Source: Streptomyces tendae
GTDB taxonomy: Bacteria > Actinomycetota > Actinomycetes > Streptomycetales > Streptomycetaceae
Assembly: GCF_008632955.1 (NCBI RefSeq)
Contig: NZ_CP043959.1
Coordinates: 6,758,001 to 6,822,000, forward strand
Direction: 5' to 3'
Length of the DNA stretch: 64,000 nt
Position 1 is the first letter of the stretch. Each line of letters starts with the position of its first letter. Positions 1 to 64,000 of the stretch are shown in pieces. Position numbers and translations under genes: made by a program. The notes under the pieces were generated by a model. The model saw only the letters and a list, made by a program, of their open reading frames with translations, was not told the DNA's origin and did not search any database.

Positions 1-1
1 C

Positions 2-307
2 ATCAACTCCCTGCTCGGCGCCCTGGGTGACGCCCCGGCGACCATCTGGTTCGAGGGCTCCCTGGAAGGGCTGCCCTGGGCCGCCGACCCCGCGCGCCAC
101 GAGGTGCGCGAGGTGCCCCGGCGGGAGGCCGCGCTGGTCGAGCGGGTGCGCGCCGAACTGCCCGACCTGCTGAGGTCCGGCCCCGACCCGTACGTGTGGA
201 TCGCCTGCGACACCGCGACCACCCGCACGCTGGGCGCGTTCGTCCGCAAGGAGCTGGCCGTCCCCAAGCAGCGGGTGCAGGCGCTCGGGTACTGGCGCGC
301 GAGCTGA
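2..307 (+). CDS. Siderophore-interacting protein, C-terminal part
   Basis: Partial gene cut by the left window edge; about 101 C-terminal residues remain. The visible part matches the NAD(P)H-binding half of siderophore-interacting (SIP/ViuB-type) flavoreductases: WFEGSLEGLPWAAD followed by a stretch with YVWIACDTATTRTLGAFVRKEL and the family's typical GYWR ending. The family reduces ferric siderophores in the cytoplasm to release iron. The FAD-binding N-terminal half lies outside the window, so substrate and start cannot be judged. The gene ends 44 bp before the HhH-GPD gene. Confidence 0.85.
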   Translation: MNSLLGALGDAPATIWFEGSLEGLPWAADPARHEVREVPRREAALVERVRAELPDLLRSGPDPYVWIACDTATTRTLGAFVRKELAVPKQRVQALGYWRAS

Positions 308-351
308 CCCGCGACGCGCGATCAACGGGGCGACGCGCGATCATCGGGGGC

Positions 352-954
352 ATGGACGTCACACTGCACCTCGCCCAGGACCCCGACGCCGACCGGCTGC
401 TGGGCCGCAGCCCGCTCGCCGCGCTGACCGGGATGCTGCTGGACCAGCAGATCCCGATGGAGTGGGCGTTCAAGGGCCCGGCGACGATCGCGCGGCGGCT
501 CGGCTCGGACGACCTCGACGCGCACGAGATCGCGGCGTACGACCCCGAGGCGTTCGCGGCGCTGCTCTCGGAGAAGCCCGCCGTGCACCGCTACCCGGGC
601 TCCATGGCCGGGCGCATCCAGCAGCTGTGCCGGTACCTCGTCGAGCACTACGACGGTGACGCCGAGGCCGTCTGGCGGGGCGTCGAGGACGGCCGGGAGC
701 TGCTGAGGCGGCTGCAGGAACTGCCGGGGTTCGGCAAGCAGAAGGCGCAGATCTTCCTCGCCCTGCTGGGCAAGCAGCTCGGTGTCCGCCCCGCCGGCTG
801 GCGGGAGGCGGCCGGCGCCTACGGCGAGGAGAAGTCCTTCCGGTCCGTCGCGGACATCACGGGCCCCGAGTCCCTGGTGAAGGTGCGGGCGCACAAGCAG
901 GAGATGAAGGCGGCGGCGAAGGCGGCCAAGGCCGCGAAGAAGCCGGGGGCGTGA
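352..954 (+). CDS. HhH-GPD base-excision repair family protein
   Basis: A 200-residue protein. The helix-hairpin-helix with the GPD-type loop is seen around residues 120-140 (LQELPGFGKQKAQIFLALLG); the N-terminal part, with LTGMLLDQQIPMEWAFKGP, matches the short actinobacterial branch of the HhH-GPD superfamily. Family members are DNA glycosylases, but this branch has no assigned lesion and I see no Fe-S cysteine cluster. The C-terminus is a lysine/alanine tail that could contact DNA. I chose the ATG at 352 because homology begins there; the longer frame upstream overlaps the SIP gene. A 39-bp tandem repeat begins soon after the stop. Confidence 0.85.
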   Translation: MDVTLHLAQDPDADRLLGRSPLAALTGMLLDQQIPMEWAFKGPATIARRLGSDDLDAHEIAAYDPEAFAALLSEKPAVHRYPGSMAGRIQQLCRYLVEHYDGDAEAVWRGVEDGRELLRRLQELPGFGKQKAQIFLALLGKQLGVRPAGWREAAGAYGEEKSFRSVADITGPESLVKVRAHKQEMKAAAKAAKAAKKPGA

Positions 955-987
955 GCGGGCGCCCGTCCGGTGGTTCGTCCGCACGCC

Positions 988-1143
988 GTCGTGGCCGGGC
1001 CGGCGCGGGGCGTTCGTCCTGCCGGCGTGGTGACCGGGCCGGCGCGGGGCGTCCGTCCTGCCGGCGTGGTGACCGGGCCGGCGCGGGGCGTCCGTCCTGC
1101 CGGCGTGGTGACCGGGCCGGCGCGGGGCGTCCGTCCTGCCGGC
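988..1143. repeat. Tandem repeat, 39-bp unit, four copies
   Basis: Four consecutive 39-bp units lie at 988-1026, 1027-1065, 1066-1104 and 1105-1143, followed by a broken fifth. The last three are identical; the first has a few changes. The unit begins GTGGTGACCGGGCCGGCGCG. Because 39 is a multiple of three, several frames stay open and read as 13-residue repeats, but no ribosome binding site or family supports translation. The rest of 955-1307 holds only the promoter of the next gene. Confidence 0.95.
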
Positions 1144-1295
1144 GTGGTGGCGGGGCGGCCGGCGGGCCCCGGAACGGCACGGGGAGGCGCGCCAGGTCAC
1201 CCCGGGGGACCGCGGGCCCGTTTGCTCCCGGTATGCGGGTGCTTTTGCGGCGCCGTACTGCGTCGCCATGGCTGCGCCCGGAACGTCTCGACCGG

Positions 1296-1301
1296 TAGGC
1301 T
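1296..1301 (+). promoter_or_regulatory. -10 hexamer of a leaderless gene
   Basis: TAGGCT ends 6 bp before the GTG start at 1308, and no Shine-Dalgarno sequence lies between them. This spacing is typical of leaderless Streptomyces genes, in which transcription begins at or next to the start codon. The -35 region is weak. Confidence 0.5.
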
Positions 1302-1307
1302 TTCCGT

Positions 1308-1604
1308 GTGATCTTCAAGCGCATCGGAAACGGCCGGCCGTACCCCGACCACGGCCGGGAAAGCACCCGGCAGTGGGCGGACGTGGCGCCGCGCCCGGTC
1401 CGCCTCGATCAGCTCGTGACGACCAAGCAGCAGCTCGACCTCGAGACGCTCCTCGCCGAGGACTCGACCTTCTACGGCGACCTCTTCGCGCACGTCGTGA
1501 AGTGGCAGGGCGATCTGTACCTCGAGGACGGACTGCACCGCGCGGTGCGCGCCGCGCTCCAGCAGCGCCAGGTGCTGCACGCGCGGGTTCTCGAACTCGA
1601 CTGA
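1308..1604 (+). CDS. Small ParB-fold-like/VapB-like protein
   Basis: A 98-residue protein. It begins FKRIGNGRPYPDHGR, then VRLDQLVTTKQQLDLETLL, and ends YLEDGLHRAVRAALQQRQVLHARVLEL. The DGxHRAxAA-like segment resembles the small ParB/sulfiredoxin-like fold, and similar actinobacterial proteins are often labelled VapB-type antitoxins. No toxin gene is adjacent, so an antitoxin role is not supported by context. The GTG start at 1308 is favoured by the leaderless promoter. DNA binding or a role as a regulator is inference. Confidence 0.75.
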   Translation: MIFKRIGNGRPYPDHGRESTRQWADVAPRPVRLDQLVTTKQQLDLETLLAEDSTFYGDLFAHVVKWQGDLYLEDGLHRAVRAALQQRQVLHARVLELD

Positions 1605-1700
1605 GGCCTGTCGAACCCTCTCACGGGCCAGTTTGGCCCTTTCGGGTCGGACTGCACCCAGTCGAATGATCATCTAGTAGGCATTGCAGCCCGGGCGCAC

Positions 1701-1706
1701 TACGCT
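1701..1706 (+). promoter_or_regulatory. -10 hexamer of a probably leaderless LytR_C gene
   Basis: TACGCT ends 6 bp before the ATG at 1713 with no Shine-Dalgarno sequence between, the same arrangement as the preceding gene. No good -35 is visible at 17-18 bp, so the assignment is tentative. Confidence 0.4.
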
Positions 1707-1712
1707 GCGCTC

Positions 1713-2360
1713 ATGAGCATGCTCACTCCACCCGGCATGGGCGGCCAGTACCGCATCACGGGTGACAAGTACCCGCGGATGCGCCGGCCCCGGCGGCGCG
1801 GAAAGCTCGTCGTGCTGACCGTCGCGTCCGTCGCCGTGCTCGGTGTGGGCGGCTGGGGCACGCTGCAGCTCATCGACGTGTTCACCGGCGGCGGGGACTC
1901 CGCCTCCGCGGCCGGCACCAAGGCGTGCTCCGCCGTGGCGAGCCCTGCGGCCAGCCCCGCGGCGGCGGCCGGGAAGGCGCTCCCCCGCCCCGGCACCATC
2001 ACGGTCAACGTGCTGAACGCCACCACCCGCGGCGGGCTCGCCCAGAAGACGGCGGACGAGCTCAAGAAGCGCGGCTTCCGGATCGGCGAGGTGGCCAACG
2101 CGCCCGCGACCTACGACAAGAAGGTCAAGGGCACCGGCGTGCTGCTCGGCCCGGCCGCCGCGCTGGACACGGCGCTGCCGGTGCTCGGCACGCAGCTCGC
2201 CGGCGCCGAACGCCGTACCGACCCGGCCCGCAAGGGCGTGGAGCTCGACCTGATCATCGGCGACGCCTTCCGGGGACTGACGGCGAAGGCGGACGCCGAC
2301 CGGGCGCTGACCTCACTGGCCAACCCCGAGCCGGCGCCCGCCTCCAAGAAGAACTGCTGA
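1713..2360 (+). CDS. LytR C-terminal domain membrane-anchored protein
   Basis: A 215-residue protein with a short basic cytoplasmic segment (RMRRPRRRGK), one membrane helix at about residues 30-50 (LVVLTVASVAVLGVGGWGTL), an Ala/Ser/Pro linker, and a LytR_C domain from about residue 90: TITVNVLNATTRGGLAQKTADELKKRGF. In the family this domain sits outside the membrane and is often attached to LytR-CpsA-Psr cell-wall ligases; here it stands alone, so the catalytic LCP domain is absent. A cell-envelope role is inferred. It converges on upp, which ends 62 bp downstream. Confidence 0.85.
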   Translation: MSMLTPPGMGGQYRITGDKYPRMRRPRRRGKLVVLTVASVAVLGVGGWGTLQLIDVFTGGGDSASAAGTKACSAVASPAASPAAAAGKALPRPGTITVNVLNATTRGGLAQKTADELKKRGFRIGEVANAPATYDKKVKGTGVLLGPAAALDTALPVLGTQLAGAERRTDPARKGVELDLIIGDAFRGLTAKADADRALTSLANPEPAPASKKNC

Positions 2361-2422
2361 GCGGTTCAGCGGTCCCGCGCTCTCGCTGAAGGGCGCGGGA
2401 GGGGAACGGTGGACGCGCGGAG

Positions 2423-3058
2423 TTACTCCGCGGCTCCGTACATCCGGTCTCCCGCGTCGCCGAGGCCCGGCACGATGTAGCCCTGCTCGTTGAGGCGCTC
2501 GTCGACGGAGGCCGTCACGACCGTCACCGGTGTGCCGGCCAGCTCGCGCTCCATCACCTCGACACCCTCGGGCGCGGCCAGCAGCACCACGGCGGTCACG
2601 TCGTCCGCGCCGCGCTTGATCAGCTCCTGGATGGCCGCGACGAGCGTGCCGCCGGTCGCGAGCATCGGGTCCAGGACGTAGACCTGGCGGCCGGAGAGGT
2701 CGTCCGGCATGCGCGTGGCGTAGGTGGAGGCCTGGAGCGTCTCCTCGTTGCGCACCATGCCCAGGAAGCCCACCTCGGCGGTCGGCAGCAGCCGGACCAT
2801 GCCGTCCAGCATGCCGAGACCGGCCCGGAGGATCGGCACCACCAGCGGGCGGGGGTGGGAGAGCTTGACGCCGGTGGTCGCCTCGACGGGCGTCCGGATG
2901 TCGACCTGTTCGGTGCGCACGTCACGCGTGGCCTCGTAGGCGAGCAGGGTGACCAGCTCGTCGGCGAGACGGCGGAAGGTCGCGGAGTCGGTGCGCTGGT
3001 CGCGCAGCGTGGTGAGCTTGTGGGCGACCAGGGGGTGGTCGACGACGTGGAGACGCAT
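2423..3058 (-). CDS. upp: Uracil phosphoribosyltransferase
   Basis: A 211-residue enzyme that converts uracil and PRPP to UMP in pyrimidine salvage. It has the family start [20 protein letters not shown], the conserved [14 protein letters not shown] segment, the PRPP-binding loop [10 protein letters not shown] near residue 130, and the C-terminal [12 protein letters not shown] uracil-binding segment. Full length for the family. The ATG at 3058 was chosen because the family alignment starts there; an upstream in-frame extension is unsupported. Transcribed toward the LytR_C gene. Confidence 0.98.
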
Positions 3059-3195
3059 GACCTCAACATTAACCGGGACCTGAGGGGTCGGCGTCCCCCC
3101 GCGTGGCAAGCGTCCTGGTCGTCCGTCACTCCTTCGCCGGCGTCAAATCGCCTGCGCGGGGGAAGGCGGGAAGGACGGATTGAGGTGGTGAGGCA

Positions 3196-3609
3196 ATGCC
3201 TGAGCAGGACGATCGCGACGATCCGTCGGCGCTGGAGGGGCCCGGGCGGGCCGGGCGGGCGAGGCCGGCCGGGAGGGCCGGGCAGGCCGGACGGGCCTCG
3301 CAGGGCGGACGGACGGGGCAGGCCGGAAGGACGGCACAGGCCGGGCGGGCCGGGCGTAGTGGCCGGGCCGGGCCGGGCGGTCCGGGCGGGCCTGGTGGAG
3401 CGGCGGGTCCCGGTGGAGCGGGCGGTCCGGGCGGAGCGTCCGGGGCTTCCGGGGCGGAGGCCGACTGGGAGGCCGACCGTCGGCGGCGGCGGGCGCGGTT
3501 CCTGCGGGAGCTGGCGGAGGCGCGGGCGCTGCGGGATCGGGTGCAGCCTCGGCGGGCGAAGGCGGCGCGGTTGCGGCATGCGATGCGGATGCGGACGTTT
3601 CGCTGGTAG
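3196..3609 (+). CDS. Glycine-rich collagen-like small protein
   Basis: A 137-residue protein in two parts. Residues about 15-90 are low-complexity G/A/R/P repeats (GRAGQAGRAS, then GPGGPGGPGG) without clean Gly-X-Y periodicity throughout. The C-terminal 45 residues are charged and look conserved: ADWEADRRRRRARFLREL, then ending RHAMRMRTFRW. No signal peptide, so probably cytoplasmic. Function unknown. Belief that it is a real gene rests on the non-repetitive, helix-forming C-terminus and its ATG; the glycine-rich part alone would not be convincing. Confidence 0.6.
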   Translation: MPEQDDRDDPSALEGPGRAGRARPAGRAGQAGRASQGGRTGQAGRTAQAGRAGRSGRAGPGGPGGPGGAAGPGGAGGPGGASGASGAEADWEADRRRRRARFLRELAEARALRDRVQPRRAKAARLRHAMRMRTFRW

Positions 3610-3743
3610 CGGTCTCGGTGCGGGGAGCTTCGACCGTGAGCCGGTGCGGGCCGGGGCCGGGGTCCGTTCGGAGTGACCCGGCGCGGGTGCGGGCCGGGTG
3701 TTCGCGCAGCCCGGCGCTCGCGGGGTGCCGCCGCGCCCACCCT

Positions 3744-3761
3744 CCCCCATCGCCGTGGGGG
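3744..3761. repeat. C/G-rich inverted repeat in the 3610-4210 gap
   Basis: The 600 bp between the glycine-rich gene and the tadA-associated gene holds no convincing coding sequence. It contains a hairpin, CCCCCA-TCGCCG-TGGGGG, inside a pyrimidine-rich stretch ending GGGGGCACCTCCCAGG. Sequences of this flavour recur between genes in Streptomyces genomes, so this may be a copy of an interspersed palindrome; that needs a genome search. Confidence 0.4.
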
Positions 3762-4210
3762 CACCTCCCAGGCCCTTGTGGCACTGGGGGATGCATGACT
3801 GCCCGCGGAGGGCGCGGGAGCGCGGAGGGGCAGAGCCCCCCGGCGGGGTGCTGGGCGCGACACGCCCCGGGGTGGGCCGGTCGTGTGGGGCGGGGGCCGG
3901 TTGTCGCGGGGGTCGTGGGGGTGCCGGGGGTGCCCCCGGCGAGACGGCTGCGAGCGCCACACAGGGGCGGCGGGGAAAGCCGCGTACGATCCCGACATGG
4001 CGGCAACAAGTGCGCTGGTGAGTCCTTCCGGGGCGCACTCGGCGCACTGCGGTCGAAACTGCCGGACACAGGGAGCGGAAGACGTCCCCTGATGGCCTTG
4101 TTTCTGCCACGATTCCCAGTGGGCGGGGTCTCGGAGAACCGGAACACCCGCCCGCACACCTCCGCCGGGGGACCCCAACCGGCACGCCTATGACCAGTGG
4201 GAGAGTCACG

Positions 4211-4750
4211 GTGTACTTCGCCGCACTGCTCGCGCGCACCGAAGACGGGTGGGAAGCGAGCGACACAGAGCTCGACGATGTGGAAACCCTGTCGGATCTG
4301 GCCGACCTCGCCCGGGAAGCCTCTCCCGACGAGGACACGGTGCTCGTGCTGATCGAGCAGGAGGACGGCTGGTTCGGCGTCGTCCGCGTGGACGGTGAGG
4401 AGGATCCCCGGATCTACGTCTCCGACGCCGCCGCGGCGGCCCGCAGCAGCTACGGCGAGATCCTGCTCACCGACGAGCTGCTCGGCCGGGAACCCGGGGA
4501 CGACGTCCCCGACCTGGACGCCCTCGACCTCGACGGCACGGAGGACGGTGAGCCGGACGACGAGGACGCCGACGGCGCCACCGGACCCACCGTTTCCGGG
4601 GAGTCCGTGCCGCACGGCCCGGTGGGGGACGCGCAGGTCCTGGACGACCTGGGCGTCACCGAGAAGGAGCTGCGGTCGATGACCGCGGACGCCGTCTCGG
4701 AGATCGCCGAGGCCCTGGGCGCCTCCGAGGTCCTGGAGACCGTCCGCTGA
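4211..4750 (+). CDS. tRNA adenosine deaminase-associated protein
   Basis: A 179-residue acidic protein always found just before tadA in Streptomyces. N-terminal half YFAALLARTEDGWEASDTEL is folded; the middle (about 110-140) is an Asp/Glu-rich linker; the end has a helical segment DDLGVTEKELRSMTADAV. Function is unknown; an accessory role with TadA is inferred from position, 2 bp between stop and next start. I chose the GTG at 4211 because GGGAGA sits 6 bp upstream; an ATG at 4190 would place that site inside the gene. Confidence 0.85.
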   Translation: MYFAALLARTEDGWEASDTELDDVETLSDLADLAREASPDEDTVLVLIEQEDGWFGVVRVDGEEDPRIYVSDAAAAARSSYGEILLTDELLGREPGDDVPDLDALDLDGTEDGEPDDEDADGATGPTVSGESVPHGPVGDAQVLDDLGVTEKELRSMTADAVSEIAEALGASEVLETVR

Positions 4751-4752
4751 CC

Positions 4753-5247
4753 GTGCCGACGACCACCCCCGCACCGGGTCTCCCGGACCCGGTGCGCGAC
4801 CGCTGGCGTGAGCCGATGCGCCTCGCCCTGGACGAGGCCCGCCGGGCCGTCCCGGGCGGGGACGTCCCCGTGGGCGCCCTCGTGCTGGCCGCGGACGGGG
4901 CCACCGTGCTGTCCTCCGCGCACAACGAGCGCGAGGCGGGCGGTGATCCCACCGCACACGCGGAGGTGCTGGCACTGCGGCGGGCCGCCGAGCGGCTCGG
5001 GGAGTGGCGGCTGGCCGGCTGCACCCTGGTCGTCACCCTGGAGCCCTGCACGATGTGCGCGGGCGCGGTCCAGCAGTCCCGGGTGGACCGGGTCGTCTAC
5101 GGCGCCCGGGACGAGAAGGCCGGCGCGGTGGGCTCCCAGTGGGATCTCGTACGGGACCGGCGCCTCAACCACCGCCCGGAAGTGATCGAGGGCGTGCTCG
5201 CCGAGGAGTGCGCACGGCTGCTCACGGAGTTCTTCCGCGGCCGGTGA
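4753..5247 (+). CDS. tadA: tRNA-specific adenosine deaminase
   Basis: A 164-residue zinc deaminase that makes inosine at the wobble position (A34) of tRNA-Arg(ACG); that tRNA gene is present in this window at 31.1 kb. The catalytic HAE (residues 69-71) and PCxxC (98-102) motifs are intact. The GTG at 4753 gives close coupling to the upstream gene; an ATG at 4816 (MRLALDEARR) is a credible alternative because the conserved domain begins there. tRNA-Ser(CGA) follows 45 bp downstream. Confidence 0.93.
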   Translation: MPTTTPAPGLPDPVRDRWREPMRLALDEARRAVPGGDVPVGALVLAADGATVLSSAHNEREAGGDPTAHAEVLALRRAAERLGEWRLAGCTLVVTLEPCTMCAGAVQQSRVDRVVYGARDEKAGAVGSQWDLVRDRRLNHRPEVIEGVLAEECARLLTEFFRGR

Positions 5248-5292
5248 ATACCGATTTCTGACCACGCGCCACCGTGCTGTAAGGTCTCCCTC

Positions 5293-5377
5293 GGTAGCGT
5301 GTCCGAGCGGCCGAAGGAGCTCGCCTCGAAAGCGAGTGTGGCGCAAGTCACCGAGGGTTCAAATCCCTCCGCTACCG
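5293..5377 (+). tRNA. tRNA-Ser (anticodon CGA)
   Basis: Class II tRNA of 85 nt. Acceptor stem GGTAGCG pairs with CGCTACC; the anticodon stem-loop CTCGC-CTCGAAA-GCGAG carries CGA; long variable arm; T-loop GGTTCAAATCC. The 3' CCA is not encoded (G discriminator followed by CTT). A strong terminator lies just downstream. Confidence 0.97.
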
Positions 5378-5383
5378 CTTCTG

Positions 5384-5411
5384 AAGGGCCCCGTCGTCAG
5401 ACGGGGCCCTT
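5384..5411 (+). terminator. Terminator of tRNA-Ser(CGA)
   Basis: Perfect 12-bp stem AAGGGCCCCGTC / GACGGGGCCCTT with a GTCA loop, immediately after the tRNA and ending in TTCGT. Confidence 0.85.
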
Positions 5412-5469
5412 CGTGCGATCATGGGCCCGCTCGATGCTCGTGTGACAGCAGTGACAGGGGAGGGCCGCG

Positions 5470-5646
5470 ATGGCGGTGAACGCGAAGAAGGCCGCCGTCT
5501 ATCTGCTGGTGGTCTTCGTGCTGTACGTGATCATCACGGATCCCGAGACCGCCGCCGACTACGTCCTCATCGGGTTCCAGGGCATCTCGGACGCCGCCAA
5601 GGCGGTCGGCGACTTCATGACCTGGCTGGCCGCGGGAGGCAAGTGA
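5470..5646 (+). CDS. Small single-pass membrane protein
   Basis: A 58-residue protein, too short for routine ORF calling. It begins MAVNAKKAAVYLLVVFVLYVII, a lysine patch followed by one membrane helix, then an amphipathic tail (DAAKAVGDFMTWLAAGGK). The ATG follows GGGGAGGGCCGCG. Its TGA overlaps the ATG of the next gene (ATGA-type coupling), which supports translation. Function unknown. Confidence 0.75.
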   Translation: MAVNAKKAAVYLLVVFVLYVIITDPETAADYVLIGFQGISDAAKAVGDFMTWLAAGGK

Positions 5647-5939
5647 TGATCCGGCACCTGGTGCTGTTCAAGCTCAACAAGGGCGTCCGCCGCGACGACC
5701 CGAAGGTCGTCGAAGGAGTGGACGCCTTCCGCGCGCTGGAGGGAAAGATCGGAGAGATCCGCTTCTGGGAGTGCGCCTGGAACATCAGCGACCGCCCCAT
5801 CGCCTACGACTTCGCCATCAACTCGGCGTTCGACGACGCCGAGGCGCTGCACCGGTACGTCGAGCACCCCGACCACCAGGCGGGCGTGGGCCTGTGGCGC
5901 GAGTTCGCCACGTGGGTGATCGCCGACTACGAGTTCTGA
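5646..5939 (+). CDS. Dabb family (stress-responsive A/B barrel) protein
   Basis: A 97-residue dimeric alpha/beta-barrel domain. It opens MIRHLVLFKLNKGV and has the family's central REIRFWECAWNIS-type segment and the C-terminal HRYVEHPDHQAGV motif. Family members range from plant stress proteins to polyketide cyclases, so no reaction can be assigned. It is translationally coupled to the small membrane protein upstream, suggesting the two work together. Confidence 0.88.
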   Translation: MIRHLVLFKLNKGVRRDDPKVVEGVDAFRALEGKIGEIRFWECAWNISDRPIAYDFAINSAFDDAEALHRYVEHPDHQAGVGLWREFATWVIADYEF

Positions 5940-5966
5940 CGCCCCGCCCGCGCCCCGTGCACCGAG

Positions 5967-5991
5967 GCCCCCTGCCGCTGCGGCAGGGGGC
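5967..5991 (+). terminator. Terminator after the Dabb gene
   Basis: Stem GCCCCCTGCCG / CGGCAGGGGGC with a 3-nt loop followed by TTT, 27 bp after the Dabb stop. Confidence 0.85.
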
Positions 5992-6133
5992 TTTCGCGTG
6001 CCCGGCGACGCCCGATCGCCCTCAACACGGAATATGCGGTGCTTGCACACAGTGAGTCAGTCTTGTGATGCTATGACCGCTTTTGACGGATGAGTTGACG
6101 GACGATGTGAGCGATGAAGAGGTGGCGTTGACC

Positions 6134-6964
6134 GTGTCGGCCAGTTCCGCGCCACCCCAGGACGAGGTGTCCCCCGACGCGGTCCAGACCCCAGCCAAGC
6201 GCCGCGGCGCGGACACCCGGGCCCTCACCCAGGTGCTGTTCGGCCAGCTCAAGAACCTGGAGCCCGGCACGGCGGAGCACGCCCGCGTCCGCGCGGCGCT
6301 CATCGAGGCGAACCTCCCGCTCGTGCGCTACGCGGCCGCCCGTTTCCGCTCCCGCAACGAGCCGATGGAGGACGTCGTCCAGGTCGGCACCATCGGGCTC
6401 ATCAACGCCATCGACCGCTTCGACCCGGAGCGGGGCGTGCAGTTCCCGACGTTCGCGATGCCCACCGTGGTCGGCGAGATCAAGCGGTACTTCCGCGACA
6501 ACGTGCGCACCGTCCACGTACCGCGTCGGCTGCACGAGCTGTGGGTGCAGGTCAACGGCGCGACCGAGGACCTCACCACCGCCTTCGGGCGCACCCCGAC
6601 GACCGCCGAGATCGCCGAGCGGCTGCGCATCTCCGAGGAGGAGGTGCTGTCCTGCATCGAGGCCGGCCGGTCGTACCACGCCACCTCGCTGGAGGCCGCG
6701 CAGGAGGGTGACGGCATGCCCGGCCTGCTGGACCGGCTCGGCTACGAGGACCCGGCCCTCGACGGGGTCGAGCACCGCGACCTGGTCCGGCACCTGCTCG
6801 TGCAGCTGCCGGAGCGCGAGCAGCGCATCCTTCTGCTGCGTTACTACAGCAATCTGACGCAGTCCCAGATCAGCGCGGAGCTGGGCGTCTCGCAGATGCA
6901 CGTCTCCCGGCTCCTGGCCCGGAGCTTCCAGCGACTGCGGTCCGCAAACAGGATCGACGCGTAA
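6134..6964 (+). CDS. sigF: RNA polymerase sigma factor SigF (SigB/F type)
   Basis: About 276 residues with sigma regions 2, 3 and 4 and no region 1.1, as in group 3 sigma factors. Region 2 has [25 protein letters not shown] and [17 protein letters not shown]; region 4 has the helix-turn-helix [21 protein letters not shown]. In Streptomyces SigF is needed for spore maturation. Members of this group are usually held by RsbW-like anti-sigma factors, but none is adjacent. The GTG at 6134 was chosen because GAAGAGGTGG lies 8 bp upstream; TTG 6083 and GTG 6107 are alternatives. The closest paralogue is sigN, next downstream. Confidence 0.93.
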
Positions 6965-7056
6965 CCGTAAAGAGCGAATCGTCCGCGAGCGCACTTCTGT
7001 GGTTCTTCCGACCGATACGCCGTCAGACCCCTTGTTTCCAGGGCTGATTCGCGTCT

Positions 7057-7097
7057 CGCATGTCGACATGTCACTACAGCGCGTTGCCGACATGTGA
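7057..7097 (+). promoter_or_regulatory. Repeated CGACATGT elements upstream of sigN
   Basis: CATGTCGACATG (7059-7070) is a perfect 12-bp palindrome, and CGACATGT occurs at 7064 and again at 7088, 24 bp apart. The elements lie 114-150 bp before the sigN start in the 246-bp sigF-sigN gap, so they could be an operator or part of the sigN promoter region. No binding protein can be named. Confidence 0.4.
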
Positions 7098-7210
7098 CAT
7101 TCTGCCGGAAGCGCGTTTGCCGGAGCCTCGGCGCCGGTATTCAGGTGAAGGCTGCGTTCCCCGGATCGGGAGCGTCCGCCGCGACCGTCCCGCGACCCAA
7201 AGGGGGTGGC

Positions 7211-8113
7211 ATGTCCGCAGAACAGGGCAGCTCGAAGGTGCTCACGCTCGCGGAGAGCGAGTCAGCTCCCCATGCTCTCGACGCACTCGGCCCCATCGAC
7301 GAGGGCCCGGCCCTCGCCGCTACACCCGCTCCGGACCTCCCGGACACGGCGGCCCTCGACACCCGCACCCTGTCCCGTTCCCTGTTCCTGCGGCTCGCCG
7401 TGCTCGACGAGGACAGCCCGGAGCGTGCCTACGTCCGGGACACGCTGATCGAACTCAACCTCCCGCTCGTGCGGTACGCGGCGGCACGCTTCCGCTCGCG
7501 CAACGAGCCGATGGAGGACATCGTCCAGGTCGGCACCATCGGCCTGATCAAGGCGATCGACCGCTTCGACTGCGAACGGGGCGTGGAGTTCCCGACGTTC
7601 GCGATGCCGACGGTGGTCGGTGAGATCAAGCGGTTCTTCCGTGACACGTCCTGGTCGGTGCGGGTGCCGCGCCGGCTGCAGGAGCTGCGGCTGGCGCTGA
7701 CCAAGGCCGGCGACGAGCTCTCCCAGAAGCTGGACCGCTCGCCGACGGTGAGCGAACTCGCCGTCGTCCTGGGCGTGTCCGAGGAGGACGTCGTCGACGG
7801 CCTCGCGGTGGGGAACGCGTACACGGCGTCCTCGCTGGACTCCCCCGCCCCGGAGGACGACGGCGGCGAGGGCTCGCTGGCGGACCGCCTCGGCTACGAG
7901 GACACGGCGCTGGAGGGCGTGGAGTACCGGGAGTCCCTGAAGCCGCTGCTGGCGAAGCTGCCGCCGCGTGAGCGGCAGATCATCATGCTGCGGTTCTTCG
8001 CGAACATGACGCAGTCGCAGATCGGCGAGGAGGTCGGCATCTCGCAGATGCACGTCTCGCGTCTGCTCACGCGGACGCTCGCGCAGCTGCGGGAAGGGCT
8101 CATCTCGGACTGA
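7211..8113 (+). CDS. sigN: RNA polymerase sigma factor SigN (SigB/F type)
   Basis: A 300-residue group 3 sigma factor very similar to the preceding SigF: identical core [28 protein letters not shown] and [13 protein letters not shown] segments, and the region 4 helix-turn-helix [21 protein letters not shown]. In S. coelicolor SigN acts in aerial development. The N-terminal 80 residues are an acidic/Pro/Ala extension unlike SigF's. The ATG at 7211 follows AAAGGGGGTGG; an upstream in-frame ATG at 7094 has no such site. A terminator follows, and its own promoter probably lies in the 246-bp gap after sigF. Confidence 0.93.
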
Positions 8114-8134
8114 CGTCCGCGGCGACTCCGGTAC

Positions 8135-8170
8135 GGAGGTGTCCCGGCCCCTGGGGTCCGGGACACCTCC
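8135..8170 (+). terminator. Terminator after sigN
   Basis: Stem GGAGGTGTCCC / GGGACACCTCC, 11 perfect base pairs with a 14-nt loop, 21 bp after the sigN stop. Confidence 0.8.
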
Positions 8171-8298
8171 GCGTCCGCCATACGACGCGGGCGGACTCGC
8201 GCCCGACGGCAGGCAGCCCACACCTGCGGGCGCTTCCCGGATCGTCGAGAGCTGAGCCCTGCACGCATTCCGGGACCCGGGCTTACGACGCCCCGGGT

Positions 8299-8440
8299 CA
8301 GGACGTGCCACCGGCTCGCGGCCGGGCCCGGACGGTTGGAGCCGGGGCGCGAAGGCATACGGCGGCCCAGGGGACGTGCCGCCGGCTCACGGCCGGGTCC
8401 TGGACGGCTGGGGCCGGGGCGCGAAGGCCTCCGCGGAGAC
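8299..8440. repeat. Two diverged copies of a ~70-bp direct repeat
   Basis: GACGTGCCACCGGCTCGCGG at about 8302 and GACGTGCCGCCGGCTCACGG at about 8376 begin two copies about 75 bp apart that continue through GGGGCGCGAAGGC. They lie in the 8171-9201 gap. I find no convincing gene in that ~1 kb: its open frames are arginine-rich with no ribosome binding site or domain, and its composition looks like decayed non-coding DNA. Confidence 0.7.
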
Positions 8441-8700
8441 AGGCACGGAGTCCGGCCCGAGCAAGCAGTACACCGCGGCGCGTACGGGCGCCCCGCAGCA
8501 CCGGCCCGCGCGCCGACCGTGAGGCCGGCCGTCACCGGCGGCATCCGCAGCCCAGGTACCCAACGCGTCGCTCCCGCCGCCCACGGGGCGCTTCGCGGCG
8601 CCGGACCGCCCGGGTGCGCGGCAGCCCCGCGTTGATCAGCGGTCTGCTCGCTCAGATCACTTCAGGTGGGGGTGAGGCCCCGTGATGGACCGGGAAAAGG

Positions 8701-8720
8701 TTATCCACAGCTGTGGATAA
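8701..8720. promoter_or_regulatory. Inverted pair of DnaA boxes
   Basis: TTATCCACAGCTGTGGATAA is a perfect 20-bp palindrome made of two consensus DnaA boxes (TTATCCACA and its complement) facing each other across GC. It is in a gene-free stretch. DnaA binding is established for this 9-mer; activity at this site is inferred. Confidence 0.6.
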
Positions 8721-9201
8721 AAGTGCCGCACCGCTCGCGGACGCGGGAACGTGGGCAGCCACCGAGGCAACCTCGGGCATCACAATCGGGGAGACGTGAG
8801 CGAGCCCGGCAGCGAGTGAGTCGAGCGTGTACCCGGCGTGCGCAGGCAGGTGAGTACGCCCGCGAGGGCGGTGAGGTACACCGCAGCGCAGCGCGGGTAT
8901 GAACGAGCCACGCCGGCGGCAGGACGCTCGACAACGCGCGAGCGCACACGCCGCGCCGGCGACAGGACGCTCGCGGCGCGAGACGTTGAAGCGTGCCGCA
9001 TCGGCGACGGCAAGGCGCTCCGCCCTGCGGGCACGCGTGCGCGCCCGCACAGGGAGCAAGGCGCGTAGGCGCCGCCGTGGCGCGGGCGACAGCCCGTTCC
9101 GCCGCGCGAACATGCCGGCGCCCCCGCGCAGGGGGCGAGGTGCGCGGCCGCCGCAGCGCCCCCGGAGGGAGATCGCGTCGGCGGCCGGGCCGGCGCCGTT
9201 C

Positions 9202-9399
9202 CTACTTCAGTGCGAGCCAGGCCACCGCGGCGACGACCGCCACGGCGACGACGATGCCGACGATCAGGCCGATGCGCGGCCCCCCGCTGGTGGACGCCGC
9301 CGCCTGCTGCCCCTGGGGGGCCTCGTCGACGAACGCGCGGAACATCTGGGTGCTGCCGGCGGGGTCGTGATTGCCCTGCGGGCCCTGGGTGTTAGCCAT
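9202..9399 (-). CDS. Small tail-anchored membrane protein
   Basis: A 65-residue protein. The first 40 residues are hydrophilic (MANTQGPQGN, then FVDEAPQGQQAAA); the last 24 are one membrane helix (IGLIVGIVVAVAVVAAVAWLAL) ending in Lys, i.e. a C-terminal anchor with the N-terminus probably cytoplasmic. ATG at 9399; a longer frame upstream has no support. It diverges from the marR-type gene and could share the intervening control region. Function unknown. Confidence 0.75.
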   Translation of the reverse strand: MANTQGPQGNHDPAGSTQMFRAFVDEAPQGQQAAASTSGGPRIGLIVGIVVAVAVVAAVAWLALK

Positions 9400-9570
9400 G
9401 TCACGAGACCCTAGCGAATCACCGCCCGGCGCCCCAAGCGGGGCGGGGGCAGGCGGCCGCACCGGCCACGGAGGACCGCCGCCGAACCGGCACAACCGCT
9501 CCGAGCTGCGGGTTTACTGCCGCGATTACTTGCCTTTGCCAAGTTTTTGGGCCGACAGGGGCGCTTTTGT

Positions 9571-9612
9571 TTGCCTTCAGCAACCATCGAAACTTACGGT
9601 TGCTTTAAGCAA
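9571..9612 (+). promoter_or_regulatory. Two TTGC-N5-GCAA operator-like palindromes
   Basis: TTGCCTTCAGCAA (9571-9583) and TTGCTTTAAGCAA (9600-9612) have the same TTGC/GCAA half-sites with centres 29 bp apart, about three helical turns. They sit just upstream of the MarR gene, the second 15 bp before its start. A weaker relative (TTGCCTTTGCCAA) lies at 9530. Position and symmetry fit autoregulation by the adjacent MarR protein. Confidence 0.6.
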
Positions 9613-9627
9613 CGAAACGGAGGTGCC

Positions 9628-10119
9628 ATGGCCGAGTCGGCACAGTACGAGGAACTGGTCCGGCAGTTCAGCGCCTTCGGCGCCGTCAAACGGGAGATGA
9701 ACCGGATCATGCCGGCCGACTGCCCGAGCGGCTCCGCGGCCGTGCTGACCCTGCTGGGCGGCCACGGCGACATGCGCATGAGCCGTCTCGCGGAGCTGTT
9801 GTCCGTGGACATGTCCGTCACCAGCCGCCACGTCGCCCACCTGGCCGAGCGCGGCTGGATCGAACGCTCCCCCGACCCCGCCGACAAACGGTCCCGCATC
9901 CTGCGTCTCACCCCGGCCGGCCAGACCCGGCTCGACGAGATGTTCCGGCTCACGACCCGGCTCCTCGCCGAGCGGCTGAGCGACTGGTCGGACGAGGAGG
10001 TCGGCAGCCTCACCCAGCTGATGGCCCGGCTCCGGGACAGCTTCGGCGACCCGCGCACCGTGCCCCGGCAGGCACCTCCCGCGCTAGGGACAACCCCCCG
10101 TACACCCGCAAACACATAA
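9628..10119 (+). CDS. MarR family transcriptional regulator
   Basis: A 163-residue winged-helix repressor. The recognition region reads MRMSRLAELLSVDMSVTSRHVAHLAERGWIERSPDPADKR, with the wing DPADKRSRILRLT typical of MarR. It starts at ATG 9628 after ACGGAGGTGCC. The exporter gene begins 13 bp downstream, so it probably controls its own operon through the TTGC palindromes upstream. The ligand is unknown; a drug or toxic compound exported by the next gene is a reasonable inference. Confidence 0.93.
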   Translation: MAESAQYEELVRQFSAFGAVKREMNRIMPADCPSGSAAVLTLLGGHGDMRMSRLAELLSVDMSVTSRHVAHLAERGWIERSPDPADKRSRILRLTPAGQTRLDEMFRLTTRLLAERLSDWSDEEVGSLTQLMARLRDSFGDPRTVPRQAPPALGTTPRTPANT

Positions 10120-10132
10120 GAGAAGGAAGTCC

Positions 10133-12673
10133 ATGGCAACGACCACACCACAAGGTGTGCGGGCTCATGCCAAGCACGGAGGAGGCCCCTCCCAGGACGC
10201 TCCGATGACCCATCGGCAGATCATGGAGGCGCTGTCCGGGCTGTTGCTCGGCATGTTCTGCGCCATCCTGTCGTCGACCATCGTCACCAACGCCCTGCCC
10301 GAGATCGTCTCCGACCTCGGCGGCGGACAGAGCGCCTACACCTGGGTCGTCACCGCCTCGCTGCTGACGATGACCGCCTCCACCCCGCTGTGGGGCAAGC
10401 TCGCCGACCTCATCAGCAAGAAGGCCCTGGTCCAGACGGCCCTGGTGGTCTTCGTCATCGGCTCGATCGTGGCCGGTACGGCGCAGAACCCGGGCATGCT
10501 GATCATCGCTCGCGCCATCCAGGGTCTCGGCGGTGGCGGTCTGGCCGCACTGGCGCAGATCATCATGGCCGCGATGATCTCCCCGCGTGAGCGTGGACGG
10601 TACTCCGGCTACCTGGGCGCGACCTTCGCCGTCGCGACCGTCGGCGGTCCGCTGCTCGGCGGTGTCATCACCGACACCAGCTGGCTCGGCTGGCGCTGGT
10701 GCCTCTACGTCGGCGTCCCGTTCGCGATCATCGCGCTGATCGTGCTGCAGAAGACGCTGAACCTTCCCCTGGTGAAGCGGGAGGTCAAGGTCGACTGGGC
10801 CGGCGCCTTCTTCGTCACCGCGGCCGTCAGCCTGCTGCTCGTCTGGGTCACCTTCGCCGACGACAAGTACGCCTGGATGTCCTGGCAGACCGGTCTGATG
10901 GTCGGCGGCGCGATCCTGCTGACGCTGGTCTTCCTGTTCGTCGAGTCCAAGGCCAGTGAGCCGATCATCCCGCTGCGCCTGTTCCGCAACCGCACCATCG
11001 CGCTGGCCTCGCTGGCCTCGCTGTTCGTCGGTATCGCGATGTTCGCGGGCACCGTCTACTTCAGCCAGTACTTCCAGCTGGCCCGGGACAAGTCCCCGAC
11101 CATGTCGGGCGTCATGACCATCCCGATGATCGGCGGTCTGTTCATATCGTCGACCGTCTCCGGCATCGTCATCACCAAGACCGGCCGCTGGAAGGCCTGG
11201 CTGCTGGCCGGCGGCGTGCTGCTCACGGCGGGCCTCGGCCTGCTGAGCACCATGCGCTACGACACCCCCTACTGGCACATCGGCATCTTCATGGCGCTGA
11301 TGGGTCTGGGCGTCGGCATGATGATGCAGAACCTGGTGCTCTGCACGCAGAACCAGGTGGCCCCGAGCGACCTGGGCGCGGCCTCGTCGGTGGTGACCTT
11401 CTTCCGCTCCCTCGGCGGTGCGGTGGGCGTCTCCGTGCTCGGCTCGGTGATGTCCTCCCGGATCAGCAACTACGCGGCGGACACCATCGGTTCGCTCAGC
11501 CCGCAGGAGCAGGCGGCGGCCGCCAAGGCCTCCGGCAGCGGCACCATCCCCGACATGGACCTGCTGCCTCCGGGCATCCGCACCTGGCTGGAGAGCGCCT
11601 ACGGGCACGGCATCGCCGACATCTTCCTGTACGTCGCGCCGGTCGCCCTGCTCGGCTTCCTGGTGACCCTGTTCATCAAGGAGGTCCCGCTGCGGACCAC
11701 GGGCGCGCTGGCACAGGCCGCCCAGGAGAAGGCCGGCGTCACCGGCGCCCCGGCCGTCCCGGCCCCCACCGAGGCCGCGGCCACCGTCCCGGCCGCGGGC
11801 GCCGCCTCCGCGGGCTCCGTCACCTCGGAGACCGAACGGACCGGCGAGGACACCTTCGCGCGGCCCGTGTCCGCCGTCGCCACCGTCGCCCGTCCCGAGG
11901 AGTCCGCCTCCTCCGGCATCCCGGTGCGCGGTTTCGTCCGGGGCGCGGACAGCACCCCGGTGCCGCGGGCCGCGGTCACGCTGATCTCCCTCGGCGGACG
12001 TCAGCTGGGCCGCTCGGTGGCCCAGGACGACGGCTCCTACGCGGTGGACGCCCCCTCGGCCGGGTCGTACGTCCTGATCGCCGCCGCCGACGGCCACCAG
12101 CCGCAGGCGTCCACGGTCGTGGTGAACGGCGAGCCGGTCGCCTACGACATCCTGCTCAGCGGCACCAGCGGCATGACCGGTGTGGTCCGCGCGGCGGACA
12201 CCGGGCAGCCGGTGCGGGACGCGATGGTGATCGTCACCGACGTACGCGGGGACCTGCTGGCCACCGGGACCACCGGTGAGCAGGGCGAGTTCTCGTTCGC
12301 CGAGCTGGTGCCGGGGGCGGTGACCGTGGCGGTGAACGCCGCCGGTTACCGGCCGCGCGCACTGCCGGTCGAGATCGGCGCCACGGGTGTCACCCGGGTC
12401 GAGGCCGACCTGGAGAGCGGCGCCCACGTCCGGGGCGTGGTGCGCGCCCCGCACGGTCCGCTGGCCGACGCCCGGGTCACCCTGGTCGACGCGGCGGGCA
12501 ACGTGGTCGGCACGGCGACGACCGGGGCGGACGGGGCGTACGCCTTCGCCGACCTGGACGGCGGCGAGTACACCGTCATCGCCACGGGTTACCCGCCGGT
12601 GGCGACCGCGCTGACGGTCGCCGGCACCGGTGTCGACGACCACGACATCGAACTCGCCCACCCGGGCGAGTAG
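10133..12673 (+). CDS. DHA2-type MFS exporter fused to three carboxypeptidase-regulatory-like domains
   Basis: An 846-residue protein, about 300 longer than usual for the family. Residues ~30-530 are a 14-helix DHA2 (EmrB/QacA) drug:proton antiporter: LLGMFCAILSSTIVTNALPEI, the WGKLADLISKK loop, and GYLGATFAVATVGGPLLGG (motif C). After a Pro/Ala/Thr-rich linker (~540-590), residues ~595-846 hold three successive Ig-like carboxypeptidase-regulatory-like domains, seen as repeated YxFxDLxxGxYTVxAxGYxP-type ends. These probably face outside or lie at the membrane edge. Translationally close to the MarR gene; the next gene carries the same type of domain. Confidence 0.93.
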   Translation: MATTTPQGVRAHAKHGGGPSQDAPMTHRQIMEALSGLLLGMFCAILSSTIVTNALPEIVSDLGGGQSAYTWVVTASLLTMTASTPLWGKLADLISKKALVQTALVVFVIGSIVAGTAQNPGMLIIARAIQGLGGGGLAALAQIIMAAMISPRERGRYSGYLGATFAVATVGGPLLGGVITDTSWLGWRWCLYVGVPFAIIALIVLQKTLNLPLVKREVKVDWAGAFFVTAAVSLLLVWVTFADDKYAWMSWQTGLMVGGAILLTLVFLFVESKASEPIIPLRLFRNRTIALASLASLFVGIAMFAGTVYFSQYFQLARDKSPTMSGVMTIPMIGGLFISSTVSGIVITKTGRWKAWLLAGGVLLTAGLGLLSTMRYDTPYWHIGIFMALMGLGVGMMMQNLVLCTQNQVAPSDLGAASSVVTFFRSLGGAVGVSVLGSVMSSRISNYAADTIGSLSPQEQAAAAKASGSGTIPDMDLLPPGIRTWLESAYGHGIADIFLYVAPVALLGFLVTLFIKEVPLRTTGALAQAAQEKAGVTGAPAVPAPTEAAATVPAAGAASAGSVTSETERTGEDTFARPVSAVATVARPEESASSGIPVRGFVRGADSTPVPRAAVTLISLGGRQLGRSVAQDDGSYAVDAPSAGSYVLIAAADGHQPQASTVVVNGEPVAYDILLSGTSGMTGVVRAADTGQPVRDAMVIVTDVRGDLLATGTTGEQGEFSFAELVPGAVTVAVNAAGYRPRALPVEIGATGVTRVEADLESGAHVRGVVRAPHGPLADARVTLVDAAGNVVGTATTGADGAYAFADLDGGEYTVIATGYPPVATALTVAGTGVDDHDIELAHPGE

Positions 12674-12781
12674 CACCGGCCCGGGCCCGTGGCGGGCCCG
12701 CGCGTCCTGTAGCGGAGACGCGCCCCGCCGCGGGCCGGTCGTATCACGACCTTTTATGAGCTTTTTCAGGGAGAAGACCGG

Positions 12782-13603
12782 ATGCCACTGACCGCGAGGA
12801 TCCGTACCCGGGACGGATGGGCCGTGTCTCACGCGGTCGTCACGCTCACCGACGGGACCGGCAGCCAGGTGCTGCGCGCCGAGGCGGACGCCGAGGGCGC
12901 CGTCCGGGACGCCACCGAGCTGACGCCGGGGGCGTACACCGTCGTCGTGACCGCGGTCGGGTACGCGCCCGCCGCCGCGAGCGCCCTCGTCACCGCGAGC
13001 GGGCGTGCCGAGGTCGGGACCGTGACGCTGGCCCGCACCGGGGGCACGGAGCTGCCGCCGCCCGGACCGTGGACCGTCGACCCGGCGCACTCCGGTGTGG
13101 CGGCGGTCGCCCAGCACCTGGGCATCTCCAGCGTGCGGGGACGGTTCACCGACTTCTCGGCCACGGTGGAGATCGCCCCGGACGACGTGACCAAGTCCCG
13201 TGTCGAGGCGGTCATCCAGGCCGCGTCCATCGACACCGGCAACGGGATGCGCGACACCCATCTGCGGTCCCCGGACTTCCTGCACGTCGAGCGGTACCCG
13301 GAGATCACCTACCGGTCCACGGGGCTGACCCAGGCGGGCACCGACCGCTGGACCGTCCACGGCGAGCTGACCATGCGCGGGGTGGTCCGCCCGGTCGACC
13401 TGGACCTCGCCTACCTCGGCACCGGCGCCGACCCGTGGGGCGGCACCCGCGCGGCCTTCCGCGCGACGACCGAGCTGCACCGCGAGGACTTCGCGATGAA
13501 CTACAACCAGGTCGTCCAAGCCGGCATCGCCGCCATCGGCACCACCCTGCGCGTGGAACTCGACGTCCAGGCGGTCCAGGGCGAAACCCTCCCCACCGTC
13601 TGA
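12782..13603 (+). CDS. YceI family protein with N-terminal carboxypeptidase-regulatory-like domain
   Basis: A 273-residue protein. Residues 1-90 form one carboxypeptidase-regulatory-like domain (DAEGAVRDATELTPGAYTVVVTAVGYAP); residues ~97-270 are a YceI lipocalin-like domain that in homologues binds polyisoprenoids or other amphiphiles: TVDPAHSGVAAVAQHLGIS, then SPDFLHVERYPEITYRS and GELTMRGVVRPVDL. No signal peptide is visible, unlike classical periplasmic YceI. ATG at 12782 follows CAGGGAGAAGACCGG. The accessory domain it shares with the upstream exporter suggests the two proteins act together. Confidence 0.92.
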   Translation: MPLTARIRTRDGWAVSHAVVTLTDGTGSQVLRAEADAEGAVRDATELTPGAYTVVVTAVGYAPAAASALVTASGRAEVGTVTLARTGGTELPPPGPWTVDPAHSGVAAVAQHLGISSVRGRFTDFSATVEIAPDDVTKSRVEAVIQAASIDTGNGMRDTHLRSPDFLHVERYPEITYRSTGLTQAGTDRWTVHGELTMRGVVRPVDLDLAYLGTGADPWGGTRAAFRATTELHREDFAMNYNQVVQAGIAAIGTTLRVELDVQAVQGETLPTV

Positions 13604-13723
13604 AACCGGGTCCGGGCCCGCTCCTTCGACCGGGGCCCGCCCATGGGGAGTGGAGGAAGCGGCGGCGCGCCACCGCGCGCCGGCCGCGGAAGCACGGCCG
13701 CCCGGGTGTCGCGGAGGAGGCCG

Positions 13724-14425
13724 TCAGGGTTTCTCGTGGGTGGCGACGATGCGGAGGGCCAGGTCGCGGAGTTTGACGTTCTCGCGCTGGGAGGCGCGGA
13801 CCATGCTCTCGAAGGCACCGGCCGCGTCGAGGTCCATGCGTTCCATCAGGATGCCGGTCGCCTGGCCGATCAGGTCCCGGGTGCGCATGGCCTCGGTGAG
13901 CTGCTCCCGCACGGTGGCGGAGTCGAGGGCGATGCCGACGTGCGTGGTGAACAGCCGCCCGACCCGCAGCGCCGCCTCGTCGAAGGCGCGCGGCTTGCGG
14001 GCGTACGCCGTGAGGACGGTCAGCCGCCGCCGGTCGACGCGCAGCCGCAGCGACAGCACCGAGCGCAGTCCCAGCCCGGACAGCGTGTCCTCGCCCTCGT
14101 CACCCTCGCTGTCCGCGACCTCGGCCACCGGCGCGTTCCACAGCCGCTGCCAGTACGGCTGACGCCCGGCCGGGGGCCCGCCGTCCTCGGCGGCGCGGAC
14201 GACCTCGTCGGTCCAGGCGAGCGGGCGGCGCCGGTTGTCGCGCTCTATGACGGAGATGGCCGCGTGCTCCGCGCCGGGCAGCAGATCCACCGTGAGACGC
14301 ACCGCGGCGTCCAGCGTGCTGTCGGCCGACGCCGTTTCGTGCAGCCGGCGGGCCGCCGCCGTCAATGCCTCCGCCAGGTCCACACCATGGGGGAAGCCGC
14401 AATCGGAAAACTGGGAGGAGACCAC
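13724..14425 (-). CDS. GAF-ANTAR domain regulator
   Basis: About 233 residues. A GAF-like sensory domain occupies roughly residues 10-165 (AISVIERDNRRRPLAWTDE, SVLSLRLRVDRRRLTVLTAYA), followed by an ANTAR RNA-binding three-helix domain at the C-terminus: RDLIGQATGILMERMDLDAAGAFESMVRASQRENVKLRDLA. ANTAR proteins usually act as antiterminators on nascent RNA. The GTG at 14425 is preceded by GAAGAGG at good distance; a longer frame starting at 14512 is possible. Diverges from the STAS gene. Signal and target are unknown. Confidence 0.88.
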   Translation of the reverse strand: MVSSQFSDCGFPHGVDLAEALTAAARRLHETASADSTLDAAVRLTVDLLPGAEHAAISVIERDNRRRPLAWTDEVVRAAEDGGPPAGRQPYWQRLWNAPVAEVADSEGDEGEDTLSGLGLRSVLSLRLRVDRRRLTVLTAYARKPRAFDEAALRVGRLFTTHVGIALDSATVREQLTEAMRTRDLIGQATGILMERMDLDAAGAFESMVRASQRENVKLRDLALRIVATHEKP

Positions 14426-14615
14426 CACGAACCTCTTCGGCGAGCACGACCGGACGGCCGTGCGCAGGAGAGCTCCGCAGCACATTCCCGACTGCGAGCA
14501 CAGGACGTACAAACTTTAGCCGCTTCCGGTCACACACCCCGACGTGGTGCAATGGGCGGAGGGTCAGGAAGCGGCCTTTTTCCGTATTCGGACAATCGAC
14601 CGTCAGGTGAGTGCA

Positions 14616-14954
14616 GTGACCCTCCCCCCGTATCCCTCCGAGCGCGTGATGCTCCCGCTGCCGTCGGAGATCGACTTCTGCAACGCCGACGGCCTGCTGC
14701 CGCTGATCATGTATCAGGCCCGCTCCGGCTCCGAAGGACCCGCCCAGGTGATGGTCCTCGACCTGTCCGCGACCCGTTTCATGGACTCCCAGGGAGTCCG
14801 TCTGATCAACGACGCCCGAAGACTTCTGCTGCCCGACACCCGGGTCCATCTGGTGGCGCTCCCGGAAAGCGTGGCCGGCCGGGTGCTGGAACTGACCGGC
14901 CTGCGCCGTGACGTCCCCGTGTACGACAACCTTCCGGAGGCGATGGCGGCCTAG
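14616..14954 (+). CDS. STAS domain protein (anti-sigma factor antagonist-like)
   Basis: About 112 residues forming a single STAS domain. The conserved LDLSATRFMDSQGVRLINDAR segment carries the serine that anti-anti-sigma factors of the SpoIIAA/RsbV family use for phosphorylation (the S of DSQG). The second half RLLLPDTRVHLVALPESVAGRVLELTGL also fits. The GTG at 14616 is preceded by CAGGTGA; GTGs at 14544 and 14607 are alternatives. Its kinase partner is not adjacent; the RsbW-like proteins at 48 and 55 kb are candidates only by type. Confidence 0.85.
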   Translation: MTLPPYPSERVMLPLPSEIDFCNADGLLPLIMYQARSGSEGPAQVMVLDLSATRFMDSQGVRLINDARRLLLPDTRVHLVALPESVAGRVLELTGLRRDVPVYDNLPEAMAA

Positions 14955-14963
14955 GCTGACGCC

Positions 14964-15434
14964 ATGGCACCGAACATCGCGACCAACACCAGCGTCTCCC
15001 TCGACGAGTTGCTCGACTTCGTACGGCCCCGGCACCGGGCGGTCCTGCTGACCCGGCGGGCCGACGGCAGCCCCCAGGGCTCCCCGCTGACCTGCGGTGT
15101 CGACGACTCGGGGCGGATCGTGGTGTCCACGTACCCCGAGCGTGCCAAGACGCGCAACGCCAAGCGGGACCCCCGGGTGAGCCTGATCGTCCTGAGCGAC
15201 GAGTGGAACGGGCCGTGGGTGCAGATCGACGGCACCGCCGAGGTCCTGGACATGCCCGAGGCGGTGGAGCCGCTGGTGGAGTACTACCGCAACATCGCCG
15301 GGGAGCACCCCGACTGGGACGAGTACCGGGCGGCGATGGTCAAGCAGGGCAAGTCGCTGATCCGGGTCACCCCGGAGCGCTGGGGGCCGGTCGCCACCGG
15401 CGGCTTCCCCGCGCGGCTCGCGGAGGGCGACTAG
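14964..15434 (+). CDS. PPOX-class F420-dependent-type flavin/deazaflavin enzyme
   Basis: A 156-residue split beta-barrel protein of the pyridoxamine-phosphate-oxidase-like family, actinobacterial F420-binding branch. Conserved parts: LDFVRPRHRAVLLTRRADGSPQGSPLT, DDSGRIVVSTYPERAKTRNAKRDPRVSLIVL, and the C-terminal LIRVTPERWGPVATGGFP. Such enzymes reduce or oxidise small substrates with F420 or FMN; the substrate here is unknown. It starts 9 bp after the STAS gene and may be cotranscribed. Confidence 0.9.
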   Translation: MAPNIATNTSVSLDELLDFVRPRHRAVLLTRRADGSPQGSPLTCGVDDSGRIVVSTYPERAKTRNAKRDPRVSLIVLSDEWNGPWVQIDGTAEVLDMPEAVEPLVEYYRNIAGEHPDWDEYRAAMVKQGKSLIRVTPERWGPVATGGFPARLAEGD

Positions 15435-15446
15435 GCGCCGCCCACG

Positions 15447-16220
15447 TCATCCGCGGCTGCGGGCCACCATCGTCTCGATGCCCGCCACGAGCAGGTCCAG
15501 GGCGAAGGTGAAGTCCCGCTCCAGCATCTCCTCGACGGTGTCGCCGCCGCGGGCCTCCATGATCCGGGCCGACTGCCCGATCACGTCGGAGGCGTCCGGG
15601 TCCCGCGTCACCTCGTTCATGGCCCGGCGGTGGTACTCGTCCGGGGTCAGGCCCGTGGCGGCCACCCGGTCGTGGAAGTGGCCCTCGATGGTGCCGTAGC
15701 CGTACACGAACTGGAACACGGCGGAGATCGCCCCGGTGACCCCGTGCTCGGGCAGACCGCTGCGGCCGAGGACCTGCTGGATCACTCCGGAGAAGCGCAG
15801 CGCGTTGGGCCCGATGTTGAGGAAGCGGCCGGCCAGCGCCGACAGCCAGGGGTGGCGCACCAGCAGCGCGCGGTACTCGCGGGCCAGTGCGCGCAGGTCG
15901 GCGCGCCAGTCCTCGCCGGACTCCGGGCCGGGGAGGACGAGTTCGCCGAAGGCGCGGTCCAGGGCCAGTTCGAGGAGGTCGTCCTTGGTGTCGACGTACC
16001 AGTAGACGGACATCGCGGTCACGTCGAGCTCGGCGGCGAGGCGGCGCATGGAGAACGTCGCCAGGCCCTCGGCGTCCAGCAGCCGCACGGTGGCCCCGGT
16101 GATCCTCTCCCGGTCGAGTCCGGACGGCTGGCGTCCGCCGCGCCCGCCGCCCCGGGCCCTGCCCTCCAGCCAGACACTGGGCCGCGGCGCCTTCCCGGAC
16201 CGCTGGGCTGCCCTCACCAT
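15447..16220 (-). CDS. TetR family repressor
   Basis: A 257-residue protein with an unusually basic 35-residue N-terminal tail, then a TetR helix-turn-helix (RERITGATVRLLDAEGLATFSMRRLAAELDVTAMSVYWYVDTKDDL) and a C-terminal ligand-binding domain of the TetR_C type found in TetR-like antibiotic-resistance repressors. It is the second gene after the MFS exporter, 36 bp away on the same strand, so it is likely part of the operon it controls through the 33-bp palindrome at 17813-17845. Confidence 0.92.
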   Translation of the reverse strand: MVRAAQRSGKAPRPSVWLEGRARGGGRGGRQPSGLDRERITGATVRLLDAEGLATFSMRRLAAELDVTAMSVYWYVDTKDDLLELALDRAFGELVLPGPESGEDWRADLRALAREYRALLVRHPWLSALAGRFLNIGPNALRFSGVIQQVLGRSGLPEHGVTGAISAVFQFVYGYGTIEGHFHDRVAATGLTPDEYHRRAMNEVTRDPDASDVIGQSARIMEARGGDTVEEMLERDFTFALDLLVAGIETMVARSRG

Positions 16221-16256
16221 GGCGCACCTTCCTCGACTCGCCGACGCCGGTTCATG

Positions 16257-17810
16257 CTAGGCGTCCGTCCCGCCGTCCGCGGCCCGCGTGTCGGCGCGGT
16301 CGGCCCGGCGCAGCAGGCCCGCCGCGATCAGTCCGCCGAGCAGCACCGCCACCGCGCCCACCAGCAGGCTGGTCTCCAGGCCGGAGGAGAACGCCCCGGT
16401 GATCTCGGCGCGCTCGCCGTCCGATCCGGCCGCGGCCAGCGCCACCGGCAGCGAGGTCGCCGCCACCGGCACCAGCGCCGCGAACCGGGCGTTGAGCACC
16501 GCGCCCAGGACGGCGACCCCGAGCCCGTTGCCGAACTCGGCGAGGGTGCCGTTGATGCCCGCGCCGACACCGGCCTTCTCCCGGGGCACGGAGCTCATCA
16601 CGGCGTGCGCCATCACCGGGCTGCCGATCGCCGTGCCCGCGCCGATCAGCACCAGGCCCAGCAGGGTCCCGCCGTAGCCGTGCTCGGTGAGGGTCGCTGT
16701 CGACACCAGGCCGGCCGCCATCAGCCCCATGCCGAGCGCGATGGACAGCGGAGTGCCCAGCCTCGCCGACCACCTGGTGCCCACGCCGGTGAAGTTGAGG
16801 GCGACCACGGTCAGCGCCATCGGCGCGGTGCGCAGCCCCGCTTCCAGGGGGCCGTACCCGAGGACGAACTGCAGGTACTGGGTGAGCAGGAAGAGCGCGC
16901 CGCCCATGCCGAAGGTGATCAGCACCAGTCCGCCGACCGCGCCCGTGAAGCGCCGGTTGCGGAAGAAGTGCGGGTCGAGCATCGGGTACGGGATCCGGCT
17001 CTCCCAGTACGCGAAGGCGCCGAGGACCAGGACCGCCGTCGCCGCCGTGGCGAGCACCAGGCCCGACGTCCAGCCGTGCTCGGGGCCGGAGATGATCGCG
17101 TAGACCAGGGCGGTCATGCCGATGGTGGAGAGCACCGCGCCGACCAGGTCGGGCCGGTCGCCCTGCCGGTTGCGGGACTCGGGGACGTACGCCGTGACGG
17201 CGGCCAGGGCCAGGACCACGACCGGAAGGTTGATCAGGAAGATGGCACCCCACCAGAAGTGGTTCAGCACGAACCCGCCGACCAGCGGACCGGCCGCGAA
17301 GCCCAGGGAGTTGACGGCGCTCCAGATGCCGATCGCCCGGGGCTGCTCCTCGGGCGTGAAGATCTGCATGACGACGGCGAGGGTGGTCGTGAGCAGCAGC
17401 GCCCCGCCGACGCCCATGCCCGCCCGCGCCGCGATCAGCTGGCCCGACGACTGGGCAAGCCCGGCCACCAGCGAGCCCGCGCCGAACAGCGCCAGGCCCA
17501 CGATCAGCATCTTCTTGCGGCCGTAGCGGTCGGCGGCGTTCCCCGCGCTGAGCAGCAGGCCCGACTGCACCAGGGAGTAGGCGTTGATCATCCACTGGAT
17601 GTCGGCGGTCGAGGCGTCCATCTCCCTGGTGAGGGAGGGGATCGCCACGTTGAGCACGGTGTTGTCCAGCAGCACCGTGAGCTGGGCGAGGCAGATGACG
17701 CCGAGGATCAGCCAGCGCCGGGCATGACCGGGCGGCGTGTGGGCCGCCCGGACGTTCCGCGGGTCCGGGCCGGGGGACGCGGTCGAGGGTTCCCGCGAGG
17801 ACGTCGTCAT
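16257..17810 (-). CDS. DHA2-type MFS drug exporter
   Basis: A 517-residue, 14-helix EmrB/QacA-like proton antiporter. Motif DNTVLNVAIPSLTREM is in helix 1, the RYGRKKML loop follows helix 2, and motif C appears as GFAAGPLVGGFVL. It lacks the C-terminal accessory domains of the exporter at 10.1 kb. ATG 17810 was chosen; 13 further in-frame residues upstream would run into the operator. The repressor gene follows, a standard efflux/TetR pair; substrate unknown, probably a hydrophobic drug. Confidence 0.94.
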   Translation of the reverse strand: MTTSSREPSTASPGPDPRNVRAAHTPPGHARRWLILGVICLAQLTVLLDNTVLNVAIPSLTREMDASTADIQWMINAYSLVQSGLLLSAGNAADRYGRKKMLIVGLALFGAGSLVAGLAQSSGQLIAARAGMGVGGALLLTTTLAVVMQIFTPEEQPRAIGIWSAVNSLGFAAGPLVGGFVLNHFWWGAIFLINLPVVVLALAAVTAYVPESRNRQGDRPDLVGAVLSTIGMTALVYAIISGPEHGWTSGLVLATAATAVLVLGAFAYWESRIPYPMLDPHFFRNRRFTGAVGGLVLITFGMGGALFLLTQYLQFVLGYGPLEAGLRTAPMALTVVALNFTGVGTRWSARLGTPLSIALGMGLMAAGLVSTATLTEHGYGGTLLGLVLIGAGTAIGSPVMAHAVMSSVPREKAGVGAGINGTLAEFGNGLGVAVLGAVLNARFAALVPVAATSLPVALAAAGSDGERAEITGAFSSGLETSLLVGAVAVLLGGLIAAGLLRRADRADTRAADGGTDA

Positions 17811-17812
17811 GC

Positions 17813-17845
17813 TGTACACCGTAGAACAAGCACTTACGGTGTACA
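17813..17845 (-). promoter_or_regulatory. Operator of the MFS/TetR operon
   Basis: A perfect inverted repeat with arms TGTACACCGTA (17813-17823) and TACGGTGTACA (17835-17845) across an 11-nt spacer, directly upstream of the exporter start. Size, symmetry and position fit a TetR operator that covers the promoter. Confidence 0.8.
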
Positions 17846-17864
17846 ACACGACTCCGTACGGCGG

Positions 17865-20024
17865 TCAGTCCCCGGATGCCGGGCGGGTGAGGTCGTAGAA
17901 GGCCGAGGAGCCGGCCGTCACCTCCTCGAAGGTCGCCTGCACCCAGGCGGTGATCGCCGCGGAGGTGCCCGTGCCGTCGGAGCCGCCCGGACCTCCGTCC
18001 ATGCCCATGCCGCCGCCCGCGACGAAGTAGTGGATGCGGCCGTCCTGCACGTACTGCTGGAACTGTTCGAGGGTCGGGGACGGGTCGGTGCCGTTGAAGC
18101 CGCCGATCGCCATCACGGGGTTCCCGGTGGCGAGTTGGTAGCCGGCCGCGTTCTGGGCGCCGATCGCCGCCGCCACCCAGGTGTAGTCGTCGGCGTCGGC
18201 CTCCAGCAGCGCGCGGGCCTCGGCGTCGACGTCCGCGCCGCCGAGCAGGCCGCCCATGCCGCCGCGAGGGCCGGCCGCTTCCGTGGTCCCGCCGCCGGGG
18301 AAGCCTCCGCTGTCCGAGCCGTTCGCGCCGGGCGGGGTGCCGCCGGCCGGACCGCCGTCCCGGGAGCCGCCGTTCGGGCCGCCGCCAGGGAAGCCGCCGG
18401 TGCCGTTCGTCCCGGGCGGGGTGCCGTTCCGCCCGCCGCCGTCCTCTCCCGGAGCCCCGCCCCGCCGGGGCCGCCGAACTGGGTCGGCCCCGCCGCCCTG
18501 CCCCGACGCCGGACCGGCGGTGACGATGGAACCGGAGTGTCCCTCCCGCACGGTGCTCAGGGTGTACGCCGTCGGGCCGGCCAGCGAGGCCGCCAGGCCC
18601 AGTCCGGCCGCCGCGAGCACCACCCGGCGCCCCGCCCGGCCCGCCAAGACCAGCCCGAGCGCGGCGGGGAGCCCTCCGACCAGGACGAGCCAGCGCAGCC
18701 ACGGCAGGTGGTCGGGCGTGCGGTGGAGCAGGACGTAGCCCCAGACCGCCGTCACCGTGACGGACGCGGCCAGCGTGAGGGCGGCCCAGGTGTCCCGCCG
18801 CCCGCGCCACAGGGCCGCCGCGCCCATGCCGGTGACGGCGGCCAGGTAGGGGGCCAGCGCCACCGTGTAGTACTGGTGGAAGATGCCGGCCATGAAGCTG
18901 AAGACCACCGCGGTCGTCAGCAGCGAGCCGCCCCACACCAGGAACGCGGCACGGGTGACGTCGGTCCGCCCTGCCCTCCGCGTGAGCACCAGGCCGGCGA
19001 CGAGCAGGAGCAGCGCGGCGGGCAGCAGCCAGGAGATCTGGCCGCCGATGTCGGCGTCGAACATCCGGCCCAGTCCGGTCTCGCCCCAGCGTCCGCCGCC
19101 GCCCGGGCCGCCCCCGCCGCCGACGCTGCCCGTCTCGTCGCCGTTGAGGCGGCCGAGGCCGTTGTAGCCGATGGTCAGCTCCAGGAAGCTGTTGTTCTGC
19201 GAGCCGCCGACGTACGGCCGCGAGGACGCCGGCCACAGCTCCACCACCGCGACCCACCAGCCGCCGGACACCACGAGCGCGACGGTCGCCAGGGCCAGCT
19301 GGACGAACCGCTTCCGCGGCCGCACCGGGGCGCAGACGGCGTAGACCGCCGCCAGGGCCGGGAGGATCAGGAAGGCCTGCAACGTCTTGGTGAGGAACGC
19401 GAAGCCGATGGCGACCCCGGCCCACACCAGCCACTTCGTGCGGCCGTCCTCCAGGGCCCGGACCAGGAAGGAGCAGGCGACGGCCATCAGCAGCGCGAGC
19501 AGCGCGTCCGGGTTGTTGAACCGGAACATCAGCGCCGCGACCGGGGTGAGGGCGAGCACCGCCCCCGCCAGCAGCCCGGCGCCCGGCCCGGAGCGGCGCC
19601 GTACGGCCCCGTACACGACGGCGACCGTGCCGACGCCCATCAACACCTCGGGCACCAGGATCGCCCAGGAGTTGAGGCCGAACAGGCGCACCGACAGGGC
19701 CATCGGCCACAGCGCGGCCGGGGGCTTGTCCACGGTGATGGCGTTGGCCGCGTCCAGCGACCCGAAGAAGAACGCCTTCCAGGACTGGCTGCCGGCCTGG
19801 ACGGCCGCCGAGTAGAAGGAGTTGGCGTAACCGGACGCCTGGAGGTTCCAGAGGTAGAGCAGCGCGGTCAGCAGGAGCAGCGCGAGCAGGGCCGGGCGGG
19901 CCCGGCGGGGGTCGGCGGAAGATGCGCTTCCGGCGGCGGGTACGGCGCTCGCGCCGGGCGGCGCGGACGCGGGGAGGGGATCCGCGGGGGCGGGGGCCGC
20001 CGTCGGCTCGTGCGGAGTGGTCAT
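17865..20024 (-). CDS. GT39 (PMT-like/ArnT-like) membrane glycosyltransferase
   Basis: A 719-residue membrane protein. The N-terminal ~500 residues carry about 11 membrane helices; the first outer loop has YANSFYSAAVQAGSQSWKAF and the family's ITVDKPPAALWP segment with the catalytic-type acidic residues. These enzymes move a sugar from a polyprenyl phosphate donor to protein or lipid outside the membrane. A glycine/proline/asparagine-rich linker (~500-600) leads to a C-terminal extracellular domain (YTWVAAAIGAQNAAGYQLATG). Its ATG overlaps the stop of the GT2 gene by 4 bp; the end of the operon. Confidence 0.92.
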   Translation of the reverse strand: MTTPHEPTAAPAPADPLPASAPPGASAVPAAGSASSADPRRARPALLALLLLTALLYLWNLQASGYANSFYSAAVQAGSQSWKAFFFGSLDAANAITVDKPPAALWPMALSVRLFGLNSWAILVPEVLMGVGTVAVVYGAVRRRSGPGAGLLAGAVLALTPVAALMFRFNNPDALLALLMAVACSFLVRALEDGRTKWLVWAGVAIGFAFLTKTLQAFLILPALAAVYAVCAPVRPRKRFVQLALATVALVVSGGWWVAVVELWPASSRPYVGGSQNNSFLELTIGYNGLGRLNGDETGSVGGGGGPGGGGRWGETGLGRMFDADIGGQISWLLPAALLLLVAGLVLTRRAGRTDVTRAAFLVWGGSLLTTAVVFSFMAGIFHQYYTVALAPYLAAVTGMGAAALWRGRRDTWAALTLAASVTVTAVWGYVLLHRTPDHLPWLRWLVLVGGLPAALGLVLAGRAGRRVVLAAAGLGLAASLAGPTAYTLSTVREGHSGSIVTAGPASGQGGGADPVRRPRRGGAPGEDGGGRNGTPPGTNGTGGFPGGGPNGGSRDGGPAGGTPPGANGSDSGGFPGGGTTEAAGPRGGMGGLLGGADVDAEARALLEADADDYTWVAAAIGAQNAAGYQLATGNPVMAIGGFNGTDPSPTLEQFQQYVQDGRIHYFVAGGGMGMDGGPGGSDGTGTSAAITAWVQATFEEVTAGSSAFYDLTRPASGD

Positions 20025-21325
20025 CGGGCGGTCCTCGGGTCGGGGGCGGAGGTGCGGTCGCCGGGACGGTCGGCGGCGCGGTCGCCGGGACGGTCGGGGA
20101 ACACCCACGCCCTCAGGAGCAGGAACCGCAGCACGGTCGCCGCGAGGTTGGCGGCCACGAGGACCGCCAGTTCCGTGGAGCGGCCGGGGTCGCCGCTCGC
20201 CGTGTTCAGGGCGGCGAGCGAGCCGCTGGTCAGCGCCAGACCGATGGCGAGGACGACCAGCCCCTGCGCCTGATGGCGGACCAGCCCGCCCCGCCCCCGC
20301 ACCCCGAAGGTCAGCCGGCGGTTGGCGGCGGTGTTGGCGACCGCGGAGACCAGCAGCGCGAGCCCGTTGGCGACCTGGGAGCCGGCGAAGGTCCGGAAGC
20401 CGCTGTAGAGGAGCAGGTAGAACAGGGTGGACAGGGCGCCGACGGCGCAGAAGCCGACCAGTTGACGGGCCAGCCCTCGCGGTACGTCCTCGATGTCCCG
20501 GTCACGCGGGTCGTCGCCGAACGGGCGGGCGAGCCGGTGCAGCGGCAGCGCGCCGGTCGCCAGCGCCCTGCCGACCCGCCAGACGCCCTTCAGGTCCTCC
20601 GTTGCCGTGCGCACGATACGCACGGTCGAGTCGGGGTCGTCGACCCAGTCGACCGGCACCTCGTGGATGCGCAGTCCGGCCCGCTCGGCGAGCACCAGCA
20701 GCTCGGTGTCGAAGAACCAGCCGCCGTCCTCCACCAGCGGCAGCAGCGCCCGCGCCACGTCCCGGCGGACCGCCTTGAACCCGCATTGCGCGTCGGAGAA
20801 GCGCGTCTGGAGCGAGCCGCGCAGGATCAGGTTGTAGGCGCGGCTGACGAACTCCCGCTTGGGCCCCCGCACCACCCGTGCGCTGCGGCTCAGCCGGGAG
20901 CCGATGGCCAGGTCCGAGTGCCCGGAGATCAGCGGGGCGACCAGCGGGAGCAGGGCGTTGAGGTCGGTGGACAGATCCACGTCCATGTAGGCGAGCACGG
21001 GTGCGTCCGAGGCCGACCAGACGGTGCGCAGCGCGCGGCCGCGGCCCTTCTGCTCCAGCCGCACGGACCGGACCTCCGGGATCCGCCGGGCCAGCTCCCC
21101 GGCGAGGTGCGGGGTGCCGTCCGTGGACGCGTTGTCGGCGACCGTGATGCGGAACGCGTAGGGGAAGGTGCGGGTGAGGTGTTCGTGCAGCCGGCGGACG
21201 CACCGCTGGAGGTCCTTCTCCTCGTTGTACACGGGGACGACGACGTCCAGGACCGGTGTGCCGGCCCAGCCGGCCGGAAGGTGCTCCCGAGCCGGCAGGG
21301 TGCCGGGAGAGGGTTCGGTTCGCAT
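20021..21325 (-). CDS. GT2 glycosyltransferase fused to a GtrA membrane domain
   Basis: A 434-residue protein. Residues ~25-260 are a dolichyl-phosphate-mannose-synthase-like GT2 domain (VVVPVYNEEKDLQRCV, ADNASTDGT, and the DxD of LAYMDVDLSTD). Residues ~285-410 are a GtrA domain with four membrane helices (LVGFCAVGALSTLFYLLLYSGF). It would make and help present a polyprenyl-phosphate-linked sugar, the donor needed by the GT39 enzyme encoded next; the two genes overlap by ATGA. The histidine kinase gene ends 14 bp upstream. The ATG is at 21325. Confidence 0.93.
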   Translation of the reverse strand: MRTEPSPGTLPAREHLPAGWAGTPVLDVVVPVYNEEKDLQRCVRRLHEHLTRTFPYAFRITVADNASTDGTPHLAGELARRIPEVRSVRLEQKGRGRALRTVWSASDAPVLAYMDVDLSTDLNALLPLVAPLISGHSDLAIGSRLSRSARVVRGPKREFVSRAYNLILRGSLQTRFSDAQCGFKAVRRDVARALLPLVEDGGWFFDTELLVLAERAGLRIHEVPVDWVDDPDSTVRIVRTATEDLKGVWRVGRALATGALPLHRLARPFGDDPRDRDIEDVPRGLARQLVGFCAVGALSTLFYLLLYSGFRTFAGSQVANGLALLVSAVANTAANRRLTFGVRGRGGLVRHQAQGLVVLAIGLALTSGSLAALNTASGDPGRSTELAVLVAANLAATVLRFLLLRAWVFPDRPGDRAADRPGDRTSAPDPRTAR

Positions 21326-21339
21326 GGGACCGACCCTGG

Positions 21340-22962
21340 TCAACCGCCCTGTCGTACCTCTGTGGCGATGCTGTGCCGGGGCTGTGAGTCGGGCGGGACG
21401 GCGGACGCGGGCGGGATCACGGGCGCGGGAGGTGCGGAGATCACGGCGACGGAAGGTGCCGGGATCGCGGGCGCGGGAGATCCCGAGGTCGCGGGCGCGG
21501 GCAGGTGGAGCGTGAACACCGTCCGTCCAGGCGCGCTGTCGACGGTCACGGTGCCGCCGTGTGCGGTCGCCACCGCCCGCACGATGGCCAGGCCCAGCCC
21601 GGTCGAGCCGGTGGCCCGGGTGCGCGCCGCGTCGCCACGCGCGAACCGTTCGAAGACGTGGGGCAGCAGATCCGGCGGGATGCCGGGCCCGTCGTCGGCG
21701 ACGTCCACCCGGAGCCGGGGCCCGTCGCGGCGCACCCGCGCGGTGACGGTGGTGCCGGGCGGGGTGTGGATACGGGCGTTGGCGAACAGGTTGACGAGGA
21801 CCTGCTGCAGCCGGGCGGCGTCGGCGACCACCGGCGCGGGCCCGTCGGGCAGGTCCAGGCGCCAGTGGTGGCCCGGTCCGGCGGCGCGGGCGTCGCTGAC
21901 GGTGTCCACGACCAGCGGCACCAGGTCGGTCTCCGTGAACCGCAGGGGCCGTCCGGCGTCCAGCCGGGCGAGCAGCAGCAGGTCCTCGACCAGCAGGGTC
22001 ATCCGGTCCGCCTCGGACTCGATCCTGCGCAGCGCGTGCCGGGTGTCCGGGCCGGTCTCCTCCCGTCCACGCCGGGTGAGTTCGGCGTACCCGCGGATGG
22101 AGGCGAGCGGGGTGCGCAGCTCGTGACTCGCGTCCGCGACGAACTGGCGTACGCGGGTCTCGCTCGTCTGGCGTGCGTCCAGGGCGCCGTGGACGTGGTC
22201 GAGCATCCGGTTCAGGGCGGCGCCGACCCGCCCGATCTCGGTGTGCGGATCGCACTCGGACTCCGGGACGCGCTCCTCCAGCATGACCTCGCCCCGGTGC
22301 AGGGGAAGTTCGGCGACGCGGGTGGCGGTGGCGGCGACCCGGCGCAGGGGCCGGGTGGCGACCCCGACGATGACGGCGCCGGCCAGGGACGCGGCGACGA
22401 GCCCGGCGGCGGTGACGCTGATCTCCACCAGGATCAAGGTGGTGACGGTGGCGTCGACGTCGGTGGTGGGGACGGCCACGTAGAAGGCGCCGTTGGGGCC
22501 CTCCGCGAAGACGACGCGGTAGCTCCCGAGGCCCGGCAGGTCGGCGGTGTGCTCCCGCCGGTCGCGCGGGACCGCCTCCAGGGCGGCGAGCTGGGCGGCG
22601 GTGAGCCGGCCGGCCTCGGGCGTCCTGACCCCGTTCTCCTCACGGGAGTTGCTGACGATCCCGTCGGTCACCGTGCCGTTCACCACGGTCGCACCGACGG
22701 TGCCGAACATCTGCGGACCCTTGGTCACGAAGTCGAGGCGGCCCCCCGGAAGCCCGAGATGCGGTCCGGCGCCCGGAGGGCCGCCCGTCGCCCGCATCGC
22801 CGCCTCGCGCAGCTGTCCGTCGAGCTGCTCGTACAGGTGGGAGCGGAGGGCCAGCGCGGTCACCGTGCCGATCACCGCGCACACCACCGCGATCAGCGTC
22901 ACGGACGCGACGACGAGCCGCGTCCGCAGCGTGCGGGGACGCGACCGTCCGCGTCCGCTCAC
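21340..22962 (-). CDS. Sensor histidine kinase
   Basis: A 540-residue kinase. Helix 1 is at ~14-38, an extracytoplasmic sensor region at ~40-155, helix 2 at ~158-180, then HAMP, the H-box FVADASHELRTPLASIRGYAELT with the phosphorylated His, and the ATPase domain with N box NLFANARIHTP and G boxes VADDGPGIPPD and STGLGLAIV. All catalytic motifs are intact. The last ~50 residues are a Pro/Ala-rich tail of unknown role. The start overlaps the response regulator stop by 4 bp, so the pair is translationally coupled. Signal unknown. Confidence 0.95.
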   Translation of the reverse strand: MSGRGRSRPRTLRTRLVVASVTLIAVVCAVIGTVTALALRSHLYEQLDGQLREAAMRATGGPPGAGPHLGLPGGRLDFVTKGPQMFGTVGATVVNGTVTDGIVSNSREENGVRTPEAGRLTAAQLAALEAVPRDRREHTADLPGLGSYRVVFAEGPNGAFYVAVPTTDVDATVTTLILVEISVTAAGLVAASLAGAVIVGVATRPLRRVAATATRVAELPLHRGEVMLEERVPESECDPHTEIGRVGAALNRMLDHVHGALDARQTSETRVRQFVADASHELRTPLASIRGYAELTRRGREETGPDTRHALRRIESEADRMTLLVEDLLLLARLDAGRPLRFTETDLVPLVVDTVSDARAAGPGHHWRLDLPDGPAPVVADAARLQQVLVNLFANARIHTPPGTTVTARVRRDGPRLRVDVADDGPGIPPDLLPHVFERFARGDAARTRATGSTGLGLAIVRAVATAHGGTVTVDSAPGRTVFTLHLPAPATSGSPAPAIPAPSVAVISAPPAPVIPPASAVPPDSQPRHSIATEVRQGG

Positions 22963-23699
22963 GACACCGCGGGCTTGAGCAGGTAGCCGGCGCCGCGGCG
23001 GGTGTGGATCATCGGCTCCCGGCCCGCGTCGATCTTCCGGCGCAGGTAGGAGATGTACAGCTCGACGACGTTCGCCTGCCCGCCGAAGTCGTACGACCAG
23101 ACCCGGTCGAGGATCTGGGCCTTGCTGAGCACGCGCCGCGGGTTGCGCATGAGGAAGCGCAGCAGCTCGAACTCGGTGGCGGTGAGGTGGATGCTCCGGC
23201 CGCCGCGCGTCACCTCGTGGCTGTCCTCGTCCAGGGTGAGGTCGCCGACCACCAGGACGGCGTCGGAGCGGCGGTCGCTCGCGCCGGAGCGGCGGATCAG
23301 CCCGCGCAGCCGTGCGACGACCTCCTCCAGGCTGAACGGCTTGGTCACGTAGTCGTCCCCGCCCGCGGTCAGCCCGGCGATACGGTCCTCGACGGCGTCC
23401 TTGGCGGTCAGGAACAGCACGGGCACGTCCGGCAGCTCATGGCGCAGCCGGCCGAGGACGGCCAGTCCGTCCATGTCGGGCAGCATCATGTCCAGGACGA
23501 CGGCGTCGGGACGGAACTCGCGGGCGGCGCGCACGGCGCCCTGGCCGTCGGAGGCACTGCGGATCTGCCAGCCCTCGTAGCGCAGGGCCATGGAGAGCAG
23601 TTCGGTGATCGACTGCTCGTCGTCCACCACCAGCACCCGGACGGAGCTTCCGTCCGGCCGGAGCAGTGCGGAGCGCCCCTGGGGCGAGATCGTGGTCAT
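22959..23699 (-). CDS. OmpR-family response regulator
   Basis: A 246-residue regulator. The receiver domain (~20-135) has VLVVDDEQ, the phospho-acceptor in AVVLDMMLPDMDG and the TAKD and YVTKPF switch residues. The C-terminal winged helix (~155-245) has LTATEFELLRFLMRNPRRVLSKAQILDRVW and ends YISYLRRKID with the IHTRRGAGYLL wing. It is first in a four-gene operon with its kinase and two glycosyltransferases; control of those genes is inferred. ATG at 23699. Confidence 0.96.
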   Translation of the reverse strand: MTTISPQGRSALLRPDGSSVRVLVVDDEQSITELLSMALRYEGWQIRSASDGQGAVRAAREFRPDAVVLDMMLPDMDGLAVLGRLRHELPDVPVLFLTAKDAVEDRIAGLTAGGDDYVTKPFSLEEVVARLRGLIRRSGASDRRSDAVLVVGDLTLDEDSHEVTRGGRSIHLTATEFELLRFLMRNPRRVLSKAQILDRVWSYDFGGQANVVELYISYLRRKIDAGREPMIHTRRGAGYLLKPAVS

Positions 23700-23802
23700 A
23701 CCGGACACGATGAGGGGCTCCTCTGAGAGCACCCTTTCGTCTTTCTGTGTTTTCGCTGAGAAACCCACGGGCCTGTCCCAGGCAGGGCGCCGCGCCCCGC
23801 TC

Positions 23803-24747
23803 TCATACGGGCGCCGCCCCCGGTGTGTCCGGCAGGCCGAACAGCCGGGCCGCGTTGTCGTGGCAGACCGCCCGCAGCCAGCCCTCCCCGAGTCCCAGTC
23901 CCGCCAGGGCGTCGAGCTGGTGGGCGTACCGGTAAGGGATGTTGGGGAAGTCGGTGCCGAGCAGGACCCGGTCGCCGAGGTCCGCGAGCCGGGACAGCGC
24001 CCGCCCGGGGAACGGCGCCATCCGCTCGCTGAAGTCGGTGAAGGCCATCGTGGTGTCCAGGCGCACCTCCGCGTACCGCTCGGCCAGGTCCAGGAAGTCC
24101 TCGTACTCCGGCATGCCCAGGTGGGCCACCACCAGCCGCAGCCGGGGGTGCCGGGCGAGCACACGGGCGACCGGCTCGGGCCCGGTGTGCTTGCCGGGGG
24201 CGGGGCCCGAACCGCAGTGCACGACGACCGGGACGCCCGCCTCGGCGAGCAGCCCCCAGCAGGCGTCGAGCGCCTCGTCGGCCGGGTCGTAACCGCCCAC
24301 CTGTACATGCGCCTTGAAGACGCGCGCGCCGTCCTCGACGGCCTCGCGCACGTAGTCCGCGGCACCGGGCTCGGGGAAGAACGTGGAGGTGTGCAGGCAG
24401 TCGGGGGTGCGGCGGGCGAAGCCGGCCGCCCAGTCGTTCAGCCAGCGGGCCATGCCCGGCTTGTGCGGGTAGAGCATCGACGTGAAGGCGCGCACGCCGA
24501 ACGCGCGCAGCAGCGCCGCCCGTTCCGCCTCCTCCGCACGGTAGGTGATCGGCCACTCGATCCCGCCGGTCAGCGGGCCGAGCCCGTCGAAGTACGCCCA
24601 CACCTTGCGGAGCACCCGCTCCGGCATGAAGTGCGTGTGCACGTCGACGAGGCCGGGCAGCCCGAGCTCCTGCCAGAAGCGCCGTACGCCGGCGGTCTCG
24701 TCGCGGGGTCGGGGCCGGGTCGGAAGGGCTGTCCGGGGAACGCTCAT
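23803..24747 (-). CDS. Amidohydrolase family protein
   Basis: A 314-residue metal-dependent TIM-barrel hydrolase of the amidohydrolase-2 (ACMSD-like) group. Metal-site motifs are DVHTHFMPER near the start, VVHCGSG in the middle, AHLGMPE, and GTDFPNIPYRYA near the end. Family members are decarboxylases or hydrolases; the substrate is unknown. The ATG at 24747 (MSVPRTALP) was preferred to one 5 codons earlier. It precedes the response regulator gene by 103 bp on the same strand, but a promoter may lie between. Confidence 0.9.
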   Translation of the reverse strand: MSVPRTALPTRPRPRDETAGVRRFWQELGLPGLVDVHTHFMPERVLRKVWAYFDGLGPLTGGIEWPITYRAEEAERAALLRAFGVRAFTSMLYPHKPGMARWLNDWAAGFARRTPDCLHTSTFFPEPGAADYVREAVEDGARVFKAHVQVGGYDPADEALDACWGLLAEAGVPVVVHCGSGPAPGKHTGPEPVARVLARHPRLRLVVAHLGMPEYEDFLDLAERYAEVRLDTTMAFTDFSERMAPFPGRALSRLADLGDRVLLGTDFPNIPYRYAHQLDALAGLGLGEGWLRAVCHDNAARLFGLPDTPGAAPV

Positions 24748-24821
24748 GCCCGACACGATCACCCGCGACCACCGCGTCGGTCCAGCCCCACCGCCTGACC
24801 CGGCGGCCCGGCCCTTCCTCG

Positions 24822-25030
24822 GACCCGGCAGTCCGGACCCTCCTCGGACCGCGCGGCACGGATCCTCCTCAGACCCGGCAGTCCAGCCCCCCAGACCCGG
24901 CAGTCCAGACCCCCCTCAGACCCGGCAGTCCAGCCCCCCTCAGACCCGGCAGTCCAGCCTTCCTCGGACCCAGCAGTCCAGCCTTCCTCCGACCCAGCAG
25001 TCCAGCCTTCCTCCGACCCGGCGGCCAGCC
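24822..25030. repeat. Degenerate 21-22-bp tandem repeats
   Basis: About eight imperfect copies of a unit like GACCCGGCAGTCCAGCCTTC fill most of the space between the amidohydrolase and the DUF2797 gene. Copies differ mainly in the pyrimidine tail. The array is intergenic, and no gene or promoter is apparent in it. Confidence 0.85.
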
Positions 25031-25036
25031 CTTCCC

Positions 25037-25909
25037 TCAGAACAGCCCGTCCTGAGCGCCCGTCCGCTCCTTCAGTGCCCTGACCGGCACCGCGACCCCC
25101 TGCCCGGCGGCGGGGACGAGCTCCCAGCCGCGCAGCAGCCGGGTGTCCAGCACGAGGACGCCGCGGTCCGTCGCCAGGTGCAGATCGGGTCCGGCGGCGG
25201 CCACCAGCTCGCCGCTCACCGCGCCTCCCGCCACCAGCTCGCCGACCTCGCCCACCGGAGCGGGCGCCCGGTCCAGGGCGAACGCCGCCACATGGTCGAC
25301 GGGGGCGAAAGGGGCGGGGTCGAGCGACTCCGGCCAGCCGCTCAGGGCGACGGCTCGCGCGTGCAACGCGGCCAGCTCACCCGCCCGTTCCTCAGCGATC
25401 GCCGGAAGCGCCGCCCGCGCCGCCCGCTTGGCGGCGTAAGGGATCCGGTCGGGCACCCGCAGCGCGGCGCGGAGGAGCTCCTCGGTGCGCCGCGCCGCCA
25501 TCAGCGGTCCGGTGCCCAGCCAGCTGAAGCAGACCGCCCCCTGCTCCAGCAGCCGGGCAGGACCGCGCCGCGCGGCGGTGATGCCGACCTTGGTCATCCC
25601 GGGCCCGAACCACGCCAGGTACACGCGGTACGGCCGGGGATCGTCCGCGAGCGTGTCGGCGGCCACCGAGTGCGCGCGGTCCAGCCGGGCGCACTCCTCG
25701 CAGCGCGCCCCGGTGCTCCGCGCGGGCACCGGGGCCCCGAGCGGGCAGGCGTTCCCCCGCGCTCCGACGCAGGTCCGCACTTCCCCCTCCGCGACCCCGA
25801 AGGCCACCGTCTTCCCCCAGGTCAGCGCCGAGCGCCGGCCCCCGTCCCAGATCAGCACGGGGCCGTCCGCCGTCCAGCTCAGCCCCGCACACCGCCATGC
25901 CTGTGCCAT
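25037..25909 (-). CDS. DUF2797 family protein
   Basis: A 290-residue protein of an actinobacterial family without assigned function. It has a likely metal-binding cysteine set early on (CVGARGNACPLG, then CEECARLDRAH) and a GIY-YIG-like-looking core YRVYLAWFGPGMTKVGITAARRG, LLEQGAVCFSWL. That segment resembles the beta-hairpin of nucleases, but catalytic residues cannot be confirmed by eye. ATG at 25909. The gene follows the HGxxPAAW-like gene on the same strand. Confidence 0.85.
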   Translation of the reverse strand: MAQAWRCAGLSWTADGPVLIWDGGRRSALTWGKTVAFGVAEGEVRTCVGARGNACPLGAPVPARSTGARCEECARLDRAHSVAADTLADDPRPYRVYLAWFGPGMTKVGITAARRGPARLLEQGAVCFSWLGTGPLMAARRTEELLRAALRVPDRIPYAAKRAARAALPAIAEERAGELAALHARAVALSGWPESLDPAPFAPVDHVAAFALDRAPAPVGEVGELVAGGAVSGELVAAAGPDLHLATDRGVLVLDTRLLRGWELVPAAGQGVAVPVRALKERTGAQDGLF

Positions 25910-26047
25910 CCCCGCCGAGCGTAGGGGGGACCACTGACAACGGGGCGCTGCCGCGGGGACGGCTCACGACCGGCTCACGTACGGACGTCCCGGCTCGCGC
26001 GTCCTCGCGGTCCGGAGCGACGGCCAGCCTCTCGGACCCCGGCCGGA

Positions 26048-26503
26048 TCAGCTCCCGGCGCCCACCGAGTCCGCGCCGGCCGACACGGGCACGGACGCCG
26101 ACGCCGACGCCGACGCCGACACGGGCACGGACGCCGACGCGGGTTCGGTCACGGACGCCACCACGCGCGCGGGTTCCGGCACGACCGCGTCGGGAAACGC
26201 CACCCGGCCCCGCCCCGCCAGCCGGCATCCCACGCACCGCGGGTGCCCGGCGCGGGCGCCGGTGTCGCGCACCCGCCAGTCCCACTGCTCCCGCGGGCGC
26301 GGCCCCGACGGCTTGCCCCAGCCGGCGAGGTGGAGGCCCCAGGTGACCAGCAGGGCGACCGCCACGACCACCGCCCCGGCGACGAGCAGCGGCCCGGAGC
26401 CGGTGCAGAGGCCCGCGCCGAGCACCGCCGTCCCGGTGACGGCGATCCCGCAACCGGTCCATCCGGCGACCGTGTGCCCGTGGTCATATGGGTGCGCGCT
26501 CAT
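26048..26503 (-). CDS. HGxxPAAW-like two-helix membrane protein
   Basis: A 151-residue protein. The N-terminal HGHTVAGWTG matches the HGxxPAAW family signature loosely, followed by two membrane helices (~15-35, ~38-58). The cytoplasmic part has a possible metal site (HPRCVGCRLAGRG). The last 35 residues are a low-complexity SASASASVPVSA tail encoded by a GACGCC-type repeat at about 26085-26145. Function unknown. It diverges from the MarR gene at 26.6 kb and may share its control elements. Confidence 0.75.
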   Translation of the reverse strand: MSAHPYDHGHTVAGWTGCGIAVTGTAVLGAGLCTGSGPLLVAGAVVVAVALLVTWGLHLAGWGKPSGPRPREQWDWRVRDTGARAGHPRCVGCRLAGRGRVAFPDAVVPEPARVVASVTEPASASVPVSASASASASVPVSAGADSVGAGS

Positions 26504-26541
26504 GTCTGCCCCTTCGCGCAGTCGGCGTTCCCCCGGACGAG

Positions 26542-26592
26542 ATATCTCACGTCCTAAGGGATTAACAACAGAAATATCTCACGACCTAAGGG
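26542..26592 (+). promoter_or_regulatory. Two 19-bp direct repeats upstream of the second MarR gene
   Basis: ATATCTCACGTCCTAAGGG (26542-26560) and ATATCTCACGACCTAAGGG (26574-26592) differ at one base and start 32 bp apart, three helical turns. They lie in the divergent promoter region between the HGxxPAAW-like gene and the MarR gene, in an AT-richer stretch, and are likely operators for that MarR protein. Confidence 0.7.
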
Positions 26593-26610
26593 AAAAGGGG
26601 AAGCCCCGTC

Positions 26611-27087
26611 ATGCACGTCACTCCGCGCCCGCCCGCCACCCAGCAGGAGGCGATGTGGGCGATGGACCGGCTGATCGCGACCCACCTGGTCGGCCAGCAG
26701 GAGATGGCCCAGCTCATGGGCCTGAACGTCACCGACGTGACCTGCTTCGGCTTCGTCATCGCGGCGGGGGAGGACCTCCTCACGGCCGGTGAGCTGGCGG
26801 AACGCGTCCACGTCACCACCGGCGCGATGACCGGCGTCCTCAACCGCCTGGAACGGGCCGGTTTCATCACCCGCCGCCCCGACCCCGCCGACCGCCGCCG
26901 GGTGCGCGTGGCCGCCGAGCCCGACGCGGTGGCCCTGGCGACCCGGCTGTACGAGCCCTACTACGCGCGCCTCGCCGAGCTCTTCGCCGACTACTCGCCC
27001 GAGGAGCTCGCCGTACTGAACGACTGGTTCACGCGCGCGACCGCGCTGGCGGAGGGCTTCCGCGAGGAGCGCCGCCGCGAGGGCTGA
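26611..27087 (+). CDS. MarR family transcriptional regulator
   Basis: A 158-residue winged-helix protein. The DNA-binding part reads LTAGELAERVHVTTGAMTGVLNRLERAGFITRRPDPADRRRVRV, with the DPADRR wing. It starts at ATG 26611 after AAAGGGGAAGCCCC. The 19-bp direct repeats just upstream suggest autoregulation and perhaps control of the divergent membrane protein. Ligand unknown. Confidence 0.93.
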   Translation: MHVTPRPPATQQEAMWAMDRLIATHLVGQQEMAQLMGLNVTDVTCFGFVIAAGEDLLTAGELAERVHVTTGAMTGVLNRLERAGFITRRPDPADRRRVRVAAEPDAVALATRLYEPYYARLAELFADYSPEELAVLNDWFTRATALAEGFREERRREG

Positions 27088-27196
27088 CGACGTCCGGCCC
27101 CGAGGCGCCGTGCCGGGTACCGAGGTGCCGGGTTCCGCCCGGGGTGCCACTCTGAATGAGATCGAACCGCTCGGGGACATCCGAAAGGTCGAGAAC

Positions 27197-27628
27197 ATGG
27201 CCAGCAATGTCAGCGGTACGCGCGGGCACGGGACCGGCTGGGAGGCACGGAACCCCTGGGCCACCAGTTGGACGGCCGCCGCCGCGGTCCTCATGGTGTT
27301 CGGCGGCATCATGGCGATCTTCGAGGGCATCGCCGCCATCGCCCAGGACGACGTCTTCGTGGCCACCCGCAACTTCACCTACGAGTTCAGCCTCACCGGC
27401 TGGGGCTGGGTGCACCTGATCCTGGGCGCCCTGGTGGCCGCCGCCGGCATGGCGTTGTTCACGGGCGCCGCCTGGGCTCGGGTGGTGGGTGTCACGCTGG
27501 CCGGACTGAGCATGATCGCCAACTTCGTGTGGCTGCCCTACCAGCCGGTGTGGTCGATCGTCCTCATCGTCATCGACGGCTTCATCATCTGGGCCCTGTG
27601 CGCACCCCGTCGCGAGTCCCAGGCGTAG
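27197..27628 (+). CDS. DUF7144-type four-helix membrane protein
   Basis: A 143-residue protein with four predicted membrane helices (about 25-47, 67-90, 95-112, 117-137). The WVHLILGALVAAAGMALFTGAAWARVVGV segment is typical of this actinobacterial family of unknown function. ATG 27197 is chosen over a longer upstream frame because GAAAGGTCGAGAAC precedes it. The potassium-channel-like gene follows at once. Confidence 0.85.
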   Translation: MASNVSGTRGHGTGWEARNPWATSWTAAAAVLMVFGGIMAIFEGIAAIAQDDVFVATRNFTYEFSLTGWGWVHLILGALVAAAGMALFTGAAWARVVGVTLAGLSMIANFVWLPYQPVWSIVLIVIDGFIIWALCAPRRESQA

Positions 27629-27666
27629 AGGGGGCGTCCGCCGGCCGGAGCGGCGCGTGGCCCTGG

Positions 27667-28155
27667 GTGGCGCAGGCGGCCGGGGTGACCGCGATGGTCA
27701 CCGCGTACTTCCTGCTGCCGCTGGACCGGCTGGGGCCACGCCGCCCGGTGCTCAGCTGGGTGCTCTTCGGTCTCGCCCTGGCCCTGATCGCCGTCCTGCT
27801 GCTGGTACAGGTAGCGCGGGTGCTGCTGGCCGTCCCGGGCGTCCGTCCGGGGCTGGTCATCCCCCCGCTGATGTGCCTGTCCGTGCTGGTGTTCGCGACC
27901 GCCTACCAGGGCCTCGCCCAGCACCCCGGCGAGATGCACGGCATCGCCACACGCCTCGACGCGCTCTACTTCACCCTGGTCACCCTCGCCACCGTCGGCT
28001 ACGGCGACATCACGCCCCGCGGACAGTCCGCCCGCCTGGTGGCCATCCTGCAGATCCTCTACAGCTTCATCTTCCTCACGGCCGCGGCCACCGCCCTGAC
28101 CAACCACCTGCGCAACGTGCTGCGCCATCACGGGGGACCGGGCACTCCGCCCTGA
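27667..28155 (+). CDS. Two-helix potassium-channel family protein
   Basis: About 162 residues. After two N-terminal helices there is a classic pore module: helix LVIPPLMCLSVLVFATAYQ, pore loop with the selectivity filter TLVTLATVGYGDITP, and helix LVAILQILYSFIFLTAAATAL. TVGYGD predicts K+ selectivity. No RCK or cyclic-nucleotide domain is attached. The start is uncertain; GTG 27667 is the first in-frame candidate after the upstream stop and keeps the first helix, with ATG 27694 as alternative. Confidence 0.85.
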   Translation: MAQAAGVTAMVTAYFLLPLDRLGPRRPVLSWVLFGLALALIAVLLLVQVARVLLAVPGVRPGLVIPPLMCLSVLVFATAYQGLAQHPGEMHGIATRLDALYFTLVTLATVGYGDITPRGQSARLVAILQILYSFIFLTAAATALTNHLRNVLRHHGGPGTPP

Positions 28156-28397
28156 CCACCGCCCCCCTGCGTCGCGCATGACTGTGACTGGCGTCACACT
28201 TAAAGAGCGGGGACCGCGCTCCCCGAACAACCGGGGACCCGCTCTCCCCCGGACCCCGGACGGACACCGGCGGGCCCACCGACCCCCGGCGCCTCGACCA
28301 CCGCTCGCGGGTCCCGCGATCCGCGACCTGCCGTCCCGCCGGTTCCGTCCGACGCGGCCCGCTTCCGGTTCCGCACTGCTCCAAGGGGTGTCGGCTC

Positions 28398-29795
28398 ATG
28401 AGCGGCATGGACGCAACTGCTCTCGACAATCTGCGCGAGGCCCTGCGAGGCCCTGTCGTCACACCGCAGGACGCCGGGTACGACGAGACCCGCAGCATCT
28501 ACAACGCCATGATCGACCGCCGTCCCGCCGCCATCGCCCGCTGCACGGGCACGGCGGACGTACGGGCCACGGTCGCCTTCGCCCGGCAGACGGGTGTCGA
28601 CCTCGCCGTGCGCGGCGGCGGGCACAGCGGCCCCGGCCTGTGCCTGGTCGACGGCGGGCTCACGCTCGACCTGTCCCCGATGCGCTGGGTCCGGGTCGAC
28701 CCGGAGAACGGCACGGCCCAGGTCGGCGGCGGCAGCCAGCTCGGCGACCTCGACCACGAGACGCACGCCTTCGGACGCGGCGTGCCGGCCGGCATCAACT
28801 CGACCACCGGCGTCGGCGGTCTCACTCTGGGCGGCGGCCACGGCCACCTGACCCGCAAGTACGGCCTGACGGTCGACAGCCTGATCGGCGCGGACGTGGT
28901 GCTGGCCGACGGCAGCGTCGTCACCACCACGGAGAAGGAGCACCCGGACCTGCTGTGGGCGCTGCGCGGCGGCGGCGGCAACTTCGGCGTCGTCACCTCG
29001 TTCACCTTCAGGCTGCACCCGGTGGACACGGTCGGCGTGGCGGTGACCGTGTGGCCGGTCGAGCGGACGGCGGACGTGCTGCGCTGGTACCGGGAGTTCC
29101 TGCCCGCCGCGCCGGAGGACCTCAACGGCTTCTTCGCCGTGATGTCCGTCCCGCCCGGCCCGCCCTTCCCGGAACCGCTGCACGGGCGGAAGATGTGCGC
29201 CGTCATCTGGTGCTACACCGGCGACCTGGACGGCGGACGCCTGGAGGACGTGCTCTCCGTGGTCGACGAGCCGGCCCCGCCCGCCTTCCACTTCGCCACG
29301 CCGATGTCGTACCCCGCCCTGCAGACCATGTTCGACGAGCTGGTCCCCAAGGGTCTGCAGTGGTACTGGCGGGGCGACTTCTTCGACGCGATCTCCGACG
29401 AGGCGGTCGCGGTGCACGAGCGGTACGGCCGGGCGCTGCCCACCGCCCTGTCGACCATGCATCTGTACCCCGTGGACGGTGCCGCCCACGACGTCGCCCC
29501 GGGCGAGACGGCCTGGGCCTACCGGGACGCCGTCTGGTCCGGCGTGGTCGCCGGCATCGACCCGGACCCGGCCAACGCCGACCTGGTCCGCCAGTGGTGC
29601 GTCGACTACTGGACCGACCTCCACCCGCACTCCATGGGCGGCTCCTACGTCAACTTCATCGGCGAGGCCGAGGGCCCGGAGCGCGTCCGCTCCACCTACC
29701 GCGACAACTACGCCCGCCTCACCGAGGTCAAGCGCGCCTACGACCCCGACAACCTCTTCCACGCCAACCAGAACATCCCTCCGTCGACCACGTGA
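28398..29795 (+). CDS. FAD-linked oxidoreductase, berberine-bridge-enzyme type
   Basis: A 465-residue flavoenzyme. The PCMH FAD-binding domain includes VRGGGHSGPGLCLVDGG, whose His is the usual covalent 8-alpha-histidyl site, and TTGVGGLTLGGGHGHLTRKYGL. No cysteine for a second covalent link is present there, so mono-covalent attachment is expected. The C-terminal BBE motif is DNLFHANQNIPP. No signal peptide. Such enzymes oxidise alcohols, sugars or secondary metabolites; the substrate is unknown and no biosynthetic cluster surrounds it. ATG at 28398. Confidence 0.93.
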   Translation: MSGMDATALDNLREALRGPVVTPQDAGYDETRSIYNAMIDRRPAAIARCTGTADVRATVAFARQTGVDLAVRGGGHSGPGLCLVDGGLTLDLSPMRWVRVDPENGTAQVGGGSQLGDLDHETHAFGRGVPAGINSTTGVGGLTLGGGHGHLTRKYGLTVDSLIGADVVLADGSVVTTTEKEHPDLLWALRGGGGNFGVVTSFTFRLHPVDTVGVAVTVWPVERTADVLRWYREFLPAAPEDLNGFFAVMSVPPGPPFPEPLHGRKMCAVIWCYTGDLDGGRLEDVLSVVDEPAPPAFHFATPMSYPALQTMFDELVPKGLQWYWRGDFFDAISDEAVAVHERYGRALPTALSTMHLYPVDGAAHDVAPGETAWAYRDAVWSGVVAGIDPDPANADLVRQWCVDYWTDLHPHSMGGSYVNFIGEAEGPERVRSTYRDNYARLTEVKRAYDPDNLFHANQNIPPSTT

Positions 29796-29903
29796 GCGTC
29801 CCCGTCCCGGCCGGGACGCGAACGGACGCGCCCGGTGGTCGCGGAGGAGGGCGTGCCGGAGACTGGGGCGCGGGACGGGACGGAACGACCGAGGGCCGCG
29901 CGG

Positions 29904-31034
29904 ATGGAGCGATACCAGCACGAGGGCGGCTCCCGGAAACTGCCGTGGGCGCGTTGCCTGCCCGCCGCCGTGCTCCTCGTCGCGCTCCTCACCGACCTCG
30001 TCTGGCCCCCGTTCAACACCTTTCCCCTCCTGGCGACCGTCTCCTTGATCGCGGCGCCGATGTTCTCCCTGGCCTGGACGGTCGGCAGTGGCGCCATCGC
30101 CTGCCTGGTCGGCTGGCTGCTGTCGTTCCGGGAGAGCCAGGAGGTACTCACCAGGGCGAACGTCATCGGCTTCACGACCCTCATCACCCTCACCGTCGTC
30201 GCGGGGTTCCTCAACCGGATGTTCGCCCGCGAACGGGAGCAGCTGCGGACCTCCCGCCAGGTCGCGGAGGCGGTCCAGCGCGCGGTGCTGCCGACGACGC
30301 CCGACCGGGTCCGCGGGCTGGCCGTGGCCACCCGGTACCAGGCGGCGCAGGAGGAGGCCCTGATCGGCGGCGACCTGTACGCGGTCCACGACACACCCCA
30401 CGGCCTGCGCATGGTGATCGGTGACGTGCGTGGCAAGGGCATGCAGGCGGTCAGACTGGTCAACACGCTGCTGGGCGCCTTCCACGCGGTGGCCCTCCGG
30501 CTGCCGGACCTGCCCTCCGTCGTCCAGGCCGTGGAGGCGCAGGTGCAGGACGTCAAGGCGCGCCAGGACGACGCCCCCTACGAGGACTTCGTCACCGCCG
30601 TCTTCGTCGAGATCCTCCCCGACCGTTCCGCGCTCCGCATGGCGAACCGGGGACATCCGGCGCCGCTGCTGGTCCACGCGGGCGAGGTGACCGTACTGGA
30701 ACCGGAGGAGCCGTCACTGCCCCTGGGGCTGGGGGACCTGGCCGGCCCCGCCGTCCCGGTGGACCGGTGCGAACTGCCTCCCGGTGCCACGCTGGTGATG
30801 TTCACCGACGGCATCATCGAGGCCCGCGACCGCGACGGTGTCTTCTTCGACCCGGTCCCGCCGCTCACCGGCCCGTTGCCCGCGGACCCCGGTGCCGTCC
30901 TGGACACGATGCTCACCGCCCTGTTCCGGCACACCAAGGACCTCGAGGACGACGCCGCGGCCCTCGCCGTCACCCGCCTGCCGGACGACGACCCGAACGA
31001 GAACACCCCGGCGCCGCCACGGGCGGCAGGCTGA
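29904..31034 (+). CDS. Membrane-anchored SpoIIE-type PP2C phosphatase
   Basis: About 376 residues. Three membrane helices at the N-terminus (~16-105) are followed by a coiled linker (AREREQLRTSRQVAEAVQRAVLP) and a SpoIIE/RsbU-type catalytic domain. Metal-binding motifs are complete: GGDLYAVHDT, IGDVRGKG, FTDGIIEARD and LEDDAAALAV. Such phosphatases reactivate STAS anti-anti-sigma proteins. ATG 29904 is favoured because conserved sequence starts there; GTG 29835 is an alternative. It converges on tRNA-Arg, with a shared terminator. Confidence 0.92.
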   Translation: MERYQHEGGSRKLPWARCLPAAVLLVALLTDLVWPPFNTFPLLATVSLIAAPMFSLAWTVGSGAIACLVGWLLSFRESQEVLTRANVIGFTTLITLTVVAGFLNRMFAREREQLRTSRQVAEAVQRAVLPTTPDRVRGLAVATRYQAAQEEALIGGDLYAVHDTPHGLRMVIGDVRGKGMQAVRLVNTLLGAFHAVALRLPDLPSVVQAVEAQVQDVKARQDDAPYEDFVTAVFVEILPDRSALRMANRGHPAPLLVHAGEVTVLEPEEPSLPLGLGDLAGPAVPVDRCELPPGATLVMFTDGIIEARDRDGVFFDPVPPLTGPLPADPGAVLDTMLTALFRHTKDLEDDAAALAVTRLPDDDPNENTPAPPRAAG

Positions 31035-31092
31035 CGCGACCGCCCCACCTCACCGCCGTCCGGCCCGAGAACCGGCCGGACCCGGAAACGCC

Positions 31093-31120
31093 GAAGGCCC
31101 CGGATTTCTCCGGGGCCTTC
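31093..31120. terminator. Bidirectional terminator between phosphatase and tRNA-Arg
   Basis: Stem GAAGGCCCCGGA / TCCGGGGCCTTC, 12 bp with a TTTC loop, between convergent transcription units. It can serve both. Confidence 0.85.
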
Positions 31121-31128
31121 GATCTGTG

Positions 31129-31201
31129 TGCACTCGGCAGGATTCGAACCTGCAACCTTCTGATCCGTAGTCAGATGCTCTATCCGTTAAGCTACGAGTG
31201 C
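31129..31201 (-). tRNA. tRNA-Arg (anticodon ACG)
   Basis: 73 nt on the minus strand. Acceptor GCACTCG pairs with CGAGTGC; the anticodon arm CTGAC-TACGGAT-style loop carries ACG; T-loop GGTTCGAATCC. CCA is not encoded. This is the substrate of the TadA enzyme encoded at 4.75 kb. Confidence 0.96.
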
Positions 31202-31350
31202 TTGTCTCTTCAGTTTTACCGCCGCGTCCCGGCCCTTTCGGCCCGCTCGCGGCGACAGGAAGAACATTACATGACTGCCGCCGCCATGTGAAATCCGTTA
31301 GCCCTACCCCTTGTGACCTGCACAAACGTGGGCTTCCGGGGGCGGCAACG

Positions 31351-31383
31351 ACGAAGCCCCGGCCGCTGGGGCCGGGGCTTCGT
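31351..31383 (-). terminator. Terminator of tRNA-Ser(GCT)
   Basis: Stem ACGAAGCCCCGGCC / GGCCGGGGCTTCGT, 14 bp with a short loop, directly downstream of the minus-strand tRNA. Confidence 0.85.
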
Positions 31384-31391
31384 CATCGGGG

Positions 31392-31482
31392 CGGAGGCGG
31401 AGGGATTTGAACCCTCGATGGGCTTTAAGACCCAAACCGCATTAGCAGTGCGGCGCCATAGACCGGACTAGGCGACGCCTCC
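31392..31482 (-). tRNA. tRNA-Ser (anticodon GCT)
   Basis: Class II tRNA of 91 nt on the minus strand. Acceptor GGAGGCG pairs with CGCCTCC; the anticodon loop CTGCTAA carries GCT; long variable arm; T-loop GGTTCAAATCC. CCA not encoded. Confidence 0.96.
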
Positions 31483-31660
31483 ATGCACAACCTGCTGCGC
31501 GCGGGCGCGAGTGGGTGGTGCGTGCCGATGATGACACAACCGCTTGGGGTGTCACCAATCGCCCCCCACGGTACTAGGCGGGGAGCCCGCAGGGCAAAGC
31601 CCTTCCGACCGGCACGCCGTCGTGGCGCAACGTCCCGCGCGCCGGCGCGTTGATCACGGC

Positions 31661-32160
31661 ATGACTCCCTTCGCAGAGCACGCCCTGTCCCCCGCCCCGA
31701 CCCCGGGCACCGTCCGGTCGCCGAAGCGCCGGTTCGCCGCCGCGGGCGCCGCCCTCGTCGCGGTCGTCGCCTCGCTCGCCGCCGCGCCCTCCCCCGGCCG
31801 TCGGATCCGCCCGGTGACCGTCTCACCGTCACCGTGCGCGACGCGGGCGAAGGGGCGGACGGGACCTACGAGGTGCGGTGCCGGCCCAGCGGCGGCAGCC
31901 ACCCCGACCCCAACGGGGCCTGCGCGGCCGTACAGCGGCAGACGCGGTGGGGGGAGGACGCCTTCGCCCCGCAGCCGCGGGACGCCGTGTGCACCATGCA
32001 GTACGGCGGGCCCGCCACCGCCCGGATCACCGGCACCTGGGCCGGCCGCCCCGTCGACGCGACGTACGACCGTACGAACGGGTGCGCGATCGCCCGCTGG
32101 GACCGGATGGTGCCGCTGCTGCCCGAGCCGGGGCGGACAGTCGGTGCACAGGGGGCGTAA
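31661..32160 (+). pseudogene. SSI-type protease inhibitor, apparent frameshift
   Basis: A gene for a secreted Streptomyces subtilisin inhibitor in two frames. Frame one (ATG 31661) gives a signal peptide with helix FAAAGAALVAVVASLAAAPS; the mature inhibitor is in another frame (from about 31800: DRLTVTVRDAGEGADGTYEV) and keeps the family's four cysteines and a CTMQ reactive-site-like segment. One base added between about 31790 and 31815, e.g. in the C5 run at 31791, would restore a ~166-residue secreted inhibitor. Either a recent pseudogene or a sequence error. Confidence 0.8.
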
Positions 32161-32377
32161 AGGTCCCGCGAAGGTTCGCGGGGCGTCGGCGCAGGCAGTC
32201 GCGGGTGCCGGGCGTACCGGGCGTCACATCGCCGTCACCTCACGGTGCGACGTCCGTCCCATCCGGCGTCGCGGGCGCAACCCCAGCCCTTAGACTCCCT
32301 CGCGTGACACGTTGCGGGCAGGTTGGCAAGATGGCCCGAGCGGTCGGCACGTCGCGGTAACAGGGAGGAAGCGTCTC

Positions 32378-35300
32378 GTGAGCAGCAGGCCATCCCGAGG
32401 CGCTGCTCGCCTCGCAGCCATACTGGACGCGCTTCCCGACGCCCTGGTGCTGGTCAACGCCAACGGGACCGTCGTCAACGCCAACACCATCGCGCTGGAG
32501 GCCTTCGAGGCGCCGGGCACCGCTCTGGTGGGGCGGGGCCTGCTGGATCTGCTGCCGGAGTTCGACAGCAAACTCATCCCCGGCTCCATGCGGCGGCCCG
32601 ACCACATCGACCCCCGTGGACGCACCAAGCCGACCCGGATGATCGCCCGGCGGACCGACGGGACCGAGTTCCCGGTCGAGGTCACCAGTGCGAATCTGGA
32701 GAACACCCAGCACACGTACGACAGTTACGGCTACAGCGGCGACGAGCTGCTGATGCTCGTCGTCCGCGACCTTTCCGGCACCGTCGACACCGAGGCCGAG
32801 CTGGCCCGTTCGCAGCGGCAGACGGAGATGATCCTGCGGGCCGCCTCCGAGGGCGTCGTCGGCACCGACACCGACGGGCGGATCGTCCTGGTCAACCCGG
32901 CCGCCGCCCAGATCCTCGGCTACCGGGCCGGTGAGCTCGGCGGCCGCGAGCTGCACACGCTCGTCCTGCACTCGCGCGCCGACGGCTCCCCCTTCCCGTA
33001 CTCCGAGTCCCCGCTCGCCGACACCCTGCGCTCCGGGCGCAAGCACCGGGTCCGCGGCCAGGTCCTCTATGCCAAGAACGGCGACAAACTGCCGGTCGAC
33101 CTGACCACCGCGCCGGTGCGCGACGGCGACCAGCTCGTCGGCGCGGTCATGACCTTCCTCGACCGCCGCCCCTACGACGCGCTGCTCCAGGAGAAGGAGG
33201 ACGCCGAGCGGGCCCACGCCGAGGAACTGGAGCGGCTCGCCGAGGAGCACGGCTCCGAGCTGACCGCCCTGCGCCAGAGCCATGTCACCGAGGTGGAGGA
33301 ACTCCAGGAGAAGCACGCGGAGGAACTCGCCGCGTACGAGGAGCGGTACGCCGCCCTCGGCGAGCGCGAGAAGGACCGCTACGAGGCCCTCGCCGCCCGG
33401 CACGACCAGCTGCTCACCCTCCTCGGCGGATCCCTGCGCGGCCCGCTGGACGAACTGCGCCGCGAACTGGCCGCGCTGGCCGCCGACGACGCGGGACAGC
33501 TGTGGCCCGAGGCCAACCAGGTCCTCCACCACCTCTCGGCCGGTTACTCCCGGATCACCACCCTCATCGACAACGTCCTCGGCTACCAGCGGCTGGACGC
33601 CGGCACCGAGCAGATCGCCCGGACCAAGGTGATGCTCGACGCCGTCGTCGCGGCAGGTGTCGACGGGGCCGTGGAGCTGATCGGCCCCGGCCGGGTGCAG
33701 TTCGCCGTCCACGCCCCGCCCATCGAGGCCGAGGTGGACCCGCGTCTGCTCGCGACCGCCCTCGCCCACCTGGTCGCCGACGTCGCCGGCGTCGACGCGA
33801 CCGGCAACACGCCCCTGTCGGCGGGCGGATACCTGGACAACACGGTCGTGGTCGCGGCGGCCCAGCGCGGCGAGGTCGTCCGCATCGAGGTGCGCGGCCC
33901 GTACGGCGGCGGCGACCCGGTGCACGAGCCGGTCGTGCGCGGCATCGTCCGGGCGCACGGCGGTGTCCTGCAGACGCACGAGGTGCCGGGGATGAGCGGC
34001 AGCGCGTTCGTCCTCGAGGTGCCGATCGGCGGCGGGGCGGGCGTCGTGCCGGCCCCGCGGCGGGACGCGGCGGTGCCCGCCGAGGAGGGCGCCGCTCCCG
34101 CCGAGCCGGCGTCGAGCGGCGGACGGCGCCGGGCGCGACGTGCGTCCGTCGACGCCTTCCTGGCGAGCGACACCCCGGGCGGTGACGACGCCCCCGCCAC
34201 GGACGCCGCGCAGCCCACCGGGCGGCGCAGGCGCCGGGCGGCCGCCGCGGAACCCGCGCAGCCTCAGCTTCCGGCCCAGGCGTCCGGTGAGGACACGAGC
34301 GGATCCGGCGGCACCGGGCGGCGTCGGGGCCGGCCCGCCGAGGCCGCGCCGGCCGCGGTGCGCGCCGAGGTCGAACTCGCCGGAGCGGGAGGGGCGGGGG
34401 TGTCCGAGGGCGCCGTCGTCACCGCCGCCGAGCATGCCGCGGGCGCCGCGGCGTCCAACACGGGGCTGGGCGGGACCGTACCGCCGCAGGGGGTGCCCGC
34501 ACCGTCCGGCCGACGTGCCCGGCGCGCGGCCGGTGACCAGCCCGCGCTGGCACCGGCACTGCCCGCGGCCGGCGGGACCGACGGCGCGCCGCAGGCCGGG
34601 GTCGCGGTGCACGTCCCGGCGCAGGGCCCGGGCCAGCAGCAGACGGAGCCGACGGGACGACGCCGGCGGGCGCTGGCCGCCGCGAACGAGCGGGCGGCTG
34701 CCCAGGAGGCGGCGCCGCGCACGGTGTTCGCGCTGCCGCCGGCCGGGGCGGACCAGGACGAGCCGACGGCACCGGCCGGACAGGCCGAGGTGGTGGGACA
34801 GGCGCCGCAGGCCGGGGTTCTTCCGGGACAGCAGGGTGCCGGGCCGGCTCCGCAGGCGACGGTTCCGGCGCAGGCGGCGGGGGTTCCGGGTCAGGCGGCG
34901 GGGGCTGTGCAAGGTGCGGGGGCTGTGCAGGTTCCCGTGGCGCCGGGACAGGTTGCCGGGGGCGCGCAGGTTCCCGTGGCGCCGGGTCAGGTCGCGGGCG
35001 GACAGGACGTTCAGGGGGTTCAGGCGGGCGGGCCGGTGATGCCGGGCGCCCTGCCGGACGGGCAGGCGGCTCCTCAGGCGCACGCTCCGCAGATGCCTCA
35101 GGCCCCGCAGGCAGCCCAGGCTCCGCAGATGTCTCGGGCGCCCCAGCCCGTCACTTCGGCGGCGCAGCCCGTGCCGCCCCATCCGCAGGTTCCCGGGTCC
35201 GCGGCCCAGCCGGTCGCGCCGCATCTGCAGCCCGTCGTCGCGAACCCGCAGGCTCCGCAACCCGTTCCGCCGACCTCACAGCAGGCAGCGGCCGCTCAGG

Positions 35301-37105
35301 CACCGCAGGCTGTCGGTCAGCCGCCGCAGGCCGCCGCCTCGGCGCCGCAGGTCGCGGGGCAGCCCGCGCACCCGGTTGCCCCAGGGGCTCCCGTGCCCGA
35401 CGCCGGGCGTCACGACGCCGTGCCGCACGACCAGGCCGAGGACCACACCCCGCCGCAGCCGCATCCCACCAGCGCGCCGACGGGCCGCCGCCGGCGCGCG
35501 GTCGCTCCTCCCGCCGAGGCGGGTCAGGTGCCCGGCGTCCCCGCTCCCGCCACCCCCGAGCAGTGGGGGGCGGTGCCCCCGCAGGGTGCGCCCGCCCCGG
35601 CCGACGCCGTGGCCCAGGCACCGGCGCGGAACCCCGCCGCGGCGGCAGCCCCGCTCCCGCCGGCCCAGCCGCTGCCCGCCGAGGCCCCGCCCGCGCAGGG
35701 CACCCCGTCCGCCGGCACCCCGGTCCCTCAGCAGTGGCCCGCCGCCGGTGACACCTCCGGCGCCGGAACGCCCGTGCCGAACGCCGCGCAGCCCACGCCG
35801 TCCGGCGGTACGCCGCTGCCGCCCGAGGGCGCTCCGGCGCCGGACCGGCGGGCCGCCGCCCAGCCGCTGCCCGCCGAGGCCGCCGCGCCGACGGACCCCA
35901 ACTCGACGCAGGGCCGGGCGATCAGCGTGCGGACGCTGGGGCAGGGCGTGCCGTTCAACCGGCAGGCCGCCCAGGTCCAGCAGCCGTCGGCGTCGGCCAC
36001 GCCTCCCCCGCACCAGCCGGGCGGCTCCGGACGCCGTCGCAAGCTCGGCACGCGTCCCGACGCGGCTGCCGCCGCGACCGGCCAGACGTCCGCCGGTCCG
36101 CAGGCGCCCGGTGCGCAGGGCGCCCGTCCGCACCCGGCGGCCGAGCCCGCGCAGCCCGACCGCACGCCGGCCACCGCCCTCGCCCAGCCCCCGGCACAGC
36201 CGCAGCCGACGCCGGCCGGTCAGTCCCGGCTCGCGCCGTCCGCCGAGGGCACCGGACGTTCGTACGCGATAGGGGCGCCCGACGCGGACGCCGCCGAGGG
36301 ACCCGAGCCGCTGGACGGTCCGGGCGGGGCCGTGGAGGTGGCGGACCCGCCGCGTCCGCAGCCGATGGACGACGAACTGCCGCCGGAGCCGCTGGACAAC
36401 CCGCGCCGGCTGCTGGTGTGGCCCGCGCCGGACGTGTCGACGCAGCAGGCGCTGAGCGACCGCGGCTACCGGCCGGTGATCGTGCACTCGCGCGAGGAGG
36501 TCGACGCACAGATCGCGGCCTTCCCGGCGGCTCTGTTCGTCGACCCGCTGACCGGACCGATCACCCGGACCGCGCTGCAGTCGCTGCGTCAGGCGGCGGT
36601 GGCCGCAGAGGTGCCGGTGCTCGTCACGGCCGGACTCGGACAGGCATCCCGCGACGCCGCGTACGGCGCCGACCCCGCCGTGCTGCTGAAGGCGCTCGCC
36701 CCTCGGGACAGCGAGCAGCACCCGCCGCGCGTGCTGCTGGTCGAGGAGCACGCGGAGATCGCGCTGGCCCTGACGAGCACGCTGGAACGGCGTGGCATGC
36801 AGGTCGCACGGGCCGCGAGCGACGCCGACGCGGTGGCGCTGGCGGGTCAGTTCCGGCCCAACCTGGTCGTGATGGACCTGATGCAGGTGCACCGGCAGGC
36901 CGGTCAGGCCGGGATCATCGACTGGCTGCGGGCGAACGGACAGCTCACCCGCACCCCGCTGGTCGTCTACACGGCCGCCGTCGACGCGGCCGACCTGCCC
37001 CGGCTGGCCTCCGGCGAGACGGTGCTGTTCCTCGCGGAGCGGTCCACCAGCGACGCGGTGCAGGATCGCATCGTCGACCTGCTCTCCCGCATCGGGACGA
37101 ACTGA
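32378..37105 (+). CDS. Giant PAS/pseudo-histidine-kinase/pseudo-receiver protein
   Basis: A 1575-residue cytoplasmic protein. Order: PAS domain (~10-150; ILDALPDALVLVNANGTVVNAN), second PAS (~150-270; ILRAASEGVVGTDTDGRIVLVNPAAAQ), coiled coil (~270-350), kinase-like domain (~350-560), a ~780-residue Gln/Pro/Ala-rich linker with RRRRAR-type islands, and two receiver-like domains (~1345-1430, ~1435-1570). The H-box reads LLGGSLRGPLDELRREL with no His; the N box (LAHLVADVAGV) lacks the Asn residues; the last receiver has EE for the acidic pair but keeps VVMDLM and YTAA. GTG 32378 follows AGGGAGGAAG. A scaffold or signal integrator is more likely than a kinase. Confidence 0.88.
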   Translation: MSSRPSRGAARLAAILDALPDALVLVNANGTVVNANTIALEAFEAPGTALVGRGLLDLLPEFDSKLIPGSMRRPDHIDPRGRTKPTRMIARRTDGTEFPVEVTSANLENTQHTYDSYGYSGDELLMLVVRDLSGTVDTEAELARSQRQTEMILRAASEGVVGTDTDGRIVLVNPAAAQILGYRAGELGGRELHTLVLHSRADGSPFPYSESPLADTLRSGRKHRVRGQVLYAKNGDKLPVDLTTAPVRDGDQLVGAVMTFLDRRPYDALLQEKEDAERAHAEELERLAEEHGSELTALRQSHVTEVEELQEKHAEELAAYEERYAALGEREKDRYEALAARHDQLLTLLGGSLRGPLDELRRELAALAADDAGQLWPEANQVLHHLSAGYSRITTLIDNVLGYQRLDAGTEQIARTKVMLDAVVAAGVDGAVELIGPGRVQFAVHAPPIEAEVDPRLLATALAHLVADVAGVDATGNTPLSAGGYLDNTVVVAAAQRGEVVRIEVRGPYGGGDPVHEPVVRGIVRAHGGVLQTHEVPGMSGSAFVLEVPIGGGAGVVPAPRRDAAVPAEEGAAPAEPASSGGRRRARRASVDAFLASDTPGGDDAPATDAAQPTGRRRRRAAAAEPAQPQLPAQASGEDTSGSGGTGRRRGRPAEAAPAAVRAEVELAGAGGAGVSEGAVVTAAEHAAGAAASNTGLGGTVPPQGVPAPSGRRARRAAGDQPALAPALPAAGGTDGAPQAGVAVHVPAQGPGQQQTEPTGRRRRALAAANERAAAQEAAPRTVFALPPAGADQDEPTAPAGQAEVVGQAPQAGVLPGQQGAGPAPQATVPAQAAGVPGQAAGAVQGAGAVQVPVAPGQVAGGAQVPVAPGQVAGGQDVQGVQAGGPVMPGALPDGQAAPQAHAPQMPQAPQAAQAPQMSRAPQPVTSAAQPVPPHPQVPGSAAQPVAPHLQPVVANPQAPQPVPPTSQQAAAAQAPQAVGQPPQAAASAPQVAGQPAHPVAPGAPVPDAGRHDAVPHDQAEDHTPPQPHPTSAPTGRRRRAVAPPAEAGQVPGVPAPATPEQWGAVPPQGAPAPADAVAQAPARNPAAAAAPLPPAQPLPAEAPPAQGTPSAGTPVPQQWPAAGDTSGAGTPVPNAAQPTPSGGTPLPPEGAPAPDRRAAAQPLPAEAAAPTDPNSTQGRAISVRTLGQGVPFNRQAAQVQQPSASATPPPHQPGGSGRRRKLGTRPDAAAAATGQTSAGPQAPGAQGARPHPAAEPAQPDRTPATALAQPPAQPQPTPAGQSRLAPSAEGTGRSYAIGAPDADAAEGPEPLDGPGGAVEVADPPRPQPMDDELPPEPLDNPRRLLVWPAPDVSTQQALSDRGYRPVIVHSREEVDAQIAAFPAALFVDPLTGPITRTALQSLRQAAVAAEVPVLVTAGLGQASRDAAYGADPAVLLKALAPRDSEQHPPRVLLVEEHAEIALALTSTLERRGMQVARAASDADAVALAGQFRPNLVVMDLMQVHRQAGQAGIIDWLRANGQLTRTPLVVYTAAVDAADLPRLASGETVLFLAERSTSDAVQDRIVDLLSRIGTN

Positions 37106-37120
37106 CGTCCGCAGGGACGC

Positions 37121-37192
37121 GGGACTCCGGGACTCCGGGACTCCGGGACTCCGGGACTCCGGGACTCCGGGACTACGGGGCTCCGGGACTAC
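37121..37192. repeat. 8-bp tandem repeat, nine units
   Basis: GGGACTCC repeated six times without change, then three variant units (GGGACTAC, GGGGCTCC, GGGACTAC), starting 16 bp after the preceding gene. The rest of 37106-37509 shows no supported gene. Simple arrays like this can vary in copy number by slippage. Confidence 0.95.
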
Positions 37193-37509
37193 GGGGTCGA
37201 CGACCGTCCGCCGGACGCGGTTTCAACCGGCCGTACGCCGGTGCCGGCACCGGATGTCCGTCGGACGCTGAGCGCCTGGCCACACGCGGACACCGGGACC
37301 AACTGACCGTTCGCCACCGAACTCCGGGCTCCGGGCACCGCAACCTGCCGCCGGGCAGCGGAACCACTGGCACCTGCCGCCGGGCACCACCTGCCCGTCC
37401 GCCGGACCACCTGGGCTCCCCGGGCGCAGGCCCTGACAGAACCGCGCCGGGCGGTGGGCGCTTCCCGCGCTCATCGCCCGGCGCACGTCCGGTCCCTCAC
37501 CCGCTCCGG

Positions 37510-39165
37510 TCAGATCTGCGTGACGTCCAGCGTCCCCTCCGCGTACTGCCGGCGCAGCACCTTCTTGTCGAACTTGCCCACGCTGGTCTTCGGCACCGCC
37601 TCGATCACCGTCCAGCGCTCCGGGAGCTGCCACTTGGCGACCCGGCGCTCCTCCTGGAGGAAGGCGCGCAGGGTGGTGAAGTCGGCGGTGGCGCCCTCCT
37701 TGAGGACGACGGTGGCCAGCGGGCGCTCGCCCCACTTGTCGTCGGGTACGGCGACCACGGCGGCCTCGGCGACGTCCGGGTGCGCCATCAGCGCGTTCTC
37801 CAGCTCCACCGAGGAGATCCACTCGCCGCCCGACTTGATGACGTCCTTGGCACGGTCGGTCAGGGTGAGGAAGCCGTCCGCGCTGATGGTGCCGACGTCA
37901 CCGGTCTTGAGCCAGCCGTCCTCGCTGAACTTGTCGGCCGGGCGCAGAGGTTCGGCGTCGGGGCCGTTGTAGTAGGCGCCCGCGATCCACGGGCCGCGGA
38001 CCTCCAGCTCGCCGGCGGACTCGCCGTCCCAGGGGAGGCGTTCGCCGCCGGGGCCGGTGAGGCGGGCCTCGACGCCGGCCGGGAAGCGGCCCTGGGTCAG
38101 CCGGTAGGCGAACTCCTCGTCGGTGCCGACGGCGTGGGCCGGCGGGCGGGCGACGGTGCCGAGCGGGGAGGTCTCCGTCATGCCCCAGGCGTGGCAGACC
38201 CGCATGCCCAGCTTGTCGAACGCCTCCATCAGGGAGGGCGGACAGGCGGAGCCGCCGATGGTCACCTGGGTGAGGGCGGAGACGTTGCGCGGGCGGGCGG
38301 TGAGCTCCGCGAGCAGGCCCTGCCAGATGGTGGGCACGGCGGCGGCGTGGGTCGGCTTCTCGCTCTCGATCATCTCGGCGAGCGGGGCGGGCTGCAGGAA
38401 GCGGTCCGGCATCAGCATGTTGACGCCGGACATGAAGGTGGCGTGCGGCAGGCCCCAGGCGTTGACGTGGAACTGCGGGACGACGACCAGGGAGGTGTCC
38501 TGGTCGGTCAGCCCCATCGACTGGGTCATGTTCACCTGCATCGAGTGCAGGTAGATCGAACGGTGGCTGTAGACCACGCCCTTGGGGTCGCCGGTCGTCC
38601 CGGAGGTGTAGCACATGGCGGCGGCGGCCCGCTCGTCCAGCTCCGGCCAGTCGTAGGCGACGGGCCGGCCGGCGAGCAGGTCCTCGTACTCGTGCACCCG
38701 TACGTCGGCGGCGGCCAGGGCGGAGCGGTCGCCGGGGCCGGAGACGACCACGTGCTCCAGGGTCTTGAGGTGCGGCAGCAGCGGGGCGATCAGGGGGATC
38801 AGCGAGCCGTTGACGATGACCACCCGGTCGGCGGCGTGGTTGACGATCCACGCGAGCTGCTCGGCCGGAAGGCGCAGGTTCAGGGTGTGGAGCACGGCGC
38901 CCATGGACGGAATCGCGAAGTACGCCTCGACGTGCTCGGCGTTGTTCCACATCAGGGTGGCGACCCGTTCGTCGCCCGTGACACCGAGGTCCTCGCGCAG
39001 GGCGTGCGCCAGCTGGGCAGCGCGGGCGCCGATCTCCGCGTAGGAACGACGCTGCGGGGCTCCCTCGCCGGTCCAGGTGATCACCTGCGAAGTGCCGTGG
39101 ATCGACGACCCGTGGGTCAGGATCCTCGAGATCAGCAGCGGTACGTCCTGCATGGTGCTCAGCAC
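37510..39165 (-). CDS. Long-chain/medium-chain acyl-CoA synthetase
   Basis: A 551-residue AMP-forming ligase that activates a fatty acid to acyl-AMP and then acyl-CoA. The AMP-binding motif CYTSGTTGDPKGVVYSHRS is intact, as are AWGMTETSPLG, the GWLKTGDVGTISADGFLTLTDRAKD hinge and the C-terminal catalytic lysine in PKTSVGKFDKK. The GTG at 39165 follows AGGAGG by 5 bp; a longer frame to 39225 and an ATG at 39153 are less likely. Chain length cannot be deduced. Upstream lies the SigE-family sigma gene on the same strand, 146 bp away. Confidence 0.95.
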   Translation of the reverse strand: MLSTMQDVPLLISRILTHGSSIHGTSQVITWTGEGAPQRRSYAEIGARAAQLAHALREDLGVTGDERVATLMWNNAEHVEAYFAIPSMGAVLHTLNLRLPAEQLAWIVNHAADRVVIVNGSLIPLIAPLLPHLKTLEHVVVSGPGDRSALAAADVRVHEYEDLLAGRPVAYDWPELDERAAAAMCYTSGTTGDPKGVVYSHRSIYLHSMQVNMTQSMGLTDQDTSLVVVPQFHVNAWGLPHATFMSGVNMLMPDRFLQPAPLAEMIESEKPTHAAAVPTIWQGLLAELTARPRNVSALTQVTIGGSACPPSLMEAFDKLGMRVCHAWGMTETSPLGTVARPPAHAVGTDEEFAYRLTQGRFPAGVEARLTGPGGERLPWDGESAGELEVRGPWIAGAYYNGPDAEPLRPADKFSEDGWLKTGDVGTISADGFLTLTDRAKDVIKSGGEWISSVELENALMAHPDVAEAAVVAVPDDKWGERPLATVVLKEGATADFTTLRAFLQEERRVAKWQLPERWTVIEAVPKTSVGKFDKKVLRRQYAEGTLDVTQI

Positions 39166-39311
39166 GGCGTCCTCCTGGGCGACATTGCCTGGCGTCGGTA
39201 CGGGTTGCGCTGATTGTGCGCACATACCGCGCGGTATGTCACTAGGGGAGCGGATGATCGATCACGCTCCGCCGGACGACGTTTTCCGTCAGGTTCCGCT
39301 CATGTTCCCCC

Positions 39312-39872
39312 TCACTTCCGAACAAGCCCCAGCTCAGCGTCCTCACGCAGCTTGCCGAGCGCCCTCGACACGGCGGACTTCACCGTCCCGACCGAGACGC
39401 CGAGCACCTCGGCCGTCTGCGCCTCGCTGAGATCCTCGTAGTACCGGAGCACGACCATCGCCCGCTGCCGTGCCGGCAGGCGCATGATCGCCCGCCACAT
39501 CGCGTCGCGCAGCGCCTGCTGCTCGGCGGGGTCGTCGCCGCCGGGCACCGGGTCGGGCTCGGGCAGCTCGTCGCAGGCGAACTCGTCGACCTTGCGCTTG
39601 CGCCACTGCGAGGTGCGCGTGTTCACCAGCGCGCGGCGCACATAGCCGTCGAGCGCCCGGTGGTCCTCTATCCGCTCCCAGGCGACGTAGGTCTTGGCGA
39701 GCGCGGTCTGCAGCAGGTCCTCCGCGTCGCTGGGGTTTCCGGTCAGCGACCGGGCGGTCCGCAGGAGCACCGGCTGGCGGGCCCTCATATACGACGAGAA
39801 GGACGCGTACGGGAGGGTCTGCGTCGCCGGAGCAGCGGCGTTCGAAGCTCTGGTGCAGACGGGTGTGGTCAT
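39312..39872 (-). CDS. SigE-family ECF-like sigma factor
   Basis: A 186-residue two-domain sigma factor. Region 2 is FSSYMRARQPVLLRTARSLTGNPSDAEDLLQTALAKTYVAWERI; region 4 is LPARQRAMVVLRYYEDLSEAQTAEVLGVSVGTVKSAVSRAL. This matches the actinobacterial group annotated as SigE family. No anti-sigma gene is adjacent. The ATG at 39872 is chosen; the same frame continues far upstream without conserved sequence. The 299-bp gap before the next gene is C-rich and shows nothing else. Confidence 0.92.
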   Translation of the reverse strand: MTTPVCTRASNAAAPATQTLPYASFSSYMRARQPVLLRTARSLTGNPSDAEDLLQTALAKTYVAWERIEDHRALDGYVRRALVNTRTSQWRKRKVDEFACDELPEPDPVPGGDDPAEQQALRDAMWRAIMRLPARQRAMVVLRYYEDLSEAQTAEVLGVSVGTVKSAVSRALGKLREDAELGLVRK

Positions 39873-40171
39873 GTCGTCCACGCTATGAGCGGGTCCCGCC
39901 CGGCGGATCGCCCGCAGGTCCCGAAGCCGGATCCCCCTCAGGTTGTAGGGGTGGGGCCCGCCCCACCTACTGGAGGTGGACGAGCGGATGAGGGGTCCTG
40001 CGGGTCGCCCCTGAAGGCCGTGCCCGGCGCGCGACCGGCCGCGGGCGGCGCAGACGCCCCCCGGCCACGCCTGCGCGGCGGCACCGTGGCGCCGCCGCAC
40101 GGACGTCCTCCCCCCGGTCGTGCTCCCCCCGGTTCGTACTCCCCCTTCTCCGTCGGAGACCCCCCTCTCCG

Positions 40172-40456
40172 TCAGATCGCGGGCCACCAGAAGGGGGCGA
40201 AGCTGATGGCCACGTTGTCCTCTCCCTGGTTGACGTTCGTGAACGCGGAGCCGTTGACCTGGGCGGTATTGCTCTCGTTCTCGGCGCCCCAGCCCGTTGC
40301 CTGCTGCTGGGTCGTGGCGGAGTTGCCGAAGTTGTCTCCGCCGACTCCGGTACCGAGGGCGCCGTTGTCCGCCGTCGCGACCCCGGCGAACAGAGCGGCA
40401 GCGAGCGGGAGCGCGGAGACGGCGGCGATGACGCGGGCGGTACGGATGCTTGCCAT
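40172..40456 (-). CDS. Small secreted Asn/Gln/Gly-rich protein
   Basis: A 94-residue protein with a good signal peptide (TARVIAAVSALPLAAALFAGVATA) and a ~65-residue mature chain rich in N, G, Q, T: DNFGNSATTQQQATGWGAEN, then SAFTNVNQGEDN, ending in FWWPAI. No cysteine. The FGNSAT stretch recalls rodlins, the surface proteins that organise chaplin fibrils, but overall similarity is too short to claim membership. ATG 40456 follows GGAGGGAACACAAC. The 356 bp upstream to 40812 hold no other clear gene. Likely exported to the hyphal surface. Confidence 0.8.
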   Translation of the reverse strand: MASIRTARVIAAVSALPLAAALFAGVATADNGALGTGVGGDNFGNSATTQQQATGWGAENESNTAQVNGSAFTNVNQGEDNVAISFAPFWWPAI

Positions 40457-40812
40457 GTTGTGTTCCCTCCAGAACCAAGAACGCACCGGCTCGTGGCCGA
40501 CCATGCGTGAACTACGGCTTTCACCAGGGAAGTTGTCCCCCCGCCCTGGTGCTGTGCACGACGTCGCAAGATCAGGATTGCCCACCGGACCGCGCCGAAC
40601 CACCCCGGAAGCCCTGATTCGCACGCAAGCGTGAGAACTCGCCGATAAACCCCTACTCGACCCCGATTCACGAGCCGTCGACCATCAGGCGGTGCCGGCC
40701 CCGGCACCCCAAGGGAGGAAGCGTTCCGGCACCCCGCCGACACCCCGTCCTCTCCGGGCGCGCCGCACGGCACCCCCTTCCCTTCTTCGAACGCATGTAC
40801 GAAAATAGGTCC

Positions 40813-41677
40813 ATGGCCACCACCGACCGGCAGGCCACGACGCTGGCCCTCGCACACGCCCTGTCAGCCGCCGAGCGCGGACTGGCCGTCCTCCCCCTCT
40901 CCCGCACCAAGCTCCCGGCCCTGCGTTCCCCCACCGCGACGACCCGGCACGGCGCGGCCGCGCTGCCACGGCGAGTGCGGCCGCTTCGGCCACGGCGTGT
41001 ACGACGCGTCCACCGACCCCACCCGGATCCGCGCCCTGTTCGCCGCCGCGCCCCGCGCCACCGGCTACGGCATCGCCTGCGGCCTGCCCCCGCACCACCT
41101 CGTCGGCGTGGACCTGGACACGAAGAACGGCACGGACCCCGCCGCCGCCCTGCGCGCACTCGCCTCCCGCCACCGCTTCACCGTCCCGCCCACGGTCGTC
41201 GTCCTCACCCCGAGCGGCGGCCGCCACCTCTGGCTGAGCGGGCCGCCCGACGTCGTCGTCCCCAACTCCGCCGGGCGCCTCGCCCCCGGCATCGACATCC
41301 GGGGCGCCGGCGGCTACCTCGTCGGCCCCGGCTCCCGTACGGAACACGGCACATACACGGCCGCCCCCGGCACCGCGCACCTCGCCCCCGCAGCCTGCCC
41401 GCCCGCCCTGCTGCGCCTGCTCCTGCCGCCGCCCCGCGCGCACCATCCGACACCACCGTCCGCGGGCGGGCACGGCCAGGGCCTGGTGCAGTTCGTCCTC
41501 GGGGCGCACGAGGGCCAGCGCAACACCCGGCTGTTCTGGGCGGCCTGCCGCGCCTACGAGGACGGCATCGGTCCGGCCCTGCTGGACCCCCTGGTCGACG
41601 CGGCCCGCGCCACGGGTCTGTCCGAGCGCGAGGCCCGCGCGACGATCGCCTCGGCCGCCCGCATGACCGGCCACTGA
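40813..41677 (+). pseudogene. Bifunctional DNA primase/polymerase (Prim-Pol) protein, apparent frameshift
   Basis: Prim-Pol N-terminal domain protein encoded in more than one frame. ATG 40813 gives ALAHALSAAERGLAVLPLSRTKLPALRSP; the continuation is in another frame from about 40964: CHGECGRFGHGVYDASTDPTRIRALF, then GYGIACGLPPHHLVGVDLDTK with the expected DxD-like metal site, to the stop at 41677. Between them HRDDPARRG appears in the third frame, so two one-base losses near 40928-40960, one perhaps in the C5 run at 40928, explain it. The track-like start at GTG 40997 has no ribosome binding site. Pseudogene or sequence errors. Confidence 0.75.
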
Positions 41678-41757
41678 CGCCGCCGCTCCCCACCCCGCCG
41701 GACCGCCTCGCCCTCTCCCACGCCCCCGCTCCCGCCCGGAAAAATCGAAAGCCCCAC

Positions 41758-42216
41758 ATGCACCAGCGCCATAAAGTGCCGACCATGGCACTCTCCCGCG
41801 TCGTCCTCGCCTCGGGCCGCCCGGTCGACCTCACCGAGCTGCGCCTGTCGTCGACGTACGGGGAAGTGCTCGAGGGATACCCCTGCAAGCCGCTGAACGA
41901 CCTCACGATCGCCGGGCTGCTCCGGTCCGCCGAACACACCCGCCACGGCGGCCCGGTGCATCTGATCCCGCCGAAGCGTGAGTACCCCGACCAGTACGCG
42001 GGCGGCTTCGGTCCGGTGGAGGTGCTGCCCGCCGTGACCTGCGTCGGCAGCTTCCGCTCCGAGGCGCTCGACCCGGACCACGACCGCGCCCTGTACCGCT
42101 CCCGTCTCACCGTGGTCTGGTTCCAGCCGACGTCGCGCATCCCCTCGGGCCGTGACGCGGAGTCGGCCCTGCTGGACGTGGACTGGGAGCGACTCGCCAC
42201 CGACGAGGAACTGTGA
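41758..42216 (+). CDS. Hypothetical cytoplasmic protein
   Basis: A 152-residue protein of no assigned family. It has SRVVLASGRPVDLTELRLSSTYGEVLEGYPC, a conserved-looking start, and VVWFQPTSRIPSGRDAESALLDVDWERLA near the end. Two starts are possible: ATG 41758 with GAAAG 7 bp upstream, or ATG 41785. Its stop overlaps the GTG start of the DinB gene (GTGA), so the two are translationally coupled. No signal peptide or membrane helix. Confidence 0.8.
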   Translation: MHQRHKVPTMALSRVVLASGRPVDLTELRLSSTYGEVLEGYPCKPLNDLTIAGLLRSAEHTRHGGPVHLIPPKREYPDQYAGGFGPVEVLPAVTCVGSFRSEALDPDHDRALYRSRLTVVWFQPTSRIPSGRDAESALLDVDWERLATDEEL

Positions 42217-42761
42217 CCGCATCTTCCCCCGCCGCTTCCCCCGCCGCCTCGCGCACCGGTCTGCTGCGCCGGCAGTTCGACCTGACCTGGTCCCTGTTCG
42301 AGTACCACCTGGAGCGTCTGGAGCCGGAGGACTTCCTCTGGGAGCCGGCCCCGCACTGCTGGACCGTGCGCCGCGCCGCCGACGGCACCTGGGTCCCCGA
42401 CTGGGCGGAGACCGAGCCGGACCCCGTCCCGGTGCCCACCATCGCCTGGGTGAGCTGGCACATCGGCTGGTGGTGGAGCGTCACCCTGGACCACGCGCGC
42501 GGGGTCCGCCCCCGGGAGCGGACCGAGATCACCTGGCCGGGTGAGGGAGCCGCGACCGTCGACGGGCTCCGCGCGCTGCGCGCGGAATGGCTCGCGTACC
42601 TGGACGGCGTGACCGACGCGGACCTGGACGCCACGGCGCCCTTCCCCTGGCCGCACGACCCGGCCCGCACCAAGGCCGACATGATCGCCTGGGTGAACGC
42701 CGAACTGATGAAGAACATCGCGGAGATCGGTCAGCTCCGCCTGATCCGGGCGGCGTCATGA
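42213..42761 (+). CDS. DinB family protein
   Basis: A 182-residue four-helix-bundle protein. Family features are the first helix with LLRRQFDLTWSLFEYHLERL, the central TIAWVSWHIGWWWSVTLDHA with the metal-binding His, and WVNAELMKNIAEIGQLRLIR at the end. DinB proteins include thiol-dependent transferases such as mycothiol enzymes, but no substrate can be assigned. GTG start overlaps the previous stop. Confidence 0.9.
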   Translation: MTASSPAASPAASRTGLLRRQFDLTWSLFEYHLERLEPEDFLWEPAPHCWTVRRAADGTWVPDWAETEPDPVPVPTIAWVSWHIGWWWSVTLDHARGVRPRERTEITWPGEGAATVDGLRALRAEWLAYLDGVTDADLDATAPFPWPHDPARTKADMIAWVNAELMKNIAEIGQLRLIRAAS

Positions 42762-42881
42762 CCGTGGACACCTCAGCCGACGGGACCGTCGGCCGGCCGC
42801 CGCGGAGCCTGCTCGCCCTGGACCGGGCGCGCGCCCGCCCGCTCACTGAGCTCCCGGCCGGCGAACGAGGGGAGGGTGGCC

Positions 42882-43208
42882 GTGCACCAGCGGTGGCCGG
42901 AAGGACCGCACGCCGATCCGGACGCGGCGAGAGCCCGGTACAACGCAGGCGTGAGGGAGTCCCGCCGTTCGGTGCGTGACTTCTTCCGCACGGACATGCC
43001 GGCAGCACACCTGGGCGCCGCCGTCACGGTCTTCGCCTGCGTCCTCGCGGGAGTGGCCTGGTCACCGGCCGCAGCGATGATCGTGGCCGGCGTCTTCGCC
43101 GCACTGTTCACCGTCGCCCTGACCGTGGGACGCCTGACCGGCAGGCGAGGGCGGAACGCCGTGCGCACCGCTTACAAGGTCACCTTCGGCTGGACGAGCT
43201 GGGTCTGA
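42882..43208 (+). CDS. Small two-helix membrane protein
   Basis: About 108 residues: a charged N-terminus (HQRWPEGPHADPDAARARYNAGV), two membrane helices at about 42-62 and 65-85, and a basic C-terminal tail. GTG 42882 is preceded by GGGGAGGGTGG; the GTG at 42876 would place that site inside the gene. A strong terminator follows. Function unknown. Confidence 0.75.
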   Translation: MHQRWPEGPHADPDAARARYNAGVRESRRSVRDFFRTDMPAAHLGAAVTVFACVLAGVAWSPAAAMIVAGVFAALFTVALTVGRLTGRRGRNAVRTAYKVTFGWTSWV

Positions 43209-43225
43209 CCCCCGGGCACACCCAC

Positions 43226-43264
43226 AAGAACGGCCCCCGACCGGTCAGGCCGGGGGCCGTTCTT
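43226..43264 (+). terminator. Terminator after the small membrane protein
   Basis: Stem AAGAACGGCCCCCG / CGGGGGCCGTTCTT, 14 bp, 18 bp after the stop. The sequence that follows it matches the region downstream of tRNA-Ser(TGA) at 45.04 kb. Confidence 0.85.
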
Positions 43265-43274
43265 ACTGCGCTCA

Positions 43275-43290
43275 GCGCGGAGGCGGTGGG
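43275..43290. repeat. Left copy of the tRNA-Ser(TGA) 3' end (possible attachment site)
   Basis: GCGCGGAGGCGGTGGG here is identical to 45089-45104, which covers the last 12 nt of tRNA-Ser(TGA), its discriminator and three flanking bases. Terminator-like sequence precedes both copies. They bracket the unusual 43.3-45.1 kb segment, as attL and attR would. Confidence 0.55.
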
Positions 43291-43461
43291 GGTACGCAGC
43301 GCCGGGTCACCCCCAAGCCCGGCCGCTTAATCTCGCATCTACCCCGCCGTACAACCATCCTGCCGTGAGGTTCGTCTGATCACGCAGTCAAAAGGTTGAT
43401 CGAATCGCTCGGTCCGGCGTGGAGATAGCGCTGCGGGCCCTCATCACTCTTGAGGAAGCAC

Positions 43462-44250
43462 ATGCATAGACAGGTCAAGTCCACGGTGGTGGCGATCTGC
43501 GGTTCCCTGGCTTTGGGCGGGCTCATGGCCCCCGACGCCAGTGCGACCGGCGACGGGCCGAGGATCACCAGGGTGGTCGTCAACGGCGGCAAGAACATCG
43601 TGGTGGGCCCCACCGCCGTCACGTACTTCACCGCGTCGGTGACCGCCTCCGACCCCTCCGGCGTGAAGGAGACCTGGCTCGACCTCCGGCATGGCGGCGG
43701 CTCCTATGACGACCATGACGGCGCGATCGCCCGGGCTGGCGTGCTCAAGTGCACCGCATCAAGTTCCACCACCACGACCTGCACAAGCTCCTTCCAGGTC
43801 AAAGCCAATGCCCGGGCTATCACCAACGAGGTGACCAACGCATTCGCTGGCACCTGGCATGTCAGCGTGGGCGCCTTCTCCGGCAACCGGGTCCAGTCGT
43901 GGGATGATTCATACCTCACTGTCAAGGTGCAGCGCGCGTCCCAGCTCACCGTCAATGCCACGCCGGAGCCCGTGACGAAGGGAAAGACCATCACGGTCAC
44001 GGGAAAGCTGTCGCGCGCCAACTGGGACACCCGCAAGTACGCGGGCTACACGGGCCAGCCCGTCAAGCTTCAGTTCCGGAAGAAGGGCAGCACCACATAC
44101 AGCACGATCAAGACCATCACGACAAGCAGCACTGGCACGCTGAAGACCACGGTGAGGGCTTCGGTCGACGGGTACTACCGCTACTCCTTCGCGGGCACCT
44201 CGACAACGCCGGCGACCAATGCCAGTGGTGACTTCGTGGACGTGAGGTAA
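43462..44250 (+). CDS. Secreted protein, DUF5707-like
   Basis: A 262-residue exported protein: signal peptide VAICGSLALGGLMAPDASA, an Ig-like N-terminal domain (ITRVVVNGGKNIVVGPTAVTYF, CTASSSTTTTCTSS with a likely disulfide) and a second beta domain (LTVNATPEPVTKGKTITVTGKLSRANWD) ending SVDGYYRYSFAGTS. The pattern matches Streptomyces secreted proteins of the DUF5707 type; function unknown. ATG 43462 follows GAGGAAG. Codon use is less GC-biased than the neighbours, consistent with acquisition. Confidence 0.85.
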   Translation: MHRQVKSTVVAICGSLALGGLMAPDASATGDGPRITRVVVNGGKNIVVGPTAVTYFTASVTASDPSGVKETWLDLRHGGGSYDDHDGAIARAGVLKCTASSSTTTTCTSSFQVKANARAITNEVTNAFAGTWHVSVGAFSGNRVQSWDDSYLTVKVQRASQLTVNATPEPVTKGKTITVTGKLSRANWDTRKYAGYTGQPVKLQFRKKGSTTYSTIKTITTSSTGTLKTTVRASVDGYYRYSFAGTSTTPATNASGDFVDVR

Positions 44251-44511
44251 TCGGCAACGAAGGCGGGTCGATCTCCGCAAGAGGCGTACCCCGATCGGTC
44301 TCAGTCCGACTCATTCGCCGCGGTAAGTCCGCTGCTGGCAGCTGACACCACCACCTGACACCAACAGGCGCGAACTGAACGGTTGGCGCCGAACTTTGGC
44401 GGACTACCATCCGGGGGCTAAAGCCGGTTGACCGACCGGGTCACAAGGTCAAGTCCTGTGGCCGGCCAGGAGCCAACCAGACGCAAGAGTGCCTGCCGCT
44501 TCCTCCGTACC

Positions 44512-44928
44512 TCACAGTTTCGCGTTGAGGGTCATGAACGAGCGACGCTCGATGAACTGCTCAAACGTCGGCTTGGGGGATTCGCCGGACAGGTCCAGGC
44601 CGCACATGCAGAGCTCTGGGCGATTCGACAGGAGCTCGAAGTCACGCAAGGCATCGTCGAAAGAGCAGATGACACCGGGCTCGGTTGCAGAGTCGATCAC
44701 TAGGACGTGGTCATGAGTTCCCATCGGGGTCGCTCGCGCCCAACACACTGCCTCATCGTCCGAGACGCCGTTGAGTGAGAGGGACCGGCACGATAGATCC
44801 CGCCAGTCGATGCCTTGCCCCGCCCAAGGGAGCGTGCAGAGATAGGCGTCGAACGCCGCGGCAAGCTCGACTGTGCTGATCAAGGCATCGCGGTCCACGG
44901 CCCAGGTGAAGATCTCTGCGGCGCGCAC
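44512..44928 (-). CDS. Hypothetical protein, atypical composition
   Basis: A 138-residue acidic protein with GTG start, unlike any family I recognise: AEIFTWAVDRDALISTVEL, SDDEAVCWARATPMGTHDHV, CSFDDALRDFELLSNRPELCM. No signal or membrane helix. Lower third-position GC than its surroundings. Size and lone position beside a tRNA-flanked insertion would fit an immunity or cargo gene, but nothing in the sequence proves that. The flanks (44251-44511, 44929-45035) hold no other clear gene. Confidence 0.6.
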   Translation of the reverse strand: MRAAEIFTWAVDRDALISTVELAAAFDAYLCTLPWAGQGIDWRDLSCRSLSLNGVSDDEAVCWARATPMGTHDHVLVIDSATEPGVICSFDDALRDFELLSNRPELCMCGLDLSGESPKPTFEQFIERRSFMTLNAKL

Positions 44929-45035
44929 TCGCGCAGGTTAACCGGGCCGCGTGAAAAGCTGGAGGCATGCCCCTTGCGTGCCCGTCCGGTCGGGGAGCGG
45001 CGGGGAACGGCAGTCGCTGGCGGGACGACGCTCAC

Positions 45036-45078
45036 GAGAACGGCCCCTGACCGATCTACCTGGTCAGGGGCCGCTCTC
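45036..45078 (-). terminator. Terminator of tRNA-Ser(TGA)
   Basis: Stem CGGCCCCTGACC / GGTCAGGGGCCG with a 9-nt loop and extra GAG/CTC pairing outside, just downstream of the minus-strand tRNA. Confidence 0.85.
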
Positions 45079-45091
45079 ACTGCTCCTCGCG

Positions 45092-45178
45092 CGGAGGCGG
45101 TGGGATTTGAACCCACGGTGACATCGCTGCCACGACGGTTTTCAAGACCGTTCCCTTAGGCCGCTCGGGCACACCTCC
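45092..45178 (-). tRNA. tRNA-Ser (anticodon TGA)
   Basis: Class II tRNA of 87 nt on the minus strand. Acceptor GGAGGTG pairs with CGCCTCC (one G-T pair); the anticodon loop CTTGAAA carries TGA; T-loop GGTTCAAATCC. CCA not encoded. Its 3' end is repeated at 43275-43290. Confidence 0.96.
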
Positions 45179-45242
45179 CCGCGCCGGCCGGTGATCGGCG
45201 GCGCGGGGACAAGGGTAACGGGTTCGACGGACGCGGGTGGGG

Positions 45243-46724
45243 TCAGCTGTCGCCCACGCGGGAGCCCAGCGTGAGTTCCGTGGTGCGCTCCTTGCCGCCG
45301 CGTTCGTAGGTGAGCGTGACCTCGTCGCCGGGCTTGTGGGTCCAGATCTCGCCGATCAGGGTGGGGCCGGAGTCGATGACCCGGTCGTCGAGCTTGGTGA
45401 TGACGTCACCGGGACGCAGGCCGGCCTTGTCGGCGGGGCCGCCCGGGTCGACGGGTTCCGTGCCGCCCACACCCTGCTCGGTGATCTTCGCGCCGCTCGC
45501 CGTGTCCTCCAGGGAGACGGACGCGCCGATCTTGGCGTACACCGGCTTGCCCGTCCTGATCAGTTCCTGGGCGACGTACTTGGCCTGGTTGATCGGGATG
45601 GCGAAGCCCAGGCCGATCGAGCCGGCCTGCCCCGTTCCGAAGCCGCCGTTGCCGGTCGACTGGATCGCGGAGTTGATGCCGATCACGTTGCCCTGCGCGT
45701 CCAGCAGCGGGCCTCCGGAGTTGCCCGGGTTGATGGACGCGTCGGTCTGCAGGGCGCTCATGTAGGAGGCCTGGCTGCCGCTGCCGTCGCTGGACGCCAC
45801 CGGACGGTTCTTCGCGCTGATGATGCCGGTGGTCACCGTGTTGGACAGACCGAAGGGCGCGCCGATCGCGATGGTCGAGTCGCCGACGGCCACCTCGTCG
45901 GAGTTGCCCAGGGTGAGCGGCTTGAGGTCCGACGGCGCGTTCTTCAGCTTGATGACGGCGACGTCGTACCCCTGCGCGTTGCCGACGACCTCGGCGTCGT
46001 ACTTCTTGCCGTCGGGGAAGGTCGCGGACAGCTTGCCCCCGTCGACGGCGTCCGCCACGACGTGGTTGTTGGTGACGATGTGGCCCTGCTTGTCGAAGAC
46101 GAAGCCGGTGCCGGTGCCGCCCTCGCCGTTGCTGCTCGCGGCCTCGATGGTGACCGTGCTGGGCAGCGCCGCCGCGGCGACGGCGGCGACCGTGCCCGGG
46201 TCGCGCTTGACGTTGCCGCCGCTGGTGGACGACGAGACGGTCGTCGAGCCGCCGCTGTCGTTCTCCCGGGCGAGCGTGTAGCCGAGGCCGCCGCCCAGAC
46301 CACCCGCGACCAGCGCGGCGACCAGGACCGCGGCGACGACGCGTCCGCGCCCGCCGCCGCTCTTCGGGGCGGGCTGCTGGTACGGGGTGCCCCAGCCGCT
46401 GCCCCAGCCACCGCCGTGGCCCGCGGCACCGTGCCCCGCACCGCCGTCACCGCCGTACGACGGGGTGGACGGCGGCGGGGGCGGGGGCCAGGAGGCGTCA
46501 GGGGCGGAGGAGGACCCGCCGGGGGGAGGGCCGGCCGGGGCGCCGCCGTAGGGGCCGGGGTCCTGGTGTGCGGGGGAGCCCTGGGCGCCGTAGGGGTCGC
46601 CGGCCGCCGGAGCCGCCCCCGCGTGCGCGCCCTGGGGAGCGGAGGCAGCGGGAGCATCCGCCGGCGGGGGCGGCGGAGCGGACGGGGCCGGGGGTACCGC
46701 GCTGCCCTCGTTCTCGGTGCTCAC
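45243..46724 (-). CDS. HtrA/DegP-like membrane serine protease with PDZ domain
   Basis: A 493-residue protein. A ~120-residue Pro/Gly/Ala-rich cytoplasmic region precedes one membrane helix (VVAAVLVAALVAGGLGGGLGY), then a trypsin-like domain with catalytic His in VTNNHVVAD, Asp in YDVAVIKL and Ser in INPGNSGGPLL, and a C-terminal PDZ domain (GGPADKAGLRPGDVITKLDD). It would degrade or refold damaged proteins outside the membrane. GTG 46724 follows GGAGAG. It diverges from the GDPD gene; the 316 bp between them carry an AT-rich patch (TTTATATAGGG at about 46925) and promoters. Confidence 0.95.
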   Translation of the reverse strand: MSTENEGSAVPPAPSAPPPPPADAPAASAPQGAHAGAAPAAGDPYGAQGSPAHQDPGPYGGAPAGPPPGGSSSAPDASWPPPPPPSTPSYGGDGGAGHGAAGHGGGWGSGWGTPYQQPAPKSGGGRGRVVAAVLVAALVAGGLGGGLGYTLARENDSGGSTTVSSSTSGGNVKRDPGTVAAVAAAALPSTVTIEAASSNGEGGTGTGFVFDKQGHIVTNNHVVADAVDGGKLSATFPDGKKYDAEVVGNAQGYDVAVIKLKNAPSDLKPLTLGNSDEVAVGDSTIAIGAPFGLSNTVTTGIISAKNRPVASSDGSGSQASYMSALQTDASINPGNSGGPLLDAQGNVIGINSAIQSTGNGGFGTGQAGSIGLGFAIPINQAKYVAQELIRTGKPVYAKIGASVSLEDTASGAKITEQGVGGTEPVDPGGPADKAGLRPGDVITKLDDRVIDSGPTLIGEIWTHKPGDEVTLTYERGGKERTTELTLGSRVGDS

Positions 46725-47040
46725 AGCTTCTCTCCTCGATCCACGGCTGTCGTTCTCGGTCGTAACGGCTGACGTTGTCGGTCGCACGGGTGCTCGCAAC
46801 GCACGCGCGCCTGGGCGTCCGGCGCGACGCGGATGCAGCTGTGCACGTCTCCTTTGTATGACGTCAGCTTTTCCCACACGCCGTCAGGGCACCGTAAGCC
46901 GTTCCTGTGGGTCCGGGGCCATTCTTTATATAGGGCATTACTCACGTAGGGCGCGCCACCCGATGGCTCCGACCGGACGGCCGTGCCGTTCACGTCACAC
47001 CGCCCGCACGTCGGCCGGCGAGCGGTGGCACCATGACGCG

Positions 47041-47871
47041 GTGACCCACGCACGACAGCACCTGACCCGAGTCGTCGCGCACCGCGGAGCCTCCGAGGAC
47101 GCCCCTGAGCACACCCTGGCCGCGTACCGCAAGGCGATCGAGGACGGCGCGGACGCACTGGAATGCGACGTACGCCTCACCGCCGACGGCCACCTGGTCT
47201 GCGTACACGACCGTCGCGTCAACCGTACGTCGAACGGGCGCGGTGCGGTCTCGGCGCTCGAGCTCTCCGATCTCGCCGCCCTCGACTTCGGCTCCTGGAA
47301 GAGCCGGGACGCGGCCGGCGGACCTCGCGTCGAGGAGCCCGACTGGGAGCACCGCCCGGAGGACCGCGAGGCGACCTCCGTCCTCACCCTGGAGCGGCTG
47401 CTGGAGCTCGTCTCGGACTCCGGGCGCCGGGTGGAGCTGGCGATCGAGACCAAGCACCCCACGCGGTGGGCGGGACAGGTGGAGGAGCGGCTGCTGGTCC
47501 TGCTCAAACGCTTCGGGCTGGACGCGCCCGCCGACCGGGAGGACTCACCGGTGCGCGTGATGAGCTTCTCCGCGCGGTCCCTGCACCGCGTGCGGGCCGC
47601 CGCCCCGACGCTTCCGACGGTCTACCTGATGCAGTTCGTCACACCGAGGCTGCGCGACGGGCGGCTGCCCGTCGGTGTGGACATCGCCGGTCCGTCGATC
47701 CGCATCCTGCGCAGTCACCCCACGTACATCGAGCGACTGAAGCGATCCGGCCGTCAGGTGCACGTCTGGACGGTGAACGACGCGCGGGACGTGGACCTCT
47801 GCGTCGACCTCGGCGTGGACGCCATCATCACCAACCGCCCGCGCGCGGTGCTCGACCGGCTGGGCCGCTGA
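47041..47871 (+). CDS. Glycerophosphodiester phosphodiesterase family protein
   Basis: A 276-residue TIM-barrel enzyme that hydrolyses glycerophosphodiesters to sn-glycerol 3-phosphate and an alcohol. Catalytic motifs are VVAHRGASEDAPEHTLAAYRKAI (HR and E), ECDVRLTADGHLVCVHD and VELAIETKH; the end VHVWTVNDARDVDLCVDLGVDAIITNRP is typical. No signal peptide, so probably cytoplasmic. Starts at GTG 47041. Confidence 0.95.
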   Translation: MTHARQHLTRVVAHRGASEDAPEHTLAAYRKAIEDGADALECDVRLTADGHLVCVHDRRVNRTSNGRGAVSALELSDLAALDFGSWKSRDAAGGPRVEEPDWEHRPEDREATSVLTLERLLELVSDSGRRVELAIETKHPTRWAGQVEERLLVLLKRFGLDAPADREDSPVRVMSFSARSLHRVRAAAPTLPTVYLMQFVTPRLRDGRLPVGVDIAGPSIRILRSHPTYIERLKRSGRQVHVWTVNDARDVDLCVDLGVDAIITNRPRAVLDRLGR

Positions 47872-48193
47872 CCAGGCACGAACCGGACACGGACCCAGGC
47901 GGCGAGACGACCGAGAGGTGCCGGCGCGGTTGTCGCGGCGGTGCCGGAGGCGCCCCGTCCGCCCCATACGTCTCAGAACTCCCGCACACCCCTTGACCCA
48001 CGGGACCTGCCGCACACATCCTCTTATCTCGGCCACACCGACGAAATCCAGCCACATGACTACGGGGAGTGCTCCGGCGCGTTCGGTACGTGTTCGCTCG
48101 TTCCAAGTGCGTCACCGCGCACGGATCGGCCGGTTTCCGGTTCAGGCCGATGGGGCATCCACACCGTGGCGTGGGGCGAAGGAGGTCTCGGGG

Positions 48194-48751
48194 GTGGCGT
48201 TGGTGGTGGCACAGGAGGTGCCCACGTCGTCGAGCATGGCCGTGCCCCATGGCCCTGCGGGCGTGGGGAAGGCGAGGCGCCGGATGCGCGCGCAGCTGCG
48301 CGACGGAGGCGTTCCGGAATCGGTCGTCGACGATGCCGTACTGATCCTTTCCGAGCTGTTGAGCAACGCGTGCAAACACGGCCGGCCCCTGGGCGACGCT
48401 CTCGCCGGGGACGGCGACGTGCGGGCGGCCTGGCGGGTGGATCCGCGCGGCCGGCTCGTCGTGGAGGTCACGGACGGCGGCGGCCCGACCCGCCCCGCAC
48501 CGGCCACCCCGTCGGTCACGGCGCACGGCGGCCGCGGGCTGAACATCATCACCGCGCTGTCCGACGACTGGGGCGTACGGGACGAGGTTCCCGGGGAGGT
48601 CACGGTGTGGGTCGTCGTCCACGACGACGTGCACGACCCGGACGCCAGGAGCTGTCACCGCCGCGAGGACTTCGCCGCGCGGGTGACCGCCCCGCCCGTC
48701 TCGCACATCGCCGGCCTGGACTTCGCGGACGTCTTCGACGACCTGGACTGA
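48194..48751 (+). CDS. RsbW-like ATP-binding protein
   Basis: About 185 residues with a HATPase_c domain of the anti-sigma kinase type: N box LSELLSNACKHG, VEVTDGGGPTRP and GRGLNIITALSDDWGV. It lacks the H-box of histidine kinases, as expected for RsbW/SpoIIAB relatives. GTG 48194 is 7 bp after GAAGGAGGT; the frame is open upstream to 47918, and ATG 48056 is a possible longer start. The 322 bp after the GDPD gene hold only that extension. A sigma or STAS partner is not adjacent. Confidence 0.88.
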   Translation: MALVVAQEVPTSSSMAVPHGPAGVGKARRRMRAQLRDGGVPESVVDDAVLILSELLSNACKHGRPLGDALAGDGDVRAAWRVDPRGRLVVEVTDGGGPTRPAPATPSVTAHGGRGLNIITALSDDWGVRDEVPGEVTVWVVVHDDVHDPDARSCHRREDFAARVTAPPVSHIAGLDFADVFDDLD

Positions 48752-48801
48752 GGCGGGCACGGGCCGAGGACGACGGGACGGCGGGCGCCCGCTCGCCCCG
48801 G

Positions 48802-48899
48802 TCGTCCACGGGGCGGCGCTGACACGCTCGCCCCCGGTCGTCCACAGGTCGGCACCGACACACTCGCCCGGTTGTCCACAGGTCGGCACGTCGTCCACA
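48802..48899 (+). promoter_or_regulatory. Tandem array of four DnaA boxes
   Basis: TCGTCCACG (48802), TCGTCCACA (48838), TTGTCCACA (48872) and TCGTCCACA (48891) are all on the plus strand between the RsbW-like and DUF5926 genes. TTGTCCACA is the consensus Streptomyces DnaA box and the others differ by one or two bases. The boxes sit in a repeated context, (G)GTCxTCCACAGGTCGGCAC. Confidence 0.6.
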
Positions 48900-48974
48900 G
48901 GTTCCCGTCGGCCGGGGCGCGAACGGCTAGGCTCGCGCCCGTACGAGACGAGCCGTAACCGGGAGACACCCACG

Positions 48975-49940
48975 ATGGCCAAGAAGCGACCTCAGACGAA
49001 GGCCAAGCGCCCGCAGCTCACGGACGGGCAGATCCCGGTCGTCGGCGCCCGCGAACCCTGCCCCTGCGGCAGCGGCCGCCGCTACAAGGCGTGCCACGGC
49101 CGCGCCGCCGCGCAGGCGGTGACGGAGCTGGTGCGCCGCCCCTTCGAGGGCCTGCCGGGCGAGTGCGACTGGGTGGCGCTGCGCGAGCTGGTGCCGGCCG
49201 CCACCGTCGAGCTGACCCTGAAGGACGGCCTGCCCGAGGGCGTCCCCTCGGTCACCCTGGCCACGGTGCTGCCGATGGCCTGGCCGGCGCTGCGCCGCGA
49301 CGACGGCTCGGTGCTGCTCGGCCTGCAGAACGACACCTCCTCCGGCGACATCAGCCGCGACCTGGCCGACACGCTGCAGCGTGCGCTCACCGCCGACCCG
49401 GGCACCCCGGTGCAGGCGCGGCGCGCTCCGGCCGACGGCCCCCGGCTGCAGGACCTGCTCGCCCCCGAGGGACCTTTCGAGCCGGTGGTGCACGACGGCT
49501 TCGAGTTCTGGGTGCCGGACCCGGAGAACGCCACGCCGGACGTCACCGCCTCCCTGGAGCGGGCCAACGCGGCGGCCATCCCGACGGTCAAGCTGACGGG
49601 CGTGGACTCGGCGTACTGGTGCGAGACGCCGGAGAAGAACCACCTGCGGTGGGTCATGCCGCACCCCGAGGAGCAGCTTCTGGACGCTCTCGCGCGGCTG
49701 CACGCGGCCGGGCAGTCGTCCCTCGGTGAGGGGACGCGCCTGGTGGGTTCCTTCCGTGCCCACGGGCTCACCGTGCCGGTGTGGGACCTGCCCAGCGGGG
49801 TCGGTGCCGAGGACGTGGAGAAGCCGGCGGCCGAGTTCGCCGAGCGGCTCGCCACCGCGCTGGCCGCCGACGCGCCCCTCACCGCCGACGAGCGCCGGGC
49901 CCGTGGCGGTCTGACGAACCGCCAGGTCACGTTGAGCTGA
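48975..49940 (+). CDS. DUF5926 protein with SEC-C zinc motif
   Basis: A 321-residue actinobacterial protein. A basic N-terminus (KKRPQTKAKRPQ) is followed by a SEC-C zinc-binding motif, REPCPCGSGRRYKACHG (residues ~27-45), the type found at the SecA C-terminus. The remainder (DUF5926) has no known fold to me; it includes YWCETPEKNHLRWVMPHPEEQLLDALARL. Function unknown; the motif suggests contact with the translation or secretion machinery. ATG at 48975 after CCGGGAGACACCC. Confidence 0.92.
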   Translation: MAKKRPQTKAKRPQLTDGQIPVVGAREPCPCGSGRRYKACHGRAAAQAVTELVRRPFEGLPGECDWVALRELVPAATVELTLKDGLPEGVPSVTLATVLPMAWPALRRDDGSVLLGLQNDTSSGDISRDLADTLQRALTADPGTPVQARRAPADGPRLQDLLAPEGPFEPVVHDGFEFWVPDPENATPDVTASLERANAAAIPTVKLTGVDSAYWCETPEKNHLRWVMPHPEEQLLDALARLHAAGQSSLGEGTRLVGSFRAHGLTVPVWDLPSGVGAEDVEKPAAEFAERLATALAADAPLTADERRARGGLTNRQVTLS

Positions 49941-50067
49941 GGGGCCGCCGTACGTGGCGCTCCCCCCGTGGCCCGGGCGGCCGAACCGCCCGGGACGCAC
50001 CACCCGACCCTTGCGCAACTCCCGGTAGGGACAAGCCAGTCGGTGACCGGAAACGCCGAGTTCGAAT

Positions 50068-50095
50068 TTGCGAACCGCCGATCTCTTGTTACCGT
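50068..50095 (+). promoter_or_regulatory. Promoter-like sequence before a hairpin
   Basis: TTGCGA (50068-50073) and TACCGT (50090-50095) are 16 bp apart in a comparatively AT-rich patch. The predicted start would be at about 50102, just before the 50104 hairpin. The score is modest. Confidence 0.35.
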
Positions 50096-50103
50096 TCCAG
50101 TAG

Positions 50104-50141
50104 CCCGGTTGCTGGTGCATCCCCCGTCGCCAGCAACCGGG
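50104..50141 (+). ncRNA. Strong C-loop hairpin, possible small RNA or terminator
   Basis: A perfect 12-bp stem CCCGGTTGCTGG / CCAGCAACCGGG encloses a 14-nt loop with CCCCC and is followed by TCTTT. It lies in the 310-bp gap between convergent genes, so it may be a terminator for either. The promoter-like sequence just upstream on the plus strand raises the possibility of a short transcript. It has one hairpin with five Cs, unlike the two-hairpin 6C RNA family. Confidence 0.4.
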
Positions 50142-50250
50142 TCTTTGCGTGCCCGTCGCCGGTACTGCGGACAGACCCTCCGGGGTCCGTCGCCGCCCCT
50201 CGGACGGGCTCACCGGTCGCCGGTCGGCGGTCCCGTCCCGACGCGTTCGA

Positions 50251-50958
50251 TCACCGGCCTTCTCCGGCCGCGGAGTTGCTCCCCGATCGCAGCAGCAGCC
50301 CGTCCCCCGTGCCGTCCGCGGACGCGGTGTACCGCGCGAACTCCGCGACCGCCGTGTACTCCGCCGGCGCGCCGGCAATTCGTACGGGCGGGGTCTCGCA
50401 CAGGGACGGGTCGTCCCCGGCGGACACCGCGCACCGGCTCCGCACGCTGCGCCCGTCCGGGCCGAGGAGGGCCAGCGCGGCGTCCAGGGTCCTGCCGGTG
50501 AGATTGCGGTGGTAGGTCCGCGCCCAGACGTCCTCCCCGCGCACCACCACACAGGTCTGCGCCTCCACCCCCTCGGGCGAGGACAGCTCGGGGCCGCAGC
50601 GCAGGGCGGTGGACAGATGCCCGCCGGGCGGCACGGACTCCGCCGTCGACGCGCGCGCCGTCGTGCCGGCGGGTGGTGCGGCAGCCGCGGGCCTCCCGGA
50701 CACCCCGGGTACGGAGGACGGGCCGGGGACGTCCGGACGGACGGCGGCCCGGCGCGGGGCGTCCGGACCGGCGGAGGCCGGGCGCACCGGGGTCTCACGC
50801 GGGACGTCCGGACCGGCCGCGGCCTGGCGCCCGGCGTCCTGGCCCGCGGACGCCACCGCGAGCGGCAGCACGACGGCGCAGGCCGCCGCGACGCCCGCGA
50901 GGGCCGTCAGACGGGTTCTACGGGACGTCCGGACACGGCTCCCGGCATGACGCGGCAT
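50251..50958 (-). CDS. Secreted hypothetical protein
   Basis: A 235-residue protein. It has a basic N-terminus and signal-like helix (LAGVAAACAVVLPLAVASA), a ~65-residue Pro/Ala/Arg-rich linker with repeats such as RPASAGPDAPRRAAVRPDVPG, and a compact C-terminal domain with four cysteines (ALRCGPELS, AQTCVVVRG, RSRCAVSAG, PSLCETPP), likely disulfide bonded. Family not recognised. ATG 50958. Confidence 0.8.
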   Translation of the reverse strand: MPRHAGSRVRTSRRTRLTALAGVAAACAVVLPLAVASAGQDAGRQAAAGPDVPRETPVRPASAGPDAPRRAAVRPDVPGPSSVPGVSGRPAAAAPPAGTTARASTAESVPPGGHLSTALRCGPELSSPEGVEAQTCVVVRGEDVWARTYHRNLTGRTLDAALALLGPDGRSVRSRCAVSAGDDPSLCETPPVRIAGAPAEYTAVAEFARYTASADGTGDGLLLRSGSNSAAGEGR

Positions 50959-51016
50959 GCCCCGGGAAGATAGCGGTCCGGCACGGGCCGCCGGGCGCGG
51001 CGCGCGACGGCAGCCC

Positions 51017-51682
51017 CTACATCTCGGGCGCGCTCACACCCGTACGGGTGAGGGCGTCGACCACGGCGTCCACCACGGCCTCGACATCGGGCACCCAGGG
51101 CGCCACCGAGCCGGGCAGCGGCGCCCGCTCCCAGCGGATATCGCCCTGCGCGGTGGTGGACGGCGGCAGGGCGAGGTAGCCGCCCTCGCCGTGGAAGCGG
51201 AGCGAGCCGGGGACGAAGTCCTTGGCGTACAGCAGTTCGCCCAGCTGCTCCAGGGAGTAGGGCTTCACGAGGATCGCCCAGCGGGCCGGCGAGGCGACGA
51301 CCGGGCCGAGCCGCATCCCCCGGCGTTCCAGCGCGGTGAGCGCGCTGGCAGCCGGCAGGGCGGGCAGGGACACAGCGCACGGGGCCTTGCCGCCGGTGGC
51401 GAGCACGACGGGCGCCGTCGGCCGGTTGGTCCACCACCAGCGCACCATGCGCGGGTCGGTGGTGGCGGCGAGGAGGCCGGGGTCGAACGGGTGGGCGCCC
51501 GGGACCGTGCACTCCGGGTCGGGGCAGGCGCAGCGGGACCCGTTCTGCGGGTCGGCCGCCACACCGGGGAGTACGGGCCACTGCCACTGCGCGGCGAAGG
51601 TCAGGGCCGCACCGATCAGATCGGGCCCTCCGTCACCGCGCCGGGACAGGAGCCTGCGTCGCCTTCCGAGGATCTCGCGCAT
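51017..51682 (-). CDS. Bifunctional DNA primase/polymerase (Prim-Pol) domain protein
   Basis: A 221-residue protein of the short Streptomyces Prim-Pol-like family. Seen: LIGAALTFAAQWQWPVLPGV, a cysteine pair RCACPDPECTVPGAHPFDPGLLAATTDP, and WWWTNRPTAPVVLATGG. The acidic catalytic residues of true primases are not obvious, and no helicase domain is attached, so DNA synthesis is uncertain. It is a paralogue of the broken gene at 40.8 kb. ATG 51682, with a divergent 503-bp region upstream that shows no other clear gene. Confidence 0.85.
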   Translation of the reverse strand: MREILGRRRRLLSRRGDGGPDLIGAALTFAAQWQWPVLPGVAADPQNGSRCACPDPECTVPGAHPFDPGLLAATTDPRMVRWWWTNRPTAPVVLATGGKAPCAVSLPALPAASALTALERRGMRLGPVVASPARWAILVKPYSLEQLGELLYAKDFVPGSLRFHGEGGYLALPPSTTAQGDIRWERAPLPGSVAPWVPDVEAVVDAVVDALTRTGVSAPEM

Positions 51683-52185
51683 GAGCGCTCGTTCCTTTCC
51701 GTTGCACGCCTGGCAACACCGTGGACCACATCACGTCATGTGTCGATCACTTCACTGTGCGTACCTGTTGGCGCATCACACCCCCGCGCCGGGCAGGGGG
51801 AACCCCTATGGGCCGGGCATGGGCTGCCTCCGCGGCCGTTCCACCCATACAGCGTCTATCAGAAGTACGGGTACGGCGTGGGGTGGCGAAGTCTGGCGTT
51901 TGCCGTCGCGCGTGTTTCTCTCCGCCTCCGCCACGGGAGGATGGGGCACGGTCGTCGGTGGTTAAGACGCCCGGGTCCGTCGCCAGGTTCCCGAGCGGTT
52001 CCCAACCACCCCTGGCCTTCTCCGAGTACGTACCCATCACGACCGCTGTGACGCTCCGTCGAGCAAGGCCAGTCGACCGCAGTGAGCCTCCCCCTGAGGC
52101 AGTTTCAAGCCAACTTCGAATTTCGGCAAGAGGTCCGACGGGAGTTCCCTCCCGTCTCACGGACACCAGGAATCCCAGCAGGACA

Positions 52186-53697
52186 ATGCTGGACATCTCC
52201 TCACGAGTACGTGTACATGTGGAGACACTGCCGGCGACGCAGAATGACATGGGGGTTTGCGATGCTTTTGAGCAGTACGTACCGGTCGGAAAGCCGGACG
52301 CCATGAACGCCCCGCACCCTCCGAAAGTGGCCGGAATCGATTCAACGGTTCCCGCCCCGGCACACACTGTCGCGCCCGCCACGAGTACCTCTCCGCCCTC
52401 CGCGGCAAACCCCCAGAACGCCCCGGGTGCGCTGCTCCAGGACCGCCTCGCCGGCTGGGTCTCGGACCTCACGACGCTGCACGAACTCACCGAGCGGCTG
52501 GTGCGCGCCGGCACGCTCGACGAAGCGCTGAAGGAGCTGCTGCGCGCGGGTGCCGCGCTGGTCGGCGCCCGGCGCGGTCTCGTCTCCCTGGAACCCGCCG
52601 ACGGCCGGGGCCAGGCCGCCACGGTGGGGCTCGGCCTCGGCCGCGCGGACCTCGGCCACATCGAGACGGTGCCGCGCGGCTCCCTGCCGTACGGCCGGAT
52701 GCTCGACGGGCTGCCCGGCGGGGACGACGGCGTCGCCGAGCCCGACCTGTTCGCCGAGAAGGGCCTCGACCCCCGGCACCGCGAGGTCGCCGCCCGCCTC
52801 GGCTACGCCGCCAGCTACAGCCTCCCCCTCGCCACCGGGCCCGCCGGACGCCTGGGCGCGGTCGTCTGGCTCTACGACGAACCCGCCGAGCCCGCGGAGC
52901 GGCAGCGCCACCTCGTCGGCCTGTACGTCCGTCAGGCCGCGGAGCACCTCGCCCAACTCCTCGAACTGGAGCACACGCGCGCGTGCATGGCCACGATGAC
53001 CGAGGAGCTGCTGCCCTCCCGCCTGCCCCGGGTGGCCGGCGTGCAGCTGGCCGCGCGGCACCGCACCTGCCCGAGCGGAGGCGGCGACTGGTACGACGCG
53101 CTGCCGCTGCCGGACGCCGCGCTCGGCCTCGCCGTCGGTTCGGTCACCGGTTCCGGCCCCAGCGCGGTCGCCGCGATGGGACGGCTGCGGGCCTCACTGC
53201 GCGCGTACGCCGTGATGGAGGGCGAGGACCCGGTCGCGGTGCTCTCCGACCTGGAGCTGCTGCTGCGGCTGACCGAGCCGGCCCGTTCGGCCACCGCCCT
53301 GTTCGGCTACTGCGAACCGGCGCTGCGCCGGATCACCCTGGCGGGGGCGGGCCACAGTCCGCCGCTGCTGGTCGGCGAGCGTCGCACCGAGTTCGTGGAG
53401 ACGTCCGTCTCGGCGCCCCTCGGCATGCTCGCCTGCTGGGAGGCGCCGAGCGTGGAGGTCCAGGCGGAGGCGGGCGAGACGGTACTGCTGTACACCGACG
53501 GCCTGCTGCACCGCACCGGCGATCCGACCGACCGTGCCTTCGCCCGGCTGCACGCCGCCGCGGCCGGGGTGCCCCGGGCGATTCGCCGCGACCCCGGTGC
53601 CGTCGCCGACCACGTGCTGCGGGCGGTGCTGCCGGAGGGCGCGGACGCCGAGGACTCCTCGGAGGACGTGGTGCTCCTCGCGGCCCGCTTCGACTAA
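52186..53697 (+). CDS. GAF-linked PP2C/SpoIIE-like phosphatase with altered metal site
   Basis: About 503 residues: a disordered first ~90, a GAF domain (~95-265; LTTLHELTERLVRAGTLDEALKELL) and a SpoIIE-like PP2C domain (~280-500). Metal-site motifs are GGGDWYDALPLPD and LLYTDGLLHRTG, but the usual GDVxGHG is GSVTGSG, so one metal-binding Asp is Ser, and the last acidic pair is ED. Activity may be low or altered. ATG 52186 (MLDISSRVRV) follows AGCAGGACA; a later in-frame ATG at 52303 (MNAPHPPKV) is possible. Confidence 0.88.
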   Translation: MLDISSRVRVHVETLPATQNDMGVCDAFEQYVPVGKPDAMNAPHPPKVAGIDSTVPAPAHTVAPATSTSPPSAANPQNAPGALLQDRLAGWVSDLTTLHELTERLVRAGTLDEALKELLRAGAALVGARRGLVSLEPADGRGQAATVGLGLGRADLGHIETVPRGSLPYGRMLDGLPGGDDGVAEPDLFAEKGLDPRHREVAARLGYAASYSLPLATGPAGRLGAVVWLYDEPAEPAERQRHLVGLYVRQAAEHLAQLLELEHTRACMATMTEELLPSRLPRVAGVQLAARHRTCPSGGGDWYDALPLPDAALGLAVGSVTGSGPSAVAAMGRLRASLRAYAVMEGEDPVAVLSDLELLLRLTEPARSATALFGYCEPALRRITLAGAGHSPPLLVGERRTEFVETSVSAPLGMLACWEAPSVEVQAEAGETVLLYTDGLLHRTGDPTDRAFARLHAAAAGVPRAIRRDPGAVADHVLRAVLPEGADAEDSSEDVVLLAARFD

Positions 53698-53821
53698 CCG
53701 GCGCCGCCCCGCGCCCCTCACCGCGCGTGCGCCTGCCGGTAACAGGCCCTTCCCCGGTTCGTCCGTTTCCGCCCGACCGTACGATGGGGGGTGGTCCAGT
53801 GCCGTATCGAGGAGGATGACC

Positions 53822-55279
53822 GTGGCGGAGGAGCTGCCGGAGACCCCGGAGACTGCCGACGAGGAGCCCGTCAAGCAGCGGAAGAACGGCCTGTACCCGG
53901 GCGTGTCCGACGAGCTGGCCGCGAACATGCAGAGCGGCTGGGCCGACACCGAGCTGCATGACCTGGAGCCGATCGCGCAGGCCGCCGAGACGGCCGCCCG
54001 CCGTGCGGCGCTGTCGGTCCGCTTCCCCGGCGAGCGCCTGGTGATCCCCGCGGGCAATCTGAAGACCCGGTCGAACGACACGGAGTACCCCTTCCGCGCG
54101 TCCGTCGAGTACGCGTACCTCACCGGCAACCAGACGGAGGACGGCGTCCTCGTCATGGAGCCGACGGCCGAGGGCCACCAGGAGACGATCTACCTCCTGC
54201 CGCGCTCCAACCGTGAGAACGGCGAGTTCTGGCTGGACGGGCAGGGTGAGCTGTGGGTCGGCCGCCGCCACTCCCTGACCGAGGCCGAAAAGCTGTACGG
54301 CATCCCCGCCTCCGACGTCCGCGAGCTGGCAGGCGCGCTGCGCGAGGCCACCGGCCCGGTCCGCGTGGTGCGCGGTTTCGACGCCGGCATCGAAGCGGCG
54401 CTGGCCGACAAGGTCACCGCCGAGCGCGACGAGGAACTGCGGGTCTTCCTCTCCGAGATGCGGCTCGTCAAGGACGAGTTCGAGGTCGGCGAGCTGCAGA
54501 AGGCCGTCGACTCCACGGTGCGCGGCTTCGAGGACGTGGTGAAGGTCCTCGACAAGGCCGAGGCGACCAGCGAGCGCTACATCGAGGGAACGTTCTTCCT
54601 GCGCGCCCGCGTCGAGGGCAACGACGTCGGCTACGGCTCCATCTGCGCCGCCGGCCCGCACGCCTGCACCCTGCACTGGGTGCGCAACGACGGCCCGGTC
54701 CGCTCCGGCGACCTGCTGCTGCTCGACGCCGGTGTGGAGACGCACACGTACTACACGGCCGACGTCACGCGCACCCTGCCGATCGACGGCCGCTACACCG
54801 AGCTGCAGAAGAAGATCTACGACGCCGTGTACGACGCCCAGGAGGCCGGCATCGCGGCCGTGAAGCCGGGCGCGAAGTACCGCGACTTCCACGACGCCGC
54901 GCAGCGTGTGCTGGCCGAGCGGCTGGTCGAGTGGGGTCTGGTCGAGGGCCCGGTGGAGCGGGTGCTGGAGCTGGGCCTGCAGCGCCGCTGGACGCTGCAC
55001 GGCACCGGGCACATGCTCGGCATGGACGTCCACGACTGCGCCGCCGCGCGGACCGAGACCTACGTCGACGGCACCCTGGAGCCGGGCATGGTCCTCACCG
55101 TGGAGCCGGGCCTGTACTTCCAGGCCGACGACCTGACGGTCCCCGAGGAGTACCGGGGCATCGGCGTGCGCATCGAGGACGACATCCTCGTCACCGAGGA
55201 CGGCAACCGGAACCTGTCCGCGGCGCTGCCCCGCCGTTCGGACGAGGTCGAGGCGTGGATGGCGGGCCTGAAGGGCTGA
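53822..55279 (+). CDS. pepP: Xaa-Pro aminopeptidase (aminopeptidase P)
   Basis: A 485-residue two-metal peptidase of family M24 that removes the first residue when proline is second. Metal ligands are present: LLLLDAGVE, YTADVTRT, GTGHMLGMDVHD, LTVEPGLYF and IRIEDDI-type GVRIEDD. The N-terminal domain (~20-200) is the usual creatinase-like region. GTG 53822 is chosen because AGGAGG ends 6 bp earlier; ATG 53816 overlaps that site. A terminator follows. Confidence 0.96.
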   Translation: MAEELPETPETADEEPVKQRKNGLYPGVSDELAANMQSGWADTELHDLEPIAQAAETAARRAALSVRFPGERLVIPAGNLKTRSNDTEYPFRASVEYAYLTGNQTEDGVLVMEPTAEGHQETIYLLPRSNRENGEFWLDGQGELWVGRRHSLTEAEKLYGIPASDVRELAGALREATGPVRVVRGFDAGIEAALADKVTAERDEELRVFLSEMRLVKDEFEVGELQKAVDSTVRGFEDVVKVLDKAEATSERYIEGTFFLRARVEGNDVGYGSICAAGPHACTLHWVRNDGPVRSGDLLLLDAGVETHTYYTADVTRTLPIDGRYTELQKKIYDAVYDAQEAGIAAVKPGAKYRDFHDAAQRVLAERLVEWGLVEGPVERVLELGLQRRWTLHGTGHMLGMDVHDCAAARTETYVDGTLEPGMVLTVEPGLYFQADDLTVPEEYRGIGVRIEDDILVTEDGNRNLSAALPRRSDEVEAWMAGLKG

Positions 55280-55301
55280 CGCCGACGGCGAGAAACGCGT
55301 C

Positions 55302-55331
55302 AGGGCCCCTCCCGCCAGCGGGAGGGGCCCT
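55302..55331. terminator. Terminator between pepP and the RsbW-like gene
   Basis: Stem AGGGCCCCTCCC / GGGAGGGGCCCT with a 6-nt loop followed by TTCG, between convergent genes and usable by both. Confidence 0.85.
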
Positions 55332-55342
55332 TCGCGTGTTCG

Positions 55343-55807
55343 CTACACGGCCGTCAGCGGCGCGTCCTCACGCCATTTGAGGATCTTGTCGAAGCTCACC
55401 ACGGCACCGCCCCGGCCCGGCTTGTTGCCGATGTGGACGTGGTCGGCCAGCTCCTGGATGAGACAGAGACCCCGGCCGTGCTCCGCCTCGGAGGGTGCGG
55501 GTCTGGCGGGTGGCCGGGTGCGGCCGGCCGTGACGGCGGGGAAGCCGGGTCCCGCGTCGGCGACCTCGATGCGGCACTTCTCGCCGTCCAGGTAGGCGGT
55601 CACCCGGAACGCCTCCGAGATGCCCTCCCGCGCGGTGTCGCCGCCGTGCTCCACGGCGTTCGCGCAGGCCTCGCTGAGGGCGACGGACAGGTCGTAGGAG
55701 ATCTCCGGGTCCACCCCCGCGGTCTCCATGGTGCCGAGCAGCAGGCGCCGGGCGAGCGGCACGCTGGCGGCATCGCGCCGCAGATGGAGTGACCACCAGA
55801 TGCTCAT
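55343..55807 (-). CDS. RsbW-like ATP-binding protein
   Basis: A 154-residue HATPase_c protein. It opens MSIWWSLHLRRDAASVPLARRLL, with N box ALSEACANAVEHGG, G1 VADAGPGFP and HGRGLCLIQELADHV. This is the form typical of anti-sigma factors and serine kinases of the RsbW/SpoIIAB type. Its target is not adjacent; SigF, SigN and the STAS protein in this window are possible partners by type only. Confidence 0.92.
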   Translation of the reverse strand: MSIWWSLHLRRDAASVPLARRLLLGTMETAGVDPEISYDLSVALSEACANAVEHGGDTAREGISEAFRVTAYLDGEKCRIEVADAGPGFPAVTAGRTRPPARPAPSEAEHGRGLCLIQELADHVHIGNKPGRGGAVVSFDKILKWREDAPLTAV

Positions 55808-56027
55808 GCTCCAGCCTCCTGGCTGCGGCTCGACATACCGTTACGTATTGCCCTGTGTGCCCGTCCGTAAGCGCAAAGTTGACGTGACACCGCCCATATG
55901 GCGGGTGTACGGGGGAGCCGATCGGTGTATGTGGGACGCCGCACCGCACAGGTGATCTTACGGTCGTACCTCATCTTGTGGACCTGCCGTACGGCGCCGG
56001 GGGTGCTGGTGCGATGATGAGGCCGCC

Positions 56028-56819
56028 ATGTCTGCCCCCCACCGGCGCACGATGCGCTCCGGACGAGGACTCCGGATTCTGCGGGCCGCGGTGTTCGCCG
56101 CGGTCTGCGTCGTGCTGGCCGGGGCGGGCCACTCGCTCGCCTCCTGCGACACCGTCCCGCTGTGGACGCTGGGCGCGGGATTCCTCGCGGCCGTCGCGGT
56201 CGCCGCGCCGCTCGCCGGACGCACCCGCCCGCTGCCGGTGATCGCGGCGCTGCTGGCCTGCGGGCAGACCGCGCTGCACACGCTCTTCGGGCTCGGACAG
56301 CACGGCGCGCCCTCCGAGGGCTCCGCGTCCTCCGACGCCGCCCTGATCGCCCAGGCCGCGCGTCTGCTGTGCGGGCCTGGCGCGATCAGCCCGGCCGAGG
56401 CCGAGCGGGTCCTCGCCGACGCCCGGATCGCACCGCACGGTCCCGGCGCCCACGCTGCGGACGCCGTTGCGGCGGGACCGGCGGGAGCGCTGCTGCCGTC
56501 GCTGCCGATGCTGCTCGGGCACGTCCTCGCAGCCCTGGCCGCGGGATGGCTGCTGCGCCGGGGTGACCTGGCCCTGCTGCGCCTGGCCGAACTGTCCGCG
56601 CACGGCGTCGCCGAAGGCGCCCTCGTGCGGTCCCTGCGCGCGGCGCTGGCCCTGGTGCGGACCCTGCGCGCCGGGCTCCCCGGCGCGCCCGAGGCGGGTC
56701 CGGTCACCCCGCGCACCGCGCTGCTCGCGCCGCTTCCGCCGCCGTGCGCCGCCCTGCATCACACGGTGATCCGGCGGGGCCCGCCGGCCGCCACCTCCGC
56801 ACTCGCTCTCGCCGCCTGA
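56028..56819 (+). CDS. Multi-helix membrane protein
   Basis: A 263-residue protein with about five membrane helices (AAVFAAVCVVLAGAGHSLASC, LWTLGAGFLAAVAVAAPLAG, LPVIAALLACGQTALHTLFG, and a pair near 165-185). GHSLASC and QTALHTLFGLGQH offer His and Cys residues in or near the membrane, which fits its position ahead of copper genes, but metal binding is not proven. Family not recognised. ATG 56028; the YcnI gene begins 181 bp downstream. Confidence 0.8.
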   Translation: MSAPHRRTMRSGRGLRILRAAVFAAVCVVLAGAGHSLASCDTVPLWTLGAGFLAAVAVAAPLAGRTRPLPVIAALLACGQTALHTLFGLGQHGAPSEGSASSDAALIAQAARLLCGPGAISPAEAERVLADARIAPHGPGAHAADAVAAGPAGALLPSLPMLLGHVLAALAAGWLLRRGDLALLRLAELSAHGVAEGALVRSLRAALALVRTLRAGLPGAPEAGPVTPRTALLAPLPPPCAALHHTVIRRGPPAATSALALAA

Positions 56820-57000
56820 CGCGGGGCGACCCACCGGCCGGGGTTTCCGGGCCGCGGTGAAGGACGTCCCGTGCGGCACGCGCGTGCGCCGGTCTCCCGT
56901 GTGCGCCCGGCCGTCGTCCCGCCGAAGGGGCCGACCGGCCGTCCGCGCCGCGTATCCCTCACCGTCAGTGAAACCTCAACGAAGCGGAGCAACTTCTGCC

Positions 57001-57744
57001 ATGAAGGCTTCCCGTATCGCCGCCGCCGGCGCCGTCGCCGGTGCCGCCGTCCTCGCCGTGTCCACCCCCTGCTTCGCGCACGTCAGCGTGCAGCCCGAGG
57101 GTGAGGCCGCGAAGGGCGGCTACGCGGTCGTCGGCTTCAAGGTCCCCAACGAGCGGGACAACGCCTCGACCACCAAGGTCGAGGTCACCTTCCCCACGGA
57201 CCACCCCCTGGCGTCCGTGATGCCGCAGCCCGTCGACGGCTGGGACATCAAGGTCACCAAGTCGCGCCTGGCCAAGCCGCTCGAGATGCACGGCAAGAAG
57301 ATCGACGAGGCCGTCTCCAAGGTCACCTGGACCGCCAAGGGCGACGGCATCCAGCCGGGCTTCTTCCAGAAGTTCCCGGTGTCCGTGGGCACCCTGCCCG
57401 AGGACACCGACGAGCTCGTCTTCAAGGCCCTGCAGACGTACTCCAACAAGGAGGTCGTCCGCTGGATCGAGGTGCCGCAGGACGGTCAGGAGGAGCCCGA
57501 CAACCCGGCTCCCGTGCTCGCCCTGTCCGCGCCCGCCGAGGACGGTCACGGTCACGGCGCCGCTGCCGACGACAAGGCGTCCGGCGACGCCGAGAAGGCC
57601 TCCGCGCAGACCTCCGCCGCGTCGGACGACGACGGCTCCGGCGGCACCGACACCACCGCCCGCGTCCTGGGCGTCGTCGGCATCGTGGTCGGCGCCGCGG
57701 GCGTCGCCTACGGCGTCCTCGCCGGGCGCCGGCGCACCGCCTGA
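57001..57744 (+). CDS. YcnI family copper-associated protein (DUF1775)
   Basis: A 247-residue exported protein. Signal peptide ends CFAHVSVQPEG; the mature N-terminal His after cleavage is a copper ligand in characterised YcnI proteins. The domain (~27-170) includes GFKVPNERDNASTTKVEVTFP; a His/Asp-rich linker (DGHGHGAAADDK) precedes a C-terminal membrane helix (ARVLGVVGIVVGAAGVAYGVLAG), so it is anchored outside the membrane. First of a copper-gene series, 90 bp before the Sco gene. ATG at 57001. Confidence 0.94.
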   Translation: MKASRIAAAGAVAGAAVLAVSTPCFAHVSVQPEGEAAKGGYAVVGFKVPNERDNASTTKVEVTFPTDHPLASVMPQPVDGWDIKVTKSRLAKPLEMHGKKIDEAVSKVTWTAKGDGIQPGFFQKFPVSVGTLPEDTDELVFKALQTYSNKEVVRWIEVPQDGQEEPDNPAPVLALSAPAEDGHGHGAAADDKASGDAEKASAQTSAASDDDGSGGTDTTARVLGVVGIVVGAAGVAYGVLAGRRRTA

Positions 57745-57834
57745 GTCTCCCCTCTCCACGGCGCGCACCGGAGCCGGCCGCGGACCCGCGGCCTCCCGGT
57801 GCGCGCCGCAGCACCCACCTTTCAGGACCATTCC

Positions 57835-58491
57835 ATGCGCAAGAAGACCTACGCGGCGGCGGCTCTGCTCGCCGTCGCCTCCCTGACCCTCACCGCCTGC
57901 GGCGGCGGTGACGGGGACAGCGGCGACCCGGTCGCCGTGGTCTCCGAGGAGACCGGCGCCCGCCAGGCGGCCACCGTCCTCGACAAGCCCTTCGAGAAGC
58001 CGGACCTCGTCCTCACGGACACGCAGGGCAAGCAGTTCGACCTCCGCAAGGAGACCGCGGGCCGGCCCACGCTGATCTACTTCGGCTACACGCACTGCCC
58101 CGACGTCTGCCCGCTGACGATGAACAACATCGCGGTGGCCAAGAAGCAGCTGCCGAAGGACCAGCAGGACCAGCTGCGGATCGTGTTCGTCACCACCGAC
58201 CCCGAGCGGGACACCCCCGCCGAACTCGGCACGTGGCTCAAGGGCATCGACACCCAGGTCGTCGGCCTGACCGGTGACTTCCCCACCATCCAGGCCGGGG
58301 CCCGCACCCTCGGCATCTCCATCGACCCGCCGCGCAAGGACGACAACGGCAAGACCGTCTCCGACCACGGCACCCAGGTCATCGCCTTCTCCCCGAAGAC
58401 GGACGGCGGTTACGTCCTCTACGGCGAGGACGCCACCGTCGAGGACTACACCAAGGACCTCCCCAAGATCATCAAGGGGGAGAACCCGTGA
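57835..58491 (+). CDS. Sco1/SenC copper chaperone lipoprotein
   Basis: A 218-residue lipoprotein: signal peptide ending LTLTACGGG (lipobox Cys), then a thioredoxin-like domain with the copper-binding TYxGYTHCPDVCPLTM (CPDVC) and the third ligand His in SDHGTQVIAF. Sco delivers copper to the CuA site of cytochrome c oxidase; in S. lividans the homologue also affects copper-dependent development. GTG of the next gene overlaps its stop (GTGA). Confidence 0.96.
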   Translation: MRKKTYAAAALLAVASLTLTACGGGDGDSGDPVAVVSEETGARQAATVLDKPFEKPDLVLTDTQGKQFDLRKETAGRPTLIYFGYTHCPDVCPLTMNNIAVAKKQLPKDQQDQLRIVFVTTDPERDTPAELGTWLKGIDTQVVGLTGDFPTIQAGARTLGISIDPPRKDDNGKTVSDHGTQVIAFSPKTDGGYVLYGEDATVEDYTKDLPKIIKGENP

Positions 58492-58949
58492 GGCACCGCA
58501 AGGCCACCGTGCCGGCCGTGGCCGGGGCGCTGGCACTGGCGCTGGCGCTGACCGGGTGCGGCGGTTCGGACGACGGCACGGCGCGGCTGTCGGTCGCGTC
58601 CGCGTACATGCCGCAGCCGGTCTCCGACCTGGCCGCGGGCTTCCTCACCATCACCAACGAGGGCGAGGCCGCGGACCGGCTGACCTCGGTCAGCAGTGAC
58701 GTCGCCGGCCAGGTCACCGTGCACGAGACCGTCGACGGGTCCATGCGGGAGGTCGAGTCCCTCGACATCCCGGCCCACGGCAGCCTCGTGCTGGAGAGCG
58801 CTGGCAACCATCTGATGTTCGAACAGCTGAAGCGCAAGCCGACGCAAGGTCAGAAGGTGGCCGTCGAGCTGCGCTTCGCCCACTCCGACCCCGTCACGGT
58901 CGAGCTCCCGGTGAAGCCGGCCACCTACCGCCCGACGACCGGACACTGA
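58488..58949 (+). CDS. PCu(A)C-type copper chaperone lipoprotein
   Basis: A 153-residue lipoprotein with lipobox LALTGCGG. The copper-binding set of PCu(A)C proteins, H..M..H.M, is present as VTVHETVDGSMREV and AGNHLMFEQL. In S. lividans the homologue (ECuC) passes copper to Sco. Translation is coupled to sco. The CopC-CopD gene begins 14 bp later. Confidence 0.95.
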   Translation: MRHRKATVPAVAGALALALALTGCGGSDDGTARLSVASAYMPQPVSDLAAGFLTITNEGEAADRLTSVSSDVAGQVTVHETVDGSMREVESLDIPAHGSLVLESAGNHLMFEQLKRKPTQGQKVAVELRFAHSDPVTVELPVKPATYRPTTGH

Positions 58950-58962
58950 GGGAGACACCCCT

Positions 58963-60975
58963 GTGACCCAGACCATCGCCCCCCGCGTGCGGACCCTGGT
59001 GCTGCTGCTCCTGGCCGTCACCGGCGCCCTCCTCGCCGGGGCCGCTCCCGCCTCCGCGCACGCCGCGCTGACCGGCAGCGACCCCGCGCAGGGGGCGGTG
59101 GTCGACACCGCGCCGGCCCAGGTCTCGCTCACCTTCTCGGAACCGATCGCGGTGAGCGACGACTCCGTGCGGGTGCTCGATCCCAAGGGTGAGCGGGTGG
59201 ACAAGGGCGCCCCGGCCAACCCCAGCGGCACCACGTTCAGCGTGCGGCTGCTGAGCGGGCTGCCCGACGGCACGTACACGGTGGCCTACCAGGTGGTGTC
59301 CGCCGACAGCCACCCCGTGGCCGGCGCCTTCACCTTCTCCATCGGGGCGCCCTCGGAGACGACCGTCTCCGTCTCCGCGCAGGGGTCCGACGACGGCCTC
59401 GTGGGCTGGCTGTACGGCTTCGGCCGGTACGTCTCCTACGCGGGCTTCGTCGTCATGGTGGGCGGCGCCGCCTTCGTGCTCGCCTGCTGGGGGCCCGGTG
59501 CCCGGGTGCGGCCGGTCCAGCGTCTGGTGGTCACCGGGTGGCTCGCGCTCACCGCGGCCACGCTGGGGCTGCTGCTGATGCGCGGTTCCTACACGACCTC
59601 CGGCAAGGTCGGCGACATCTTCGACCTGAGCCTGCTCGGCGATGTGCTCCAGACCAAGTCGGGCGCGGCGCTGGTGTCCCGGCTGCTGCTGCTCGCCGCC
59701 GCGGCGCTGTTCGTCGCGGTGCTGTTCGGGGCGTACGCGCGGACGGCGTCCGCCGGCGTCCCGGACGACGACTCCGATCCCGCCCCGGCCTCGGACGGAG
59801 ACTCCGCCCCGGCCGACGGGAAGGAGGACGGCGACGACAAGAACGCGGACAGCGGGGACCTGACCTTCGGACTGGCCGTCGGAGGGACGGTCGTGGCGGC
59901 CGGGCTGGCCGCGAGCTGGGCCATGTCCGAGCACGCCTCCCAGGGGCTCCAACCGGGCGTGGCCATGCCGGTCGACGTGGTGCACCTGCTGGCCGTCGCC
60001 GTCTGGCTGGGCGGGCTCACCGCCCTGCTCGTCGCGCTCTACCGGGCACCGGCCACGTCACCCGTCGGCCGGGACGCGGTCCGGCGGTTCTCCCGCCTCG
60101 CCTTCGGCAGCGTGGTGACGCTGGCCGTCACCGGCGTCTACCAGAGCTGGCGGCAGCTGGGCTCCTGGTCCGCGTTCACCGACACCCGGTACGGGCAGCT
60201 GCTGCTCGCCAAGATCGCGCTCGTGGCGGTGATGGTCGCGGTCGCCTTCATCTCCCGCCGCTGGACGCAGCGGCTGGCCGACGTACGGATACCCGAGGAG
60301 GCCGAGCAGGAGAAGCAGCCTGCCGGTGCCGTACCGGCCGAGGCGTCCGACGCGGAGAAGACCGGCTCCGGCGCGGGGCAGGACGCCGTACGGGCCGCGC
60401 AGCTCGCCCGGCAGCGGGCCGCGACGGAGGCGGCACGGCAGAAGCGGCTGCGGGACGCCGACCCGAACCGCTTCGGGCTGCGCCGTTCCGTCCTCGCTGA
60501 GGCGGGCGTCGCCGTCGTGCTGCTCGCCGTCACCACCGTGCTGACGCAGACCGAGCCGGGCCGCACGGAGCAGGACGCCCGAACGGCCGCGGAGACCTCG
60601 GCCTCCGCCTCCACGGGCACCGGCCAGGGCAGCGGCGCGGTCAGCCTGACCATGCCCTTCGACACCGGCGGCGCCAACGGCAAGGGCGTCGTCTCGATCG
60701 ACCTGGATCCCGCCCGGGTCGGCGACAACGACATACACGTCTACGTCGAGGGGCCGGGCGGCCGGGCCGTCGACGTGCCCGAGGTGAAGATCGCCCTCAC
60801 GCTCACCGCCCAGGACATCGGCCCGCTGCCCGTCGCCCCCGACCACGTCACCACCGGACACTGGTCGGCGAGCGGAGTGCAGATCCCCATGGCGGGCGAC
60901 TGGAAGGTCGAGGTCACCGTACGGACCTCCGACATCGACCAGGTGACCGTCTCCAAGAACGCTCAGATCGGCTGA
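58963..60975 (+). CDS. CopC-CopD fusion copper transport protein
   Basis: A 670-residue protein. After the signal peptide (VLLLLLAVTGALLAGAAPASAHAALTG) the mature N-terminal His and downstream HPVAGAF form a CopC-type Cu(II) site (~25-125). About eight CopD membrane helices follow (~145-430), with conserved HxxxxxxWLGGLTAL (VVHLLAVAVWLGGL). A basic/Ala loop (~440-500), another helix (~510-530) and a C-terminal extracytoplasmic beta domain complete it. It probably brings copper across the membrane. GTG 58963, between PCu(A)C and the peroxidase. Confidence 0.94.
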   Translation: MTQTIAPRVRTLVLLLLAVTGALLAGAAPASAHAALTGSDPAQGAVVDTAPAQVSLTFSEPIAVSDDSVRVLDPKGERVDKGAPANPSGTTFSVRLLSGLPDGTYTVAYQVVSADSHPVAGAFTFSIGAPSETTVSVSAQGSDDGLVGWLYGFGRYVSYAGFVVMVGGAAFVLACWGPGARVRPVQRLVVTGWLALTAATLGLLLMRGSYTTSGKVGDIFDLSLLGDVLQTKSGAALVSRLLLLAAAALFVAVLFGAYARTASAGVPDDDSDPAPASDGDSAPADGKEDGDDKNADSGDLTFGLAVGGTVVAAGLAASWAMSEHASQGLQPGVAMPVDVVHLLAVAVWLGGLTALLVALYRAPATSPVGRDAVRRFSRLAFGSVVTLAVTGVYQSWRQLGSWSAFTDTRYGQLLLAKIALVAVMVAVAFISRRWTQRLADVRIPEEAEQEKQPAGAVPAEASDAEKTGSGAGQDAVRAAQLARQRAATEAARQKRLRDADPNRFGLRRSVLAEAGVAVVLLAVTTVLTQTEPGRTEQDARTAAETSASASTGTGQGSGAVSLTMPFDTGGANGKGVVSIDLDPARVGDNDIHVYVEGPGGRAVDVPEVKIALTLTAQDIGPLPVAPDHVTTGHWSASGVQIPMAGDWKVEVTVRTSDIDQVTVSKNAQIG

Positions 60976-60981
60976 ACCACC

Positions 60982-62274
60982 ATGGCTGACCACTCCCTGT
61001 CGCAGACCCGCCGCGCCCCCGAGGAGGGACACCGGACGGAGTCCGGCGGCACCGCCTCCGGTGCGGGCATCTCTCGGCGCCGCCTGCTCGGCACGGCCGG
61101 CGCCACCGGGCTCGTGCTCGGGGCGGCCGGCGGAGCCGTCGGTTACGCGGCGGCGCCCTCCGGAGCCACCCCGCTCACCTCGGTCGGCGCCACGCAGGTG
61201 CCGTTTCACGTGAAACACCAGCCGGGCATCACCGACCCGCTCCAGGCGCACGGCCACCTCGTCACCTTCGACCTTGCGCCCGGCGCCGGCCGCAAGGAGG
61301 CGGCCGCGCTGCTGCGCCGCTGGTCCGACACCGCCCGTCGGCTGATGGCCGGCGAGCCCAGCGCCCAGGGCGACACGGACGTGGCCCGTGACGCCGGGCC
61401 TTCCTCGCTGACGCTCACCTTCGGCTTCGGGTACAGCTTCTTCGCGCGCACCGGGCTGGAGAAGCAGCGCCCGGCCGCCCTGGACCCGCTGCCCGCCTTC
61501 TCCTCGGACCGGCTCGACCGGGGGCGCAGCGACGGCGACCTGTGGGTGCAGATCGGCGCCCACGACGCCCTGGTGGCGTTCCACGCCCTGCGCGCGGTGC
61601 AGAAGGACGCGGGTGCGGCGGCCCGGGTGCGCTGGCAGATGAACGGCTTCAACCGCTCACCGGGCGCCACCTCCCGGCCCATGACCACCCGCAACCTGAT
61701 GGGCCAGGTCGACGGCACCCGCAATCCGAAGCCCGCCGAACCCGACTTCGATGAACGGATCTTCGTGCCGGAGAGGGGTGAGCCCGCCTGGATGGCGAAC
61801 GGCTCCTATGTGGTCGTACGCCGGATCCGCATGCTGCTGGACGACTGGGAGAAGCTGTCGCTCGCAGAGCAGGAGGGCGTCATCGGACGGCGCAAGTCGG
61901 ACGGTGCGCCGCTCACCGGGGGCGGCGAGACCTCCGAGATGGACCTCGAGAAGACGGACGCCGAAGGGGACCTCGTCGTCCCCTTCAACGCGCACGCCAG
62001 GATTACCCGGCCCGACCAGAACGGCGGGGCGGCGATGCTGCGCCGCCCGTTCTCGTACCACGACGGCATCGACGCGGACGGGGTGCCGGACGCGGGTCTG
62101 CTGTTCATCTGCTGGCAGGCCGATCCGTTGCGCGGCTTCGTGCCGGTGCAGCGCAAGCTGGACCGGGGTGACGCCCTGACGCCGTTCATCCGCCATGAGG
62201 CCAGCGGCCTGTTCGCGGTCCCGGGCGGCGCGGCGGAGGGCGAGTATGTGGGCCAGGCGCTGCTGGAGGGGTGA
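60982..62274 (+). CDS. dtpA: Tat-exported DyP-type heme peroxidase
   Basis: A 430-residue enzyme. The twin-arginine signal SRRRLLGTAGATGLVLGAAGGAVG is clear. The catalytic GXXDG motif is GQVDGTRNP and the proximal heme His is in VPFNAHARITRP. It matches A-type DyPs (EfeB-like); the S. lividans homologue DtpA acts with the copper oxidase GlxA in hyphal-tip glycan formation, and it is encoded after the same copper genes. ATG 60982 is 7 bp after the CopC-CopD stop. A parS site lies inside the gene. Confidence 0.95.
   Translation: MADHSLSQTRRAPEEGHRTESGGTASGAGISRRRLLGTAGATGLVLGAAGGAVGYAAAPSGATPLTSVGATQVPFHVKHQPGITDPLQAHGHLVTFDLAPGAGRKEAAALLRRWSDTARRLMAGEPSAQGDTDVARDAGPSSLTLTFGFGYSFFARTGLEKQRPAALDPLPAFSSDRLDRGRSDGDLWVQIGAHDALVAFHALRAVQKDAGAAARVRWQMNGFNRSPGATSRPMTTRNLMGQVDGTRNPKPAEPDFDERIFVPERGEPAWMANGSYVVVRRIRMLLDDWEKLSLAEQEGVIGRRKSDGAPLTGGGETSEMDLEKTDAEGDLVVPFNAHARITRPDQNGGAAMLRRPFSYHDGIDADGVPDAGLLFICWQADPLRGFVPVQRKLDRGDALTPFIRHEASGLFAVPGGAAEGEYVGQALLEG
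61203..61216. promoter_or_regulatory. parS centromere site
   Basis: GTTTCACGTGAAAC is a perfect match to the 14-bp Streptomyces parS consensus bound by ParB, located within the peroxidase gene and reading as FHVKH-type codons. parS sites in Streptomyces cluster around oriC and are often inside genes. Confidence 0.85.
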
Positions 62275-62344
62275 GAACCGCCCGGAGTCACCCCTGAGAG
62301 CACTCCGGGATTCGCGGCCGGTGTGGGCCCATTAGGGTGAGGTC

Positions 62345-63277
62345 ATGCCAGCGAGCTATGCGTATCTCGGCCCAGAGGGCACCTTCACCGAAGTCGCCCT
62401 GCGCACGCTTCCCGAGTCGGCCACGCGTGAGCTGGTCCCGTACGTGTCCGTGCAGTCCGCGCTCGACGCGGTGCGCGCCGGCGAGGCCGAGGCCGCGTTC
62501 GTCCCCATCGAGAACTCGGTGGAGGGCGGGATCACCACCACCCTCGACGAACTGGTCGCGGGCAGCCCTCTGATGATCTACCGCGAGGTGCTGCTGTCGA
62601 TCACCTTCGCGCTGCTCGTCCGCCCGGGCACCAAGCTGTCGGAGATCAAGACGGTGACCGCCCACCCGGCCGCCCAGCCCCAGGTGCGCAACTGGCTCAG
62701 GGCCCACCTCCCCGACGCCCTCTGGGAGTCGGCCGCCTCGAACGCGGACGGCGCGCGCCTGGTCCAGGAGGGCCGGTACGACGCCGCGTTCGCCGGTGAG
62801 TTCGCGGCGGCCCGGTACGGCCTCGAGCCGCTGGAGACGGGCATCCACGACGCGGAGAACGCCCAGACCCGCTTCGTGCTGGTGGGCCGCCCCGCCCGCC
62901 CGGCTGCGCCCACCGGCGCCGACAAGACCTCCGTGGTGCTGTGGCAGCGTGACGACCACCCCGGTGGGCTGCGCGATCTGCTGGGGGAGTTCGCCACCCG
63001 GGGCATCAACCTGATGCTGCTCCAGTCGCGGCCGACCGGTGCCGGCATCGGCAACTACTGCTTCTGCGTCGACGCCGAGGGGCACATCTCCGACCGGCGG
63101 ATGGCCGAGGCGCTGATGGGTCTGAAGCGCATCTGTCTGCAGGTGCGCTATCTCGGCTCGTACCCGAGGGCGGACGTACGGCCCGGTGAAGTGCGGCCGC
63201 CGTTCCCGGGGACGTCGGACGAGGAGTTCGTGGGCGCGGCCGACTGGGTGGCGCGCTGCCAGGACGGCCGGTTCTGA
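62345..63277 (+). CDS. pheA: Prephenate dehydratase
   Basis: A 310-residue monofunctional enzyme that turns prephenate into phenylpyruvate in phenylalanine synthesis. The catalytic domain has YLGPEGTFTEVAL, FVPIENSVEGG and the conserved NAQTRFVLVGRP (TRF motif). The ACT regulatory domain (~200-280) has GGLRDLLGEFATRGINLMLLQSRP, so phenylalanine feedback is expected. No chorismate mutase domain. ATG 62345 after TTAGGGTGAGGTC. Confidence 0.97.
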   Translation: MPASYAYLGPEGTFTEVALRTLPESATRELVPYVSVQSALDAVRAGEAEAAFVPIENSVEGGITTTLDELVAGSPLMIYREVLLSITFALLVRPGTKLSEIKTVTAHPAAQPQVRNWLRAHLPDALWESAASNADGARLVQEGRYDAAFAGEFAAARYGLEPLETGIHDAENAQTRFVLVGRPARPAAPTGADKTSVVLWQRDDHPGGLRDLLGEFATRGINLMLLQSRPTGAGIGNYCFCVDAEGHISDRRMAEALMGLKRICLQVRYLGSYPRADVRPGEVRPPFPGTSDEEFVGAADWVARCQDGRF

Positions 63278-63373
63278 GCGTCCCGCCTCCATGGGCGGGC
63301 TCGCCTCCATGGGCGGCCCGTCAGTCTGGCCCTGTCCGAGCGGGTCCGGACCGGTCCTACCTGCCGATTGTCG

Positions 63374-63686
63374 TTATCCACAGAAGTTATCCACAGGTCC
63401 GCTTCTCGACCTGGGGACAAGTCGACACCCAGTTGCCCTTCGGTCGACAAATCGCCCTACAAGCCATGATCACGTTCATTCGCCCGCGGCTCACCCTTCG
63501 TCCACTCTTTTGCGGCGATCAACCCTATGGAGGGAGGTCTTTCCACTCGAAAGTGGCGGTAGAGGCAGTTTGTCCAGGGAATCCTTGCCCTCGGCCGGGC
63601 CTTTCGGAGTGATCAATTCCGGCGTCCACAGATCTTCCCCACAGCCTGTGGATAACTTTTCCGGCCGTGTGGACAACTGTGGACAG
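63374..63686. promoter_or_regulatory. DnaA-box cluster between pheA and serS
   Basis: In a 600-bp gene-free region: TTATCCACA at 63374 and 63387 (plus), GCGTCCACA at 63622 (plus), TGTGGATAA at 63647, TGTGGACAA at 63668 and TGTGGACAG at 63678 (all minus-strand boxes), and weaker TGGGGACAA at 63412. Two head-to-tail boxes on the left face three on the right across about 250 bp that also contain AT-richer sequence. The rest of 63278-63878 shows the serS promoter and no gene. Confidence 0.75.
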
Positions 63687-63864
63687 CCGGACTCCAAGTC
63701 CCGTTCCACACAAGGGTTTCAGGTCAACGCGATCCGCGGGGCCGACCCTTTCAAGCGATGACGTCCCCTTTATTGACCTTGAAGAACACAAGGGAGATTT
63801 CACCAGCAAAGGGACACGTGTCGTGGCGCCGCAATAGTCAGTCGTGAGCCGTCGTCCGGCACCG

Positions 63865-63870
63865 GTAGCC
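63865..63870 (+). promoter_or_regulatory. -10 hexamer of serS (probably leaderless)
   Basis: TAGCCT lies 8 bp before the GTG start of serS with no Shine-Dalgarno sequence between, so the transcript probably begins at or within a base or two of the start codon. Confidence 0.5.
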
Positions 63871-63878
63871 TTGACCGC

Positions 63879-64000
63879 GTGATTGACCTTCGCCTGCTCC
63901 GTGAGGACCCTGACCGTGTGCGCGCTTCGCAGCGCGCCCGTGGAGAGGACGTCGCGCTCGTCGACGCTCTCCTGTCCGCCGACGAACGGCGCAGGTCGTC
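63879..64000 (+). CDS. serS: Seryl-tRNA synthetase, N-terminal part
   Basis: Partial gene cut by the right window edge; 40 residues visible, [31 protein letters not shown], the start of the tRNA-binding coiled-coil arm of SerRS. It charges the serine tRNAs, three of which are encoded in this window. GTG 63879 is supported by the conserved xIDLxxLREDPD start and the -10 hexamer. Confidence 0.95.

Follow-up and report, generated by a model that had tools for sequence, protein, structure and literature searches.

How replication is restrained in the multigenomic hyphae of Streptomyces, and how it is coupled to development and to the production of antibiotics, is an open question. The gene-free interval between pheA and serS of Streptomyces tendae, which carries a dense array of DnaA boxes outside oriC, raises it in a concrete form: what does such an array do for the chromosome that bears it? 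We analysed the array within a stretch of 64,000 nucleotides of the S. tendae chromosome (hereafter the window), in the rest of that genome and in related genomes.

An array of strong DnaA boxes near the origin

The pheA-serS interval, from the pheA stop (63277) to the serS GTG (63879), spans 601 bp and contains no genes. Pfam identified the flanking products as prephenate dehydratase (pheA) and seryl-tRNA synthetase (serS). An earlier note on this DNA had described five good boxes and at least one weaker one, two facing three, in a gene-free ~310 bp, and all of them were recovered where it had placed them (Table 1). Taking TTRTCCACA as the exact box, the array comprises four exact boxes and two with one mismatch in 313 bp. 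The TAGCCT element upstream of serS marks a probable leaderless promoter, and the block GTCGACAAATC is a possible weak DnaA site.

Table 1. Features of the pheA-serS interval of S. tendae, in window coordinates
Feature	Position	Strand	Basis or conservation
pheA, prephenate dehydratase, flanking gene	62345..63277	+	ORF, Pfam
DnaA box 1, TTATCCACA	63374..63382	+	+ pair 12-13 bp apart in 78/80 intervals
DnaA box 2, TTATCCACA, 13 bp after box 1	63387..63395	+	+ pair 12-13 bp apart in 78/80 intervals
DnaA box 3, weak, TTGTCCCCA, 25 bp after box 2	63412..63420	-	TTGTCCCCA, TTATCCCCA or TTGTCCTCA there in 78/80
Conserved block AAGTCGACA, overlapping the end of box 3	63419..63427	.	exact in 78/80 intervals
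Conserved block GTCGACAAATC	63443..63453	.	exact in 68/80 intervals
Location of the ScbR2 site predicted for S. coelicolor serS	63488..63515	+	own match 19/28; site from Table 2 of PMC4595836 (consulted in part)
Conserved block TTTCCACTCGAAAGTGG with short inverted repeat	63540..63556	.	at most 1 mismatch in 50/80 intervals
Imperfect palindrome GGAGTGATCAATTCC, operator-like, 41 bp before box 4	63606..63620	.	at most 1 mismatch to GGANTGATCANTTCC in 66/80; offset 41 in 68/73 measured
DnaA box 4, TTATCCACA	63647..63655	-	TTATCCACA on - strand in 80/80 intervals
DnaA box, TTGTCCACA	63668..63676	-	missing or altered in most other intervals
DnaA box 5, CTGTCCACA, 31 bp after box 4	63678..63686	-	- box 28-33 bp past box 4 in 75/80
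TAGCCT, -10-like element just 5' of serS	63866..63871	+	conservation
serS start, flanking gene, continuing past the window end	63879..64000	+	ORF, Pfam

The array lies close to the origin. On the 6,900,068-bp contig C1 the DnaA domain is encoded at 988-1473, and the far end of C1 carries rnpA-yidD-yidC-jag-rsmG-parA-parB (names from reading the translations), indicating that its two ends join in the origin region. The array is located 78.4 kb from this junction, on the parAB side. Similar distances separate it from the dnaA domain in six other genomes (77.1, 79.5, 81.4, 82.9, 92.9 and 103.5 kb). The oriC of S. tendae has no exact box, and the boxes of the array are stronger than those of oriC. 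PF00308 (DnaA) was matched only once in the genome, which therefore has no Hda-type second copy, an absence that we assume to bear on RIDA.

The number of boxes is well beyond chance. Allowing at most one mismatch to TTWTCCACA, 12 boxes were found in the window, compared with a mean of 2.59 and a maximum of 7 in shuffles. First-order Markov resampling of the interval (2000 replicates) never produced more than three boxes with at most one mismatch, nor more than one exact box, against six and four observed. The whole genome contains 64 exact boxes (14 TTATCCACA and 50 TTGTCCACA) and these crowd the origin, 20 of them lying within 100 kb of the C1 ends where 1.74 are expected. The earlier note had proposed a genome-wide count of boxes, and this count singled out the array as one of only two 320-bp stretches with at least three exact boxes, the other being C1:21641-21841 (four in each). 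Within the 362 kb around the origin in which density was ranked with at most one mismatch, the densest 320-bp stretches were oriC (eight boxes, none exact), the pheA-serS array (six, four exact) and C1:21641 (five, four exact).

The second cluster (G000:C1:21641-21841; L091:1641-1841), on the opposite side of oriC, is made of four exact boxes plus CTGTCCACA. It is enclosed by the 3' ends of two genes, one for a rhomboid protease and the other crgA (both named from reading). This stretch was matched in 40 of 41 genomes of the genus, with three or four exact boxes in each of the 25 loci read. In S. tendae it has a same-strand pair of boxes 13 bp apart in common with the pheA-serS array. Since the surrounding genes are convergent, a promoter role for this cluster is unlikely. 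The presence of a second conserved cluster across oriC suggests a paired control system. Elsewhere in the window, at 8701-8720 and 3' of a sigma-factor-like gene (7094-8113), a pair of TTATCCACA boxes in head-to-head orientation makes up a perfect palindrome of 20 bp, TTATCCACAGCTGTGGATAA. Beyond serS, past the window, a perfect 7-bp tandem repeat of 13.6 copies lies between converging genes (L101:3970-4064).

Conservation of the boxes, the inner blocks and the spacer

Conservation between species, on which the earlier note had made its proposal depend, was assessed in 80 Streptomyces pheA-serS intervals, namely that of the window and 79 readable ones among 80 collected loci. The array was kept in 75-80 of the 80, depending on the feature (Table 1), with four exact boxes in 50 intervals, three in 28 and two in the remaining 2. 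One locus, L076, falls outside these counts as no serS start was found, yet it has the array. The exact two-part pattern TGGGGACAAGTCGAC, spacer 212-242, TGTGGATAAC was present in 251 of 392 genomes of the genus. A second pattern (TTATCCACAGG, spacer 220-250, CCTGTGGATAA) was found in 20 of 40 genomes of the same genus and, among 354 genomes from elsewhere in the class, in one (G382).

The array is also recognizable across the family. A DNA profile built on it matched 41 of 61 family genomes, representing 14 of 17 genera, at E ≤0.001; at E ≤1e-10 it matched 32 genomes from 10 genera, the remaining nine matches being weak or partial. Run on stretches of the S. tendae genome around the origin, the same profile gave a high score for the pheA-serS array only (265.7 bits, the next being 13.8). 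We then examined the DNA upstream of serS in 12 family genomes that gave no profile match or a weak one, and 1.5 kb of it in 18 genomes of other families. Eight of the 12 had boxes in an altered layout, which in three of them lay 1.1-2.1 kb from serS. The first 1.5 kb contained no box in G416 and G428 and a single weak box in G403, and one genome could not be judged. None of the 18 genomes of other families had as many as two boxes in this 1.5 kb. In the serS survey as a whole, G400, G101, G018 and G023 are weak negatives, as their serS matches are of low identity (35-46%). Two genomes of another genus (G852:C57:238309-238572 and G825:C100:234938-235199) carry facing boxes with a shared flank, apart from the serS-type match.

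Conservation was not confined to the boxes. Of the non-box columns inside the array, 42% were at least 90% conserved; in the flanks this share was 26% towards serS and 2% towards pheA. The operator-like block GGAnTGATCAnTTCC, whose conservation and offset from box 4 are given in Table 1, was matched with fewer than three mismatches in just two of 525 windows of 560 bp from the S. tendae genome, the array being included once. No AdpA site with at most one mismatch was found in the array, the single Rfam match was far below the cut-off, and three RNA folds were no better than those of shuffles.

A predicted receptor site also falls among these blocks. In S. coelicolor, serS (SCO3961) is a gel-shift-confirmed target of the antibiotic receptor ScbR2 according to work by ChIP-seq and gel shift (PMC4595836, parts consulted), and the ScbR2 site at serS is predicted from a motif, not footprinted. 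The published 28-mer matched at 27 of 28 positions in three of the collected intervals (L011, L050 and L059) and at 20 or more in 65 of the 80 Streptomyces intervals, whereas 396 control windows reached 18 at most. In S. tendae the match was 19/28, near this chance maximum, and among 22 more distant loci all but one gave 14-18/28. As the 28-mer is fixed 101 bp after box 2 (60 of the 65 intervals), the predicted ScbR2 site sits in the middle of the array. In the passages available, a paper covering both ScbR2 and DnaA makes no connection between the two, and neither it nor one naming D78 together with DnaA and Streptomyces concerns the pheA-serS array.

The spacer between the two groups of boxes is constrained in length. 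Among 150 places listed out of the matches in 251 genomes, and over a search range of 252-282 bp, the distance from box 2 to box 4 was 256-261 (121 places), 268-271 (18) or 277-281 (11), and nothing else; five lengths were corrected by hand where box 2 was TTTTCCACA or TTGTCCACA. Exceptional lengths were 274, shared by two genomes of one genus, and 287, in a single genome. Across roughly the same set of 80 genomes, changes of 4-31 bp occurred 5 times in the array spacer (260 bp), 21 times between box 4 and serS (~234 bp) and 34 times between pheA and the gene before it (~88 bp).

Helical phasing of the box 2-box 4 spacer was considered and not retained. The pheA tree comprised 141 genomes, with no pheA match in L187, L213 and L215. 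Ten of 15 changes of at least 4 bp fell near one or two turns, which is suggestive only (p 0.12 against a uniform distribution). Nor was phasing special to this spacer: box 4-serS was phased no less strongly (R 0.51) and pheA-box 2 weakly (R 0.36), while two other intergenic spacers were unphased (R 0.20 and 0.29). Between box 4 and serS, the large length changes (40 of 4-31 bp) were near one or two helical turns with p 0.0006 against a uniform 4-21. In the serS leader (63687-63878), a length difference of ~11 bp recurs 3' of a conserved ATTGAC, as if promoter elements were helically phased.

Probable titration of DnaA and alternative roles

We consider that the array is probably an oriC-proximal site that sequesters DnaA in the manner of datA, and most likely the orthologue of the D78 cluster of S. 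coelicolor. The earlier note had suggested a titration site, and sequence comparison supports this suggestion: the boxes are strong, lie outside oriC and near the origin, are conserved, come without an unwinding motif, and are kept where serS has become separated from them. DnaA would bind the two inward-facing groups cooperatively and would thereby be removed from oriC, whose boxes are all weaker, delaying re-initiation. The array would draw DnaA off oriC because its locus is duplicated shortly after initiation. Less firmly, the fixed geometry, together with the conserved blocks that separate the two groups, hints at a defined looped nucleoprotein complex rather than a set of independent sites.

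Some published work bears on such a role. Papers citing the S. coelicolor DnaA-box cluster (near oriC in one wording) state, in the passages available, that it represses untimely initiation. In actinomycetes, domain I of DnaA forms dimers, and contacts made by this domain have been proposed to link distant groups of boxes in Streptomyces oriC (PMC13270200, consulted in part); contacts of this kind would suit two facing groups ~260 bp apart. In E. coli, DnaA in vivo favours pairs of boxes 2-3 bp apart, according to the portion of PMC11317965 consulted, whereas the gap in the array pair is 4 bp.

Some observations count against titration. Conservation extends to the serS-side flank, and part of it may therefore serve serS. 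A site working by titration alone would have no need of conserved blocks among its boxes. Finally, some family members show no array, the 1.5 kb upstream of serS having no box in G416 and G428 and one weak box in G403.

A tentative alternative is that the array, instead of being a passive sink, is a DnaA platform under signal control, in which proteins (including ScbR2 in S. coelicolor), bound at the fixed inner sites, set the load of DnaA. The two groups of boxes would then act together through a loop, because the spacer is length-constrained, mostly near 260, 270 or 280 bp. If this were true, antibiotic or hormone signals would reach replication initiation. The same constraint on the spacer, together with the conserved non-box blocks, suggests a defined complex and so could also fit a DDAH-like inactivating or DARS-like reactivating site, which would alter the nucleotide state of DnaA and not simply bind the protein; sequence cannot tell such a site from titration, and we regard it as unlikely.

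Control of serS transcription by DnaA bound at the array is improbable. The array is upstream of serS in all 80 intervals, and the serS-side flank is conserved and changes in length as if phased with a promoter. However, the nearest box ends ~190 bp before the serS start, and in three genomes (G413, G402 and G401) a whole gene in the opposite orientation lies between the array and serS, encoding a PAP2/diacylglycerol kinase in one and a polysaccharide deacetylase in two, while the boxes stay beside pheA. These intervening genes weaken the case for serS control. In addition, serS changed 0.947-fold in the S. coelicolor scbR2 mutant despite ScbR2 binding (PMC4595836, parts consulted), a result that speaks to ScbR2 and not to DnaA. 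As to a cryptic or secondary replication origin, the many boxes and the lower G+C content (0.57 compared with 0.62 at oriC, with 30-bp minima of 0.40 and 0.47) would fit one, but the array boxes exceed the oriC boxes in strength and a box followed by a DnaA-trio run occurs in 0 of 80 intervals, whereas in the S. tendae oriC TACTACTAC directly follows the last box; an origin is therefore highly improbable.

Comparison with known DnaA-box clusters

The sequestering site proposed here is probably the same site as the cluster described in S. coelicolor. In that species the inner block lies 5' of serS (SCO3961), as the 28-mer match reveals, and dnaA is SCO3879, 82 gene numbers away. We take D78 to be the name of a cosmid, presumably one that carries serS, and the S. 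coelicolor cluster called D78 to be the pheA-serS array locus. Like the array, D78 belongs to Streptomyces and consists of strong boxes close to oriC (Smulczyk-Krawczyszyn et al. 2006, J Bacteriol 188:6184, as cited by others). The parts of the literature available to us make no mention of the inner blocks, the family-wide range or the overlap with ScbR2, some of which the 2006 paper may contain. Relative to the literature consulted, the family-wide architecture, the fixed non-DnaA blocks and the ScbR2 overlap are thus new, the DnaA-box cluster itself being already known. With a conserved array, a fixed geometry and a predicted receptor site inside it, a link between replication and antibiotic production becomes directly testable in S. 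coelicolor.

Clusters with a role like the one proposed here are known outside the genus. In Bacillus subtilis, clusters near oriC are reported to repress untimely initiation, in a lineage different from that of the array host (Okumura et al. 2012, as cited by others). E. coli datA is, like the array, a cluster of boxes outside oriC, and the sources consulted in part state that datA lowers initiation; the array differs from it in being built of two groups that face each other over ~260 bp.
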